NCBI GenBank assembly: GCA_025558095.1
Contig: JAIVFI010000012.1
Location: 496,001 to 560,000 of the forward strand
Direction: 5' to 3'
Length of the DNA: 64,000 nucleotides
Source of the DNA: Hyaloraphidium curvatum
Lineage: Eukaryota > Monoblepharomycota > Hyaloraphidiomycetes > Hyaloraphidiales > Hyaloraphidiaceae
Shown in pieces: positions 1 to 64,000 of this stretch. The position numbers and the translations under genes are program-made. The stretch's first letter is position 1. Every line of letters starts with the position of its first letter. A model generated the notes under the pieces. It searched no databases. It was not told the origin of the DNA and saw nothing but the letters and a program-made list of their open reading frames with translations.

Positions 1-833
1 TTGAAGAGGCGCACCGGCGGGCAGTCAGCAGCGTTTAGAGCCAATGCGCCGCGCAGCTGCCTGCTCCATTCGCGCCCTTTCGCACCAGAAAGCGCACGCG
101 GTTGGTCGCTTGTTGTTTGGCGGGGTGCGTCCACGCGAGCGACGCGTCCCATGTTTGACGTGCGCCGCCGTTAAGTGTCATGTTTCTGCGCCCAGAGCCA
201 GAGAGCCACGCGGTCCTACGGCACGTTTTTCAAGCGGCACACGTGAGGCACACGCTGTCGTAGGCCCGCGGTCGCGTCTTCAGCACGCGACGCGTTGTTT
301 GCCCACTAACAGACGCGGCGCCCCCCGGAGAAGAGCCTAGCCGCCCTGCAGGGCCAGCGCAAGCCTCTTGAGGCCAATGGGCTCCTCAAGCGCTTTTGCG
401 GCGTCGCCTGCCACGCTTGGGGCACCGGTTTTGCAGCCGGTCCCGTCTGCGCGTCCCCGGGTGCCCAACCCGCACACCGCGCCGGCGCCGCGCTAGAGGG
501 CAGGAGCCCTAAAGCACGACGACCCCAGACACTGCTGCTCCGCTGCTCGCGGCCCAAAGAGCGCGCGCGAGCAGCGGGGTGGGCAGGGGTGTTTGGAATT
601 TGACTTGTCATCGCAAGGGAATGGACAACGGGTCAACGTGAAACTGTCCCTCTCCCCATCCCGTCCATCTGAGTTCTGACCCGGTTCAGACCACTGGGGC
701 TACGTCTTCCCCACGCCCCATAGCCACTCCAACAAGTTGGCCGGATCACCAACATACAATCCTGGTCCCTCCTCCAATACTGGACTTTCTACTGGTGACT
801 GCTGGAATGAAGGCTACAAGCTTTCTATAGCTC
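1..833. other. Left flank, no gene recognised
   Basis: No reading frame here looks like a conserved protein, and the open frames on both strands are short and of skewed composition. The stretch lies downstream of the minus-strand HBS1 gene, so its right end is probably HBS1 3' untranslated or intergenic sequence. I see no tRNA, repeat array or mobile element. Confidence 0.4.
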
Positions 834-2884
834 CTAGGGAGTGCTGGTGTTCTTCACACTGGTGCTAAGGACTATGCCTGCAGCCACTGTCTCGCCTGCT
901 GCCCTCAGCGTTATTCTCCCCAAATCCTTTGAAGCCCTAAACTCCTCAAGGCACACGTCCCTTTCCGTTGCCAGCTCAACAACTGCACTAGCTTTTGAAG
1001 GCAAACGGCGTGGATTGAGCTGCTCCACCTCCCCAGTGCGCGGATTCTGCAGTTGCCTTATCTTCCTCAGCATAACCTCGCACGATGCACTGAGGCAGTG
1101 TAGGACCAGCTGACGTAATGCAGAATCAAGCAACAATGGTGCTCCACTTGCTCCGAACACCTACTTTGGAGCCCGGGATGAGTGGCATTTTCATGTCGAA
1201 TGTCACGATCTGAGCATCAAAGTGCTTGGTGATGGGTATAGGGGCGTCGACTGGGCACAGTGCATCAATTGCTCTGCAAAGGTATGAGTTAGAATAAAAG
1301 AGAAGAGCAGACACTGGAAGCCCGTTTACCCCAGATTGTTCAAGTCAAAACTCCCTTGCAACGATACCGACACAGGCTGGCGAGCTTGTGCCGCAGGAAC
1401 TGCTTCACCGTGGAGTTCAATGCCTGCATGAAAGCTGTTAGCAACACACGATTTACTGCAATGCAGCAAGAAGAAAACTCACCTTTGCAAGTGCCCGTGT
1501 CTCCTCCTGGAAGCATCAGAACCCTGTCACCAATCTGAATGCGTCCAGATGCGAGAATCCCGTGCAACGTGAACCCAGAAGGCCCGCCCTTGCCGAAATT
1601 GTGCACGATAATTCGCATTGGGCTGCCTGCAGATGAGGCTGGTATCGTAGATGAATCTGGGAACGACGGTGTCAATGACCGGCCCAGTTCCTCAGCAGAT
1701 GCTGCATCCAACCTATTGTCTCCAACAGAGTTTTCCCGGCGTACCAGGGGCACAGCTCCGACCTCTCCGACAGGTTGGTACCCAGCAGTCCACTGCAGGG
1801 GATGAAGGACACTTTCTTGAACCCTGTCTGGTCCAGAAAAGGCTGGAGCTTGGCAACAATTGAGTCGAAGCGACCCTTATCCCATCCAACCTAAGGTTCT
1901 GTTGGTCCAAAGTGCCCACGTTCCGTGCCACAGACCCACATTATCCATTTTGTTCACTGGTACAAAGGTCAATTGAGGGCGCGAAATGCAACATCCATGG
2001 GCCCCACCGCATGTCACAATCTCCTGAACCCCAAGACTCCGCACCAATACGACATGTTCTTGCGTCGTGCCACCGTCAAAGCCAGACTCAAACTCGCCAG
2101 GAGTGGCATCGACCACTAGGCATGCAACATCAGCCTGATCCGCACCAACATGTCAGACATGCGGAGACAGCAGAGCACTTCAATTCACCATGACGGCGCC
2201 TCCAATCAGTTTGGGTATACTTCATATCGAATGGGGCGTATGCGGCGCAGCGCGATCTAGCTGGTGGAACACAGAACGCCCCCGACTGACCACCCACAAG
2301 TCCCTATGGCCAGGTGCATCGAGCAAAACCACATGCCGACTTTCCGTTTCGAAGTGCTGTCCAGCAACGTCCATCGTCACTCCACGCTTGCGTTCCTCGG
2401 CATCCTCGTCCATAGCCCAGGCGTACGCAAAAGACCCCTTCCCAGCATTCGCGGCGTCCCGCTGGTGCTTTCGCAGGGTGCTGTCCGAAACTTCCCCGAG
2501 CTTGTGTAGCCAGTGTCCAACCAACGTGCTCTTGCCGGCGTCCACGTGTCCGACGACGATCAAGTGGATGGTTGGTTTCGACGGAGCGAGTTGCGCATTG
2601 GCTCCCCGCGGGGCTGTGGAGGCCGGCAGGGGAGCGTTCTCGTCCGAGACAGCTTTAGCGCTGGCATCTTTCACGCGCGGAGAAGCTGGAGACTGCTTCG
2701 CCGGGGCCGGAGTCTGCTTGGCCGCGGGTTGCTTCGGTTGCGCTGGCTTCTTCGGAGGCGCCGGCGGCTTGGCAGCGGGCTTCGGGGCCGGCTTCGCCGG
2801 CGCGTAGCGCTTCCCGTCCTCCCCATAATCCTCATACTCGTCATAGAATTCATCATCTTCGAAATCCTCGTAGCTGCGGGGCAT
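834..2884 (-). CDS. HBS1: HBS1-like translational GTPase (ribosome rescue)
   Basis: Partner of Dom34/Pelota that recognises stalled or empty ribosomes in no-go and non-stop decay. The first exon (from 2884) opens with an acidic Tyr/Asp/Glu-rich stretch typical of HBS1, then a Lys/Pro/Ala linker, then the EF1A-type G domain: P-loop GHVDAGKST, the RGVTMD switch I strand, and DAPGHRD (G3). A small following exon reads [10 protein letters not shown] in frame, then [18 protein letters not shown], then NKMDNV (G4). Exons near 1,540-1,750 and 834-1,300 encode the beta-barrel domains II and III and end at a TAG at 834. The acidic start and high similarity around the G domain favour HBS1 over eRF3. 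It is split by several short introns; boundaries after the second exon are approximate. It is divergent from RPP1. Confidence 0.88.
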
Positions 2885-2950
2885 CTTTCAAATGGGAGAC
2901 TGATGAAATGTCCGCGCGTCGGAATCTGAAACCTTTCAGAGCGCCAAACA
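2885..2950. promoter_or_regulatory. Short bidirectional promoter between HBS1 and RPP1
   Basis: Only 66 nt separate the ATG of HBS1 (minus) from the ATG of RPP1 (plus). Both genes must share or overlap their core promoters, and their 5' untranslated regions are extremely short or overlap the opposite gene. No TATA box is evident. The sharing is inferred from spacing alone. Confidence 0.5.
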
Positions 2951-3944
2951 ATGTTCGCGGATTTGAATGTGCCGTGGCCTACGGGGCCTGCCGTCGGTTC
3001 TAGTCCGGAATCGGACCAAGCAGCAAAGAGGATCGTCGATGTATTGGCGGATTGTGCGGTTCCTTGGCTGTTTCAGCGAGACGGCCCCTGACGCCGCCCC
3101 TCACCAGTCGGGTACGGCATCGTGGCCCTGAACTACACGATCGAGGGTCGCCTACCGCAGACCCTGGTGGGCGTTGGCGATTAGCATTCGGCAACCTTCC
3201 CTTACCCCCCCGTGAACGAGGCTAATCCGATCAAGCCGGTGAACGGCGAGAGCGCGAAGCGTCCATTCCAGCTTGACTCGCTGGCTACCCAAAAGCCGGA
3301 CAGCGCCGCCAGGAGACCTCGTATCTATCAGCTCTCACGCCTGACGGTTGTTAGCGAGGACCTGAGTCACACGCACGGATTCGTGGGTTGGGTCGCCGCC
3401 ATTACAGATTGCCTGTCACCGACCGCCGCTGCAGAACAACAACGCAGCATTCTCGCAGTTCGACATACTGTCGATACAGCCGCAAACGGAGAAGATGTTC
3501 CAGCAGGCATGCTCGACCCTCGAGGTGGACATCATCACCCTGGACATGACCAGCCGCTTGCCGTTCAACCTGAAGCACACCACGGTCGGGCTCGCCATCG
3601 CCCGGGGGGTCCATTTTGAGATCACGTATTCGTCGAGCCTCCGGGACGCCAACGCAAGGCGTTACCTGCTGTCGAATGCCGCGAACTTGGTGCGGGTGAC
3701 CCGCGGAAAGAACATCATCGTCAGCTCGCAAGCCCAAAAGGCTCTGGAGGTGCGGGGACCGTACGACGTCGCGAATTTGTGCACCTTGTTCGGCATGAAT
3801 CAAGCGCTTGGGAAGCAGGCGATCAGCACGAATGCGCGGAGCGTAGTGCTGCATGCACGTGGGGCACCTTTTCGCCAAGGGAGCCGGGGACCGCGACCTA
3901 ACCGGCCAAAACCTACTCAAATGACCGGTAGACACGAGACGTAA
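2951..3944 (+). CDS. RPP1: RNase P/MRP protein subunit Rpp30/Rpp1
   Basis: Component of nuclear RNase P and RNase MRP, which mature tRNA 5' ends and pre-rRNA. The exons 2951-3053, 3108-3166, 3221-3382 and 3435-3944 join in frame at GT-AG junctions to give 277 residues. Diagnostic segments are the N-terminal MFADLNVPWP, FGYGIVALNYTIEG, the strand SRLTVVSED, then HFEITYS and RGPYDVANL, all characteristic of the PHP-like Rpp30 fold. The tail after STNARSVVLHARG is short and basic. The neighbour HBS1 is transcribed divergently from 66 nt away. Family assignment is secure; the third exon start rests on an AG next to a C-run. Confidence 0.9.
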
Positions 3945-4230
3945 CACTTACAAGGGAGCGGTTTCAATCTCCGGGAGTGACATGGACACGTGAATCATCC
4001 ACGCTAAAACGATCTGCTGACCAAAGAAGGAGACATGACATTGCATCACGAAAGGTACGAAACTGCCCGTTATACACACTCCATGCCGCTAGTTGAACAT
4101 GGTTCACGAAATCAGGATGCCCCGGCCGGATCTTCCAGCAACGACGGCTCGTTCGCATCATCGAGACTCTCCTGTGCCTTCGCAGCCGCCTGGATGTGTG
4201 TGTTCATGAAAACCTGTCGCAGGGCTGGAA
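3945..4230. other. Intergenic between RPP1 and the forkhead gene
   Basis: This is a convergent 3'-3' region of about 286 nt between RPP1 (+) and the FHA-forkhead gene (-). No conserved coding sequence or RNA gene is visible. It presumably holds both 3' untranslated ends and terminators. Confidence 0.4.
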
Positions 4231-5420
4231 TCAGTTTTGGGCGGGCACGGAATGCGCGAGACCAACCTCTTCGTGCTTCTTAAGGAGATCGAGGGAGCCC
4301 TTCTCGGCCCTCTCTTTCGGCTTGTCCGAGGCTCGGTAGCCCCAGAATCCGCCCTTGTACTCGTTCTCGTTGACCCGGTAGAAGCAAGAATGCACCGACA
4401 GAGCGTGCCGAACCGCGTTCTTCCAGTTGTTGTTCTTCTGCGCTCGGAAGTAGGCGTGGTTCCTGGCGATCTGCTCGTAGATTTGCGACACGAGGAGGTA
4501 CTGCTTCCCCGAAGACGCAAACGCAGCAACGATCAGGTTGGCCCAGGACACGTTCGGCCGCTGCAGCTCCTCCGGCGAGAGCACTTCCGCGTTTTCGGCT
4601 TCCGCGCCTTCCTCGAACTTCGCGCCGTGCACGTCGGCAGACCCGAAGGATTGCGGGACGTCCCTGGTGGGAGCGGGACTAATCAGCAGAGGCTCAAAGT
4701 CGAGGCGAGGTCTCGGCGAGGAACCAACGGTGCGGGCATGTTGGGTCTTCTTCGCTTCAAGGAAATCTCCTCGTAGGTCTCCGCGGAAGCTCTCTTGGGA
4801 AGGAAGTGCGGGGGCGGAGGGCTCTCCAAAGGGAACTGGAATCTCAGCAGCTTGCCGTCGATCTCGATGACGTCCCCGTTCTCCAGTATCGTGGGTGGGC
4901 ACCGCCGGGTCTCGACGTGCCCGTTCACCCGACAGCTGTTGACGCCCAGGCACTGCAGCTGGAATACCTGGAGGTCCGGTGCGTATTGAATGACGACGTG
5001 CTTCTTGGATATTCGGCGTTCCTCTGCTCCCAGGTCGACGTGCGCCGTCGGTCCCCTCCCGATGACCACTTCGTCATTGTAGTCCCCGTAGAAGTCGACC
5101 GCGAAAAGCTGCTGCAGAGCAGGATCTTTGAGTGCCAACCACACAATCCCGCAGCCAATGCCCACTGTCTCTTCGCTCTCCATCTGCGGGACATCCGGGT
5201 AGCCATGGATGGCAGAGGCAAGGATGTCCAACCCGTTGTCAGCCTGTCCGTCGTCCCCGTAGCCTGCAAAACTCTCTCGTGAGCATTCTATGATCCAGAA
5301 TGCCGCCAGCGACCGCGGCTGCAACCGGCAATCCCACTGGAAGCGGACTGCTCCTGTTCGTCGTCCCCCCCGTTGACGGTCGGCGTCGCGACTTCTTGGC
5401 GGGTCTGGAGCGGCGTGCAT
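4231..5420 (-). CDS. FHA and forkhead (winged-helix) transcription factor
   Basis: Predicted nuclear transcription factor with an N-terminal FHA phosphopeptide-binding domain followed by a forkhead DNA-binding domain, the arrangement of FOXK, yeast Fkh1/2 and Fhl1. The FHA segment has VVIGRGP, RRISKKHVVI and the Asn-containing GVNSCRVNG strand, ending with an exposed NGDVIEIDG loop. The forkhead segment reads SWANLIVAAFASS, then QIYEQIARN, NNNWKNAVRHALSVHSCF and GGFWGYR, with the usual recognition helix NAVRHALS. The two domains sit in different frames, so an intron or frame change lies between about 4,680 and 4,830; I could not place it with confidence. The ATG at 5420 is the best start because the opposite strand carries another gene start 149 nt away. 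Confidence 0.8.
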
Positions 5421-5569
5421 GAGTCTGACCTGCCGCAATCTGAGGCTCAAAAGAAACGCACGTCCTCTGCCGCGGTCGTCATTGGGAAGGGTTTGTGGGG
5501 AAGCGTGGTCGCGTCGACGGGCGCGAGAGCGTGCTGGCCGGCTCATCACGGCCAGCTCATCGGTCGAAA

Positions 5570-6118
5570 ATGTCGCTCGTTCGCCTCTTCGCCGGCTCAC
5601 GGCGACTTTCAAGGAGCTACATCGCCGCTTCCAAGCAGCCAGTCGCACCTGCTGGCGGCACAAAGGACCGTGGCGCAGACGAGCTTCCGGAGGCTGCTTC
5701 AGTGACTTGGTCATCCGCCGAACGCGCCGCTCAGGCGGAAAAGGACCAGAGAGGCAGCCCGGTCGATCAGCCAGCAGAAGCCGGTGGGTCAATCGCTAGA
5801 ACGAAGAAGGTTAGTAACTTGTGTCCAAGTCAACGCCGCCCAGCAGGCCAGGGGCACCGGACCCGAGATCACGTCGGATGATACACTCCTCGACGCTGCT
5901 CGCAAGATCGGTGGCCGGGTGGTGGGAGCTTTGGGCGGTGAGAAGGTCCTCGATGCCTACGTGGGTAGTAGATCGGTGAGGTTGGAGATCACGCTTCTTC
6001 CTAAGCCTCAAACTAGGCCGCAAGCGCAAAGAAGGGGCTGGACGCCGGAGAGGTTGGCACGGAGGACGGATTGAAGGAGCGTGATGTGCTTCCCAAGTCG
6101 GAGAAGCATGACAACTGA
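5570..6118 (+). CDS. Small putative mitochondrial protein, unknown function
   Basis: A three-exon gene (5570-5783, 5830-5975, 6017-6118) that joins in frame into 153 residues with introns of 46 and 41 nt. The N-terminus MSLVRLFAGSRRLSRSY is Arg- and Ser-rich without acidic residues, as in mitochondrial targeting sequences. The middle is polar and Ala-rich, with the helical stretch LLDAARKIGGRVVGALGG; the tail is charged (SAKKGLDAGEVG, ending KSEKHDN). I recognise no family. Support comes from frame continuity and amino-acid character only. It starts divergently from the forkhead gene and ends 152 nt before the SRP72 stop codon. Confidence 0.5.
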
Positions 6119-6269
6119 GGAGCCAGTCTGACCGTCTCAAAGCTAGCAAGGGAGGCAGCGCCGGGGGAACGGGCTTAGACTTCCGAAGCGCAAGCTAGAG
6201 TCAGTGTCCGTTCGCGCACCAATGTAGAGTCACAGCGGTGCCAGCTAGCAGGCAACGAAAGAACAGATG

Positions 6270-8690
6270 CTACCATTTGCCCTTCCCTTTGGACTTCTTC
6301 TTCGCTGGCGGCGGAGCTTTCTTTGCCGGAGCAGGTTCCGCCTTCGGCGACGCAGCCGCCTCCGCAGCGGTTTCTCCGGCTTCCTCGGTATCTCTGGGAT
6401 GAACAACCAATCGATCAGTTGGGATGGATGAAACGAAAGACATCTCGCGGGCCCACTTTCGTTGCTCGAGACCGGCGATCCGGGCTGATCCGGTGGACCC
6501 GGAACCCGCCCCCGCATAGCTGGAAGAGCCGCCCTGGGGCCCGCGCAGCATCTGCATCTTCTTCTTGCCCTTGCGTGCATACGTCGAGCGTTGCTGCTTG
6601 GGCAGCCACCGCTCGGGATCCGGCTGGACGGCGGGATCGTGGTTCTTCGGCAGCTTAACCTTGCGCTTGCGCTTCTTCGGTGCCTTCGCCGCGTCCGTAG
6701 CGCCCGCCTGCGGTGCCTTTGCACCGGCACGGGCGCCTTTCTGCGCCCGCACTGACGCATTTTCGAGGGCGTCCACATCGACCTTGGAAGAATCCTTCTC
6801 CACCGCGGTGTCCGGAAGCAGAGAGTCGAACCGGGCCGCCTTTGCGGGGTCGAGCTTCGAGTAGATCGCAACGAGGCCGGCGATTGCCTGGACATCGCTT
6901 GGATCCCGCGCGTGCAAGAGCTCCAGGTCTTTGGCCGCGTCCTCAAGCCGACCACACTTTGTCTTGAGGTCCGCAAGCATTCGAAGCGAGAGTCCAAGTT
7001 CCTTCGAGGGTTGGTTAGCCCTCGGAAACGGGCCGCAGCTCCGGCGAGCACACACCTGCCCGTCCTTCAGGCTCGCCACTTCTTCCATCAGCGCAAGCGC
7101 CTTGTCCGGCTGGTCCTGCTTCTCGTAGAGAAGCACAAGGAGCTTCATCAAGCCAGGCAGCAGAGCTTTGTCCGAGGCGCTCCGGCTGTCGCTGACGAGC
7201 GCCTGCAACGACTCGAGTGCCCCGGAGAAGTCGCTCTGTTCAACCAGGGCTTGGCAGAGAGAAAGCCGCAAACGAAGAGACTTCGGCCTCTTGGCGACGG
7301 CTTCCCTCAGCGCCTCCAGGGTCTTTTGGGGCTTGCGGTCCAGGACAGACAGGCCAACCGCGGCGGCGGCGGCGAGATCGTCTTCGCCGTACTTGCTAGC
7401 CAGCTGCTGCACCTTGGACTTCGCTTCAGCTGGTTTGTTTGTCCACAGGCTGACGAGGGCGTCGTCGACATCCACGGGCCGCCGCTGGTACGCGGCCATC
7501 TTGGCCAGGGCAGGCTCCGTGAGCGCGCTCTTGAACCGCTTCGCCGACCCCAGGAGGTCATTGTGCGGCCCCCGAGACGATAGCGCGTTGGCACTAGCGA
7601 TTGCAGTGAGGAGCGGGTCCGTGACTCTGCGAAATCGGCTGGCATTCAGTGCCAGTCCAGTCCACAACGAGCAGCACACCCACTTGGCCCGCAGAATGTC
7701 GTGCGACAACTCTGCTGCCTCCGCAGAACGACCTTGCTTCTGATACACGTAGGACAGCTCAATGGCGATGGTTGCCAGATCCTGCTGGAGCTGCTCGTCG
7801 GCGTCGGAAGATCCCTCGTCCTGGAGCGCCTTCCGACCGATGCTCCGCGCAACTTCCAGCCACGACACAGCGCGATCCCAATCACCGAGACCGGCAAAAT
7901 AGCAGCCCAGGTTGTACGCGGTTTCGTAGCTGAGCTGGAGAGAGGCGCGGTCCGGCATGCGGAGACCCTCCAGCGCATCACCAGGGGCCTTGTCGCCGGC
8001 CAGTAGAAGGCCGGCGACAGCGGCGAGGTGGTTCGTGAGGTACTCGCTCGACTCTTGGTCGTGCTGGACAGCAAAACTGTTGTAAGGCGGGCCGGGCCTG
8101 ATCCAGCACGAAGGCGTGACGCACCGCCGGAACCTGCTGCACGAGCCCCTTGGTAATCTCCATCGCCGTTTTGTAGTCTTCCGCTTTGTAGGCCTGTTGT
8201 CGAACGCGTCACACTCGGACGGGCACAGACGCCGGGACAAAGGCCCACCACTTGGGCACGGAGCTGCTCCATCTTCAGCTTGGCAGGGCCATCGTCGCCC
8301 GCAGCGGTGGACGCATCAATCACCGCCATCGCCTCCTCGTGCTTGTTGAGCCTGTAGAGGCAGTAGGCTTCCTCGAACGCGGCCTGGGCCCGCAGGTCCT
8401 TGGGGAAGGAGCCCAGCAGCGCGATTGCGTCGCCGAACTTGTCGGCGCGCACCAGCGCCACCAGCTTTGCAGCGAGCGCATCCGCATCGCCCGGCGCGAC
8501 CTTGAGGACTGCGACGCGTCAGCGCGTCGAGCGGCGGGCCGGGAGATCACGCACTCTTGTCCGCGGTGCGCACCACGCGGTCGCCGTCGTCCGCCTGCGC
8601 CGCGCGAAGCAGCTCGTCAAACAGTGGCGGAAGCGGGTCGACGGCCTCGGCGGGATTGGCCGCGGCGGCGGGCTTGGCGCGTCGCGACAT
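6270..8690 (-). CDS. SRP72: Signal recognition particle subunit SRP72
   Basis: Protein of the SRP that binds 7SL RNA with SRP68 and supports co-translational targeting to the ER. The start codon at 8690 gives MSRRAKPAAAANP; further exons carry a long array of TPR-like helical repeats, for example EEAYCLYRLNKHEEA, AYNLGCYFAGLGDWDRAV and LSYVYQKQGRSAEAAEL. The C-terminus has the family signature KLPKNHDPAVQPDPERWLP, followed by a Lys-rich RNA-binding tail (YARKGKKKMQ) and a low-complexity Ala/Pro/Lys end. Introns lie near 8,500, 8,200, 7,650 and 7,040. The gene is divergent from MAF1. Confidence 0.92.
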
Positions 8691-9063
8691 TGAGGACACA
8701 GAGGACCGCGCGCGCGTCACCCGCGACCACTCGTCCGCTCCCACCCCGGTCGCTGCCAGCTGCCGCGCGGCCTGCCAGGCGGGCCCGCACGTTCCTATGG
8801 GTCGCCCGCCTATAGCAAGGGCGGCGTCCGCCTAGACATTCTCCGCCGACCTTCGCCCGGATCCGACGCGGACCCTGCTATCCTGTCTCCGTCAGACCCG
8901 TCTCGCCTACCCTCCCTTCCCTCCACGCCGCACACGGATAGCTGGCAAATAGTTGTCGATCGGACTCTCCCCGGACCTCTCATTGCCCGCCGCTGGACGT
9001 TCCCTGCATCGCCTATCTTGACATTCCCGGACTGCCTCACGTCACATTCGCTGGACCCGAATC
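8691..9063. promoter_or_regulatory. Divergent promoter region SRP72 / MAF1
   Basis: A 373-nt gap between the start codons of SRP72 (minus) and MAF1 (plus). It holds no supported gene and has CT-rich stretches near 8,870-8,930. A promoter role is inferred from the head-to-head layout. The two products act in SRP assembly and RNA polymerase III repression; 7SL RNA is a Pol III transcript, so sharing a promoter could be meaningful or accidental. Confidence 0.4.
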
Positions 9064-9936
9064 ATGAAGTACCTTGAGGTCGAAGCCCTCGAGGCCTTGA
9101 ACAGCCTTCTTTCGCACATTGAGACAAGCGACTCGGTCATTTCTGGCCGAGTGGAGGCCTACTCATGTTCGTGGACCGCGCGAGGCGCCTTTCGTAGTCT
9201 GACATTCCTGGTCCAGGCAAGAGCACGAACATCGACCGCAAGCTGAAGAAGGCAATCGACTCGCGCTACACCGAGGATATGACCCCGGCGACCGCGCGCG
9301 AGGGCTCGCCCGACCCGCACCCGCCGTCCCCCGTGTCTCCCGAGATCGGGCCGACGAGCCTGGACGTCATTGTGTCGCCGTTTGGCCCGCTCTACGAGTC
9401 CACCTCGCGGAAGACTCTTTTCTACCTGCTGGCAACGCTGAACGCGGCCTACTCGAACGACTATGACTTCAGGTGGGTGGAGCGCCGTCATTATTCGGAC
9501 ACGGGTCTGACATTGTGGCAGCGACGTGAAGCCGGATAGCTTTGCCAAGCTCCTGCACTCGAATCTCGCTCGCGCACGCTTGGCTTCGAACCTCGCGCAG
9601 GGCAAGGGGTCTACGTCTGCAAACGTGTCGGACCTGGTGTGGTCCGCCATTGACGAGACGATCAACGTGGCCGAGTGCGACGTGTACGAGTTCCGCCCCG
9701 AGGAGGAGGGCACGGATCCGTACGGGGACGAGGCCGTGCTGTGGAGCTTCCACTATTTCTTCTTCAACCGCAAGATGAAGCGGATAGTGTACCTCACGGC
9801 CCGTGCGATATCGCCTATGGATCGGGAACATGCTTCGGGCACTCCCGAGACCAGCGCGTTTGACTGGGACGACATGGACGACGTCAGGAGCGCCGACGCA
9901 CCCAATCTGAACTTAAAGCGCGCCAGGGTCGCTTGA
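9064..9936 (+). CDS. MAF1: MAF1, repressor of RNA polymerase III
   Basis: Global negative regulator of Pol III transcription, acting downstream of TOR/PKA signalling. The exons 9064-9166, 9217-9472 and 9522-9936 join in frame into 257 residues. The start MKYLEVEALEALNSLLS and GRVEAYSCK are the conserved A box; GPLYESTSRKTLFYLLATLN, AYSNDYDFSDVKPDSF, and the C-terminal LWSFHYFFFNRKMKRIVYLT form the B/C boxes. The C-terminus is acidic (FDWDDMDD) and ends with a basic KRARVA, a possible nuclear signal. The region between A and B boxes is short, so few linker phosphorylation sites are available compared with yeast Maf1. It is convergent with the downstream coiled-coil gene, 69 nt apart. Confidence 0.95.
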
Positions 9937-10005
9937 ATCGTCTGCAGTCTCGGTCGGTACGGTTTGGTTGTGACAATGATCATTCTTGTTTGTTTCATCT
10001 GGGAA

Positions 10006-11597
10006 TCATATATGCGTAGTTGGAGTACTGAATGGAAACGCCACATCAACCATGCTGGAGGTCGTGTATACCGTCGTCCCCTCCGACTCCTCCAGCAGCT
10101 GCCGAAGTGAGGCGTCACCCGAAACTGCAGCAGACTCGGCCAGGGTCTCGCGGACGCGGCACACGAAGTCCGAAAGTCCCAGCAGCTAGGAGCGCGTGTT
10201 GAGTGTCGCAGAACGTCTCACTCTCCGCCCAACGTACCTTGGACTTGAGATCGGCGCACTTTCTCCGGTACAGAGCCACGTGCGCGTTGGCGTGGTCCCT
10301 GCATGCCTGAAGCTCAGCCGCGTGATCTTCCCGCTGTCGCTCCGACGCCTCTTCGAGCTCGAGGGCTTGCTTTTCGGCGTCCGACCGCTTGTGGATCTCG
10401 GCCTCGTACAGGTCGCTCAGCTCTTGCAGCTGGGCACTCAGCTCGGCCACATGACGCTTGCTTTCGGCTTCCGTTGCGAGCGAGGCCCGCCGAAGGTCGC
10501 GTTCAAGGTCGGCCATGCTCTCCTTCTGCTCTTCCCGGTCCTAAGAGCGCGCGCTCGGATCACGGGGGAACCCGACGGCTTCCGGCGACGCACCTTCTGT
10601 GCCTGGGCACTTTGCAGTGCCAGGTCCAGCTCCATGATGCGCCGCATGCGCTGTTCGCTCTCCTCTGCCAAGAGCCTGTTCTCACCCTCCAGCACGGACA
10701 TCTGTTCCTTGGCCGCGGCGTTCGTCTGCCGGAGCGAGTCTACGTTCCTCTGAGGCGATTGCTCGAGTCGCCCAGAAAGAAACAGGCCCTCCTGCCACCA
10801 ACCTGAAGCTCGCTGATCATCTCGTCGCGGAAGTCGATCTCGTGGTCTGCAAACTCCCTCAGGTCCGCGAGCTGCTTCTGGAGCATGTCCTTGACCGAGT
10901 CGTTCATGACCGTCTCCGCTTCCACCATCGGCGTCTTGGCAGCCGACCGCGGCGTCCGCACGGTGAATGGCGAGCCCAGCTTGTTCATCGGAGTGCGCAG
11001 GGCGTGGAGATGCGCGAGCCGTGCCGCACGGGCGGGCGCAGGCGTCTCCGTGATTCCGGCCGGCCTGCGGGCGCCCCTCGGCGACGCCCACGGGTCGAAC
11101 TGCGGGAAACCGAACGAAACGTCCCCCTGCTTGGCATGTTCGGCAGCGTCGGGCGCCAGCGTCTGGGTGGACTCGGTGCCCCTCGTGCGCGCCAGCACGT
11201 CGGGCCTCTCCGCCTCCTTTTCCCGCCATGCGTCTTCCACGCCCAGCTCGTCATCGTCGAGCGAACCCGCGCCCGACGCGACGTCCTGCGGGAACACGGC
11301 GATCGAGTTGTCCGGCTCGACGTCCGAAAGGTCCTCGCCCGCGAAGGGGTCGTCCAAAACGAGGTGCGACGGCTGCTCGAGAAGCTCGGGCGGCGTGGAG
11401 GCGGGAGGCCTCTCGCGCGGAGGCGACGGACGGCGGAGCGGCGCGTCGCGGTGCGTGGGGGGCAGGAGCGCGGTCCGCCGCGGTGCGGGAGTCGGCTCCT
11501 CCGCCTCGGGGCGCAACCCGCCGCGCCAGAGCTTCTTGACCGTCGCCGGGAACGCCCCGGGCAGCGTGGCCGGCGACGCGGGAATGGAGGAGGCCAT
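10006..11597 (-). CDS. Coiled-coil protein, unknown function
   Basis: The start at 11597 gives MASSIPASPATLPGAF and a Pro/Ser/Arg-rich disordered N-terminal third with many SP/TP dipeptides (TPAPRR, PLRRPSPPRER), i.e. possible CDK sites. A patch with TPMNKLGSPFTVRTPRSAAK follows, then long heptad-type helices: DMLQKQLADLREFADHEIDF, then LEGENRLLAEESEQRMRR, then SKRHVAELSAQLQELSDLY. The last exon, after a clear GTACGT...CTCCTAG intron, ends with a TGA at 10006. The layout (phosphorylatable disordered head, coiled coil) resembles spindle-pole, septum or cytoskeletal scaffold proteins, but I recognise no family. Some internal junctions are approximate. Confidence 0.65.
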
Positions 11598-11822
11598 CTT
11601 GAATTCGGAGAGGATGTCTCTACTCCTGCTCCATCCTAACACTCGAGGCTCTGGACAGCCCTGCGAACCAAGTAGAGATCAACAGTATCAAACACATCGC
11701 GACCAATCTTTTTTCATTCAAAAGGAGCGCTAATCGGGGGTACAAGAGGTATTGGAGAGGATCAATGCTACGAATAAGGAATCGAGGAATGGAACCAAGG
11801 TGGCGGTCTGAATGACGAAGGA

Positions 11823-13907
11823 TCACATGACCAAGTTGGAAAAGGCGTACTCGATATCGAGCAGGTTGGTGGTGCTGCTGCGCTTGTGGCCGGGAGCGCG
11901 CCCGGGGAACGGCGCCTCGAGCGGAGTGTACTTGGCGGCGTCGTCCGGCTCGCCCATGACCACCTGCAGCTTCTCTTCCGAGTCGTTGCCGCGCGGGGAA
12001 AAGACCACGCGCATCGATCGGCAGAGGTAGAGCCGCCGGCGCGCCGGGCTGGCAAAGTGCAGGTGAATGGCGTAGCGCAGCGGGGGCTTCTTGCCCGCGC
12101 CGGGGCTGAAGGTCGCCGCGCCGTCCGCGGCCTTGGGAACCGCGTACGACTTTTGCCGGAGGAAGGTCTTGGTGCCGGGAGGCATGTCTCGGAAATCGTA
12201 CTGCACGAGGAAGACCTTGATGGCCGTCAGGGAGGGGTTCTTGATGATCTGGATGGAGAGCGCTTAGGATTTTCGACGACGATTGCTCTCGCGGCATCGA
12301 CTCACGATCTGCAGCTGGCCTTTCATCGGAATCCGGTAGCCACAGTGCTCGGCCCCATCCTCCCGCGACATCCGGCTCTCGCGCTGCGCAACCTTCCGCC
12401 CTGCCTCCGTCAGGCCGTCCGCAAAGTCCGAGTTGATGGTGTCCAGGTCGATCACACCAACGTAGGGCGTGATGCTGCGGTCCTGGCCCGGCAGCTCGTA
12501 AAAGTACGCGGGGAAGTTGACGTTGACGTGCGGCGGGCACTTCAGGTGCGGCGGGCACTTGCTGTAGGTTCCGATGACGCCGATCTGGCACTCAAAGACG
12601 ACGGGATGCGAGGGTAGCGCAGACATGCGCCCGGTGAGGAGCGACTCCTCGTACGACCCCACGAGCGTGCCGAAAGGTTCCGAGTTGTAGCCGCCCGCCA
12701 TGGTGGGGGACAGCGGCCACGGCGGGGTCCCCGGAATTGTCCACAGGCGACCGCTGCTCCTCCTGCGCTGCACACCGAACGACTCGGATTCCCGCCGGAA
12801 GCTCCTGAAGCTGGTTGTAGAGAGGCCGTCGCCCGGGACGTCCGGCTCCGGCGACGACAGCGAGGTCGAAAGCCGGCTCAGCGGCTGGCGACCGCGTGAG
12901 CCGAGAGAAAGCCGCGACGGGCTCCGCAGGGGCGCCTCCTCAGGCGAGGCCGACAGGGAAGTCCGTGGGATCGGCATCGGGGAGGAGGCGCGAGGGGGCG
13001 ACAGCGGGATCGAAGGCGGCGATGGGGAGGGTGATGCAAAGAGCGGGGACGGCCGCGGCGGCACGGGGTCCGCGTCGTAGGGGTCGATGTACGAGATTTT
13101 GACCACCTCTGCCGCGGGTTCCGGCGGCGACGGGGCCTCGATGCTCTCGACGCCCCTCGGGTCCGCACCCGCGTCCCACGGCACGCCGGGAACGCTCCAG
13201 GAAGCCTTCAAAGCGGCGTCCGCCAGGTTCCGGGGGTTGGTGTCGAACAGCACGGAAAGGCTCAATTTGCCCAGGCCCGGCACGATGCCCGGTTTGAACC
13301 GGTATGCGCGCAGCTTGCTCGCCACGCTGAACGTCGGGGACGAAGGAAAGCCGACGGACCCGGCAAAGACGTCGTCCGGCCCGATCCTGCCCGGCAGGGC
13401 ATGCGACCCGGGCGACCACACCCGGTAGCCGAGGTCCAGGTCCGCTGCGGCGTGCAGCGGCAGCAGCCGCACGAAGCTGTACAGCGACTGCGTCAGCAGG
13501 ATGAGCTCGCTCCTGTCGACTGCCGCGTGGTGTGCGGCGGACGGGCTCTCTGTGAAGGTGAGCGCCCAGCGCTCGAAGAGGACGGGTGCGGAAGGAGGCA
13601 TGAGCGAGATGTCGATGTAGATGGGCACTGCGGGGTGGACGCCATGGGTGAGGTCGGACGACGGCGAGGAGGGCAGCCGATCCCCACCCGCGAGCTTCCA
13701 GAAGGGGAGCTTGCCGTCGAAGAGGGCGGCCATGTCCGCGACAGCGTCGTCGGGCGAGGGCGGCACGCGGGCGCGGCGGATCACGTCCGCAATCTTGCGC
13801 GTCCACTCGAAGAAGACGGCGACGGCGCCGAGCACCGGCGAGGCGGCGCCCTGGGGGGGTTCCCGGGGAGGAGGGGGGGACACGCGGGGCGGGTTCGGTC
13901 GCAGCAT
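11823..13907 (-). CDS. Atos-family protein with Atg13-like HORMA N-terminus
   Basis: Two exons (13907-12306 and 12248-11823) join in frame into 675 residues. The C-terminal half matches the Atos (FAM214) signature: GSYEESLLTGRMSALPS, CPPHVNVNFPAYFYEL, TPYVGVIDLD, YRIPMKGQLQI, then MPPGTKTFLRQKSY and LHFASPARRRLYLCRSMRVV. The N-terminal 230 residues contain FFEWTRKIADVIRRARVP, IDISLM, VLFERWALTF and LDLGYRVWSPG, which resemble strands and helices of the Atg13 HORMA fold. Between them lies a Ser/Pro-rich linker of about 150 residues. Atos proteins are poorly understood transcription-linked regulators; the HORMA resemblance is my inference and needs a profile search. Confidence 0.75.
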
Positions 13908-14115
13908 GGCGGAATCCCGCTAGCCGCGGCGCGCGGAGGGCGCCCGGGGCATGCGAGGCACGCCGCGGTCGGAGGGCCGGCCGGAAGAAAACCGGCCGGA
14001 ATAAATGCTGCGGCGGGCACTGTTTCGCGGGAGGGTTGCCGCGGCGGGTTGATCACTCCCCACAGCGATCTCCCCACTGGCCGTCCGACCTCCTTCCGTT
14101 GAGGCAGCGGCCGCG

Positions 14116-14835
14116 ATGGTGCTCGTGCTCGCGATCGGCGATCTGCACATCCCGGCGCGCGCGACCGACCTGCCGCCGAAGTTCAAGAAGCTGCTCGTGC
14201 CGGGTGCGTGGGCCGCGCACGCGCCCGCCCCCGCTGACGCGCCGCAGGCAAGATCCAGTCGGTGCTGTGCACAGGAAACTTGACGGCGCGCGAGACGCTG
14301 GACTTCCTGCGCCACGTGGCGCCCGACGTGTGCGCCGTGCGCGGCGACTTGGACGAGCTGCCGCTGGACCTGCCCGCGACGCGCACAGTGGTCCACGGCC
14401 CGCTGCGCTTCGGCGTCGTGCACGGCCACCAGGTCGTGCCGTGCGGCGACCACGAGGCGCTGGCCGCGCTGGCGCGCCAGATGGACGTGGACGTGCTCGT
14501 GGCCGGCGGCACGCACGCCTTCTCGGCCTACGAGTACGAGGGCCGCTTCTTCGTGAACCCGGGCTCGGCAACGGGCGCATACATCCACCAGCAGCCGGAC
14601 AATGCCGCCGCGGGGGGCGGCACCGCGGGGCTGGGCGCCGACGGCATGTCGCCGACGCCGAGCTTCGTGCTCATGGACCTGCAGGGCCCGGCCATCGTCA
14701 TGTACGTGTACCAGCTGATCAACGGGGAGCTCAAGATCGGTGGGCGTGTACCACGCGTCCGCTGTGGCCCAGATCCGCTGACACCCGCCCCCTGCCGCAG
14801 AGAAAGTGGACTGGACGCTCCGATCACGCGAATGA
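14116..14835 (+). CDS. VPS29: Retromer subunit VPS29
   Basis: Metallophosphoesterase-fold scaffold of the retromer, which recycles cargo from endosomes. The exons 14116-14203, 14248-14739 and 14801-14835 join in frame into 204 residues. Recognisable are [85 protein letters not shown] and the end WTLRSRE. It is about 20 residues longer than animal VPS29 because of a Gly/Ala-rich insertion (around [14 protein letters not shown]) between the last strands. The start was chosen because the family begins MLVLVIGDLHIP. The gene is divergent from the Atos gene. Confidence 0.95.
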
Positions 14836-14959
14836 GGGGTCGCACGGACGGGTTGCGCACGGCTACGGACCGCTATCCGCCTCGGGACAGAGGCAATATA
14901 CCCGGAAAATCATGTACGGTCGGGCCAATACCGCGGTCGATTGTGGGTCGCGGTACAGG

Positions 14960-16867
14960 CTAGTCCCAATACTTGATCGTGCCGTCCCAACTGCACGTCG
15001 CGACCTTGGACGTCTCCTGCGGGTGCCACTCGACATCCATGACCACGCCGTCGTGTGCCTTGACCTTTCTGTTTGATCGGGGCGAGCGTCAGCCCCGGTG
15101 CCGGCCCCTCAGCGGCGCGCAACCCACTTGAGGACGCGGCACGTCTTCCAGTCCCAGAACCACACCTTGCCCTCCGAGTCCCCGCTGGCGATGAACCGCC
15201 CGTCGGCGGAGAAGTTGGGCTGGCACGCGTAGCCCGCGACGAGGTGGCCCGCGAAGCGCTTCTTGCGGTTGAGCCGGAAGCGGTCCTTGGCGCTGTACAC
15301 GACGATCTGGTTGTCGAGGGACTGGAAAGCGATGTATTTTTCTGCGGGAAAAACGCGGCGTCAGTTTCCGGCGGCCGCGGCCCGGCACGGAAGACCCACT
15401 GCTGGGGTGGAGGGCGGCGGCGGGCATGCTGTGCATGCTGGGCTCGGCGACGTACTTGATCACGACCGGGATGTCGTACTCCCAGACGCGCATCGTCTTG
15501 TCGTCCGACGTGCTGACGAAGCGGCGGTTCTCGTCGACAAAGGTGATGGTGTTGACCGCGCCCAGGTGCTGGTCGTACTCCTGCACGATGTCGCCCGTGT
15601 TGGTGTCGAACTGGTAGATCTTCTTGTCGGCGCAGCCGGCCAGGAAGATGTTCTGCTTGTCCGCGTCGGGGTTGAAGCGGACGACGTACTGTCTCGAAGC
15701 GTTAGCATCCGATAGAAGGCGTGCGACGAGGCAACCCACCGGGATCTTGAAGTTCGCCGAGAAGCGCGATATGCACTTGCCCGTCTCCGTGTCCCACAGC
15801 TTGGTCCACTTATCGTAGCTGGCCGTGAGGAACCGCGTGCCGTCGTTGTTGAAGGAAATGTCCCGCACCCCCTTGGAGTGCCCGATGAAGGTCCGCAGGA
15901 CCTGGCGCTGGTGGTAGCAGTCCCACAGCTTCACCTTGCCGTCCATGCTGCAGCTCAGCAGCATGTGACCGCTCTTTGGGAAGAAGCGGATGGCGTTGAC
16001 ACCCTTGGTGTGCCCGGTCCTGCCAACACACGGGTGAGCGGTAAAGGGGAACCGACCGCAGAGTGGCACCCACCAAGTGTGTATGACGCGCTTGGGCAGA
16101 AAGCACTCCTGCTGCCCCGGCTCGCCCGACAGGTCGATCCCCAGGTCCTGCGGCACATGCATGTACGTTCGCCCCTGGTAGTCACGCTCCTCCCGCCCGT
16201 GGAACGTCGTCCGCTCCCCGCCCTCCTCGTCGTCGCTCTCGTCCTTCAGCCCCTTCTTCATCGCGGCCGACGCCGCCGCGGCTGCCTCGGCCGCGGCCTG
16301 CTCCTCGGCCGTCAGCCCGTCCTGGGGCAGGCCAATGTCCTCCTCGCCCTCGAAACCCGCCCAGGGCCCGGCAAAGCCCTCCACATTGTCCGCGGTGCCG
16401 CGCTCCTTGCGCTTCAGCGCGCGCGGGTTCGACAGGCCCTTGTCGAACACGTCTGCGCCGTTTGTCGCGGCGGCCCGCGCCACGTCGCCCACGTAGGCGG
16501 CGCGGCCGGTCTCGAGCGCCGACGGGTCCAGGGCGTACTTGAACGAGCGGAACGTGCGCTCCTGCGCCTTGAACAGGTCGTCGTTCATTGTGGCCTCCTG
16601 GAACGAGCCCAGCCAGTGGTTCTTGCCGGGGTCGACCGGCGCGCGGTGCGGGTGCTGCGGGCCGAGCACCGGCCGCGCCAGGTCGGCGTACGGCAGGTTG
16701 TGCGACAGCTGGCGGTCCTGCGCGGCGGCCAGCGGGCCGTGCGCGGCGATGTCCGTGATCGACACGTCGGGCGCCGCCGTCACGCGGAACTTCTTCAGCG
16801 CCGGGCCGTCGGCCGCGCCATCCGAGTCCGCGCCCGAGTCCGAGCCGTATGCCGCGAGGCCCTCCAT
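14960..16867 (-). CDS. CDC40: Pre-mRNA splicing factor PRP17 (CDC40), WD40 protein
   Basis: Second-step spliceosome factor. The protein starts [17 protein letters not shown]. Its N-terminal 200 residues carry conserved PRP17 segments such as [38 protein letters not shown] and [11 protein letters not shown]-terminal seven-bladed WD40 propeller follows: [87 protein letters not shown], and finally [10 protein letters not shown] before the TAG at 14960. Introns interrupt the propeller near 16,030, 15,700, 15,360 and 15,100. It is convergent with VPS29 (124 nt) and divergent from the F-BAR gene. Confidence 0.93.
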
Positions 16868-17032
16868 TCTCTGGTTGCCTCCACAGGCCCCTCCTCCTCT
16901 TCCGAGGCACGAGTGTTGTCTTTACTGGATGCAGAACAGAACAGACCGGGCAATTCCCTTGCCACACAGCAACCTCCACGCCGCAAAGCGGAGCCTCCCG
17001 GCAGCCTCCCTCATACCCGCCGAGACGCCGAG

Positions 17033-18955
17033 ATGGGCGTCGGCGAGCAGAATGGCGCCCGCGTGCGCGCGTTCGCCGACTCGTTCTTCGTGCGTGCCGC
17101 GCCGCCCCCACCCGCCCCCCGCTGAGCGCGTCGCAGGGCCCCGACGACAAGGGCCAGGACGTGCTCATCCAGCGCATGCGCGCAGGCAAGCACACGTGCG
17201 AGGAGGTGCTGGCCGTGCTGCAGCAGCGGTGGGCCCAGACGCCCCAAACGGGCCCTACTCCCGCTCATCCCCAACACCCCGGCCAGCGCGACGATCGAGG
17301 AGGACTACGCGCGCAAGCTGCGGAAGCTGTCGAACCTGATCATGGGGCGCGAGGAATCCGGGTGCGCCGGCCCGTTTGGCGCCCCCGTGCCCCCGGGCCT
17401 TACCGTCTCCCTCCCGCCGACGCCCCGGCAGGACGCTCAAGGACTCGCTCGAGGTCGTCAGGAAGGAGCTGGAGGCCACGTCGCGGCAGCGCCTGTCGCT
17501 GTGCGAGACGATGCGGCAGGACCTGGAGAAGAAGCTGGCGGAGCTGATCGTGGGGCAGGCCACGGTCCGCAAGCAGTACCAGACAATCTCGGAAAAGAAC
17601 ATCAAGAACAAGGTGACACAGTCGGCGGTCGTGCTGAAGGCGCGGGAGAGATACGAGGCGCGGTGCCTGGAGCTGCAGCAGCTCATGTCGTCCAGGACCG
17701 GCCTGCCGCCAAAGGAGATTGAAAAGGTCCGCGTCAAGATCGAGGCGGGCCAGGCCGCGGCGAAAAAGGCGGACACGGAGTACCAGCAGGCCGTCGCGAA
17801 GCTCAAGGAGCTGCACACGAAGTGGGAGCAGGAGTGGCGGAACGCGTGCGAGGTGCGGGGTGCTGGGCACGTCGCCCCTGCGGCCTCTGAATCCTGTTCG
17901 CTTTTCAGCAATTCGAGCGGCTGGAGAACGACCGCCTCAACTTCATGCGGGAAAAGCTCTGGGACTACGCCAACATGTACAGCAGCGTCTGCGTGGCGGA
18001 GGACGAGGGCTGCGAGCGGATCCGGGTGTCGCTCGAGAAGCTCAACACCCAGTCCGACATCCAGAGCTTCATCGACAGCAACGCCACGGGCTCGACGGTT
18101 CCCGGTACGGCAAGCCCTTGATTAGTGCTATCTGCCTCCCACTGACCCGCCCCGTCCGCAGCGCCGCTGGGCTACATCAACTTCTATACCCGCACCTCCA
18201 CACCTTACGAGCGGATGGACTCCTTCTCCTCCAACGTCTCGACGCAGCCGTCCGTGCCGAATCTTTCGGCGCAGCTGTCTGCGCTCGAGCTGCAGGGCGG
18301 CGCGCCCCCGGGCCCGGGGATGCCGCGCGGCCGGGAAGGCAGCGCAGACAGCCTGGGCAACCGCCCCACCCAGCCTGCCGCCGCCCCGCCCCCCGCCGCC
18401 TCCTCCTCGAGGACGGACTACAAGATCCCCGTGGGATCGGACCTCCCCCCCGCCGCCGCCCCCGCGGACGCCGGGCCGGCGGGCGGCCAGCTCCCCCGCA
18501 AAACCTCGGTCCGCCGCGCCGCCTCGGTCAAGGCGCCCGGCTCGGCGTCGACCGCCGCCTCGGCGGTGCAGACGCCCGCCGCGGCCTACGGCGGCGCGGG
18601 GCCGCAGCAGGACGCGGCGTCGGAGCTGCAGGACTTTGAGGGCGAGGAGGACATGTACTTTGACTACGACCCGTTCGACCTGTCGCTTAAGAAGCCCATC
18701 ATCTGCTGGGGTGGGCCGCCTCTCTTCGCCGCCCGCAAGCTGGCCTCGCTGACGGAGCACGCCCCCGCAGTACGAGTCAATTACGAATACCATCCGCAGG
18801 CAAAGGAGGAGCTGCACATCCGCAAGGGCATGACCATACCGGTGATACAGCAGCAGGAGGACGGCTGGTGGGAGGGCGAGGTGGAGGAAGCGGACGGGCG
18901 GCGGAGAAGGGGGCTCTTCCCGAGCAATGTGGGTTCCATTTTGCTCCTACCGTGA
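17033..18955 (+). CDS. F-BAR and SH3 domain protein (Hof1/Imp2/Cdc15-like)
   Basis: Membrane-curving scaffold expected at the cytokinetic ring or at endocytic sites. The N-terminal F-BAR helices begin GARVRAFADSFF, then GQDVLIQRMRAGKHTCEEVL, ATIEEDYARKLRKLS, TRQ-type helices (SLCETMRQDLEKKLAELIVG) and QFERLENDRLNFMREKLWDY, followed by TPYERMDSFSS. A Pro/Ala/Ser-rich linker of roughly 250 residues leads to an acidic EGEEDMYFDYDPFD motif and a C-terminal SH3 domain (HPQAKEELHIRKGMTIPVI, GWWEGEVEE, GLFPSNVGS). The start at 17033 fits because the first exon ends at a GTGCGT donor and continues in frame to GPDDKGQDVL. At least five short introns are present. Confidence 0.88.
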
Positions 18956-19180
18956 TGGCCTTATGACGAGTCCTTCCGCAGTTTGCGAGCATAATTCCCG
19001 CGCCATCCGTGGCGTTGTAGGCTTTCCCTCTGGGCGGGGCGCAGCGAACATATCCTTCCACCATGTACAAACTCATCATCTTGGACAATTGAATGGATTT
19101 AGCGTATCGTCGGCCGGAGGGGGCGGGGAGCTGGGAATCACACAATGAAATTCCCAACCCATCTACATCGCGCCCGCGTT

Positions 19181-21265
19181 CTAGTGGTGCGTCGTCGAGG
19201 CGGCCTCGCCGGTCTGGTGTGGTCGGTGGTCCTCGGGCCTGGCACAAGGATGATCAGATCGAGAGGCAAGCTTTAACGCGAAACTTACTTCATCGCCGGG
19301 AACAGCAGAACCTCCTTGAGGTTGTACGAATCCGTCAGCATCATACAGATGCGGTCCACCCCGCAACCCCATCCTCCCGTCGGCGGCAGCCCGTACTCCA
19401 GGCTGGTACAGAAGTTCTCGTCGATCATCTGCGCCTCGTCGTCCCCGGCGTCCTTGTCCTTGGCCTGCTGCGCGAACCGCTCGCGCTGCACGAAGGGGTC
19501 GTTGAGCTCCGTGTAGGCGTTGCAGATCTCCTTGGTCGCGACGAAGAGCTCGAAGCGCTCGCAGAGACCGGCATGAGTGCGGTGGTACTTGGCCAGGGGA
19601 GACATGAACATTGGGTGGTCGGTGATGAAGGTCGGGGAGATGCATTGGACCTCGAGGTACTCTCCGACGAGCTTGTCAAGAAGCCGGGCCGCCGTCCGGG
19701 GCGCCGAGCAGTCGACCTTGTTCTTGACACACAGCTCGTCGAGTTGCTGCAAACGGTCAGGCTCGGCCGAGAAGACAGGCTGCAGTCCCGATTCCCACCT
19801 TCCTAAAGTCGTCGCTCGCGAGCTCCTCCTCCGTTCTCGGGAACTTGACCTTGAGGATCTTCTCCAGCTCGTCCAGCATGCTGATTCTCCGGAACGGCGG
19901 CGTAAAGTCCAGGTCCATCGCCGGGCCCTCGGGGCCGGCCGGGTGATACGTGACCTTGTAGCCCCCGGTGATGTACTTGACCATGCCCGAAATCATGGCC
20001 TCGGTGATGTCCATGAGGTCGTTCACGTCAGCATACGCCATGTAGAACTCGCAGGTCGTGAATTCCGGGTTGTGGGTCAGGTCGATGCCCTCGTTCCGGA
20101 ACTGCCGGCCGACCTCGTAGACGCGGTCGAGGCCGCCGACGACGAGCATCTTCAGGTAGAGTTCCGGGGCAACCCGCATGTACAGGTCCATCTTCAGCTC
20201 GTTGTGGTGAGTGATGAAGGGCTTGGCGGTTGCGCCGCCAGGGATCATGTTCATCATCGGCGTCTCGACCTGCGGAATCGCCCATCAATGCTCGTGCCAC
20301 GAACGTCCCGCACACGGACCCGACCTCCATGAAGCCGAGGTTGTCAAGGAACCGCCGGATGTAGTTGACGACCTTTGACCGCGTGATGAACTTGTTTCGC
20401 ACGTCCGGGTTCATGATCAGGTCCAGATACCGCTGTCGGTAGCGCTGCTCCTGGTCCTTGAACCCGTAGTTTGCCTTGGGCAGCATGTGGAGGCAGGGAG
20501 AAAGGAGCTGGATCGTCTTGGGCAGGATGGAAAGCTCGCCGCGCTTCGACTTCCCCGGGTGCCCCTCGATCCCGACGATGTCGCCTCTCCGGAGGATCTC
20601 GTGCTGCGCCTGGTAGTCTCCCTCGGCATGGTCTGCCTGGCCCAGCACCTGGATCTTCACACCCTCGCCGTGCAGATCGTAGAACTTCAGCTTCTGCCCC
20701 GAGGACCGCATGTTGTGCAGCCTGCCCGCGACGCGGACCACGTCCTGCGAGTGCTCCCCGTCCTTGAGCGCCGAGTACTTGGCGATGTAGTCCTTGAGGG
20801 AAATGGAGACGTCGAACTTGTGCGGGTACGGGTTGGGCGCCATGGTGCTCTTCAACTTGAGGATGGCCTTGGAGCGGTTCTCAAAGTACATCCTCGGGTC
20901 CAGCTCCTCCTCGTTCTCCATGTCCGTCTTGGCAGCACCTTCCTTGGCGGGCTTCTCCGGCGCCGAGGTTGCGGCCTGCCAGGGCCCGGGTCAAATCGGC
21001 TGTCCCACCGAGGTGGCCGAAGAGCTCACCGCCTCCTTCTTGGCGGCCTTGGCCGCGTCCTTCTCGCGCTGCTTCATCCTCTTCTTCAGCTCGCTGGTCG
21101 TGGTGCCTCAGAATCAGGATTCGCTCGGGCGTTGGACTGCTCGCGACCCGACCTCTTCGACACCATCTCTCCGGTCTCCGGATCCTTGAGCAAGTTAACG
21201 CCATCCCCCTTGGCATCGCCCGAAACGCTCATCGCGGCGACGCCGTTCGTTACGGCGGGGTCCAT
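19181..21265 (-). CDS. KRS1: Cytoplasmic lysyl-tRNA synthetase (class II)
   Basis: Charges tRNA-Lys. The start at 21265 gives [16 protein letters not shown], followed by a Lys/Ala-rich helix ([20 protein letters not shown]) typical of eukaryotic LysRS N-terminal tRNA-binding extensions. The OB-fold anticodon domain has [20 protein letters not shown] and [20 protein letters not shown]. Class II motifs: motif 1 around [18 protein letters not shown]; motif 2 [20 protein letters not shown]; motif 3 [16 protein letters not shown] small last exon after a GTAAGT...CCAG intron adds [18 protein letters not shown] and the TAG at 19181. Introns are also present near 21,130, 20,990, 20,290 and 19,770. 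Confidence 0.95.
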
Positions 21266-21509
21266 GCCGCGTCTAGGGACAGGCAGGCGACTGTGCCACG
21301 GGAACTTGTTTTCTTTCAGCGTCGATTCCGCGGACCGCCCGGCACGAGGCTCACAGGTCGAGCGAGGAGCGGAAACGCGTGCGAGGCAACCGAGGCGAAT
21401 AGATTCACCCGGCGGGCACCAATCAGCATGAGCAGCCCGAATCGGGCTCTCGGACCGGCGGGGTGTTGCAGCTCGGCGGGAGCGGGACGGGCGCGCGATC
21501 GATTCGAAT

Positions 21510-22592
21510 CTACACCAGGGCGACGTGCACACCAAGTACAGCTAGACCGTAAGACAACGCTGCCGAAATGCCATTCAGCCTGCCTGTCGCTGGGCTGGGC
21601 CTGTCGTTCACGACGAGCATCGGCGCGGCCTTGGTCTTGAGTGCAAGACACTCCGACGATCGGTCGCCGTGCACCCCACATATGGTTTCCGCGATGAAGT
21701 CCGCGTGATAAGAGACTTTTGTAAATGCAGCATGCGGCAAGCTGCAGTCACCCGCGCCCCAGCTCACGAGGCCGATGAGATATCGCCTTTCCCCATGTTC
21801 GACGAAGCTGGGCCCGCCGCTGTCTCCAAAGCAAGCGGTCGTCTGAGGAGGGTGATCGAATGACTCGCACAACTGGCCAGCGCCTGGGTCCCTCTGCAAC
21901 GCAAGGGTGCATTCGTGTGTAACGTTTCCCGGGGCACAGCCGAGGTAGAACGGCCCTCCTTGAACACCGGGCACCTCCAGGGCATTCATAGGCGTCGTCC
22001 CGTCCATGGAGACCACGTCGTTGTTCTGCCCGAATCCGCAAGTCGTCGAATGAACCCCGATGTCGTCCAAATGATCCGCTGCGTCCATGTTCAGCAGCAT
22101 CTGCGGTTCCTCCAGCGGACTGGCGCTCCGCACGAAAGCAATGTCGTTCTTCGGCACCTTGTCGTCGGTGCGGTAGAAGTTGGGATGAACGTACGTGGCC
22201 GCGGCCGGCTCCAAGACGGAGGTGCGGTTCACGCTCCTCACAATTGTGACGTTGCCCCGCCCGGCGAGGCAGTGGGCCGCCGTAACAATCAGGTCCCTGG
22301 TAATTGCAGTGCCACTGCACGCCATTGCTCCCGCCCGCCCCTTTGCCGGAGCGGTCAGGAGCAGAACGACGCCCAGCGAGGCCGGTGCCGTCGCGGACAC
22401 GGGGCCTCGCAGGTCCGCCGGCCACCCCGCCGCCGCTCCCGCGAACGCCAAAAGGGCGAGCAGCGCGAACGGCGATTTCCATGCGCCGAAGGCATCTCTT
22501 CTCCGCCGTCCCCGTGGCATGTTCACGGTCATGGTGGACCTGGAGCTTGGCGGGGGATCTGAAAGCACACAAAGGGTCCTCGGGGGACTCAT
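21510..22592 (-). CDS. Secreted trypsin-like serine protease (S1)
   Basis: Single-exon chymotrypsin-fold peptidase of about 360 residues. Catalytic residues are visible: His in TAAHC, Asp in KNDIAFV, Ser in CFGDSGGPSF. The S1-type strand LIGLVSWGAGDC follows. The N-terminus has a basic run (MPRGRRRRDAF) before a hydrophobic stretch FALLALLAFAGAAAG, consistent with a signal peptide or signal anchor. Translation may begin at 22592 or at the in-frame ATG at 22532. Several NxT/S sites occur (NVTI, NRTS, NVTH). The C-terminus is hydrophobic (LSYGLAVLGVHVALV) and preceded by small residues, so GPI anchoring is possible. The substrate is unknown. Confidence 0.88.
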   Translation of the reverse strand: MSPPRTLCVLSDPPPSSRSTMTVNMPRGRRRRDAFGAWKSPFALLALLAFAGAAAGWPADLRGPVSATAPASLGVVLLLTAPAKGRAGAMACSGTAITRDLIVTAAHCLAGRGNVTIVRSVNRTSVLEPAAATYVHPNFYRTDDKVPKNDIAFVRSASPLEEPQMLLNMDAADHLDDIGVHSTTCGFGQNNDVVSMDGTTPMNALEVPGVQGGPFYLGCAPGNVTHECTLALQRDPGAGQLCESFDHPPQTTACFGDSGGPSFVEHGERRYLIGLVSWGAGDCSLPHAAFTKVSYHADFIAETICGVHGDRSSECLALKTKAAPMLVVNDRPSPATGRLNGISAALSYGLAVLGVHVALV

Positions 22593-22694
22593 CCCCTACA
22601 CCCCTCGCTGCACGGGCTGGACATATCTATGCCCCCTCTACACCCTACTGCAATTGCTTCAACAGGACAGCAGCTGAACGTAACTCGATGCCAT

Positions 22695-24155
22695 TTAGGC
22701 AGCGATTCCGAGACGCCTGTACACGTCGGCTACCAGGTACAAGCTCCCGCAAAGCACACAGAGCGGCCTGTTTTGCTTGAAGGTGGCCATGGCACGGAGG
22801 CACGCATCCAGGTCCTCGTAGGCGGTCCCGCGCAGCGTTGGTGACACCATCTTTGCCGCCAGCGTAATCTCCGCAGGCGGCGTGTACTTGACCCACGGCA
22901 TCCCTTCCGGAGTAGCAAAGGGCGCGCTGAGGAGCATGTCGTGGGGTCGCAGAAGGGTGCCGAGGATGGCGCCGAGGTCCTTTCCCTGCGTGACACCCAT
23001 CACCCACACAACCCGGCCGTCCGCCTGGCCGCCCGACTGAGCGGCCCGTTCGTCGAGCACCTCGTCGACATACCCCCGCAAAGCTTCGCACGCCTGCTCG
23101 TTGTGCGCTCCGTCAACGAGGACCACGCCGATCTCGGGGTGGTCGATCCACTCCAGACGACCGGGCCAGCGAGTCCGCGAGATGCCGAGCACCACGTCCT
23201 CCGCGGTGAGCTGGAGCCGCGAGTCACTGCTGGCGAGGCCATGGCAATGAACGACCTCGAGGGCCTTGATTGCCGTCGCGACGTTCTCGAGCTGCACGTC
23301 GCCCGGCAGGGGCATCGTAAACTCGACCGGCTCGTCCATGAACGTGTACCTCGCCCGTTTGGGCCGCGGAATGCCCGAAGGTCCCAAAAGATCCGCTACA
23401 TCGGCGTCCTGGACCCATACCGGCAGATCCTGAACCTGAATCACCTCCTCCGCGCCGACCTTCTTGGCGGCCTCGAGCACGACGTCCACGACCTTCTGCC
23501 CACCGAAAAACTGGGGTCCCAGCACGACAGGCTTCCCCGGCTTGATGATCCCGGCCTTTTCGCCCGCGATGAGCTCGACGGTGTTGCCCAGCTGCGCCAT
23601 GTGGTCCATGCCGATGGCCGTAATGACAGAGACCAGGGGGTCGACCACGTTGGTCGCGTCCAAGCGGCCGCCCAGCCCGACTTCGACCACCGCCACATCG
23701 ACACGCTCGTCGGCAAAGCATTCGAACGCCGTGGAGGCGAGGAGCTCGAACTCGGTGCAGCCGGCACCGATCGCCGCGTCCGCGTCTCGCACCTTCGCCG
23801 CCGCGCGGTCAAACGCGGCGCGCGGCACCGGCCGGCCGCCGATGCGCACCGAGTCGGCGGGATGCAGAAGAAAGGGCGAGTTGAACCGGCCCACGCGCGT
23901 CGGGGAAGGCGTGTGCTCTCGCGACAGGACCGCGGACACAAAGGCAGTCACCGACCCCTTGCCGTTCGTGCCGGCCACATGAACGACCGGGTATCGCAGG
24001 TGCGGAGCCTGCAGCGCCTGAAGCAGCCGCTGGATGCGGCCCAACGAAAGGTCCATCGGTTTCTCGGAACTCGAAACTTGAGATCGGCGGGCGGCCAACT
24101 GCCGCAGCGCCTGCCTCGCGACCAGTTCTGCCGCTTCGGCGAAATCTGATCGCAT
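22695..24155 (-). CDS. FOL3: Dihydrofolate synthase (FolC/FOL3 family)
   Basis: ATP-dependent ligase adding glutamate to dihydropteroate in de novo folate synthesis. The single-exon protein of 486 residues has the Mur-ligase P-loop AGTNGKGSVTAF, FNSPFLLHPADSVRIGG, CTEFELLASTAFECFADERV, EVGLGGRLDATNVVDPLVSV, GEKAGIIKPGKPVV and the C-terminal DGAHNEQACEALRGYVDE. The spacing TEFELL...EVGLGGRLDATN is closer to fungal dihydrofolate synthase than to folylpolyglutamate synthase. The ATG at 24155 was chosen because the open frame upstream starts only with TTG. It lies just downstream of the autophagy-receptor gene on the same strand. Confidence 0.9.
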   Translation of the reverse strand: MRSDFAEAAELVARQALRQLAARRSQVSSSEKPMDLSLGRIQRLLQALQAPHLRYPVVHVAGTNGKGSVTAFVSAVLSREHTPSPTRVGRFNSPFLLHPADSVRIGGRPVPRAAFDRAAAKVRDADAAIGAGCTEFELLASTAFECFADERVDVAVVEVGLGGRLDATNVVDPLVSVITAIGMDHMAQLGNTVELIAGEKAGIIKPGKPVVLGPQFFGGQKVVDVVLEAAKKVGAEEVIQVQDLPVWVQDADVADLLGPSGIPRPKRARYTFMDEPVEFTMPLPGDVQLENVATAIKALEVVHCHGLASSDSRLQLTAEDVVLGISRTRWPGRLEWIDHPEIGVVLVDGAHNEQACEALRGYVDEVLDERAAQSGGQADGRVVWVMGVTQGKDLGAILGTLLRPHDMLLSAPFATPEGMPWVKYTPPAEITLAAKMVSPTLRGTAYEDLDACLRAMATFKQNRPLCVLCGSLYLVADVYRRLGIAA

Positions 24156-24299
24156 TGGCAAATCTCTTTTTCGAATCTTTACATGAACAGCTCGCGCGGA
24201 TGGCAAACCAAAAGAAAGGCACGGTCCGTCCGATGGCAATGAAGTTCAGCTTCCTCCCGCGCGAATGGCAACTCGATCCCGACCGTGAACTCAGCAGCT

Positions 24300-25725
24300 T
24301 CAGCAGCGCCCGCCACCGCCACCCCACCCACGGAACATGCGACCCCAGCCGTGACCATTGCCGCGGCAGCCCCACCCGCGCCCGGGGTGGTGCGAGGTCC
24401 ACTGGTTGCGCTTCAGAAGAGCGCTGACCACCTGACGAAGAAGGCATGAGCGCATGCCTGCCACGACGAGCCAGCAAACACCCACCCTCTGGATGTCGTT
24501 GTCGAACCTGTTGAGCAGCACCTCGTTGATCCTGTCGTCGTTGAAGCCCATGGCCCGGAGGTGCTCCATCTTCTTGGCCCTGTCCTCCTGCCTCGTGCCG
24601 AGGTTGGCGAACCCGATCTTGCCGTGCACGTGGGTCTCGTCGGCACGCTCGTAGCACTTGGGGCACAGGTCGTAGTCGGGGCAGTGGTTGCACTTGTACC
24701 GCGAGCCGGCGATGCCCGTGCGGTTGCACCCGTCGCACACGATTTTGGGCCAGAAGTTGTGGTACGACGCGATGGAGGTGAAGGAGTGCGCCGGGTCGTG
24801 GATCTCGGCGCGCTTGCCGTGGCAGTCGCTGCAGAGGTCGTAGTCTTGACGTCCCGAGGCGTCAGGGAGGAGTCCTCGAACATGACAGGGCATGCACTCA
24901 CTGCTGCACACGTCGCACCGGTGCCTCGTGCCGGTGAAGTTGCTCCTCAGGCACCCGTCGCACACGACGCCGTACCAGGCGGCGCCCTCGGAGGCGGCGG
25001 GGCCGGCCGAGGACTCGCCCTCCTTGCGGTCGTCCATGACGGGCTCCACGGGCATTCCGTCCTCACCCTGGACCGTGAGGCCCCAGTTGCGCGACGAGAG
25101 CATGCCCGAGAGGTCGCCGACGAGGCGGGGGATGTGCTCGCGGGGCGCCGACTCGAGCGCGACCAGAAGCTGGTCGACGAGGGGCTGCACCGCGGAAAGG
25201 AAGAGAGGGTAGGTGTCCTCGTACTGAGGAGGCTGCTCGACGGGCTCAGGGGTGGGAGCCGGCGGGGGAGCGGGGGCGGGGGCGCGCTGGGCGGCGGCAC
25301 CGGTCGGGGACGCGGGCCCGTCGATGGACTGCGGCACAGAGGCGACGATTAGGACGAGGGGAGACATGGGCGAGCAACAGCAGGCACCCCACCATCTTCT
25401 CGACGCCCTCGCGGACGGCGCTCTCGACCAGGACGTAAGCGTCCTGTGCTTGCGTGGCCTGCGGCCCGCCGGCGACGGCGACCTCGAGGCGCACGCTCCT
25501 GCCGTCCTTCCTGGCCTGCGCGACCAGCTCGCGGTACTCGGGCTCCGAGTCCAGCGTGATGCGGTCGCCGTCCTCGTCGACGTACGACGCCACGATCTGC
25601 GCGGCCGCCGGCATGTCGAACAGGCCGCGGATGCGGGCTGCGAGGTCGGCCCACGACGGCGGCGCGGCGATGCGGCGCAGCAGGCCGTTGTGCGCGACCT
25701 TGAAGGCGACGGGCTGCGGCTCCAT
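24300..25725 (-). CDS. NBR1/p62-like autophagy receptor (PB1, two ZZ, UBA)
   Basis: Predicted selective-autophagy cargo receptor. The start MEPQPVAFKVAHNGLLRRI begins a PB1 domain with the acidic OPCA-like stretch SYVDEDGDRITLDSEPEYRE. A Pro/Ala-rich linker and helical segment follow. The first ZZ zinc finger (VCDGCLRSNFTGTRHRC, DVCS, then YDLCSDCHGK) is split by a GTGAGT intron near 24,850-24,890. The second ZZ finger is intact: VCDGCNRTGIAGSRYKC, CPDYDLCPKCYERADETH. A UBA domain ends the protein (MEHLRAMGFNDDRINEVLL), followed by a Trp/Gly-rich tail and the TGA at 24300. I see no clear FW (four-Trp) domain between the ZZ fingers and the UBA, so it is closer to p62/SQSTM1 than to full NBR1. 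Confidence 0.83.
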
Positions 25726-26493
25726 GGCGGCGGGGTGGGCGGCGGGCGATGTTCCGTCTGCTGCGTCCGCCGCCCCGGATCAGCGATGTCACAGCACGCT
25801 CTGCGGGGCGCGCTCACCTGGCAGCCGATTAGCGAAGGCTGCTGGAGGTGCAAAGGTTTAGTGTCGGTGGTTGCGCATTGGGATTCTCCGCAGGCAGCAG
25901 CAGCGCCGAATCGCGGAGTCTCTGGAAGGTGCAACGCAAGGGGCGACGCAAGCTTCACCAGCCGCCAACTTGCCCCGCCGCCCGCCACAATCGAGGCTCG
26001 TCTGACGGCTCTCGATCCGTCTAGAAGGCAAGTCTCTGTAGCGCGAATCACCTCGAGCGGACATCAAGAGCTGTCGGGTGGGTGTTTTCGCTCCGTTGGA
26101 CTAGCGTTCTCTTTTGGCGAATGGACGCCTCGTTCACTCGTTCAGCGATGCTCGATGAACAAGGCCGGGTCAATATGTCTTGGATGCGATGCTGCTCTTC
26201 AGTGGCTTGGCTTGCTGTTGTGCCTTGAGGCCGACGGAGCGAGTTTGGAGATGGGATGGGCTTCGCGGGCCTAAAAAGTAGGAGTTAAGGGGTAATGGCT
26301 AAAAAAGAGCGGCACCACGATGCAGCTTTCTGACCATCGAATCGAATACCTAGTTACCTGGGCCATCTTCAATCCAAGCTACGAGCTGGAAGCTCGCATG
26401 AGGAAGCCTTGAGCGCGTTGCGCCGTGTGTGAATCCAATCAACCAACCAAATCCCCCCAACTGCCGCCGAATTCGGCATGCTCGAGTGCCAAG
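25726..26493. other. Divergent intergenic region
   Basis: About 770 nt between the autophagy receptor (-) and methyltransferase copy A (+). Long open frames cross it on both strands, but they only extend the GC-rich neighbours and show no conserved features. Base composition drops towards AT near 26,260-26,480, as expected for a promoter and 5' untranslated region. No RNA gene or repeat is recognised. Confidence 0.45.
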
Positions 26494-28542
26494 ATGGGCC
26501 GATTTGACAAACGCGGACTCGACACTGGAGAACAGCAGGTCTCGCTGTCGCAGTTCACGAAGCGGAAGTACCGGGATTCGGACGCCGAGGAGGATGCGAC
26601 TGCCTCGGGGACCTCGACCGTCGCCACAGCGGCATCGGCGGCCTCCAAGGCAGAGAGCTCCGGGCGCACGGCCGTCAGCACGGGGAAGAAGCGCACTTCT
26701 GACGGCGGAGCCAAAACAAAGGCCAAGACGGTCACGGGGCTGAATGCGAGCGTCGCGACTCCCGACGACCAGAGAACCTTGGACATTCACCTCGTGAAGA
26801 AACCCTCCGTCACTCCGTCGCACGTGAAGGAGGCGGAAGAAGATGGCGTGTTTCATGCTCCGAAGGACGGCATGCACGAGCTCTTGGAATGGGGCCTCCT
26901 GCGCCCGATTCCTGCCGACATCGTCAGGGCGGCGACGGTTACGCTCTTCGTAATCTCGTTCTTCTGCGGCGGAGGTGTCGGCGATCACGGATTCATGATG
27001 GGATTGCGCGAAGTGCTTCGGGCCAGGAATCCGGGAATCCGAGTGGTATTCTTGCTGGCCGTGGAAGGAGACAGGCAGACCGCCGAGCAGGCAGCTCGAT
27101 CCTGGTTTAAGGTGCGCACAACGCTGGCTCCCTGTACCTGACGTGCCTGACACGATTTGCAGAGCACCGGAGAGGAGATCCTCGTGTCGGCGACGAACCT
27201 CGATGCCACCTTCGCGCCGACCTACCACCAGAACCCGCAGTTCATCAGAAAGCTTCTGCATTTGCACGGGTACAACAAGAGGCGCGACAAAATTGTCCTC
27301 CTTACGACGCCACCGTGTCAGAACGCCTCGGGCGCCGGAGCGCGCAAGGAGCAGTCGAACCTGGACGGACTCTCATACACGGCCGCAACATACGTTGAGC
27401 TGCTGCGCAAGCTGGAGGTCTACGTCAACGCGGTGGTGTACGAGAACGTTCCGGGTCTGCGGACCAAGTGGGATGGGAACCAGGCGTCTTACATCCTCTC
27501 AAAGGTCGCTCGGGACCTAATGGATTTAGGATTCGCCATGCGCTTCTCCAGTGCAGTCGAAGCTGCCAACTACGGCGCCCCTCAGTTTCGCCCGCGGCTC
27601 ATTCTTCTGGGATTTCGCGGACTCGTCATGTCCCGGGCTCCCGCCTTCACGCACACGGAAGACAGCGGCTTCAACACGCTGAAGCTGCACGACGTTGTCG
27701 CAGACAATCTCTTCGATCGCCCAGACTGTCTCTTGCTTCCTTTTCGAGGCCCGAGCCCAGAGGATGCCGAGGCAGCGTTCAAAGCAAAGGCGGCGACAGT
27801 TCTGAAAACGAAGTACCCCAAGGTCATCGTGCCAACCGCGGATCGCTTTGCGACGGAGCTGTTGCCCACCGCCAGGGCAACATACCCGGCTTTCATCCAC
27901 AACCCCGTCCTGGAAACATGCAAGGAGGCGCGGGACGCCGTCAGAGACTGGCCCTCTCGCCCGTGCGACGAGCGGACGCACGAGGCCTTCTACTCGCGGT
28001 TCGAGTGCTTCGGCGGAACCAACGAGGATTGCATGTTTGCTCAGTGGGGTGACGAAGCTTACGAGTTCTGCCGCTACCTCGAGCGCGGCGCACCGGACGG
28101 CTTCCTGCGAACGCTCACAGTGACCGAGTTTGCGCGCACCCAGGGATTCCCCGCCGCCTACCTGAACCCAGAGTGGACTCTTGCCCAAGCATACCGGATC
28201 ATCGGCAACGCCGTGAACGTGGATATGGCCAGCGCGATCGGGCGCAGCGTTGCGGAGGCGGTCATCTGCACCCTCGCGCGCGAGACTGGCGACGAAACGC
28301 ACCGTTGCATGGCTTGCGAACCCCTCCTACCGCGTCTCCGCCACATCGATCTGGGCTTTGCCGGCGAGCTCGAGCCTTTCGACCCGTCGCGCGCGGCTGC
28401 GACGTCCACCCCTTACCGCTTCATCGAGGGCGAGGATCAGATGCCGGTCTGGCTCAACCAAGCCAAGAGCAAGCTTGACAAGGAGGCCGCCGCGGTTCCG
28501 CCCAAAGTGGGCTTCATCGTGCCCAAGTCGTATCCCTTCTGA
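26494..28542 (+). CDS. C5 DNA cytosine methyltransferase-like protein, copy A
   Basis: Two exons (26494-27111 and 27163-28542) encode 665 residues. C5-methyltransferase motifs appear in order: motif I (ISFFCGGGVGDHGF, about residue 155), motif IV with the catalytic Cys (TTPPCQNASGAG, about 257), motif VI (VYENVPG, about 299), motif VIII (NYGAPQFRPRLILLG, about 346) and motif X (AYRIIGNAVN, about 554). The roughly 200 residues between VIII and X would hold the target-recognition domain. The first 130 residues are disordered, opening MGRFDKRGLDTGEQQVSLSQ. No BAH, RFTS, PWWP, chromo or SNF2 domain is present, so it is not DNMT1, DIM-2 or DNMT5. A second copy lies at 51.9-53.9 kb with the intron at the same codon. 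Whether it modifies DNA in vivo is unknown. Confidence 0.82.
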
Positions 28543-28829
28543 ACTCTTCTGTCACGGTGTTTGGTCTTTTGTCTCACGGTCACGGTGATTGATGTTCGTT
28601 AGCTCTTGATGTTGATCTTCTTTTCCCTTCTTCGTCCATTTCTCCAATGTATTGTTGGCGATCGCAATTGATTTGGGAGACGCTTTTCCCTTCAACGCTT
28701 TGTTTCCGCGGCGGGCGGCGGGGGATCGGAACGACTAGATCGATCCGACCCGAACGTTGCCGCGGGCCTCCTGCTCCATCGCGCTCGATTAAACACTTTA
28801 CGCTCGTCCAGGGGGGTTTTTTGGTCGAA

Positions 28830-29756
28830 ATGGCCTCGCCTTCCGCCCCCAAGAGCCGGCGGGCAGCCCCACCGATGCCGCCGAAACAGACCCGTTACAG
28901 GGTCGTGGACACCCTCATTGTCGTCTCATTGACGATGGCAATGTATCTTTCCTGGCAACTGAGCTCGGACCCGGGACTGGGCAGCATGTTCCTCGACGCG
29001 ATGTGCGACGGGGGCCGCAGCTTCGAATGTGCGGCCAACATGACGGGGACAAAGGTGGCCATCCGGGGGCTGAAATCGGAAGATGCGGACCGTCTGTTCG
29101 ATATCAAGACGTCGCCGGGAGTTGCCGACCACCAGCTCTACGGTGGGTGGCACTGGGTACCTGCCTTTGGGCCGTTCCTGATGAGGTCTCCATTTCGAAC
29201 GTCGGCTCCCTGCAATGGCAAACAGACCCCCCGCAGAGCATCATCGACCTCCACGGAAACTTCCTCTTCCCCTACATGGGCGCCCAGCTCCGCAAGAACC
29301 TCATCGCGCGGTTCCTGATGATGCCCTGGTACCCCAAGGAGACGCGGGAGCGCCGCGTCTTTGCCGTCACCGAGGCCAAGGACCCCAAGTCCGAGCTGAT
29401 CGGCATCGTCGGCGTGTACGGGTACTACGACCGCAAGAACCCGTCCAAGGAGGTGCACTACGAGCTGCACCCGAACTACTGGCGGCGAGGTTGGTTTCCC
29501 CCGTTCCCCTGGAACGTCGCGATACATCTGACCGACTCCGACAGGCTACATGACCGAGGCCCTTTCCCTCGTGATCTCGCACGTCTTTGGCCTCCCGCAC
29601 CCCGTGGATTCCGTGACGGCGCGGACGTTTGCCGAGAACGTCGCCTCCGTGAAGCTCCTCAAGAAGCTGGGCTTCACCTACGACAAGATCGAGGACGGCA
29701 TGCAGGTGTACCGGCTCGGGAAGGAGAACTGGTTGAAGACGCAGAAGAAGGGCTGA
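28830..29756 (+). CDS. Membrane-anchored GNAT-type N-acetyltransferase
   Basis: Acyltransferase of the RimJ/RimL type in the GNAT superfamily, substrate unknown. The N-terminus MASPSAPKSRRAAPP is basic and is followed by one hydrophobic helix (VVDTLIVVSLTMAMYLSW), suggesting a single-pass anchor. The first exon ends at TSPGVADHQLYG. The core has RRVFAVTEAK, SELIGIVGVYGYYDR, VHYELHPNYWRRGYMTEALS (the acetyl-CoA-binding RGxxTEA loop), then NVASVKLLKKLGFTYDK at the C-terminal strand. One intron splits ...NYWRR / GYMTEA; the first intron's acceptor could be near 29,200 or 29,230. It ends 224 nt before the convergent lectin-like gene. Confidence 0.8.
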
Positions 29757-29980
29757 GCGGAGGACGGGATGGGGCTCGGACGGATCTGCGTAATGGGAGC
29801 ACTCTGGCACCATGGTTTATTGTAGTGTTGAGGCAGCCGGGTATCCCGCCGATACAAAAGCAATACCAGACGCAGACTGAGGCGCTCCGGGCTCTAAAGA
29901 CTGTGATTGCGACGAAACACCCCCCAAAAGCAAAGCAGAAGCAGTCGATCGATAACGTAGAAAGCTGCAATAGTCGATCA

Positions 29981-32217
29981 TCATTTGGCGTCCGTTCCGT
30001 TGCCGGCAGCGGAGGCGTCGGAGGCGACGTCCACCGTGGCGGCAGGCGCCGTGACAAGAGGACCGGTCGCGGCAGGCACCGTGGCGGCGGGCACCGTGGC
30101 AGCAGGCACCGGGGCGTCCTCGGCAGGCAGCTGCACCGAGAGCCTGTTGCCGCTCTTCTCCTTCCCGCCCTTCATCGACGACGCCCTCGGCCCCGACACC
30201 GTCGTGGCCGGCACGGGCGCCGGCGCGGGAGCCTGCGACGACGCCTCGCTCTCCTCCTCACCGTCCTCGTCCCCGTCCGGCCCGGCAAAGCTGTTCCTGT
30301 ACGCCGAAGGATCCGGCACGAACACGAGCGGCGGCGCGGGGTAGTACCCCGGCGGCGCGTTGACCTTCTTCATCCCCTCGTCGCCGGCGACGTAGTACCC
30401 GCCGTCGGGCCCGACAAAGATGGGCTGCTGCGCGGCCATGAGCACCGGCATGTGCGGGAGGAAGTTGCCGTAGGCGTCCCACGAGCCCGTCAGCGGACGC
30501 GCGGGGGCGCCGGCGCCGCCGGAGGTGGGGACGAACATGCTTCGGGGGCGGGGGGCGACGGCGGCCGCGGCGGGGGCGGCGGGGAACGAGTTGCGGTTGC
30601 CGGGGACGGCGAGGTTGGCCGCCGATACCGCCGTTGCGACATCCTCCTCCTGCACCGTCGAAAGGGGCCGGTTGCTGCGGGCTCCCTGCGAGGCCATTGA
30701 GGTGCGCGTGCCCGGGGGTGCGCCGCCGATCGCCAGGTACGGCACGCCGCCGTACGAGACCGAGTACATCGAGACGGGGCGTCCGTTGGGGTCGCCGTCG
30801 GCACCGGGAGGGACAAAGATTGGGATGCCGGGGTAGCCGTAGGGCATGGCGACGGAGGTCGGCCGTTGGACCGATGCGGCGGCTGCGGCTGCTGCTGCAG
30901 CGGCACCTGCTCCGCATGACGGTGTCAGCTTGTGCAAAGAGGGCTGTCGTTGAGGGGAACCCACCATCGGCGCCGTTCTCCCCCTTTTCCTTGATCCCCG
31001 ACACGCCATCGGTGCTCTTCTCGCCGTTGACCTCGACCCTGTCCGCATCGTCCACCTTCTTCTTCTTGCTGTTGCGGTAGAGCAGGTACCCGAGCAGGCC
31101 GAGCACCAGCAGGCCCAGTAGCACCATGCCGATGATGAAGCCGGCCTGGGCGCCCGAGGTGAGGCCGTTGAACCAGGAGGTCGGCGGGGGCGGGACGCCG
31201 GTGTTGGTGGGCGTCGAGGTCGCGGTCGAGGTGGCGGTGGCAACCGTCGTCGTCGTGGTGGGTGGAGGCGGGCGGGGCACACCGGGACCGGTCCACATGC
31301 AGCGCCTGGTAATCGAGGGAAGGAGAGGTGTCAGATGATCGCGGTTCCACGCAGGACCAGAGAATCACCCACCTGATCAGGCACGTGGTCCTGTTTACGA
31401 GCTCGAGCCCGTCGCATCCGCTGTTTCCCGTGACGAGGTACTTGCCGAACGCGCCCTGCTCGCGCTCGCCGTCCGGGCGCAGGAAGCCGCAGAACTGGGG
31501 CTCCGAGTCGTTGGCGACGAGCCTGATGTCCTCGAACGTGATGCTGCGGAAGAAGGACTGGTTCGCCCTGCCGGCCCACTCGACGGCCAGCTGGGCCCAG
31601 CGCTGCTCCTGGCCGAGCAGCTGCATCTCGTAGCCGACGCTGCACGGCGTGCCATCGCCGAAGGCGGTGGGCAGGCACGGCAGCGGCTGGCCGATGGCGT
31701 CGAAGCGCTCGATGGTCTGGCGCCAGATGCTGCGGTTGGGGCCGTCGGAGCCGACGAACCACAGTTTCATGCGCAGACGGTCGCCGGGGTTCGCGTCCAT
31801 GAAGGGCCCGCCGCGGCAGCCCTGGTATGCGGTCAGGCTGGTGTTGAGGTTGACGTACTCGGACGACGAGGCCCAGCCGCGGTACGGCGAGCCCTGTGCG
31901 GGCTGGCCGGGGGCACACGACGGGCCGAACGTCGCCACGGACTGCAGCACGCCGTTGCCGATGGGCAGGAAGTTTGTCGTGACGTCCGGCGGGCCGGGCT
32001 GCAGGCCGGCCCACAAGAAGTACGAGCCCGCGTTTGCGGGGTCGGGCACCGGCGGCACCTCGGGCACGACCAGCGACGCCTCGACGCGGCGCCAGATGTT
32101 GTCCGGGAACAGTAGCTGCTGCGAGAACGCCCACTGGATCACGTTGGCCGGCGCCTGCGCGGCTGCCCCGAGCGGGCCCGCCAAAAGCACCGCGACCGCC
32201 GCCAGCCGTCTCAGCAT
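29981..32217 (-). CDS. Lectin-like type I membrane protein (concanavalin-type ectodomain)
   Basis: The start at 32217 gives a signal peptide (MLRRLAAVAVLLAGPLGAAA). The ectodomain of roughly 270 residues includes VEASLVVPEVPPVPDPA, SYFLWAGLQPG, NGVLQSVATFGPSCAPG, YQGCRGGPF, several N-glycosylation sites (NTS, NRS, NQS, NDS, NRT) and paired cysteines. The pattern resembles fungal secreted concanavalin-A-like beta-sandwich proteins. A Thr/Pro-rich stalk leads to one transmembrane helix (AGFIIGMVLLGLLVLGLLGY) and a KKKK stop-transfer signal. The cytoplasmic tail of about 330 residues is Ala/Pro/Gly-rich and ends with VPAATVPAATGPLVTAPAAT repeats. Introns fall near 31,290-31,360 and 30,910-30,940. 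A cell-surface sensing or wall-binding role is inferred. Confidence 0.65.
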
Positions 32218-32662
32218 GCTCGATCGCGGGGAGCGCGGGGGCCCGCGGGGGCCGTCGCTCGCGCGCCGCATGGGGATGGCGCGCGGGCCGCAAGGCGGGC
32301 GGTGACTCGGTGCCGCAGTCCGCGCGTCGGGCGGCAGTCCGACGCCCCGGGCCGCCGAGCAGGCGACGCCAAAAGAGGGCCCGCGAGCGGACGAGGCGCG
32401 ATGGCCGCGTCTGCCGGGGTGGGAGGCCGTCCGCGGATGTCGGGGGATCAGTCAGTCAGGCAAAGAGCAACGGGGCTGGAGACCTTCCGCGTTCGCTTCC
32501 GACGCCACGGCCACACACACTGTTCGACCTAAATACATGGATTAACTGATGGGATATGTACGGATCACCACGATTGGATGTCGTGGGGCCCGGATGGATC
32601 GCGAGCGGCACTGGCCGCCACCACCCCTCCGCCGCAACTGGATGCCTTGGGCCGGGGACGGA

Positions 32663-34070
32663 TCACGCGCGGCACTGGCCGCCGCGGCACCTCCTCCCCG
32701 AAGGGCACACGGTGCCACAAGCACCGCAACTGGTGGCATTGTTGAGAAGGTTTGTGCACGTCCCGCTGCACAGGAAGGCAGGCAAGCACGTGCACACCCC
32801 CGCCTGGCACGTCGTGGGGAAAGCGCAGCGTGCGTTACAGGTGCCGCAGTTTTCGTTGTCGATCTGGAGCTCCCTGCAGCGATTCCCGCAGACGCTGGTT
32901 CCCGTAGGGCATTGGCAAGAGCCGTTGACGCAGGTCGCTCCGCTGGGGCACGTCGTGTTGCAGTTTCCACAGGCCCTGAGAAGTCAATGATTAAGAGCAA
33001 TGCCAACAGCCAGGCATCCGCAGAGGTGGCCCACCTTTCCGAGGAAGTAAGGTTGAAGCACCCCCGGCCAGGGCACAGCGTCCTGCCCGGGCTGTTGCAG
33101 GTGCAAGCGCCGTTGATGCACCTCGACCCGTCGGGACATTTGGTTCCGCATGCTCCACAGTTGTTCTCGCTCGTGGTGAGGTTGGCGCAGCCGCGAGGGC
33201 ATTGGGTCAGGCCCGAGGGGCAGGTGCACACTCCGCCGACGCAGCGCGAGTTGCCGGGGCACTAAACGAAGGCGTCAGGACGCCGTTCCTGTCCTTCCCT
33301 TCCTTTCTCCTCTCACCGTGGTGTTGCAGTTCCCGCACGCCCTCTCGGAGCTGGTAAGGTTGAAACATCCCCTCCGTGGGCACAGGGTCCGCCCAGGGAC
33401 GTTGCACACGCAGGCGCCGTTCAGGCACCTCGACCCCTCGGGGCAGCGATTTCCGCATGCCCCACAATGCTGGTTGCTCCGGGTGGCGTTCACACACGAG
33501 CGGGAACAGTAGAGGAGGCCCGCGTTGCGGCACGCGCAGGTGCCGTTGGAGCACCTGCTTATGCCCGACGGGCAGTTTGCATTGCAGCGCCCGCAATGGT
33601 TGTTGTTGCTGGTCGTGTTGACGCACTGCCTGCCGCACGCGGTGAGGCCGGCGGTCGAGCAGACGCAGGTGCCGTTGACGCAGTTGGAGGTGGCGGGGCA
33701 CTAAATGGGGCGCACAAGACATCGGTGAAGTGTGTCGAGCGACAATAGATTGGTGCCGGAGGGAAAAGAGCCCGAAAGATAGGAGCGGCCGGTCAGGGGG
33801 ATGCCGCAAGAGTGCTTGCCCCGACAGACCCACCACGCGGCCGCACGCCCCGCATGCGACGCGGTCGGCGCACGTGTCCCTGAACACGCCCCCGCAGCGG
33901 CGCACGCTGCACGGCGCGCGAGCTTCGAGGCGGAGCGCGAAGGGGACGGGGGAAACGTCCAGGTCGTCCAGCGCGACCTCCTCGGCGGAGGCGGGGCGGA
34001 CGCCGGCGGAGGCGAGCGCGGAGAAGAGGCACGCAGCCGCGACGGCGAGGAAGAAAGAGTGGCCGCGCAT
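32663..34070 (-). CDS. Secreted Stig1-like cysteine-rich repeat protein
   Basis: Starts MRGHSFFLAVAAACLFSALA, a signal peptide. After a GTGGGT...TTTAG intron it becomes a tandem array of modules of the form C-x-N-x(6-7)-NNHCGxCxxxCPxGxxCxNGxCxC: for example NTTSNNNHCGRCNANCPSG, NATRSNQHCGACGNRCPEG, NLTTSENNCGACGTKCPDG and NNATSCGACGTVCPSGRRC. This is the pattern of Stig1-type (stigma-specific protein 1-like) repeats, also found in zoosporic fungi. I count about seven modules, several with NxT/S sites. Three introns join in frame, each at an ACGNCNTT or GRV boundary; the protein ends with CRGGQCRA and the TGA at 32663. The role is probably extracellular (wall, adhesion or prey/host contact). 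Confidence 0.72.
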
Positions 34071-34950
34071 CGTCGCCAGGGAGCGCTCAATGGGTTGGTG
34101 AGTCGAGGGGAATCTGTTTGCGAGTGGGTGGCTGTGCGGGTTGCCGCGATGAGGCGGAGTTTGCGGCACCCACCCCTGAGGTCCGTTCGAGAGGGGGTTC
34201 TGCAAATCTAGAGCAGCTGCCGTGGTCCAATCTCGATCATCTCTGATGACCCAATAGTCCCCATACCTGACAGATTGCTTCCAAGGTGGGACAATGCCGT
34301 AATGTGCAGAGAGCCTGCGGACGGCCGGCGATTCGGCGGGGAAGCGGAGCGGCAGACAACCCACAAATGGGTTACGCCGCCTGCCGTCCACCGCACCTTT
34401 GCGCCACATATCCCGTTCCATTCTGGTCAGAACGTTGCGTTCGTGTCTCGAGGGTCGCCGCTGAGCGAAGTCAAAGGCCCCGCTCCCGTGGAGGGAAAAC
34501 GAGGATGAAGGTCCATAGGCCACGCCCGAATGGGTTATCATCATGAAGGAGATCTTGATGAAAGAAGCTTTGTGTCTGAATCGGCGCTCTTCGGAAGCCA
34601 TACAACTGTACTAAAGCGCAAGGTCCAGGAAGGCAGCTTCGGGCACGTCCGCACCGGTCCTTCTTTCGCATCACCGCAAAGAGCAGTTGCATGCAGTTGG
34701 GCCTGGGGTCATGCGCCGGCAAGCGGAGGTGGTGTGGCGAGTGCGGGTCGCATACGGAGTAGCTTCTCTCCGCACCGGCCACGACCGGCCGCAGGCGGAG
34801 CAACGACTCTCCGCTCCGCACCCCTGTACGCAAGCAGATATCTTCCGCTCCGTCCCGTTTTTACAACAACAAAACGAAGCGACAGAGAGCAGTAAGGACG
34901 CATGGGAATGCGAGGCCAAGGATCACTCACCTCGTACTTTGCACAGAAAG
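34071..34950. other. Divergent intergenic region (880 nt)
   Basis: Lies between the Stig1-like gene (-) and the secreted hydrolase (+), both coding for secreted proteins. No open frame here has recognisable features. It is the longest gene-free stretch in the window and presumably contains two promoters. I see no clear repeat or RNA gene. Confidence 0.45.
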
Positions 34951-36979
34951 ATGCACCCCGCCGCGCAGTTCGCCGCCGCCCTCGTGCTCGGCGCCATCTT
35001 CGCGGCCACCACTGCCGATGCCCAAAGCAGCTTCGTCTACTGTCCCCGCCCGCCCTTCAACGCCGTCCTCAACGCCTCCGCTTTCACCCCCTGCGCATCG
35101 GGCCGCTGGAACTACAGCGAGTTCCAATGCCGCACGACCTTCTTCCCGGCCAGCTACGATCCTGCCGACCCCGATCCCAAGGTCAAGGGGGCCTTCCAGA
35201 CTTCCCTCGAGCGCCGCGCCGTCTACGGGACCCCCCGTACCATCATCTTCTTGATCTCAGGCGGGCCCGGCGGGGCTTCGGGCCTCCATGCACTGGCCAC
35301 TTCCAAGATCGTCAAGAGGGCGTTCATCACCGACTACGTGGTCGTGATTCCGGCTCTGCGCGGTACCCAGGATACCGACTACGTGCAGCAATGGGCCGGT
35401 GGGTTCCCATGCCTTCCTCCCCTCCGATCGCCGCAAGCTGACGGCAATCCGTCGATCCAGGCTTTCCCGGCAACCTGTCTACGACCGTGAATGCGGAGCG
35501 GCGGGCGTACCAGTCTTTCAACCCCACCAATACGGCGATCGACATCATCACGACGGCTAAGGCGTACAAGAGCGAGTTCCCCGCCGCCAAGCTGGTTGCC
35601 GCCGGCTTTTCGTTCGGCACCTTCCAGCTCCAGCGCGTGATGCAGCTCGAGCCGGCGCTCTTCGAAGCGGTGCTGCTTGACGGTGCTGCAGCCGCGGTCA
35701 ACGACACCAACCAGTTCGCGCAGCAATCCCTGGCTCTGACGGACCTTACAAAGCTTGTGGGCGACAACTGTGCCCGTTCGTCCTTCTGCTCCGCCCGATC
35801 GCTGCCCACGGACGATATCGTGCGCTTCGTCGACAGCGTGCGCAATGGGACACAGGCCTCGCCGTGCCTCACGGCCCTGGTCTCGCAGGTTGCTCCGGGC
35901 GCCCCGCCGTCCCAGGTTCTGGCATCCATCGTGTACTCGCTCGTCCTGTTCAACTCCGCCAAGATTCCGGTGCAGCTCACGGTCGCCAATACTTCGGATC
36001 CCGAGGTCTGTATCAGCACCAGTACGCTGTTACGATACTTGACAATTAGCTGGTACCGTCACAGGTCGTCAACCAGTTCATCGACGCCCTCCTTACAACC
36101 GCCGCAATGGAAGCCCCCGCGGACTGGATCCCCATCAACAGCCGCTCGATCCCGTGGTCCTTGCTCAACCAGCTGGCGCAGTGCACGTCGGCGGCGCAGC
36201 TAGGGAACTTTGCCACGGCCGCGAGGCCCTTTGCGCTCGTGCTGGGCCAGATCGGAGGGATCGGCGGCGGCTTGATTGCTCCCACGTCGCCCATCGGCAA
36301 CATCTACACCACCGCTTTGTTCGGTCTCCTTTCTGAAGGCCGCAACCCGCGCGTGCCCGTCGACACCGTGCGGGCGGCCAACCGGGCGAGCGCATTTGCC
36401 ATCCCCGAATCCGCTTTCCAGGGCGAGACTTTGCTTCTGAACGAGATCGCATCCATGAACCCGGCCGCCTGGGCGCCCTCGTGCTACTCGGACCGCGCTC
36501 CGACGAATGTCTCCGCAAACGTGCATTTCTTGTGCGGCGAGCTCGATGCGGGCACTCCCTTCGCCAGCAACCGCAGGGCGTACAACGATCTCTCCGTCGC
36601 GCCCGGTTTCCGCAAGACCATCTCGGTGCACGCCAACAAGGAACACATGGTGCTCGGGTTCGGACAGTCGCAGTGCGTGATTCCGTTTCTCCGCGGATTC
36701 TTCCTGGGCAACGCGACGGCCGCGGCCGAGTACGACACATGCCTGGCTGCCGAAAATGCCGCTTCGATCGACTGGGAACTAGCTGCTTTGGCTACGGTTG
36801 CCGGAAGTAGCCCGTGGCAGGGGATGCCGGCAGCTCCGATCTCGACCCGCAGTGCAACGACCGCAAGCGCCACGGTGTCGCCGACGCCCACAAGCCGCCC
36901 GTCGAGCGCTGATGCTCCATCCGAGGAAGCTTGGATGGCGCTGGCTGCGATCGCTGCCGGCGCCGTCGCCATGCTTTGA
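34951..36979 (+). CDS. Secreted alpha/beta hydrolase, S33 aminopeptidase-like
   Basis: Predicted extracellular serine hydrolase or tripeptidyl/prolyl-aminopeptidase-like enzyme. It starts MHPAAQFAAALVLGAIFAAT (signal peptide). Catalytic features: the oxyanion strand FLISGGPGGASGL, nucleophile elbow AAGFSFGTFQLQ, the acid strand HFLCGELDAGTPF and the His loop NKEHMVLGFG. Many NxT/S sites occur. The C-terminus has a Ser/Thr/Pro-rich stretch, then EEAWMALAAIAAGAVAML, which fits a GPI-attachment signal. Introns near 35,400-35,460 and 36,050-36,070 restore the frame. The gene is divergent from the Stig1-like gene. Confidence 0.8.
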
Positions 36980-37152
36980 GTTGGTCGGCCGGAATGAAGA
37001 AAACTTAGAATGTTGCATCCAAAATAGCCGTACGAGAGTGTGTAGACGTTGGATCCTCTTGTTTACGCCTGGGCGAGGGGGGGCGCGGGGAAACGCAAGG
37101 CCGCACCGATCAGTCCCGATCAGCGGACCCCGCCCGCGCGTCGCCGCAACCC

Positions 37153-39045
37153 ATGGAGGAGAAACAGCGCAAGCGTTCAGTAGTCGCCAGGGCGTGCGAC
37201 CGATGCATTTCCGGGCGGAGAAAGTGCGACGGCGCGTCGCCGTGCTCGCGCTGCTCGGCGGGAGGCAGGGAGTGCGCCTATACGCGCGAGCGCCGCCCGC
37301 CGGGCCCGAAGCCCGGGAGGCTGCGGGAATTGGAAGAGCGCGTCAGGGCGCTGACAGACCGCCGGACTGCGGGCCCCGATAAGGCGGCGGGGCCGAATGG
37401 AGACAATCTGGGCGCCCCGGGGCCCTCTGCATTGACTGCAGGCCTCCTCGACCTTGCTACCTTACCGCTCGGGATCTCCGCAGAGGTCGTGTTCCGCCTC
37501 GCCGACCTGCACGGTGCCGCGCTGGGACACCTCGCACCACTGGTTCCGCAATCGCCTCGTTCGGCAACGTGCGCTCCGGCCCTGGTTCTCGCTCGTGCTG
37601 CCGTGGTGGCGCGCTTTCTCGGCTACAAACACACCGTCGGACGCGATCTCTGTGCCGCGGCCAAGAAGCTGCTGATGCCAATCGTCGTTCGAGAGTCTGC
37701 CGCGCCGCCGGACTTGGATACTGTAGAAGCTTTACTCCACCTCGGTGTCTATTGCGCCGTTTCAGACGACCCGGAGCAACTGCTATTGTCGCACCGCTTC
37801 CTGCTTTGGGCGGTCTCCCTTGCCAAGGAGCTCGGCCTGCACGACGAGATACCGGATCTGAACACAGCGGAACCGCGGGCTGACCTCGTGCGTCGGCGGG
37901 CCGTGTTTTGGGCCATAGCCTCGACGGAGCGGGCCATGGCGTTCATGGACTGGTACAGTCCGTCGTTCAGAGACGCGGACGTACGCGCGGGACTCCCAGA
38001 TTGTGACGAGGACGGTCAGGTGGCACTCGAGCTGCTCCCGCAGCCTCCGTCGCCCCTACAGGCGCTCGACTTTTCCCATGTCGAGCTTGCAGTTGCCCTG
38101 CCAGCTTCTTTGTCTCCTTCAGCGCGCGGGATCGCCTTCTATAGCACGATCGGTCAGCTGTCGGAGCTGTCGAAGGAAGCGTCCTCAGTCTTCCAGTCGA
38201 CGGGCGAGGCCATTGTTCCTCCGGAACTCGCCGAGCGCCGCCGTCGGGCGCGGAACCTCCTTCGCAGCCTCCACGGGCCGGATCTCGGGCCCGCTGCGGA
38301 TGTGGCTTACCACGGGACCGTCGCCGTGTCACTTGGCCCCCGTGGTGACTTGCAGGCATTTTTCTCGCTGCAAAAGATTGGCGAAGGGTTTCGGGACCGC
38401 ACGGACACGGCAAAACTCGAGGCCGGAGCGAGGGTGGCGGAGTGGTTCCTGCTCCCCTACCGACAGCTGCATGGCAGTGCTCCGCCCGACGTCGAAGCCA
38501 CCGTCGGCGAAGCCCGCGAGTTCAGGACCCATTGCGCCGCCCTGATCGGGGCTCTCGAATGCCTGGCCGCGTTCCCCGAGCCGATCGGCCCTCTGCATGC
38601 GTGGACGTCGCTCATCTGCGGATTCTTCGACGTCGCGTGTTTCGTCATGGTGCAGGCAGTGGACCCGGCAGAGGCTGCATTGGCGGGAAGCAGGGTGCAG
38701 CGCACGATCGCCGCGCTCGAGATTGTCTTGGCGGGAGGCACCATGCCGTTCGCGGATAACCTCCTCCGCGGACTCAAGTACCTTTGGGAGTGGGCCCTCC
38801 TGCCACCGGAGGGGAAGCCCGCCGCCGTGTGGCTCAAGGACCCGGATGCGGCCCCGCGTGCGGCCATATGGGCAGCCTTAGCGTTGGAGCGCACCGCGGG
38901 GCAGCGCTTTGCCCTAGACGAAGCCGCAGAGAAATTGGATCCCTGGCTCCCTCCCATCATGCCTGGTGGAGCTCTTGCGGATCATCTCGGGGGCCTGCTT
39001 GGGGTCGACGGTCTTGGACACGGTGGAGGACTGCAGTTTGCGTAG
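37153..39045 (+). CDS. Zn2Cys6 fungal transcription factor
   Basis: Single-exon, 630 residues. The N-terminal binuclear zinc cluster reads ACDRCISGRRKCDG followed by SPCSRCSAGGREC, i.e. C-x2-C-x6-C-x5-C-x2-C-x6-C, followed by a Lys/Arg/Pro linker (RERRPPGPKPGR) and a short coiled coil (LRELEERVRALTD). The middle has the weakly conserved fungal-specific regulatory domain (GYKHTVGRDLCAAAKKLL, LLHLGVYCAV, RRRAVFWAIASTERAMAFM). This type of regulator is confined largely to fungi and is the best clade marker in the window. The target pathway cannot be read from the sequence; the neighbours (secreted hydrolase, lipid enzymes) are only suggestive. Confidence 0.92.
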   Translation: MEEKQRKRSVVARACDRCISGRRKCDGASPCSRCSAGGRECAYTRERRPPGPKPGRLRELEERVRALTDRRTAGPDKAAGPNGDNLGAPGPSALTAGLLDLATLPLGISAEVVFRLADLHGAALGHLAPLVPQSPRSATCAPALVLARAAVVARFLGYKHTVGRDLCAAAKKLLMPIVVRESAAPPDLDTVEALLHLGVYCAVSDDPEQLLLSHRFLLWAVSLAKELGLHDEIPDLNTAEPRADLVRRRAVFWAIASTERAMAFMDWYSPSFRDADVRAGLPDCDEDGQVALELLPQPPSPLQALDFSHVELAVALPASLSPSARGIAFYSTIGQLSELSKEASSVFQSTGEAIVPPELAERRRRARNLLRSLHGPDLGPAADVAYHGTVAVSLGPRGDLQAFFSLQKIGEGFRDRTDTAKLEAGARVAEWFLLPYRQLHGSAPPDVEATVGEAREFRTHCAALIGALECLAAFPEPIGPLHAWTSLICGFFDVACFVMVQAVDPAEAALAGSRVQRTIAALEIVLAGGTMPFADNLLRGLKYLWEWALLPPEGKPAAVWLKDPDAAPRAAIWAALALERTAGQRFALDEAAEKLDPWLPPIMPGGALADHLGGLLGVDGLGHGGGLQFA

Positions 39046-39478
39046 ATCCCGCGACGTCTTCGCGAAAGAAACCCCAGTTGTACATCCAGCTCCATCAATG
39101 TGAAGTGCAAGAGCATCCATGAGCAATCGTGCCTGCTGAAAGGCTAGCCGATCGCGTCCAAGTTCTGCGCTGGAATTGGTCGATGCACCACGTCACGGAG
39201 TTTCAACCCCACACTCTGTCGCCACAACAATGCTCCCACGGGCACCCGCAGCGCGGCCCCTGGCTGCCCTCTTTCTTTCTGCGGGGCGGCTGCAGCCTCC
39301 CGCGGCCCCTATGCCCACCTCGCGTCTCCTCTGGACGCGCGTTACCGTCCCTCCGCCCAGCGCTCGCCCGCTTCCTGCGCGCCCTCATCGCGCCGTTTCC
39401 TTCCTCCATTATTTTCCCCGCAATCTTTCCCCTGTTGAGAATGCGATTGCGCGCCCGTTAGCCTCCTCGGCGCGAGCT
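39046..39478. other. Intergenic upstream of the acyltransferase
   Basis: Lies between the Zn2Cys6 gene and the acyltransferase, both on plus. The acyltransferase frame stays open through part of it and has an in-frame ATG near 39,230, so an N-terminal extension is possible; otherwise it is the promoter and 5' leader. Nothing else is recognised. Confidence 0.35.
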
Positions 39479-40644
39479 ATGTCGTCGGTGGCGGCGCCAC
39501 CCCCGCCCCACCACCGCTCCCGCCCCCACCCCGCGCTGGGCCTCTTCGCCGGCATTTTCGTCGCCGGTCTCGCGTTTGGCTTCAACCAGAAGCCTGTGCT
39601 GGCCGAGGTCAAGGCCGATCCCGCTCCGCCCCCGCCGCAGAGGCGGAAGAGCCTGGACAAGATCCCGGTGGAGGGCGAACTGCACATCTCGGAGCGCGTG
39701 GGGCGCGTGGAAAGGGTGTGATACACATGCAGACGCCCGTCTGATTATTGATCTGACTGGCCTTCCGTTCACAGGTGTTCAGGACGCTCGAGTTCATCCT
39801 CCGCACCACAATCGCCGTCCCCGCCCTGCTCCTCTTCTTCCTCGTCGTCGCCGTCCCCCTCGCCGTCCTCAACATCGGCCGCAAATCCGACACCTTCTCC
39901 CTCGTCGGCCCGCTCTTCTACCGCGTCATGCGCCCCATCATGGGCATCTCGGTGGCGATCAAGGGCGCGGAGCACCTCGACGGCGCGCGGCCGTGCGTGG
40001 TCCTGTGCGCGCCGCACCAGAGCTCCATGGACGTGTACATCGCGGCGAGCTTCGTGCCGGGGGGGTCGGCGGCGATCGGGAAGAAGGAGCTGGCGTATAT
40101 TCCGATCTTCAACATCTTCCGTGGGCTCCCTGCACGCGACGTTGCGGCTGCCTCGGATGCTGATCCCCATGTTCGCCCCAGTCTGGCTGTCGCCGGTGGT
40201 TCTTATTGACCGCGCCAACACCAAGAACGCCCTGGAGGCGCTGGCCGAGGCCAGCAAGACGGTGGCGCAGGAACGCCTCCGCCTGATCCTCTTCCCCGAG
40301 GGCACCGTGGGTCCCCATGCCCGCCGCCGCCGATCGCCCGAACTCACACCGGCCCCCGACAGCGGACGCGCGTGCTCGGCCCGCGCTTGCTCCCGCTCAA
40401 GAAGGGCGGCTTCCGCATGGCGCTCGACAACGGCCTGCCGATCGTGCCCGTCGTGATCTCCAACACCGCCGACGCGTTCTACCCGCTGAGGTGGTGGTGG
40501 AAGGGCGGCGAGGTCGAGGTGAGGGTGCTGGACCCGGTGCGGACCGAGGGGCTGGGCGCGGACGACCTGGAGGCGCTGATGGAGGACGTGCGGGGGCGTA
40601 TGCTGACGGAGATGGAGGACATGGAGCGGCGGCGGCGGAAGTGA
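39479..40644 (+). CDS. 1-acyl-sn-glycerol-3-phosphate acyltransferase (PlsC family)
   Basis: Makes phosphatidic acid from lysophosphatidic acid in the ER or mitochondrial membrane. The core includes a hydrophobic helix (VPALLLFFLVVAVPLAVLN), the catalytic H-x4-D box in CAPHQSSMDVY, KKELAYIPIFN, the ILFPEGTR acyl-acceptor motif split by an intron, and GLPIVPVVISN. Before this is an N-terminal extension with one hydrophobic segment (LGLFAGIFVAGLAFGF). The start at 39479 is conservative; an in-frame upstream ATG near 39,230 would add an Arg/Pro/Leu-rich leader that could be a targeting sequence. Introns near 39,720-39,775, 40,120-40,165 and 40,310-40,370 are inferred from frame changes. Confidence 0.83.
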
Positions 40645-40830
40645 GCCGCGGACCCGGCAGGCGCCCGCTATCTATTCGTCCGTTGTTTCTGCTTCGAAAA
40701 AGAGCGGCCTCGCAGGGGCTCAGCGGCGATCGGTGCCCACGGAGTTTGAGTATGGGGGTCCTTTGTTGACTGCCCAAGCCGTGACGCTTCTCGATCGAGT
40801 CCGCCACTGGTCCCCCCGGCCCGAGCAACG

Positions 40831-42192
40831 ATGCCAGGCCTAGCTTTAGCGGCTGTGTACGCAGCCACGCTGGCAGCGGCGGTGCTCGCTGCGCCGTTCC
40901 TGCTCGATGCGCTGTTCCGCGTGGGGTACGAGCGGGGCGTCCTGCCCGCCGCGACGCCCGACGCCGCGCACCGCGCGATGTTTTCGGCGCTGATGGTCCT
41001 TCTTCCCGCGCTTGCGATGGCGCTCGCGGGCCGCATCGGCGGGCCGCCGGTGGCTGAGAGGGAAACCGAGGGCGAGAAGCGGCCCGCCGTGCACGAGGCG
41101 GCGGCGCCCCCCGCGGCAGTCGAGGCGCCCGAGCAGCCCTCGGCCGAGGACCAGGCTGAGGAGGACGCCTCGGCGGACGCCTTTGCGTCGCAGTACACGT
41201 CGCTCATCCCCGCGCTGCTGCAGCGCTTCTTTGCGCTGGTCAACTCCGACCCGGCATCGGACCCCTCCTCCCCCTGGACGCTGACGCGGAGCATCGACGA
41301 CGGCATGCGCATCAGCGTGTACCAGAACGCCCAGGCGGACCTGTCGTTCAAGCTCGTCGCCGACCTGGACGTCGACGCCGGCGACGCCTTCGAGGCCCTC
41401 GCCGACTCGGGCGCCCGCGCCTCGTGGGACGACATGACCGCCGAATCCTACGTGGTACAGGTGCTCGACACCTGGACCCGCATCGTGTACCTGCGCACCC
41501 GCCCCGTGTTCCCCGTCTCGGCCCGCGACATGGTCTCGCTCTCGCACATAACCAGGCTGGGCTCGCCCGGCGAGCCGCCCACCTACGTCAACGTCACCTG
41601 CTCCGTGGACCATCCCTCGCTCCCACCGTCGGCATCGGTGGTCCGCATGAAGGCCGGCTGCGCGGGGCAGCTGGTCCGCCCGCTTCTGGACCCGGACACC
41701 GGCGAGCCGATCCCGGGCAAGTGCAGGGTGGTGCAGCTGGTGGACGGCGACCTGGGCGGATCGGTGCCGTCGTGGCTCGTGAGCAAGGTGGCGGGGTCGA
41801 CGATCCCGGGCAGCCTGAGGAAGCTCAACAAGCATCTGGTGGAGGCGGTGGCCTTGCGGAAGGGCGCGCCGAGGCCGCAATCGTTCGTGGACAACGGGTT
41901 CGTCGTGCCCGAGAGGAAGAAGAAGCATCTGGAGGGAGAAAGGGGGGGCGAGGCGGCGGCGGAGGGGCCGGCTGCGGCGGCCAAGGCCAACGGCGAGGCC
42001 AACGGGCACCTGCACAACGGCACGGCGGGCGGACACCGTAAGATGTCGCAGGGCGAGAAGAAGGCACCGCCGCAGCAGGCGTTCGACCTGGGCGCGCTGG
42101 ACCAGTTCAACGAGCTGCTTCCGACCCTCGGGTTCGGGGCCGCGGCGATCACGGTCGCGGCCATCGTCGCCAGACGCGCCATGGAGGCGTGA
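40831..42192 (+). CDS. START-domain lipid-binding membrane protein
   Basis: Single-exon, 453 residues. Two hydrophobic N-terminal stretches (LALAAVYAATLAAAVLAAPF and FSALMVLLPALAMALAG) precede an acidic linker. The START/Bet v1-like domain spans roughly residues 145-350: DGMRISVYQNAQ, SFKLVADLDVDAGDAFEALA, SWDDMTAESYVVQVLD, TRIVYLRTRPVFPVSARDMV and QLVDGDLGGSVPSWLVSKVA. The C-terminus has a Lys-rich patch, a low-complexity stretch and a final hydrophobic segment (GFGAAAITVAAIVARRA), possibly a tail anchor. It probably moves or senses a lipid at a membrane contact. Ligand unknown. Confidence 0.78.
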   Translation: MPGLALAAVYAATLAAAVLAAPFLLDALFRVGYERGVLPAATPDAAHRAMFSALMVLLPALAMALAGRIGGPPVAERETEGEKRPAVHEAAAPPAAVEAPEQPSAEDQAEEDASADAFASQYTSLIPALLQRFFALVNSDPASDPSSPWTLTRSIDDGMRISVYQNAQADLSFKLVADLDVDAGDAFEALADSGARASWDDMTAESYVVQVLDTWTRIVYLRTRPVFPVSARDMVSLSHITRLGSPGEPPTYVNVTCSVDHPSLPPSASVVRMKAGCAGQLVRPLLDPDTGEPIPGKCRVVQLVDGDLGGSVPSWLVSKVAGSTIPGSLRKLNKHLVEAVALRKGAPRPQSFVDNGFVVPERKKKHLEGERGGEAAAEGPAAAAKANGEANGHLHNGTAGGHRKMSQGEKKAPPQQAFDLGALDQFNELLPTLGFGAAAITVAAIVARRAMEA

Positions 42193-42299
42193 TCCGCTCG
42201 GCATGTGCGCCTGATCTATCTATGTCTCATTTAGATGTAAATAGCTTTATCTGAGAATTCTCCTCTCTAGGTCTACTCTTGCCTTCTAAGTCTTTTGCG

Positions 42300-43318
42300 T
42301 CAAAGCGACCCCTGGATCACCACCCTCCCCCTCCCAGTGACGGGGACAACGTCGCCGTCAGCAACAAGCAGCATCGCTGCCCGGTTGTTCACGCCCTTCG
42401 TCGCCTCCCCCTGCAGCGTCATCCGGACCTCGACCATCCCATCGCCGGCGGGCAACACGCCGCCCTCGACGCTGCACTGTTCTCTCACTTTTTGCTCGGT
42501 CTTGAACTCGACGTAGTAACCCACAACCGAATTTGGCGCCACGGGTATCCTGCGCGGGTTGCGCGGGTCCGCCCCCGCGTTGGGGAACGACGCGTAGACG
42601 TGCTCGAAGAAGGGGTACGAGCGCTTGCGCGCCGTGACGTGGCCGAACCCGTCCGTGTCGGTGAAGCGGGCGGTCCAGGTCGTGGGGGGGAGGCGGCGCG
42701 CCGAGGGGGGGATGTACGCGTCCGCCGGGGTTTCCGCGCGAAGGAGGAAGGAGAAGGCGGGATCGGACGCGAAGGGGCTGCTGACGACGGTCAGCAATCC
42801 GGGCTCGAACTGCAGCAGATCCGCGAGACCCACGAAGGCGCCGTCCAGCCCCCCTCGATGAGCTCCTCGGGGCACCTGCTCGGTCTCCATCCGTCTGGCA
42901 ACATGTCTACGAACACGAATCCTAGAACGACGCCTGCAATGATGTCCCCTTTCCGAAACGACTCGGCCGGGTGCTCCGGTCCTCGCCTCTCCTCAAACGT
43001 GATCACAGAGTGGTTCGCGTAGTAGGCCCTCCCGACCATCGCCGCGACCGTGGTGCAACGCAGCACGTCCCCCGGGCCCGGCAGCTTCCTCCCGCCCCTG
43101 AACGCGGGCGCAAAGAGCAGCTTCGCGTCCCGCGACAGGCTGATGGCCTTGACGGGGCGCCCGTTTTCGGCTCCGCGGCGGATGACGCGGAGGAAGTGGT
43201 CCGTCGTTCCGCGGAGGGCTTCCCGGTAGAGCATCTCCAGGTAATCGTGGGCCAGGTTTGTCACGTCGATCGGCGCCGGCTCAAAGACGTGGGAAACGGT
43301 CCGGAAGTCGGCCGCCAT
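42300..43318 (-). CDS. Probable double-hotdog acyl-CoA thioesterase
   Basis: The first part (from MAADFRTVSHVFEPA at 43318) contains TNLAHDYLEMLYREALRG and GRAYYANHSVITFEE. The second part (ending at 42300) contains FTDTDGFGHVTARKRSYPFF and YYVEFKTEQKV. The DxDxFGHV-type helix start and the following strands are typical of 4HBT hotdog thioesterases, and the two halves look like two hotdog units. The frame changes between the two parts around 42,810-42,890; an intron is likely but I could not find a junction with fully matching phase, so a frameshift is also possible. It is convergent with the START gene. Confidence 0.5.
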
Positions 43319-43489
43319 CCTGGCGAAGGGCAGTCCAGAAAAGGATCCGCTCGACCGGAGCGCGAGATCGGTAGTCACTTTCGGTCGCTGCCGACACGAT
43401 GATCGACGTGACTTTTGCGGTCGCGCCGCGTCCCGCGTCCCGATCACGTCCGTCCGCCCCTAGGGCTCTTTGAAGGCGGCTGCGGGACA

Positions 43490-46400
43490 ATGGGAGACCT
43501 GCGTAGCCAGTTGCTCACTTCTACGGAGGCGGAGGACAACGAGGTGTCGGGTAGGCTCGACCTGCTGAAGGAGCTTGAACGTCCGCTGACGCCTGGGTCA
43601 AGTGAACCAGCGCGCATTGATTGACAAGATCCTGGCCCGCTACAGCTCGGACTATACCGTCTTCCGGGAGCTTATCCAGAACGCGAATGACGCGGGGGCA
43701 AGCGAGGTCGAAGTCGTTTTCACCACGGCCCCTATTTCCGCCCCGGCGGCACCGGAACCGGCGTCGCGAAAGGAGATCTCCCCCGCCAAAGACAAGGACG
43801 GGTTCTCCTTCGCGAGCTGGTTCCTCAACCGCGCTTCCAAGGTCGCCGAAAAGGTGCAGACCACCCTGAAGGAGGTTGCGCAGGCGCCGAAGCCGACGCG
43901 GGAGGTCACGGGCATCACCATCTCCAACAATGGGCAGGCGTTCTCGAAGGACGACTGGTCCCGGATCCGGAAGATTGCCGAGGGGAACCCTGACGAGGGC
44001 AAGATCGGAATGTTCGGCGTGGGCTTTTACTCGGTGTTTGCTGTGACGGAGATGCCCCTGATCTCCTCGGGGGACACGTGCATGCTCTTCTATTGGCGCG
44101 GCGATCAGTTGTACACGAAAAAGGCACCGCTCGGTGCTGATGCCCGGAGCGATCGGACTACTTTCGATCTGAAGCTTAGGGATCCGGACACGCTGCCGTC
44201 GGTTCCGGAACTGGCGCGCTTCATCGCGACCTCGATCGGGTTCACGGCCAACCTGCGGCGGATCGTCGTCCGGATCGACGACCAGGAAGTGATCACGGTT
44301 TCGAAGCGGGAGGGAGCAACGGGCTCGAAGGAGCTCAATGTCAGCTCATCGTGGACCAAGCGTTCGCCCGAGGGGCTGTTCAGTGTGACCGGGGTGTCGC
44401 TCAGGAACGTGCAGATGGAAACGGAGATTGTTCCGTACCGACCTCCGCCTGAACCTGCGGCGGTGCAGCCGGGTGCGTTATCGCCGGCCCCGGCGTCGGA
44501 TCCGCGGCCGCAGCCGCAGAAGAGCTCGCTCTTTTTTCGGCTCGCGACTCTGAACCTGGCCGTGGCGCTCCCGCGGCAGCTGGCGACGGAGATGGAGCGC
44601 ACGACCAAGAAGCGCCCCCCGTCCAAGACGCAGATCACGTTGCTATACGCCAACGCCGACGAGCTCGGCTCGTCGCTTGACGGGCCGGCGGCGGGGCGCA
44701 CCAACTCCATCTTCGCGGACCTCATCGCGACGCCGTCAAACCAGGGATCCGTCATCATCGGCTTTCGGACACAGCAGACCACCGGCTGCTCCGCTTCTAT
44801 GGCCGCCGCCTTTATCCCTACCGTCGAGCGCGAATCGCTGGACTTTGTCGACCGTGCGCTCGCCATCTGGAACAAGGAGCTCCTGAGCATGTGCGGGCTG
44901 CTGGCGCGGCTCATTTTCGAGGACGATCTGGGTTCGGTCAAGATGATCTGGCAGCCGCGGCCGCCAAAGATCGTCCCGGGCGAATCGCTGGCCGATGTGC
45001 CCATGGACGAGGCCGACAAGGAAGCACTTTTGTTCGCCGTCCGCCGCAACATCCACGCGTTGAGGAGCTTCGGCTTTCTTGCGCCCTCGACGCCGCATCA
45101 GACGGTGGGGAGGATTGTCGGGCAGGACTTCTTCAATTCGGCCGGCTCGGCCATCCCGATGGTGACCACCCGGGGGGTGGTTACGACCCGGCAGGCCCGT
45201 CTCATCCCTACGAGTGGGAAGCCGGACGTCCCCACCCTGCTAACGCTGTGTAAGCTGACGCCGCTGGTGCCGGTGGAGCTGTACAACGGTGCCAAGGCCG
45301 AGTTCGAGGCGCTCCGGCGGCTTGGCATCATCGACGATATCCGATTTGAGGACGTTGCGACCGAGGTGGACTCGAGGGTGTTTTCCGAGGCCGAGGTCGA
45401 GGCGCTCATGATGTGGTGGATATCCATGTCGGGCTCGCGGGAGCGGGAGAAGTGGACAGAGAGGATCTGGGGCCGGCTCAAGTTCTCTCCCGCGCCGGGC
45501 GGCGACGGCAAGAAGGCTCCGCGACAATGGCGCAACCTGCGCTTCTTCGTCAACCCCACGAGAATCGCGCCGGAGTTGGTGGAATCCATGGACACTGCGC
45601 TCCCGTTTTCCGTTTCGAAGGGCTTCCCCGTTGCCCAGCTCACCGAGCAGTTTGGGCTTGTGGAGGTGCCGCTGCTCCACTGGATTACTGCAGTCGCGGC
45701 CAACGAGCAGTTCGAGAAGGATCCGGCTTACGCAGAGCGCATCCTCGCTGTCGTCTCTAGGGTCTTCTCCACCCCGAGTGCCGTGTCGGCCGAGGATCGG
45801 CGCAAGATTGTGCAGCTGCTCCAGGAGAAGCGATGCTGTCCGACTAAAGCCGGAATGCAGAAGCCACCGGATTCCTATTTGCCCAAGGTGACCCTGTTCG
45901 ACGATCTTCCCACTCTGCAGCTCTCGAATCCCAGATCACTGTCGGACGCTTTCTGCCGGGAGATTGGTCTGCGCGACCACGTTGAGGTCGGCCTGGTGCT
46001 CTCCCGCGTGTCGCAGCTGGGCTTCAACCACGAGTCCCTCGTGCGGTACCTCGCTGCGACGCAGCTCACAGACATTGAGCGTTCGCGCCTGAGCCAGACG
46101 CGCCTGTTTCCGCGCGAGGGAGCTGATCCGAGCGCCGAAGGCCTTTGGAGGCCCGTGGACCTTTACTTCCCCGTGGACGTCCCCGGCATGACGGTGCAGA
46201 CCCACGAGTTCGGGCTGCCGCTTCTGGTATGGACCAAGAACAAGCTTCGCCTGGCGAGCGACGAGGGGAAGCTGCTCCAGGCCCTCGGCGTTCGGACTGC
46301 CATCCCTCTCGCGGACTGGCTTGCCCTTGCTTCGGATCCGAAGTGTGATTTGGATCGACGGAAGAAGCTCATTCGATACCTCTTGGAGCGACGCGACTCG

Positions 46401-48774
46401 ATCTACTTGGACTACGATGGAGGCAGAATCGCGGCTCAGTTTCTGCCCGCTACGCTTCCCGTAAAGGACGGCAAGACGGAAGAGGTGCAATGCTCGCCGC
46501 GGGAATGCTACGCGGATCCCGCATGCTGGATTCTCTCCTTTCCCGTTCTGGATCCCGACTTTCGCAGCTCTGCGGGCAAGCTCGGTGTTGCGGAGAAGCC
46601 GCCGGTGGGCGCCGCGCTGCAGCGTCTCCTGGCTTCGCCTCCGACGGACAAGGAGTGGGCCACGCGACTGTTTGCGTACTTTGCGACCCGTTTGCCCGAG
46701 ATTCCCGTCGGCGATTTCAAGGCCCTGGCGACCAAGAAGTTCATTCCTGTCTTTTCGCCACAGCGGAAGCCGGAGCTCATGGAACCCGGTGAGGTGTACT
46801 TGTCGGCACCTGATGAGTGCGTGTCTTCTCTTGTCGCGCCACGCGTGTCCATGCGTAACCCATTTTCTTCCTTTCCTCCAGGGCTGCGTATGGCGACCTC
46901 GATCTCGCTGTGGTCGACTTCGGCTTGGCCGGAAACTCCTTCTTGAAAGCGTGCGGCGTGGCCGATAAACCCTCTCCCCAGGAGTTGGCTCGCAGGGTGC
47001 TGCGCGACCCCGGGTCGTTCTTGGCCAAGGTCGGTCCGAAAGCATACCTGTCGCTGCTTCGTCAGCTGTCGGTGCTGCCGATCGACAACCAGCTGACCAA
47101 GGAGATGCGCACGAAAGCCTGGCTTCTGGCCTTGAAGAACGAGGCACGGGATGGGGTTGGGGTGCCATTGGACGACGAAACGGACATGGGCCGCGACGCT
47201 TCTTGGACCCTTGCGAGGGCGGATTCGATCTACCTCATCGACGATCCCGTCCTTTTCCAAACATTCCTTCCGCTCTCGTCTCCGCAGGAAACCATCCTCG
47301 AGCAGTTCTACGAGAGGCTCGGCTCGAGGTGGATTTCACGGGAAGTGTCTGAGGATTGGCAAATCGTCGGGGCGATCCGGACGACCCCGCAGGCGGAGAA
47401 GCTGCAGAAACTGCTGCACCAGCGGGCGCCTTTGCTGCTCTACGACGTCGGCAGGGCAGGCGGCCCGACCAGGGACTCATTGACGAACGACCTGCGGAAC
47501 CTGCAGGACATGTTGAATGGCCTCAACGTCGGGGAGGTCGACCAGATCAGCATCAAGCGAACGTTCCAGAGGACGGTGGTCAAGGTGACGCCGACGACGA
47601 GCTCGATCGCCCAGGACCGGTACCAGAAACGCTGGCTGCTGGTCACGGCAAACTACGACTTTTTCGACGTGAGCCAGGCCATTGGCAAGCTCCTCTTCAA
47701 GCACCCGCGCCTCCAGGACTCGCTGCTGCTTTCCACCCTGCTGAGCTCCTCGTTGCTCAACCTGAAGCGGAAGGGGTTCCCGGTCGACCGGCTGCTCAAC
47801 AACGAGGTCGCGCAGGCGCAGAAGATTGCGGTCGCCGCTTTGCCGCCGCCTCCTCCGGCGGTCGCTCCTGCGGCATCTTCGAACCTGGCAGCGGCGGGTG
47901 GCGACAGTGCCGACGGTTCCGGGGCCGTCGTCTCTCGCACGCCGTCTCCGGCCGCGGACGATACCGAGGTCCTGTCGAACTGGTTCGAGGATCTCGGTCG
48001 GTGGTTCACCGGCAACGAACCCAAGAAGCCGGCCGCCGCGGGAACCCCGGCCCCGCCGCCGGAGAGGATGCCCGGCGGCTTTGCCGAGGCCGGCGGCGCG
48101 CACAAGCCCGTGGAGCACGCCGATCCCCGGCAGACGGCCCGCCTGAAGAACGAGCTCCGGGCAGCGATCGAGTCGTCGCGGCCCGTCAGCGAGAGCAACT
48201 TCAGGGCGACGATCCCGGAGCGGCCACAGACTGCTGCTCCCGCGATACCGGAGGATCACTGCCGCGTGCTGCTCGACTCGGACCTGCGGAGAGTTGGCAC
48301 CGTGCAGGGTTTCGCCCTCTTTGCCGAGAAAGGGCCCGGGGAATCGGACGTGCAGCGGCTCGTGTCGTCGGGCACCGCGGACGCCTTTGCGGCCGTCATT
48401 GGCGATCTGGCGAGGGAGGTGTTTGCTTTCCCCAACCTCGGCGCCGTCAACATCTGGTGGGATGCTCGGGGTTCCACGATCGGTTGGTTTGCCTGAGCGA
48501 TGCTTCTGCTCTCCTACTGACCTGTTCGTCCAATGCAGCATTCAACCGCAACCGCACCATCTTCGTCAACCTACGCTTCTTTGCCGATCTCCACCACAAG
48601 AAGGCCACGATACCCGATACCTACGCCTACTGGTTCACGACAATGTGCCACGAGCTCGCGCACCACTTTATCGAGGCGCACGACGCCCGCCACGGCTACT
48701 ATACGGAGTGCCTCACGCAAACGTATCTGCCGAAGCTGGTGCCCGTCGTGGCATCGAAGGGCACCGGCATTTGA
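43490..48774 (+). CDS. Large GHKL/HSP90-like ATPase protein (DUF3684/sacsin-like) with C-terminal HExxH
   Basis: Four exons (43490-43550, 43603-46795, 46882-48482, 48539-48774) join in frame into 1,696 residues, the usual size of fungal DUF3684 proteins. The N-terminal GHKL ATPase has the N box FRELIQNANDAGASE (about residue 40), a G1-type region TISNNGQAFSKDDW and the FGVGFYSVF lid (about 156). A long middle follows with repeated mixed alpha/beta segments, then a Pro/Ala-rich linker. The last exon reads FVNLRFFADLHHKK and MCHELAHHFIEAHDARHGYY, an HExxH zincin-like motif at about residue 1,656 with downstream His residues. Sacsin-type proteins act as chaperone-like ATPases; no function is established for this family. 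Confidence 0.85.
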
Positions 48775-48914
48775 GGACTGCAAGACATGGACGGACTGCT
48801 GCACGGTCGTTGTTGTCATAGATGATGTATTTCAGTTAGACTCAGACATGAAGCGCAAAGATCTCCATCTACACCGATTCCGCCACCGCCAGTCTTGCCC
48901 AAGCGAATACGAGT

Positions 48915-50294
48915 TCACTGCCTCCTGACGGGCGTGCCAAAGGGCGTCGGGTACCCCTCGTTGTCCGCCGAATGGAACGACGCCGCCGAGTCCGGCACAG
49001 GCGACCCCGGCGCCGCCCTTTCGGCCTCGCGCGCCGCCAGCGCCGCGTCCCTCACGAACCGCGCCAGCTGGTCCAGGCTACCCGCCGCCTCCCTCGCGTG
49101 CTCGGGGTTGAACTTGACCAGGTACCCGTTGGCCGCCGCCGGCGCCTCGAGCAGCTGGATCGGACGCTGCTGCTCGCTGCTGGCGCGCAGCACGGCGTCG
49201 TACTCCCTCATCGCCGGCGCCACGTGGCGCAGGGAGCCGGCCGACGCCGGGCGACGGATCATCGAGGCCCGCACGGCCGCCAGCCTGGGCTCGGTCGAAA
49301 GCGCGGTGTTGCGCGCCTGCACCTCCATCGCGAGCACCCAGCCCCCGGCGGCCTTGGTCGCGTTGCCGTCGTTGTTGGTCGGCAGCCTCGTGATGACGAA
49401 GGGGAGGATCTTGGGCGGCTGGCGCCGGAAGTGCCTGCCGATCTCGTTCTCCTCGATCCGCTGGGGCGGGTGGCGCGAGGCCAGCCTGATCTCGAGCGCC
49501 TCCTGCAGGCTCTTGGACCACTGGAACCACTTGGGCAGGACCTGCGTGAGCAGCCCGCGCACGGCGCTCTCGGAGAAGCGGTCCGGGAAGGCCGGAGGCA
49601 GGATTACGTCGGAGCTCATGACGATCCAGCGGTTGAACACGCCGGCGTGCGGGCCCAGGTCGACGAGGACGAACTCGCAGCGTTTGGCGCGGGCGACTTC
49701 GAGCACGCGCCGGCGGAAGGAGACGAGCTGCGCGGGGGCGGCGAGGCGGCCGCTGCCGTCGATGTCGCTTTCCTCGAGGTTGGGGAGGAAGACGCTGCCG
49801 GCGATCAGGAAGAGGTTGTCTTCCAGGCCCGGGAGGTGCTCATTCGACACCGTATAGCAATAGTCAGCCGGTAGGAGCGCAGGGGTCTCGCCGGTAAAGT
49901 CCGGCTCGAGCAGCGAGTAGAGGTTGCACCTGGGCAGGTCCAGCCCGTGGTCCGCCGCCACCGTCTCGGCGTGCAGCCTGACGAACTTGACGTCGGTCGG
50001 GGCGTCCATCCCCTGCTTGAAGTTCTCGGACCGCGAGATGGCCACGTTGTCCAGCGGCAGCTGCTCCGGCGGGACGAGCGAGGGCAGCAGCGCCGTGGTG
50101 AGGTTGGTCTGCGGGTCGGCGTCGACGAGGAGGGTCTTGTGGCCCTGCAGGGCGAGCGCGGCGCCGAGGTTCAGCGTGAGCGTTGTCTTGCCGACGCCGC
50201 CCTTGTACATGTACGACGAAACAATGATGGGGTCCGTGCGGGCCGTGGAGACGGAGAGGGCGCCGAGGCGGGAGGCGAGCTCGTCGGCAGACAT
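48915..50294 (-). CDS. ParA/MinD-like ATPase
   Basis: Single exon, 459 residues. The deviant Walker A motif [15 protein letters not shown], the DADPQTN strand and the [13 protein letters not shown] Walker B region are those of ParA-type partition ATPases, which are mainly bacterial. The C-terminal 250 residues carry a ParA-like core ([19 protein letters not shown]) and an extended charged tail ending [10 protein letters not shown]. No targeting signal is evident. In fungi such genes are scattered and usually ascribed to transfer from bacteria; GC content and flanking genes are indistinguishable from the surrounding nuclear genes, so it is resident here. It is convergent with the GHKL gene. 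Confidence 0.85.
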
Positions 50295-50813
50295 CGCGAG
50301 GGGTGGGCGGAACGGTGAGAGACAGAAAGCCCGACAGAGCTTTTATGTGCCCGCTCCGCAAGGTTGCCGCGGATCCGGAAGGAAGGAAAGTGATGGGGGG
50401 AGACACCGTGTAGGACCCTGGCTTTTGTAGACAGACCCCGCAAGGTCCCAGTTCCGCAAGCTCGCTCTCTCAACCCGCCCAAACGGCTTCCATCCCAGCG
50501 GCTGACCATTGCAGCTGATCAGAAATCCACGGATTACTCTCAAGCTCGGTGGATTGGCATGGATTCGCTTCGCTGCGGCGAGGAAGCGGGTGGCCCGGCC
50601 CGGAACGGCTGATTGATCGCTACGATGCCATCAGCTTCCATCGCAATCCAAGAGGCGCCCATCGCAATCCAAGAGATGGAAGAAGGAAGCAGTTCATAGG
50701 CAGACAGAGGCTGTACAATGGCTCAGTAGCTGTTTCATACGGCATGCGGCGTGAGCGGCGTCCCAGTGCCCATGGTAAGGGCGGTCCACCGCGCCCCGGC
50801 GCCCAACCCATCG
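50295..50813. other. Intergenic region with a short direct repeat
   Basis: No supported gene. Contains a 16-base direct repeat (catcgcaatccaagag) at about 50,638 and 50,659. The left end is the promoter side of the ParA-like gene; the right end is the 3' side of the next minus-strand gene. Confidence 0.4.
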
Positions 50814-51659
50814 TCATCGCTTCGGTGCCGCTGGCCTGCCATTGGACGAGCCCGTCCTCCGTTTTGTCCGGTCCCCGCCTGGGCGGTCCGCGGCCTCCTG
50901 CCCCGCCGCGCCGCCCCCTTTGCGCTGCGGCGACGACGCCATGAACACCAGCGCGCCGTCCTCCTCCTCCTCCTCCTCCTCCTCCTCCTCCTCGTCGTCG
51001 TCCGTCTCTTCCCGCATCGGCGGGGTGGCGGCCGGCGGCGGCGCCCTGCCCGCCTTTCCCCTGGGCGTCTCGTCCACGGCCGTCAGCGCGGCCAGCGCGC
51101 CCCCCGAGCCGGCTCGCGACCGCCGCACGTTGGCGAAGCCGGCCAGCGGCACTGCGGAAGGGTTTGCATTGGCCTTGGGAGACCTGCGGCCGGCCTGCGC
51201 CGGCTGCCCCCTGCCGGGGGTCGGCGGCCTGGCCGGCCTCGCGGACGGCGGCTCGTCGTCGCCCACGGGCGACGCCTTGAACTGGCTGACGATGTCCTCC
51301 CACGTCTTGAGGGCGCCCGACGAGCGCCGCCGCCTGACGGAGGGGAAGTCGGGCAGCGGCGCGGCGAGGTCGGTGTCCGCGTCCGCCGCCGCGAGCACCG
51401 CGTAGCTGCGCGTGCGCGTGCGGCGGCGGGCCGGCGGCACGTGCGGCTCCATCGCATCGGCACACGCGACAAGCCGCGCCCGCACGCGCGGCAGCAGCGA
51501 GTCCTTCGCCAGCGTCGTCGCGCGCCGCAGCAGCGAGAGCAGCGCGACCGGCGGGAAAAACACCGCCGACGCTAGGAACCCCGCTGCAGCGGAGAGGAAG
51601 TACGCCGGCAGCAGCGACAGCGTGAGCACGGGCAGCACGAGCCGCGAGAGCGGCGGCAT
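50814..51659 (-). CDS. Membrane protein with poly-Glu run, unknown function
   Basis: Single exon, 281 residues. The N-terminus has two hydrophobic stretches (LVLPVLTLSLLPAYFLSAAA and LASAVFFPPVALLSLL), then a basic, Ser/Pro-rich tail with RRRRSSGALKTWEDIVSQFK and a run of about eleven Glu (from 50,959-50,995). This arrangement suggests a membrane-anchored cytoplasmic regulator. No family recognised. The poly-Glu tract comes from a (TCC)n microsatellite, so its length may vary between strains. Confidence 0.55.
   Translation of the reverse strand: MPPLSRLVLPVLTLSLLPAYFLSAAAGFLASAVFFPPVALLSLLRRATTLAKDSLLPRVRARLVACADAMEPHVPPARRRTRTRSYAVLAAADADTDLAAPLPDFPSVRRRRSSGALKTWEDIVSQFKASPVGDDEPPSARPARPPTPGRGQPAQAGRRSPKANANPSAVPLAGFANVRRSRAGSGGALAALTAVDETPRGKAGRAPPPAATPPMREETDDDEEEEEEEEEEEDGALVFMASSPQRKGGGAAGQEAADRPGGDRTKRRTGSSNGRPAAPKR
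50959..50995. repeat. TCC trinucleotide microsatellite
   Basis: About a dozen uninterrupted tcc units on the plus strand, followed by tcg units. They lie inside the minus-strand membrane-protein gene and encode a run of glutamates, so length changes would stay in frame. Confidence 0.8.
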
Positions 51660-51894
51660 CGTGGCCCCGGAGCTCCGATGGTGGTGGCGAACCCCTGGCC
51701 TGTCCGATCACATGAAAAGGCGCCCGCCGGCCACACCTCGCATCTCTTTTCTTTTGGTGAATGCGATCGCCAACGATATAGTGAAGACAGACAAAGAGAA
51801 GGAAGAAGACACTAGCACTAGCACCAGGAGCTAAAAGTCACAAACGCCGTGACCGTGGTTCAAGAGGACCATCCCTTTCACCATGATAAAGAGT

Positions 51895-53918
51895 TCAGAA
51901 ACGGTACGAGTACGACCTCGGTATCACGTAGGCCGCCTCGGGCGGTTCCTCCGCATCGTCGTCGTCGAGGTTGCTCCTGAGGTGATCAAGCCACGCCGGA
52001 ATCGGATCCTCGCCCTCGATGCAGCGGAAAGGCGAAGAAGTCGCAGCCGGTCGCTTCTCGTCGTAAGGCACCAGCTTCACCGACCCCAGATCAATGTTGC
52101 GAAGGCGCGGGACCAGGGGGAAGCAAGCGCTGCAGCTGTGCTTTTTGTCCCCGCGTTCGCGTGCGAGGGTGCAGATGACCGCCTCCGCAACGCTGCGACC
52201 GAACGCGCGGGCCATTTCCCGAGGGATGGCGTTGGCAAGCATGCGATACGCCTGAGAAAGACACAGCGCGGGGTTCAGAAGGGCAGCGTCGTACCCTTGG
52301 GTGCGGGCAAACTCGTCCACGGTAAGCGTCCGCAGGAAACCGTCCGGGGCGCCGCGCTCGAGGTATCGGCAGAAGTCGTAGGCTCTTTGACGGCCCCATT
52401 GCTTGCTCATGCAATCTTCGTTGGTTCCGCGGACGCACTCGATCTTCGAGTAGTAGGCGTCGTGCGTCCGCTTGTCGCATGGGAGAGAGGGCCATTCTTT
52501 GACGGCGTTTCGGGCTGCCTTGCACGTCTCCAGGACCGCCGAGTGCATGAACACTGGGTAGGTTGCCCTGGAGGTCGGCACCAGCTCCGTCGCGAAGCGC
52601 TCCTCGGTAGGCACGATGACCTTGGCATACATCGTGTCCAGGCGTGCTGCCGCCGTTTCCTGGAACTCTGCCTCGACTTCCTCGGCCTTGGGGCCCCGGA
52701 AAGGAAGCAAAAGACAATCCCGACGTTGAAAAAGCTTGTCCGCGACGATGTCGTGCAGCTTCAACTTGTTGAAGCCGCTCTCTGCAGTGTGGGTGAAAGG
52801 CGGTGCGCGAGACATGACGACTCCGCGAAAAGCCAAAAGGAAGAGCCGGCGACGATCTTGATTTCCCCCATAGTTGGCAGTGTGGAAATCCTCAGAGTAG
52901 CGTACCGCGAACTTCTGCCGCAACAGATCCCAGACGATTTTGGTGAGGATGAAGCAGTTTTCGTACCCATCCCATTTCGTCCTCAGTCCGGGGACGTTCT
53001 CGTATACGAGAACGTTGACGTAGATATCCAGCTTATCCAGAAGCTCGACATATGCGCCGGCCGTATACGAGAGCGCGTCAAGGTCCGACTCATCCTTGCG
53101 GTGACCGGCACCCGAGGCATTCTGACATGGCGGTGTGGTAAGAAAGGCAATCTTGTCGCGCTCCTTGTCGTATCCGTGCGAGAGCAGGAGCCGTTGCATG
53201 AACTGCGGGTTCTGGCTGTATTCTCGAGCGAAGGTGGGATCGAGGTTCGCTGCAGACACGACAATCTCTTGCCCAGTGCTCTATAGAAAAGCGTTGGGCA
53301 TGTCCAGAGGGTAGCGGTACTTGGGATCACGCACCTGGAACCATGAACGAGCAGCTTGCTGGGCGGTCTGCATGTCTCCTTCCGCGGCAAAGAGGAAAAA
53401 GAGACGGATTTCCGATTTCCTGGACCCGAGTCCTTCGAGTAGGCCCATCATGAAACCGTGGCTGCCAATTCCTGCACCGTCGAAGAGTGAGAGGAAGAAC
53501 AGCGTGGGGGTCCAGGTCTTGACGAGGTGTCGAGGAATCGCAAGCGGCCGCAGCAGACCCCATTCCAGGAGCACGTGCATTCCGTCTCTCGGCGCATAGA
53601 AACTGCCATCTCTCTGCGCGTCCCGAATGTGAGAGGGAATGACGCTGGGTAGCATGACGACGAGGTGAGTGTCCGAGTTCCTGGCTCCGCCGTAGTCGCG
53701 CCGCTTGTGCCTTGCCCTGCGCCGTCAATTCTTCCCATGCTGCTGAATGCCGTACGTCGGGAGCTCTCCGGCTCGATGGCAGCCGATGTGGCTGCTGCGG
53801 CGGTCCTCTTCGCGGAGCGTCCCCTTGCGTCCGAATGGCCCGGCTTCTGCTTCACCCATTGCGCCAGCGAGCCCTGTCGCCCTCCTGTGACCGGTCCGCG
53901 GGGGTCGATTTTGCCCAT
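51895..53918 (-). pseudogene. C5 DNA cytosine methyltransferase-like, copy B (frame break)
   Basis: Paralog of copy A, in reverse orientation. It shares motif I (LSLFDGAGIGSHGF), motif IV with the catalytic Cys (TTPPCQNASGAG), VYENVPG, a motif VIII variant (NYGGNQDRRRLFLLA), the block CRYLERGAPDGFLRTLTV, and an intron at the same codon (53281-53334). The first exon (53335-53918) is 584 nt, not a multiple of three: the N-terminal segment MGKIDPRGPVTGG to GTRTLTS is in one frame and THLVVMLPSVIPSH onward in another, with the switch at about 53,664-53,690. Motif X reads AYRMLANAIP rather than GNAV. It may be a decayed gene, a gene that now starts at 53655 (461 + 107 residues), or contain an assembly error. 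The remaining motifs are intact, so I cannot rule out a working enzyme. Confidence 0.6.
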
Positions 53919-54101
53919 CAGGGCCGCCGACCATGCCGGATGCGGCAGGAATTCGGCGGCGAGTTGTTGTCGTGACGCGGATCGAAAAATACTTTGCTAT
54001 CCGGCCTCTCATTCATCCATGCAATGTGCCACCAGCAAGCGATATCAGACAAAGCAACAATAAACCCCCGTCCCATGACTGCACGCCCCACACAACGCCG
54101 T

Positions 54102-57095
54102 TTACCCGAACAGCGCATCCGAGATGGCCCCAAACCATCCCCGCTTCCTCTCCGCCGGTGCCGGCTCCGGCGCAGCTAATCCGTCCGCGATCGCAGGCTC
54201 CTGTTCTGCCGAGGATGCCGCAGGAGTAGCGGAGGGAGGGAAGGCGGCCGCGGGGGGCGTTCGGGGGGAGGGAATCGGGTCGATCGGCGCCAGCCGCGGG
54301 AGGCGGTCCAGCGGATCGTCTTCCGCCGCAGGAGGTTGCTCGGGAGCCGCGTCCTCCGTCGGCAGATCGGGAGCGGGATCCGAGTCCTCGGCTGCAGCTC
54401 CGGCTTCCGCGTCCGTGCCCTCCTGCGGCGAATCAACCGCTAGAGCCACTTCCGCCGCTTCAGCACCCTCGCCCTCCTCGACCTTGCCATCCGCAGGCGA
54501 TCCCGCTTCTCCAATCCCCGTCTCCTCGCCTGCTTCCTCTCCTTCCTGCGAAGCTCCCGGCTCCGCTGGCTGCGCATCCCCGTCCGATCGCCCGCCGTCG
54601 GTCTCCTCGGCCCCCTCGGCCGGCCCACTCCCGGCCTCTGCACCCATCTCGCTCCCTCGCTCCTCCGCCTGCACTTGCCCAGCACCTTCCCGCTCCCCAT
54701 TCACCTCCACAGCAGCCTGGTCCGCATCGTGCGCGCTCCGCTCGACGCTCGCCACCGCCGTCGCCCTCGCCAGCTCCCCCCACGACACCGCCCCGCGGCT
54801 GCGGGACGGTCCCGATCCGTCCGGCATGTCCACGGGGGTGTTGGGCGGCGTCGGCGGGGGGAAGTTCTCGGGATCGGGGGACGGAAGGAGGGAGGGCGCG
54901 GAGGGAGGGGCGAGGGAGGCTTCCGGTTCGGCCGTCGGGCTCGGCGCGGCGGGACCTGCGTCCACGGGTTCTTGTGCGACGGCCTCCGGTTCCGGCTCCG
55001 GTTCCGGCTCCTGTTCGGCTTCCTGCGCGGATTCCGGGGCCGCACCGCCCGCCTGCTCGTCAGCAGTCACCAGCGTCTCGTCGGCGCTCCCATCCTCGTC
55101 CGCCTTTGCCGCCGCCGCCACACCGCCTGCACCTTCCCCGGGTTCCTCGGCCGCCGCGCCCTGCCCGCCCGGATCCAACCACGCAACCTGCCCCGCCTTC
55201 TTCTTCTTCCCCTTGACCTTTCCCGCCGCCTGCAGCGACCTCGCCCGCGTCGCCTCCATCTCCGCCGTGTAGCTCGCCGCCACCGCCGGGTCCGCCAAGC
55301 GGAGCGACACCGTCCACGCGGGCCCGTTCCGCGCGATCGCCGCCACCCCGGCGGCCTCGGCGGCCTCGAGCATCGCCCCCGGCCGCGCGAACCCGTGCTT
55401 CCACCCCGCAAACTCGGGAGCCCGCAGCGCGGCCTCGACCGCGCGCAGGGGGACGCCCGTGCCCGTCGCCGACAGCGAGACGAGCATGCGCACGAGGGGG
55501 AGCCATTTCTCGGGCACGCCGCGCGGGCGGAGGAGCGAGGAGCGGGCGTCGGGGAGGCGGACGGCGGCGTCGAGGGTGCGGGGCGAGAACTGCGAGGTGC
55601 GGTCCAGGGGGGGGAGGTCCGCGGGTTCGAGGAGGACGGCGCCGCGGGCGCGCGCGGATTCGAGGTAGCTGTAGGCGCTCTCGAAGCCGAGCTGGTGCGA
55701 TTCGATCTGCAGTGGGCGGTGGGTGAGGCACTCGACGGATGGGGGCAACGAACGAACCAACCTCGAGGGAGGCGGCCAGCTTGCGCAATTTGAGCTTCTC
55801 CCCCGAGTTGGCAAAGGACAGCGACCAGTCCGCCAGCTTCCGCAGCACGGGCCAGTACGCCGTCTCGAACGCCTCCAGCAGCGGCACCACCGCCGCCACG
55901 TCCGCCGCCCTCCTCTGCGCGTTGGCGGCCAGTACCAGGTTCCCCGCCTCGGAGAGGCAGCACGCGTCCGCCTGCGGATCCCAATGCACCAGGCCCGTGC
56001 GCACGGCGAGGTCGAGGCACGGTTCCGGGTCGAGGCCGCACCGCCGGCACGCGCTGTGCAGCAGCGCGGTGCGGACAAAGGGGGCCTTGCCGCTCTGGCC
56101 GAGGCGGCGGAGTTCCCGGAGGAGGGGGACGAGCTTCTCGGGCGGGGGGATCGGGGAGGCCGGGAGGTCGGCGGCGGAGGGGGAGGCGTCGGCGGGTTGC
56201 GCCGACGGCGCGTCCGGGCTCGACGGGGAAAAGGAAAGGTCCGAGTACTCGAACACGGGGTCTGCCGCCTCGGTCGAAGATTCGACGAGGGCGGCGGGCG
56301 CCGGCGGCGCAGGAGTCTGCAGAAATTGCTGCTGGAAAAAGGCCGGCGACGGCGTGGCGGGCAGAGAAAGCGCATCCGTCCGCAGCCTGTCGCCGGGCGG
56401 CGGCGTCGGGGGTACCAGTACGGGCGTCGAGGATGGCGGGGTCCGCTCGACGAGGAGGTCGCTCCACAGCATGTGCTCCCTCACGGCGTGGATCAGGACC
56501 GGCGATACCTTGGCCGGGTGGATCAGGACCACGTCGTAGTGGGCGAATTCGAGGAAGTTCAGGATCTGCTTGTGAGGTGAGTTCGTTTGGATGACGTGTC
56601 AGCGTCGGAACCTCCACCCGCCTTTGAGAAGTCGCGATCTCCTGAAATCAAGAAGATGGTGTGCGGCGACCTCCAGAAATAGACCAGCTTGAGCATCTCG
56701 CCGAGGATCGCAATGTCGGACGCGCTTGGCTTCCCGCTCGAGACGGAGCAGAGCACGACACCGGACTCTTCAAGCTCGAGCTTGATAGAGGCCGGAACGC
56801 GGTCCAGGTTCGCAATGATGATGATCTGAAGAGAGCATCGAAGCCGGAGGTCCGCGTCAAGGCAGCCCCGAGTAAGACGCCCGACACCTCCCACGTTCGT
56901 CAGCACGACGTTCCGGTCCCGCGCCAGATCCTTGATCCTCCTGACCACCTCGTACCCCCGCGTCTGGGCCCCGCACGGGCAGTTCTCCAGGTCCCAGAAA
57001 ACGGTGCCCCGGCGAGGTTCCGGTCCCGCAGGAGCCGCGGGGCCCGCGGAACCGAAGCTCGCCGCGTGGCCGGGGAAGTCGGCCACCCGAGCCAT
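54102..57095 (-). CDS. NYN-domain protein (MARF1/limkain-like) with long acidic tail
   Basis: Starts MARVADFPGHAASF at 57095. The NYN (PIN-like) domain reads TVFWDLENCPCG, YEVVRRIKDLARDRNVVL, CSLQIIIIANLDRVP and TIFLISGDRDFSK; acidic residues in DLEN and SGDRDF are the expected metal-binding positions. The next exon continues as ILNFLEFAHYDVVLIHP, completing the fold, then a Pro/Ser-rich linker, then a helical segment (VPLLRELRRLGQSGKA to GLDPEPCLDLAVRTGLVHW) that may be a LOTUS-like module. The C-terminal 350 residues are low-complexity and acidic. MARF1-type proteins bind or cleave RNA. The junction after FSK lacks a GT donor in the right phase; a GC-AG intron would fit. Confidence 0.65.
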
Positions 57096-57755
57096 TCTCC
57101 CGGGAGCGACCCGCAAGCCTCGGCCGAGGCGGTGGAAGAGGTCTTTGATTTGTACACGCACAGGCGCCCAACACGACCCGGGGGATCAGCGTGAAGGCTC
57201 TGCGGGATCGATGTTTGGGCGGGTTGTCGCGCGCGCAGAGATGCGGTTCGCCACCTCGACTACTCCACGAATCGCAGGCAATCTCGGTCTATTTCTCGCA
57301 AGGATATCGTCTGGATTCATTTTCATTCGTGTCGCGGCTGGGCGGGGAGCTTCGGGCCGCGGAGACGCTCGGAATGGGCGTTGCTCGACCTGGCTTGCGC
57401 TGCACGATGCTAGTGGTCCAGCTAGGAGGACAGCACAGCAGGCACCTCCGCAGCGGTTACAGGGGCACTCTCATGGGTTGCCGTCCAGGATGCCCGCGTG
57501 GGGACGCTCGGTCGCGGTCACCGTGGACGCCGTCGTCGGCTGTCTCACAGGGACGACACGGCACGCGGCGTAGCTGTCGGGCGAGCAGTGATTAGCAAAT
57601 CCATGAATGAAAATCGACTGAATTGCATGGGTTGCGTTCTCTTGGGGGAGCACCTCGGGTGAATCATCACTCGACGCGCCGCGACATCAAAACACTCCAC
57701 AAGCCCCGCAAAGGAACGCGCGCAACCCAAGCAGGAAAAGCGCGGCCACGCGGCG
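57096..57755. other. Divergent intergenic region
   Basis: About 660 nt between the NYN gene (-) and the MYND-helicase gene (+). One plus frame stays open for about 134 codons (57191-57595), but its composition is not protein-like. No RNA gene or repeat is recognised; it probably holds both promoters. Confidence 0.4.
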
Positions 57756-60700
57756 ATGGCGTGCGCCCTGCCGAGCTGCAACCAGAAAGGCGCAAACACG
57801 TGCGGAACTTGCCGGAAGGTTTTCTACTGTTGGGTCTCCGTCCCTGTCGGCGACGTGTTCCATTAGCTGACCCCGGTGTCCCGCTTGCTGACCTCGACGC
57901 TTTCACGGTCGTGGTCACGACCGCCGCCCTCTTCACCGCTCGTCGGGATCCAGGCACGCGGGAGCACCAAATCGATGACTGGCCGCGCCACAAGCTCAAT
58001 TGCGTCGCACCGGTTCCTCGCAAGACCGGCACTGATGGCTATCCGGCCGAGGAGCTCGTGGTTCTCTTCCCGAAGCTCGACGAGGCAGGCTCCAACTTCA
58101 TGGACGTGTTGCCCCCGAACAAGGCCCGGAACCCCACGCACCTTCCGCTGCTCTTCCGCAGCGTGCTGGAGAGGGAGCAGCTCGCCCTCAAGGGCAAGGC
58201 GATCGTCGACCGGGCGACCTTCAAGCGGCAGTTCTCCGCTTTGACCTCCAACCTCTTCGACAGCTTCCCGGAGAAGCTGTGGGAAAACGTGCTGATTGCC
58301 GGCGGCAGCGTGCTTGCGGCCCTTCTGCCGCTCGACAACGGTTTCGCAAACCGGAGGTGGGCAGACCAAGCGCTTGCGTGCCGGAGAGGACAACCGATCG
58401 AGCGCATTGACTGATGTTGCTTTCAGGCCCCCTCTCACTGCCTCCCGCTACTATCACTACGACTTCCGTCCCCTCGGCTGGTCGGAGAAGCGCAAGTCGA
58501 TGCAGGATTTCATGCTGACGTGCCGGTGGCCGAGCGGCGACGTCGACATCTTCCTATACGGGCTCAAGGGGCAGCAGGCGACCTCCAAGATGATCGAGAT
58601 CTTCACCTTCCTCAAGAGCCGCTTCGTGGAGCTCTCTGGATCGAGCGAAGGCTCCGACTGCGTCTTCATAAAGACAGAGAATACGGTGACCATGGAGACG
58701 GGCAGCCCGCGGCGGAAAATCCAGGTCATCCTGCGCGAGTACAAATCGAAGGAAGAGGCCCTCAACGAGTTTGATCTGGACTGCGTCTGCGTGGGATACG
58801 ACGGGCGGGAGGTGCTCGCGACGCCGAGGTCCGTTACTTTGCTTTTTGGTGGAGTGATCCTCCATCTGACATTGTCTCCGTTCCACAGGGCTTTGAAGGC
58901 AATCTCGACCAGGGTCAACGTCGTGGACCTCTCCATCCGCGGAACCGCCTACGAATCTCGACTGCTGAAGTAGTGGGTCCGCATATCTCGATCGAGTTGC
59001 TTGCCTGGCTCACTCCGTGTTCTCGCAGCGCCGAGCGCGGATTTGCGGTTGCAATCCCCGGGCTCGATCTGTCCATGGTGGACAAGGGCCACCTCGTGCT
59101 CAAGCGGGAGCCGACGTACTGGAACAAGGACGAGGACGCGCTCACGAGCGATTCCTGGGACAGGTGGACGGAAGCGGAGAACCTGCTGCGGCTTCTCCTG
59201 GGCGACGCCATCGCCACCTCGGAGGGCTATATCGAGTTTCCGTTCCCCGGACGCATGAGACGCGCGCACGGCATGGAGGAGCGCATTGATTCTTGGTCGC
59301 TGCGGCTTTTCGACAACTACCCGGGAACCCGGCGCGGAGTTCGCGACTGGCCTGCAACGATGAAGCTCTCCGAGTTCCGTGCCGCCAAGGGCCCGTTTGC
59401 GATTTCCTGGAAGGAGGGCTCGATGCCCCGCCAGCCCCTGCCGTTCGACAAGTGGTCCGAGGGCTGCTTCAAGGGCAGCACGCGGCCTCTGACCTACAAG
59501 GAGTCGTGGAGGGAGAGGTTCGCCGCGCGGTCCAAGGACAAGAAGGAGGAGGCAGCCAAGCCAGCTTCCGCGGATCAGGCCGCCGAACCGCCCAAGCCCG
59601 CACGTGCGCCGACTCCGGACATCCCGGCCCCCGTCATTAGCCCGCGCGTGCTCGCAGCCGAGGCCTGGGTGGTGGCCTTCAAGACGCTGCTTCCCGAGGT
59701 GCGCGAGGCGTCGTCCGAGGCGGTCGCGGAGCTCTACCGGCGCCTCCACCCGTCGTCCGCTCTACCGGCCGTGAACTTGGCGTGGGAGAAGCTGGAAGAA
59801 TTCAAGGATTCCGAAGGAGGAGTTTCGCGAACTACACAGCGCGAGCCCGTGAAGCCCGTTGCCGCGGCTCGATCGATCGCGCCTTCGCGGCGCCGCGGGA
59901 CCGAACCGCGCGTCTGGCTTGCGAACCGCGTTTTCCGCGAGCTCAAAGAGCACGACGAGTCGCTGCTGAAGAAGCTGCAGGAGATCTTTGAGGACTCGCG
60001 CGGGATTTGGCAGGCTGGGAAGAAGGTCGCGGACGGCGTCTTCGAAGGCCGCCTGTCCGATCGCGCCAGGTTCTTTTTCCTCCAGCTGGACTCGGCTCCT
60101 CCGAGCTTCCTCGTGACTGCCGTGACGCTGACGCACAAGGGGATCAACAAGCTCATTACGCACAGCATGGAGCTGGCAAAGAAGGTTAGGGAGGCACCTG
60201 GGACCGCGATCGCCGAGGGACGTTCGGAGATGGACGCCGAGATCGCCGAGCATGCAAGGTTGACGCTGTCGGTGATGCGCTCGTTCCGGGAGGACGCCGG
60301 CAAGGTTTCGTGGTTCCTTCCTCGGCTCCATCTGGGCAACCTCGAGATGATCGTCGAGATCGGGCGGGACGGGACCGCCGTGCCTCTGCTTACGGAACAG
60401 GAGATGGAAGCTTTGGATATGGCATTGAAGCAGGGCTGTGTCGTTGTCGTCAAGGGCTCGGCGGGCAACGGGAAGACCACGGTGCTTGGCGAAATCGCAG
60501 CACAGGTCGACGGCTCGCTGCTATGTCTTCCGTCCGAGAGGCACAAGGCGCAGGTCTTGCGTACGTACCCGACCGTCAGGGCACTCACCGTGCGTGAACG
60601 TCTCGAGGAGATCTGGCCTCGGGATTGGCGGCGCGGTGGGCAGTTGTAGTTCAGCATTGCAGACTTTTCAGCTGACTCCTGAACCCAGTGACTTTCGCCG

Positions 60701-62373
60701 ACTTCATCGAGGCCAAGAAAGCCAAGCTCGAAAAATCCCCTGAGAGCTCGGTCAAGGCTGGCAAAGGCGCCAAGAAGCCGAAGGACAAAGCGTTGGACCC
60801 CCTTGCCGCATGGCGCGATCGCTTCTCCGACCCAGACTACTTTGCGTTCAAGGTTTGCGCTGCACCGCCTTTCGATGGAGATCGCTCATTGAGCGCGCTG
60901 CTCGTGAAGGCTTCGTCGGGACGCAAGGCCGAAGAGGACCTTTGGAACCACCTCGTCGAACAGTTTTCGAGCGGGCCTGCGGACGAGGTCAAGCGGAAGT
61001 TTGCTCCGACCTTGATCGATGAAGGGCAGTCCATGACGTCGACCGAGCTCAAGATCCTCGCGTTGGCCAGCGGATCGCCTCAGAATTGTGTCGTGGGAAT
61101 GGACTCGAAGCAGTCTGTTGGGAACGAGAGTGCAGGCCGCCGTGCCGCCGTCAAGAGCGCCATCTTCGCCGCCCTCCAGGCCGCGAACTACAGGAACCAA
61201 ATGGAGACGCACACCGTCGCGCTCACCGTCAACTTCCGCTGCCCCGTGGGCGTTCTGCGCGCTTTGCGAGGGATCATCGAGCGTTGGCTGAAGCCCTTCA
61301 AGGTTCTTGGTGTCGCGTCATCGCATGTTGATCCGCTGATCGTTCAATGCCCAGGACTTTGACGACTTCGCCGTCGACACCGTGGTTCGCTCCTCTCTCT
61401 GGGACTCGCCCCCGGTGTTTGTCACAACGAGCCTCGCGACGGTCAAGCAGTTGCTGGCTCGTCTTGCTATGCCAACCGTGGTCCTGCAGCCCGACGATCG
61501 CAAGGTTTCGGCCGACATGGACAGCCTCGGCCTCGTTCTGTCGATGTCTGGTTCGTGTAGCCAGCTGTCCTCTGTCGCGGACAGCGCTAACCGACATGCT
61601 GACCTAATCCCATAGAATGCCGGGGCCTCGAGTTCGACGAGCTCATTGTGCTTTCGAGTCCGCTCTCGGCCGGCACGATCAAGAGCTTCAAGGAAGCTGC
61701 GACGAACCTGCAGTCCGAGTCGTGGCGCAGCAACTCCGTGGAGGCACAGGCCGTCAAGGATACGCTGACGACTCTGATCGTGATGCTCACGCGGGCGAGG
61801 TTCGGAGTGATCTGGTTCGAGAAGGACCTGCATCATCCGCTCCTGGACGATCTCCGCGCGGGGGACGAGCCGTGCATCAGGGTCATCGAATCCGAATCCG
61901 ACGTCAACGATGCCGCCGCCCTCTTGTCCAAGGCGAGGAAGGACACCGTCGAAGACGACTCGAGCGCGAGCGGCTCCAGGTCGCTGACGAGCATGTTCTC
62001 TCGGGTCATGGAGGTGATCGTGGACTCGGTCGACGATTTCAAGCCGATCGACGGCCCCTGCGTGCAGGCAAAGAAACTAACTGATCGCATTCTCGACGTC
62101 GACTCCTCCGCCAAAGCCGGCGTCGGAAAAGCCCTCGATTCGCTTCCGGGCGCGGTTCTCGCCGCGCAGCTGCTCCGCGAGCCCACGGACAAGGACAAGC
62201 TTGCGATCCCGTTCTTCGGCGAGGTCCTCGGTGGCGCCTTCCTTGCGGCCATGGAAGCTCTGGATCCGCAACCGCCATCCGAGCCGTACACGCGCGTGGT
62301 CCGGGGGTGCGCTGATCTCTGCACCCGGCTCGGCCGTGCGGGGCAGGCGTCGCGGTTCGCGGCCAAGATCTGA
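57756..62373 (+). CDS. MYND finger / nucleotidyltransferase-like / SF1 helicase fusion protein
   Basis: Eight exons (57756-57828, 57954-58356, 58427-58828, 58889-58969, 59029-60635, 60689-61302, 61355-61550, 61616-62373) join in frame into 1,377 residues. Residues 3-42 form a MYND zinc finger: CALPSCNQKGANTCGTCRK, then FYCTREHQIDDWPRHKLNC. Residues about 120-320 have IAGGSVLAALLP followed by SGDVDIFLYGLKG, a GGS...DxD arrangement of nucleotidyltransferase folds. After a Pro/Ala/Lys-rich linker, residues about 795 to the end carry a UvrD/Rep-like SF1A helicase: Walker A KGSAGNGKTTV, Walker B LIDEGQSMTS, GMDSKQSV, VNFRCP, CRGLEFDELIVL and LTRARFGVIW. Similar helicases include vertebrate TRANK1. 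Whether the nucleotidyltransferase is active and what is processed are unknown. Confidence 0.78.
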
Positions 62374-62407
62374 TGGTCTTTGTTGTTATCTCACATTTTG
62401 AACGCAA

Positions 62408-62895
62408 TGGGATCAAGTCCTCAATCGAACGGGCTTCCACGTGAAAGAAGGAAGGCGGAGCTCGGGTCATCATTGACCCGGGCGGACTTGGGACTCACCT
62501 TTCCAGCGAAAGCGTGCTCGTTTCCCGCCAACACCAGCGTCCCAAACCATGGAGAATCTTTCCGTGCCCTCTGCCCCGTCCCCCACTTCGGCAGAATGTT
62601 CCGTCAGCTGCACAGGCCTCGCGACAACGTTGTTCGGATCGAGAGGGACGGAAAGATCCCCAGGGGCAAGATCGGGATCCGAGGCAGCGGGACTGTCACC
62701 ATGAGCGTTCACTTTTTCCGCCCCCCGACCCCCGGGTCCCGGTTCATCCTTATGGACATGGAGAGCAGCATGATGCAGGGAATTGCTGACCACGCGATTT
62801 ACCTATTCGACGCCGGGATTGCACGTCAGATTCAGCACATGTGGGCTGTCCAGAACCCGGAGGACGAGGCCGCGGGCATCAAGCCCAAGCTCTGA
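62408..62895 (+). CDS. Hypothetical short open frame
   Basis: A 162-codon open frame starting MGSSPQSNGL just 35 nt after the helicase stop. The right half (RIERDGKIPRGKIGIRGSG, then SVHFFRPPTPGSRFILMDME and MMQGIADHAIYLFDAG) looks protein-like, the left half less so; it may be an exon of a gene with a different start. No family is recognised. It could be 3' untranslated sequence. Confidence 0.25.
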
Positions 62896-63175
62896 TACAG
62901 GGCTGTGGTTAGGCCGTCTCTTGTAAGAGACGCCTCTCGGGCACGGCAGAGGACGATGGATTGTTGACTCGGACGTCACGCTCTAGGAGAGACACAGATT
63001 GCTTGCCATTTGTGCTAGAATTGCCATAGAATGAGACCATAGAATCAGTATGGAATCTCGCTCAGTGTCTGGACCCCGGATGGCATAGAGGCCATCGGGC
63101 TTTTTCGCAGAGCTTCGAACTTCCTCAGCAAGTAAACGAACAAGTCGCAATCTATTGATAGAGCTGGGCTGGAAG
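62896..63175. other. Intergenic, convergent
   Basis: About 280 nt of lower GC content between the hypothetical plus-strand frame and the last minus-strand gene. No coding feature is recognised. It probably holds 3' ends. Confidence 0.4.
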
Positions 63176-64000
63176 TCACTTGCTGCCGCCGAACCACGAC
63201 ATGGTCCACTCGTACCCTGCGAGCAGAGCGTCAAGCAAGTCGACAAGATCAGCGCCAGAGATCACTCACAAGTCCGACCCTGCTTCTCGGCGTCCGCAAG
63301 GGCCTTCTTGAACTTTTCCTCCACCGTCGGGTCGTCGAAAAGCTTCTTGCCCTGCGCCACGGCGTCATCGTAGGCCTTGCGGGCGCGCGCTACGAGCTCC
63401 TTCGAGTCGAGGTTGATGGACTTGGCGAATGCATCCAGCTGCTCGCTGCCCTCGGCCAGCAGCGAGGAAATCTTGCCGTCGAGGTCGCCGGCAGAGAGCA
63501 GCTCGTTGACCTTTTCCTTGCCGGACTTGAGCGCGGCGGCAATCTTGTCGTCTGTTGGGCGCGGGGCGGTGAGCGGTCGATCATTGTGCGACGTGGTGGC
63601 CCCTACCGATGTCGAGGCTGCCGAGGAACTCCTTGACCTTGGCCGTGCCGTCCTCAAACAGTGCAACGGCCTTCTCATCTGCGCAAGCGTCGCCATTTGA
63701 GCGGTGGCGGCAGTCCTAGCCCCTCAACTCCAACGCACCGAGATCGGTCTTGTCCAGCAACTCCTGAGCCTTGCCCTTTGCCGCCTGAAGCGCTGCCACG
63801 GCCTTTTCATCTAGATCCGTAGAGTCAAGCACCTAGGGGGCCCGATTGAGCACACGCCCGCATCCGCAGGACTGCTTGCACACCTGCTTGACGTCGGCAT
63901 CGACTTGCTTTTTGTTTACGTAGTAGTAGTAGCCTGCGCCTGCGGCGATTGCGAGAACGGCGATCCGGCCGGCTCCTCCGCCCCCGCCGCCGCTCTGCGA
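63176..64000 (-). CDS. Membrane protein with tandem amphipathic repeats, 5' end cut by window
   Basis: The gene runs off the right edge. Visible exons, in order: a Gly-rich stretch and a hydrophobic segment (RIAVLAIAAGAGYYYYV); a repeat DLDEKAVAALQAAKGKAQEL; a related repeat DEKAVALFEDGTAKVKEFLG; a third DDKIAAALKSGKEKVNELL; then a longer helical part ending KKALADAEKQGRTW and a last exon YEWTMSWFGGSK. The 3' junction uses a GTGAGT donor and a CGCAG acceptor and reaches a TGA at 63176. The repeats (about 26 residues, D-x-K-x(3)-AL) lie in separate exons, suggesting exon duplication. A membrane-anchored helical protein, perhaps mitochondrial, is inferred; no family recognised. Confidence 0.55.

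Follow-up and report, generated by a model that had tools for sequence, protein, structure and literature searches.

The DNA analysed here (the window, 64,000 nt) covers bases 496001-560000 of contig C12 in the assembly of the fungus Hyaloraphidium curvatum (31.9 Mb in 55 contigs). According to domain and exon analysis, the locus at 57756-62373 is very probably one nuclear gene for a four-domain protein, composed of a MYND finger, a PF26128 domain of the nucleotidyltransferase (NTase) fold, a probable RelE/YoeB-like domain and an SF1 UvrD-like helicase with a helical C-terminus. The features of the gene are as follows.

57756..57828, + strand: exon 1, with the start codon and the first half of the MYND finger; splice as in deposited protein P0001
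57762..58003, + strand: MYND finger, residues 3-41, split by intron 1
57954..58356, + strand: exon 2, carrying the rest of the MYND finger and the beginning of the NTase domain
58157..59095, + strand: NTase domain (PF26128), about residues 93-343, introns included
58427..58828, + strand: exon 3, NTase core with D197 and D199 (DxD), Q258 and FDLD
58889..58972, + strand: exon 4, 3' end corrected to the splice of deposited P0001 (58969 in an earlier, sequence-only reading)
59029..60635, + strand: exon 5, NTase end, linker, RelE/YoeB-like domain, helicase Q motif, Walker A and Ia
59909..60163, + strand: probable RelE/YoeB-like domain, residues 615-699
60311..61845, + strand: SF1 UvrD-like helicase core, residues 749-1184, introns included
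60636..60688, + strand: intron 5, read through in the deposited 860-aa protein
60689..60852, + strand: exon 6, first part of exon 6 of the sequence-only reading
60853..60909, + strand: probable extra intron, 57 nt, GT-AG, in frame, assigned by homology
60910..61302, + strand: exon 7, helicase motifs II (DEGQ), III and IV
61355..61550, + strand: exon 8
61616..62373, + strand: exon 9, helicase motifs V and VI, C-terminal helical region and stop

A divergent gene with an NYN domain (Pfam PF01936, 33.9 bits) lies at 56559-57185 on the - strand, less than 0.7 kb upstream of the fusion gene; NYN domains are often RNases.

The sequence-only reading had described an eight-exon fusion of MYND finger, NTase and helicase (4,134 nt, 1,377 aa plus stop); its observations were confirmed in part and its interpretation was supported in part. 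The GT-AG introns and the unbroken frame stood, but the donor of intron 4 differed from the deposited one and a probable further intron had been missed. In deposited P0001 (DFJ74DRAFT_56354, 860 aa), the donor of intron 4 is GTA^GTGGGT, which retains Lys320-Tyr321; these two residues do not vary in either PF26128 alignment (9 and 10 sequences) and are lost with the earlier donor. After 'FAFK', the fusion protein had 19 unique residues, which were missing in all six relatives spanning the site (P0002-P0007) and corresponded exactly to the 57-nt GT-AG stretch 60853-60909. Because the GC of this stretch (0.60) cannot separate intron from exon (other introns 0.48-0.66, coding 0.63), homology was used to assign it as a probable intron. 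Without it, the gene consists of 9 exons and 4,080 nt, encoding 1,359 aa. Exon 2 alone links the MYND finger to the NTase domain, and exon 5 alone runs from the NTase end to Walker A; therefore, splicing need not be inferred for most of the fusion.

Given the deposited intron 4 splice, the first 856 residues of P0001 were those of the fusion gene. P0001 then ran through the intron 5 donor and ended in '...WRRGGQL' at the TAG 60647-60649. Before the intron 5 junction (residues 631-856), the fusion protein shared 46.6% identity with P0004, 47.7% with P0005, 44.2% with P0002 and 43.1% with P0003; after the junction, the values were about equal (42.7, 43.7, 42.1, and 41.7%, respectively). The environmental protein P0005 was collinear with residues 432-1367 (37% over 999 columns; numbered on a 1,378-residue version with the deposited intron 4 and the 19 extra residues kept). 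Helicase motifs II-VI were intact 3' of intron 5, the paralogous loci and environmental proteins continued across the same point, and GC3 was similar on both sides. We think that the intron 5 splice is probably real and that P0001 is truncated.

According to the opposite explanation, the 860-aa protein (MYND, NTase, RelE-like domain and a Walker A stub) is the main product, with intron 5 kept and the helicase half a relic or minor isoform. Its deposition as an 860-aa protein speaks for this, as does a protein search whose 6 matches included, apart from P0001, no Hyaloraphidium protein for the helicase half (proteins of about 333-1058 aa could appear; the 7997 best word-sharing candidates were scored). 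However, the intact motifs, even identity and GC3, and continuous relatives described above argue against it, and a 53-nt intron would easily be missed by an automatic gene caller, so that this explanation was considered quite unlikely. The sequence-only reading had held that separate MYND/NTase and helicase products would count against the fusion; the deposited annotation does present such a product, but its stop sits in intron 5, which is spliced according to the homology across the junction.

The MYND finger was confirmed by Pfam (zf-MYND PF01753, 34.6 bits; cut-off 22.7), and SMYD2 was the best solved match (E 3.4e-5). Its eight Cys/His ligands were C3, C8, C16, C19, C25, H29, H37, and C41. 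The first pair (C-x4-C) and the sixth ligand (His29) departed mildly from the MYND consensus. At least 150 MYND-finger matches above the cut-off were found in the Hyaloraphidium genome, indicating a large MYND expansion. No paper on Hyaloraphidium with MYND was found in the open-access literature searched.

The proposed nucleotidyltransferase-like region was likewise borne out: P0001 carried a precomputed PF26128 database label, the region contained AGGSV (residues 140-144, with GGS at 141-143), DxD (D197 and D199) and FDLD, and the structure prediction that had been suggested as a check returned an NTase fold. The predicted model strongly supports an NTase fold, taken to be of the CCA-adding/FAM46 type. 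Mean pLDDT was poor for the NTase and helicase models (50.2 and 48.4, respectively). Foldseek of the NTase model against the PDB gave no match at E 0.001, its first rows being FAM46C, the cyclase DncV, a TUTase, and GLD-2; nothing was significant in the PDB profile search (best E 0.26), nor was Polbeta, matched by 3 of ten PF26128 domains in Pfam (best E 0.084). Profile-profile comparison by hhalign with class II CCA-adding enzymes, bacterial poly(A) polymerase and FAM46 (TENT5) covered the motif region only and was not significant (E 0.061); the domain was therefore considered a fold look-alike rather than a member of the class II CCA-adding/poly(A) polymerase family. It also differed from these enzymes in the Gln at its probable third acid, and no body or tail domains were recognised.

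The motifs GG, DxD, Q, FDxD, and DG were shared with the other PF26128 proteins, which are eukaryotic BTB, ankyrin, TPR and SDR fusions, as was KY where that segment was present (P0019 was without it). The fusion protein shared the 23 columns invariant in the 9-sequence alignment A1 (P0016, P0018, and P0019 left out of 12), in whose definition it was itself included. Alignments A2 and A5 left out P0018 and P0019, and the pieces of A5 were cut at the AGGSV anchor, which makes GGS invariant there partly by choice. The probable third carboxylate position, assigned from strand order without superposition, was Q258, with Gln in 10 of 10 aligned PF26128 members and also in P0018 and P0019, which were absent from that alignment; bacterial class II-type sequences had E or D in 12 of 13 cases and Gln in one. 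The nucleotide addition proposed in the sequence-only reading is accordingly no more than possible. Residues 345-533 were rejected as a homologue of other PF26128 C-terminal tails (1.7 bits; best of 600 shuffles 6.3 bits).

PF26128 was found at two places in the Hyaloraphidium genome, the fusion gene and a TPR-linked gene (C3:459177-459677). Apart from PF26128 itself, the other 11 PF26128 proteins found were labelled BTB, ankyrin or SDR or had no label; unlike the fusion protein, none of them had a MYND or helicase label. Of 267 structural matches of the model in predicted viral proteins, 51 reached E 0.001 or better, the matched range being taken to be the NTase domain. Of the 50 listed, 42 came from giant viruses, 13 were named ankyrin, BTB or VWFA, and 4 were named CCA-adding enzyme or tRNA nucleotidyltransferase/poly(A) polymerase. 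These matches would suit a virus-conflict factor that senses or processes foreign RNA or DNA and whose PF26128 domain is shared with giant viruses by gene exchange. However, scans of viral contigs confirmed no relative of PF26128 (0/46, 0/50, and 0/1 stretches) or of the helicase (0/54 stretches), perhaps because of limited sensitivity, and PF26128 also occurs in ordinary cellular adaptor proteins; such a factor was considered improbable.

A fourth domain, unnoticed in the sequence-only reading, was probably RelE/YoeB-like. Residues R662, R668, and H690 aligned with YoeB Arg59, Arg65, and His83 in a register taken from a non-significant alignment, and these R, R and H were present in all six sequences compared. 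In the same non-significant register, the YoeB general base Glu46 had no clear counterpart. Profile-profile comparison with YoeB was not significant (E 0.22), and the block pLDDT of this stretch was 28-55 in the predicted model. A RelE-like fold in residues 615-699 is a moderately supported prediction. In contrast to the RelE/YoeB/ParE toxins, the domain is embedded in a large eukaryotic protein.

In the helicase, the motifs Q, I, Ia, and II-VI were all located, and UvrD was the best neighbour in the VIA-align comparison; the best neighbours of the helicase model were UvrD, PcrA, and Rep. The UvrD/Rep-like assignment of the sequence-only reading held to this extent, but PF00580 reached only 16.4 bits with the whole protein and 20.3 bits with the trimmed helicase (cut-off 23), and therefore the helicase was called 'UvrD-like' rather than a UvrD/Rep (SF1A) member. 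It also differed from UvrD, PcrA, and Rep in having only about 85 residues between motifs IV and V. In the C-terminal region, helices were predicted for the homologue P0005. The SF1 RNA helicases Upf1, Sen1, and nsp13 were also high-scoring against the model, and Viral_helicase1 was matched with 24.9 bits by the trimmed helicase and 18.8 bits by the whole protein (cut-off 21). Foldseek against the PDB gave no match at E 0.001, with mitofusin-1 in the first rows before XPD and UvrD, and the PDB profile search gave nothing significant (best E 0.038). Among 115 bacterial pattern stretches, 2 were related, in the Walker A region only. A likeness of the helicase to human TRANK1 was considered; as nothing related was found in the open-access literature, it was not used.

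The fusion gene could encode a DNA-maintenance factor, in which a UvrD/Rep-type DNA translocase carries NTase and RelE-like folds as dead binding modules and the MYND finger recruits chromatin partners. A DNA role is favoured by the fact that most UvrD-type helicases are DNA motors, and MYND fingers of known proteins recruit nuclear partners. Also consistent with it are the UvrD, PcrA, and Rep neighbours, the probable replacement of the third NTase acid by Gln, GGA for GGS in 2 of 12 PF26128 proteins (P0018 and P0019) and in the second genomic copy, and the missing Glu46 equivalent. However, GG and DxD were kept in 12 of 12 PF26128 proteins (including P0001) and in the second copy, which is not what one expects of a dead domain. 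The RelE-like part keeps its R, R and H, and the RNA helicase scores and the trimmed Viral_helicase1 match point away from a DNA motor. A DNA-maintenance role was considered rather unlikely.

Three further loci of the Hyaloraphidium genome (C11, C9, and C12:584642-586563) encoded a RelE-like stretch plus helicase. The last, on the - strand, lies about 26 kb past the fusion gene on the same contig. P0002 (1847 aa), P0003 (1816 aa) and the C12 paralogue resembled the fusion protein in this arrangement, with about 36% identity for P0002 and P0003; unlike it, P0002 and P0003 had no MYND or NTase match. Their N-termini had IQ and TPR matches, and that of P0002 also a zinc-finger match, all below the Pfam cut-offs. 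PF00580 passed in P0002 (34.1 bits). Motif VI was TRC in the paralogues and TRAR in the fusion protein. At C14:211556-212086, a C-terminal portion of the helicase family was recovered on its own, possibly from a broken copy. In deposited P0003 (DFJ74DRAFT_532297), the last intron begins with GC and the C-terminus departs from aligned relatives after about residue 1736; this gene model, too, may be wrong at its end.

In an unrooted tree of nine sequences, the fusion helicase grouped with the environmental P0004, P0005, and P0008 (ultrafast bootstrap 100), while P0002, P0003, P0006, P0007, and the third paralogue lay on the opposite side. Alignment A4 did not include the fragments P0007 and P0008, and A2 omitted P0002, P0003, P0007, and P0008. 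Because of this grouping, the fusion form looks like an old branch rather than a recent copy, P0004, P0005, and P0008 being known from the helicase side alone.

Within the searches, the claim that no described system has this combination held: none was found in protein searches, in which the best word-sharing candidates were scored, or in the open-access literature searched, where no paper joined MYND, nucleotidyltransferase, helicase and chytrid. The fusion is a well-founded new arrangement of parts already known, and not a new kind of system; its public gene model is broken. As the public gene record is without the helicase half, the whole architecture is absent from the deposited protein.

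The sequence-only reading had suggested nucleic-acid surveillance or genome defence; genome defence remains an inference. RNA is the substrate for relatives of the NTase and RelE-like domains, and SF1 motors work on RNA and DNA alike; for this reason an RNA role was the first choice, ahead of a DNA role. The fusion protein is tentatively predicted to be an RNA-surveillance or RNA-processing factor, and the four-domain protein and the RNA role, taken together, have an even chance of being correct. Its substrate would be RNA, and its place of action would probably be ribosomes or RNA 3' ends, or close to them. In this scheme, the helicase would travel along a strand and open it, and the RelE-like domain would grip RNA or cleave it. 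The NTase domain would bind a 3' end or a nucleotide, and would add residues if its Gln site is active but not otherwise. The MYND finger would dock the machine on a partner protein. A bolder and unlikely form is a single-polypeptide RNA-fate machine recruited by MYND, in which RNA passes from the helicase to a nuclease of RelE/YoeB type and to a 3'-end NTase of CCA/FAM46 type. If true, it would be a eukaryotic protein uniting unwinding, cutting and tailing, in a family whose RelE-like-helicase core swaps N-terminal sensors.

No described function of PF26128 was found. If the fusion is transcribed as predicted, the domain linkage would suggest a nucleic-acid role for PF26128, alongside the helicase and the RelE-like domain. 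Through the fusion, the function of a domain present in diverse eukaryotes and, by predicted fold, in giant viruses would become testable.
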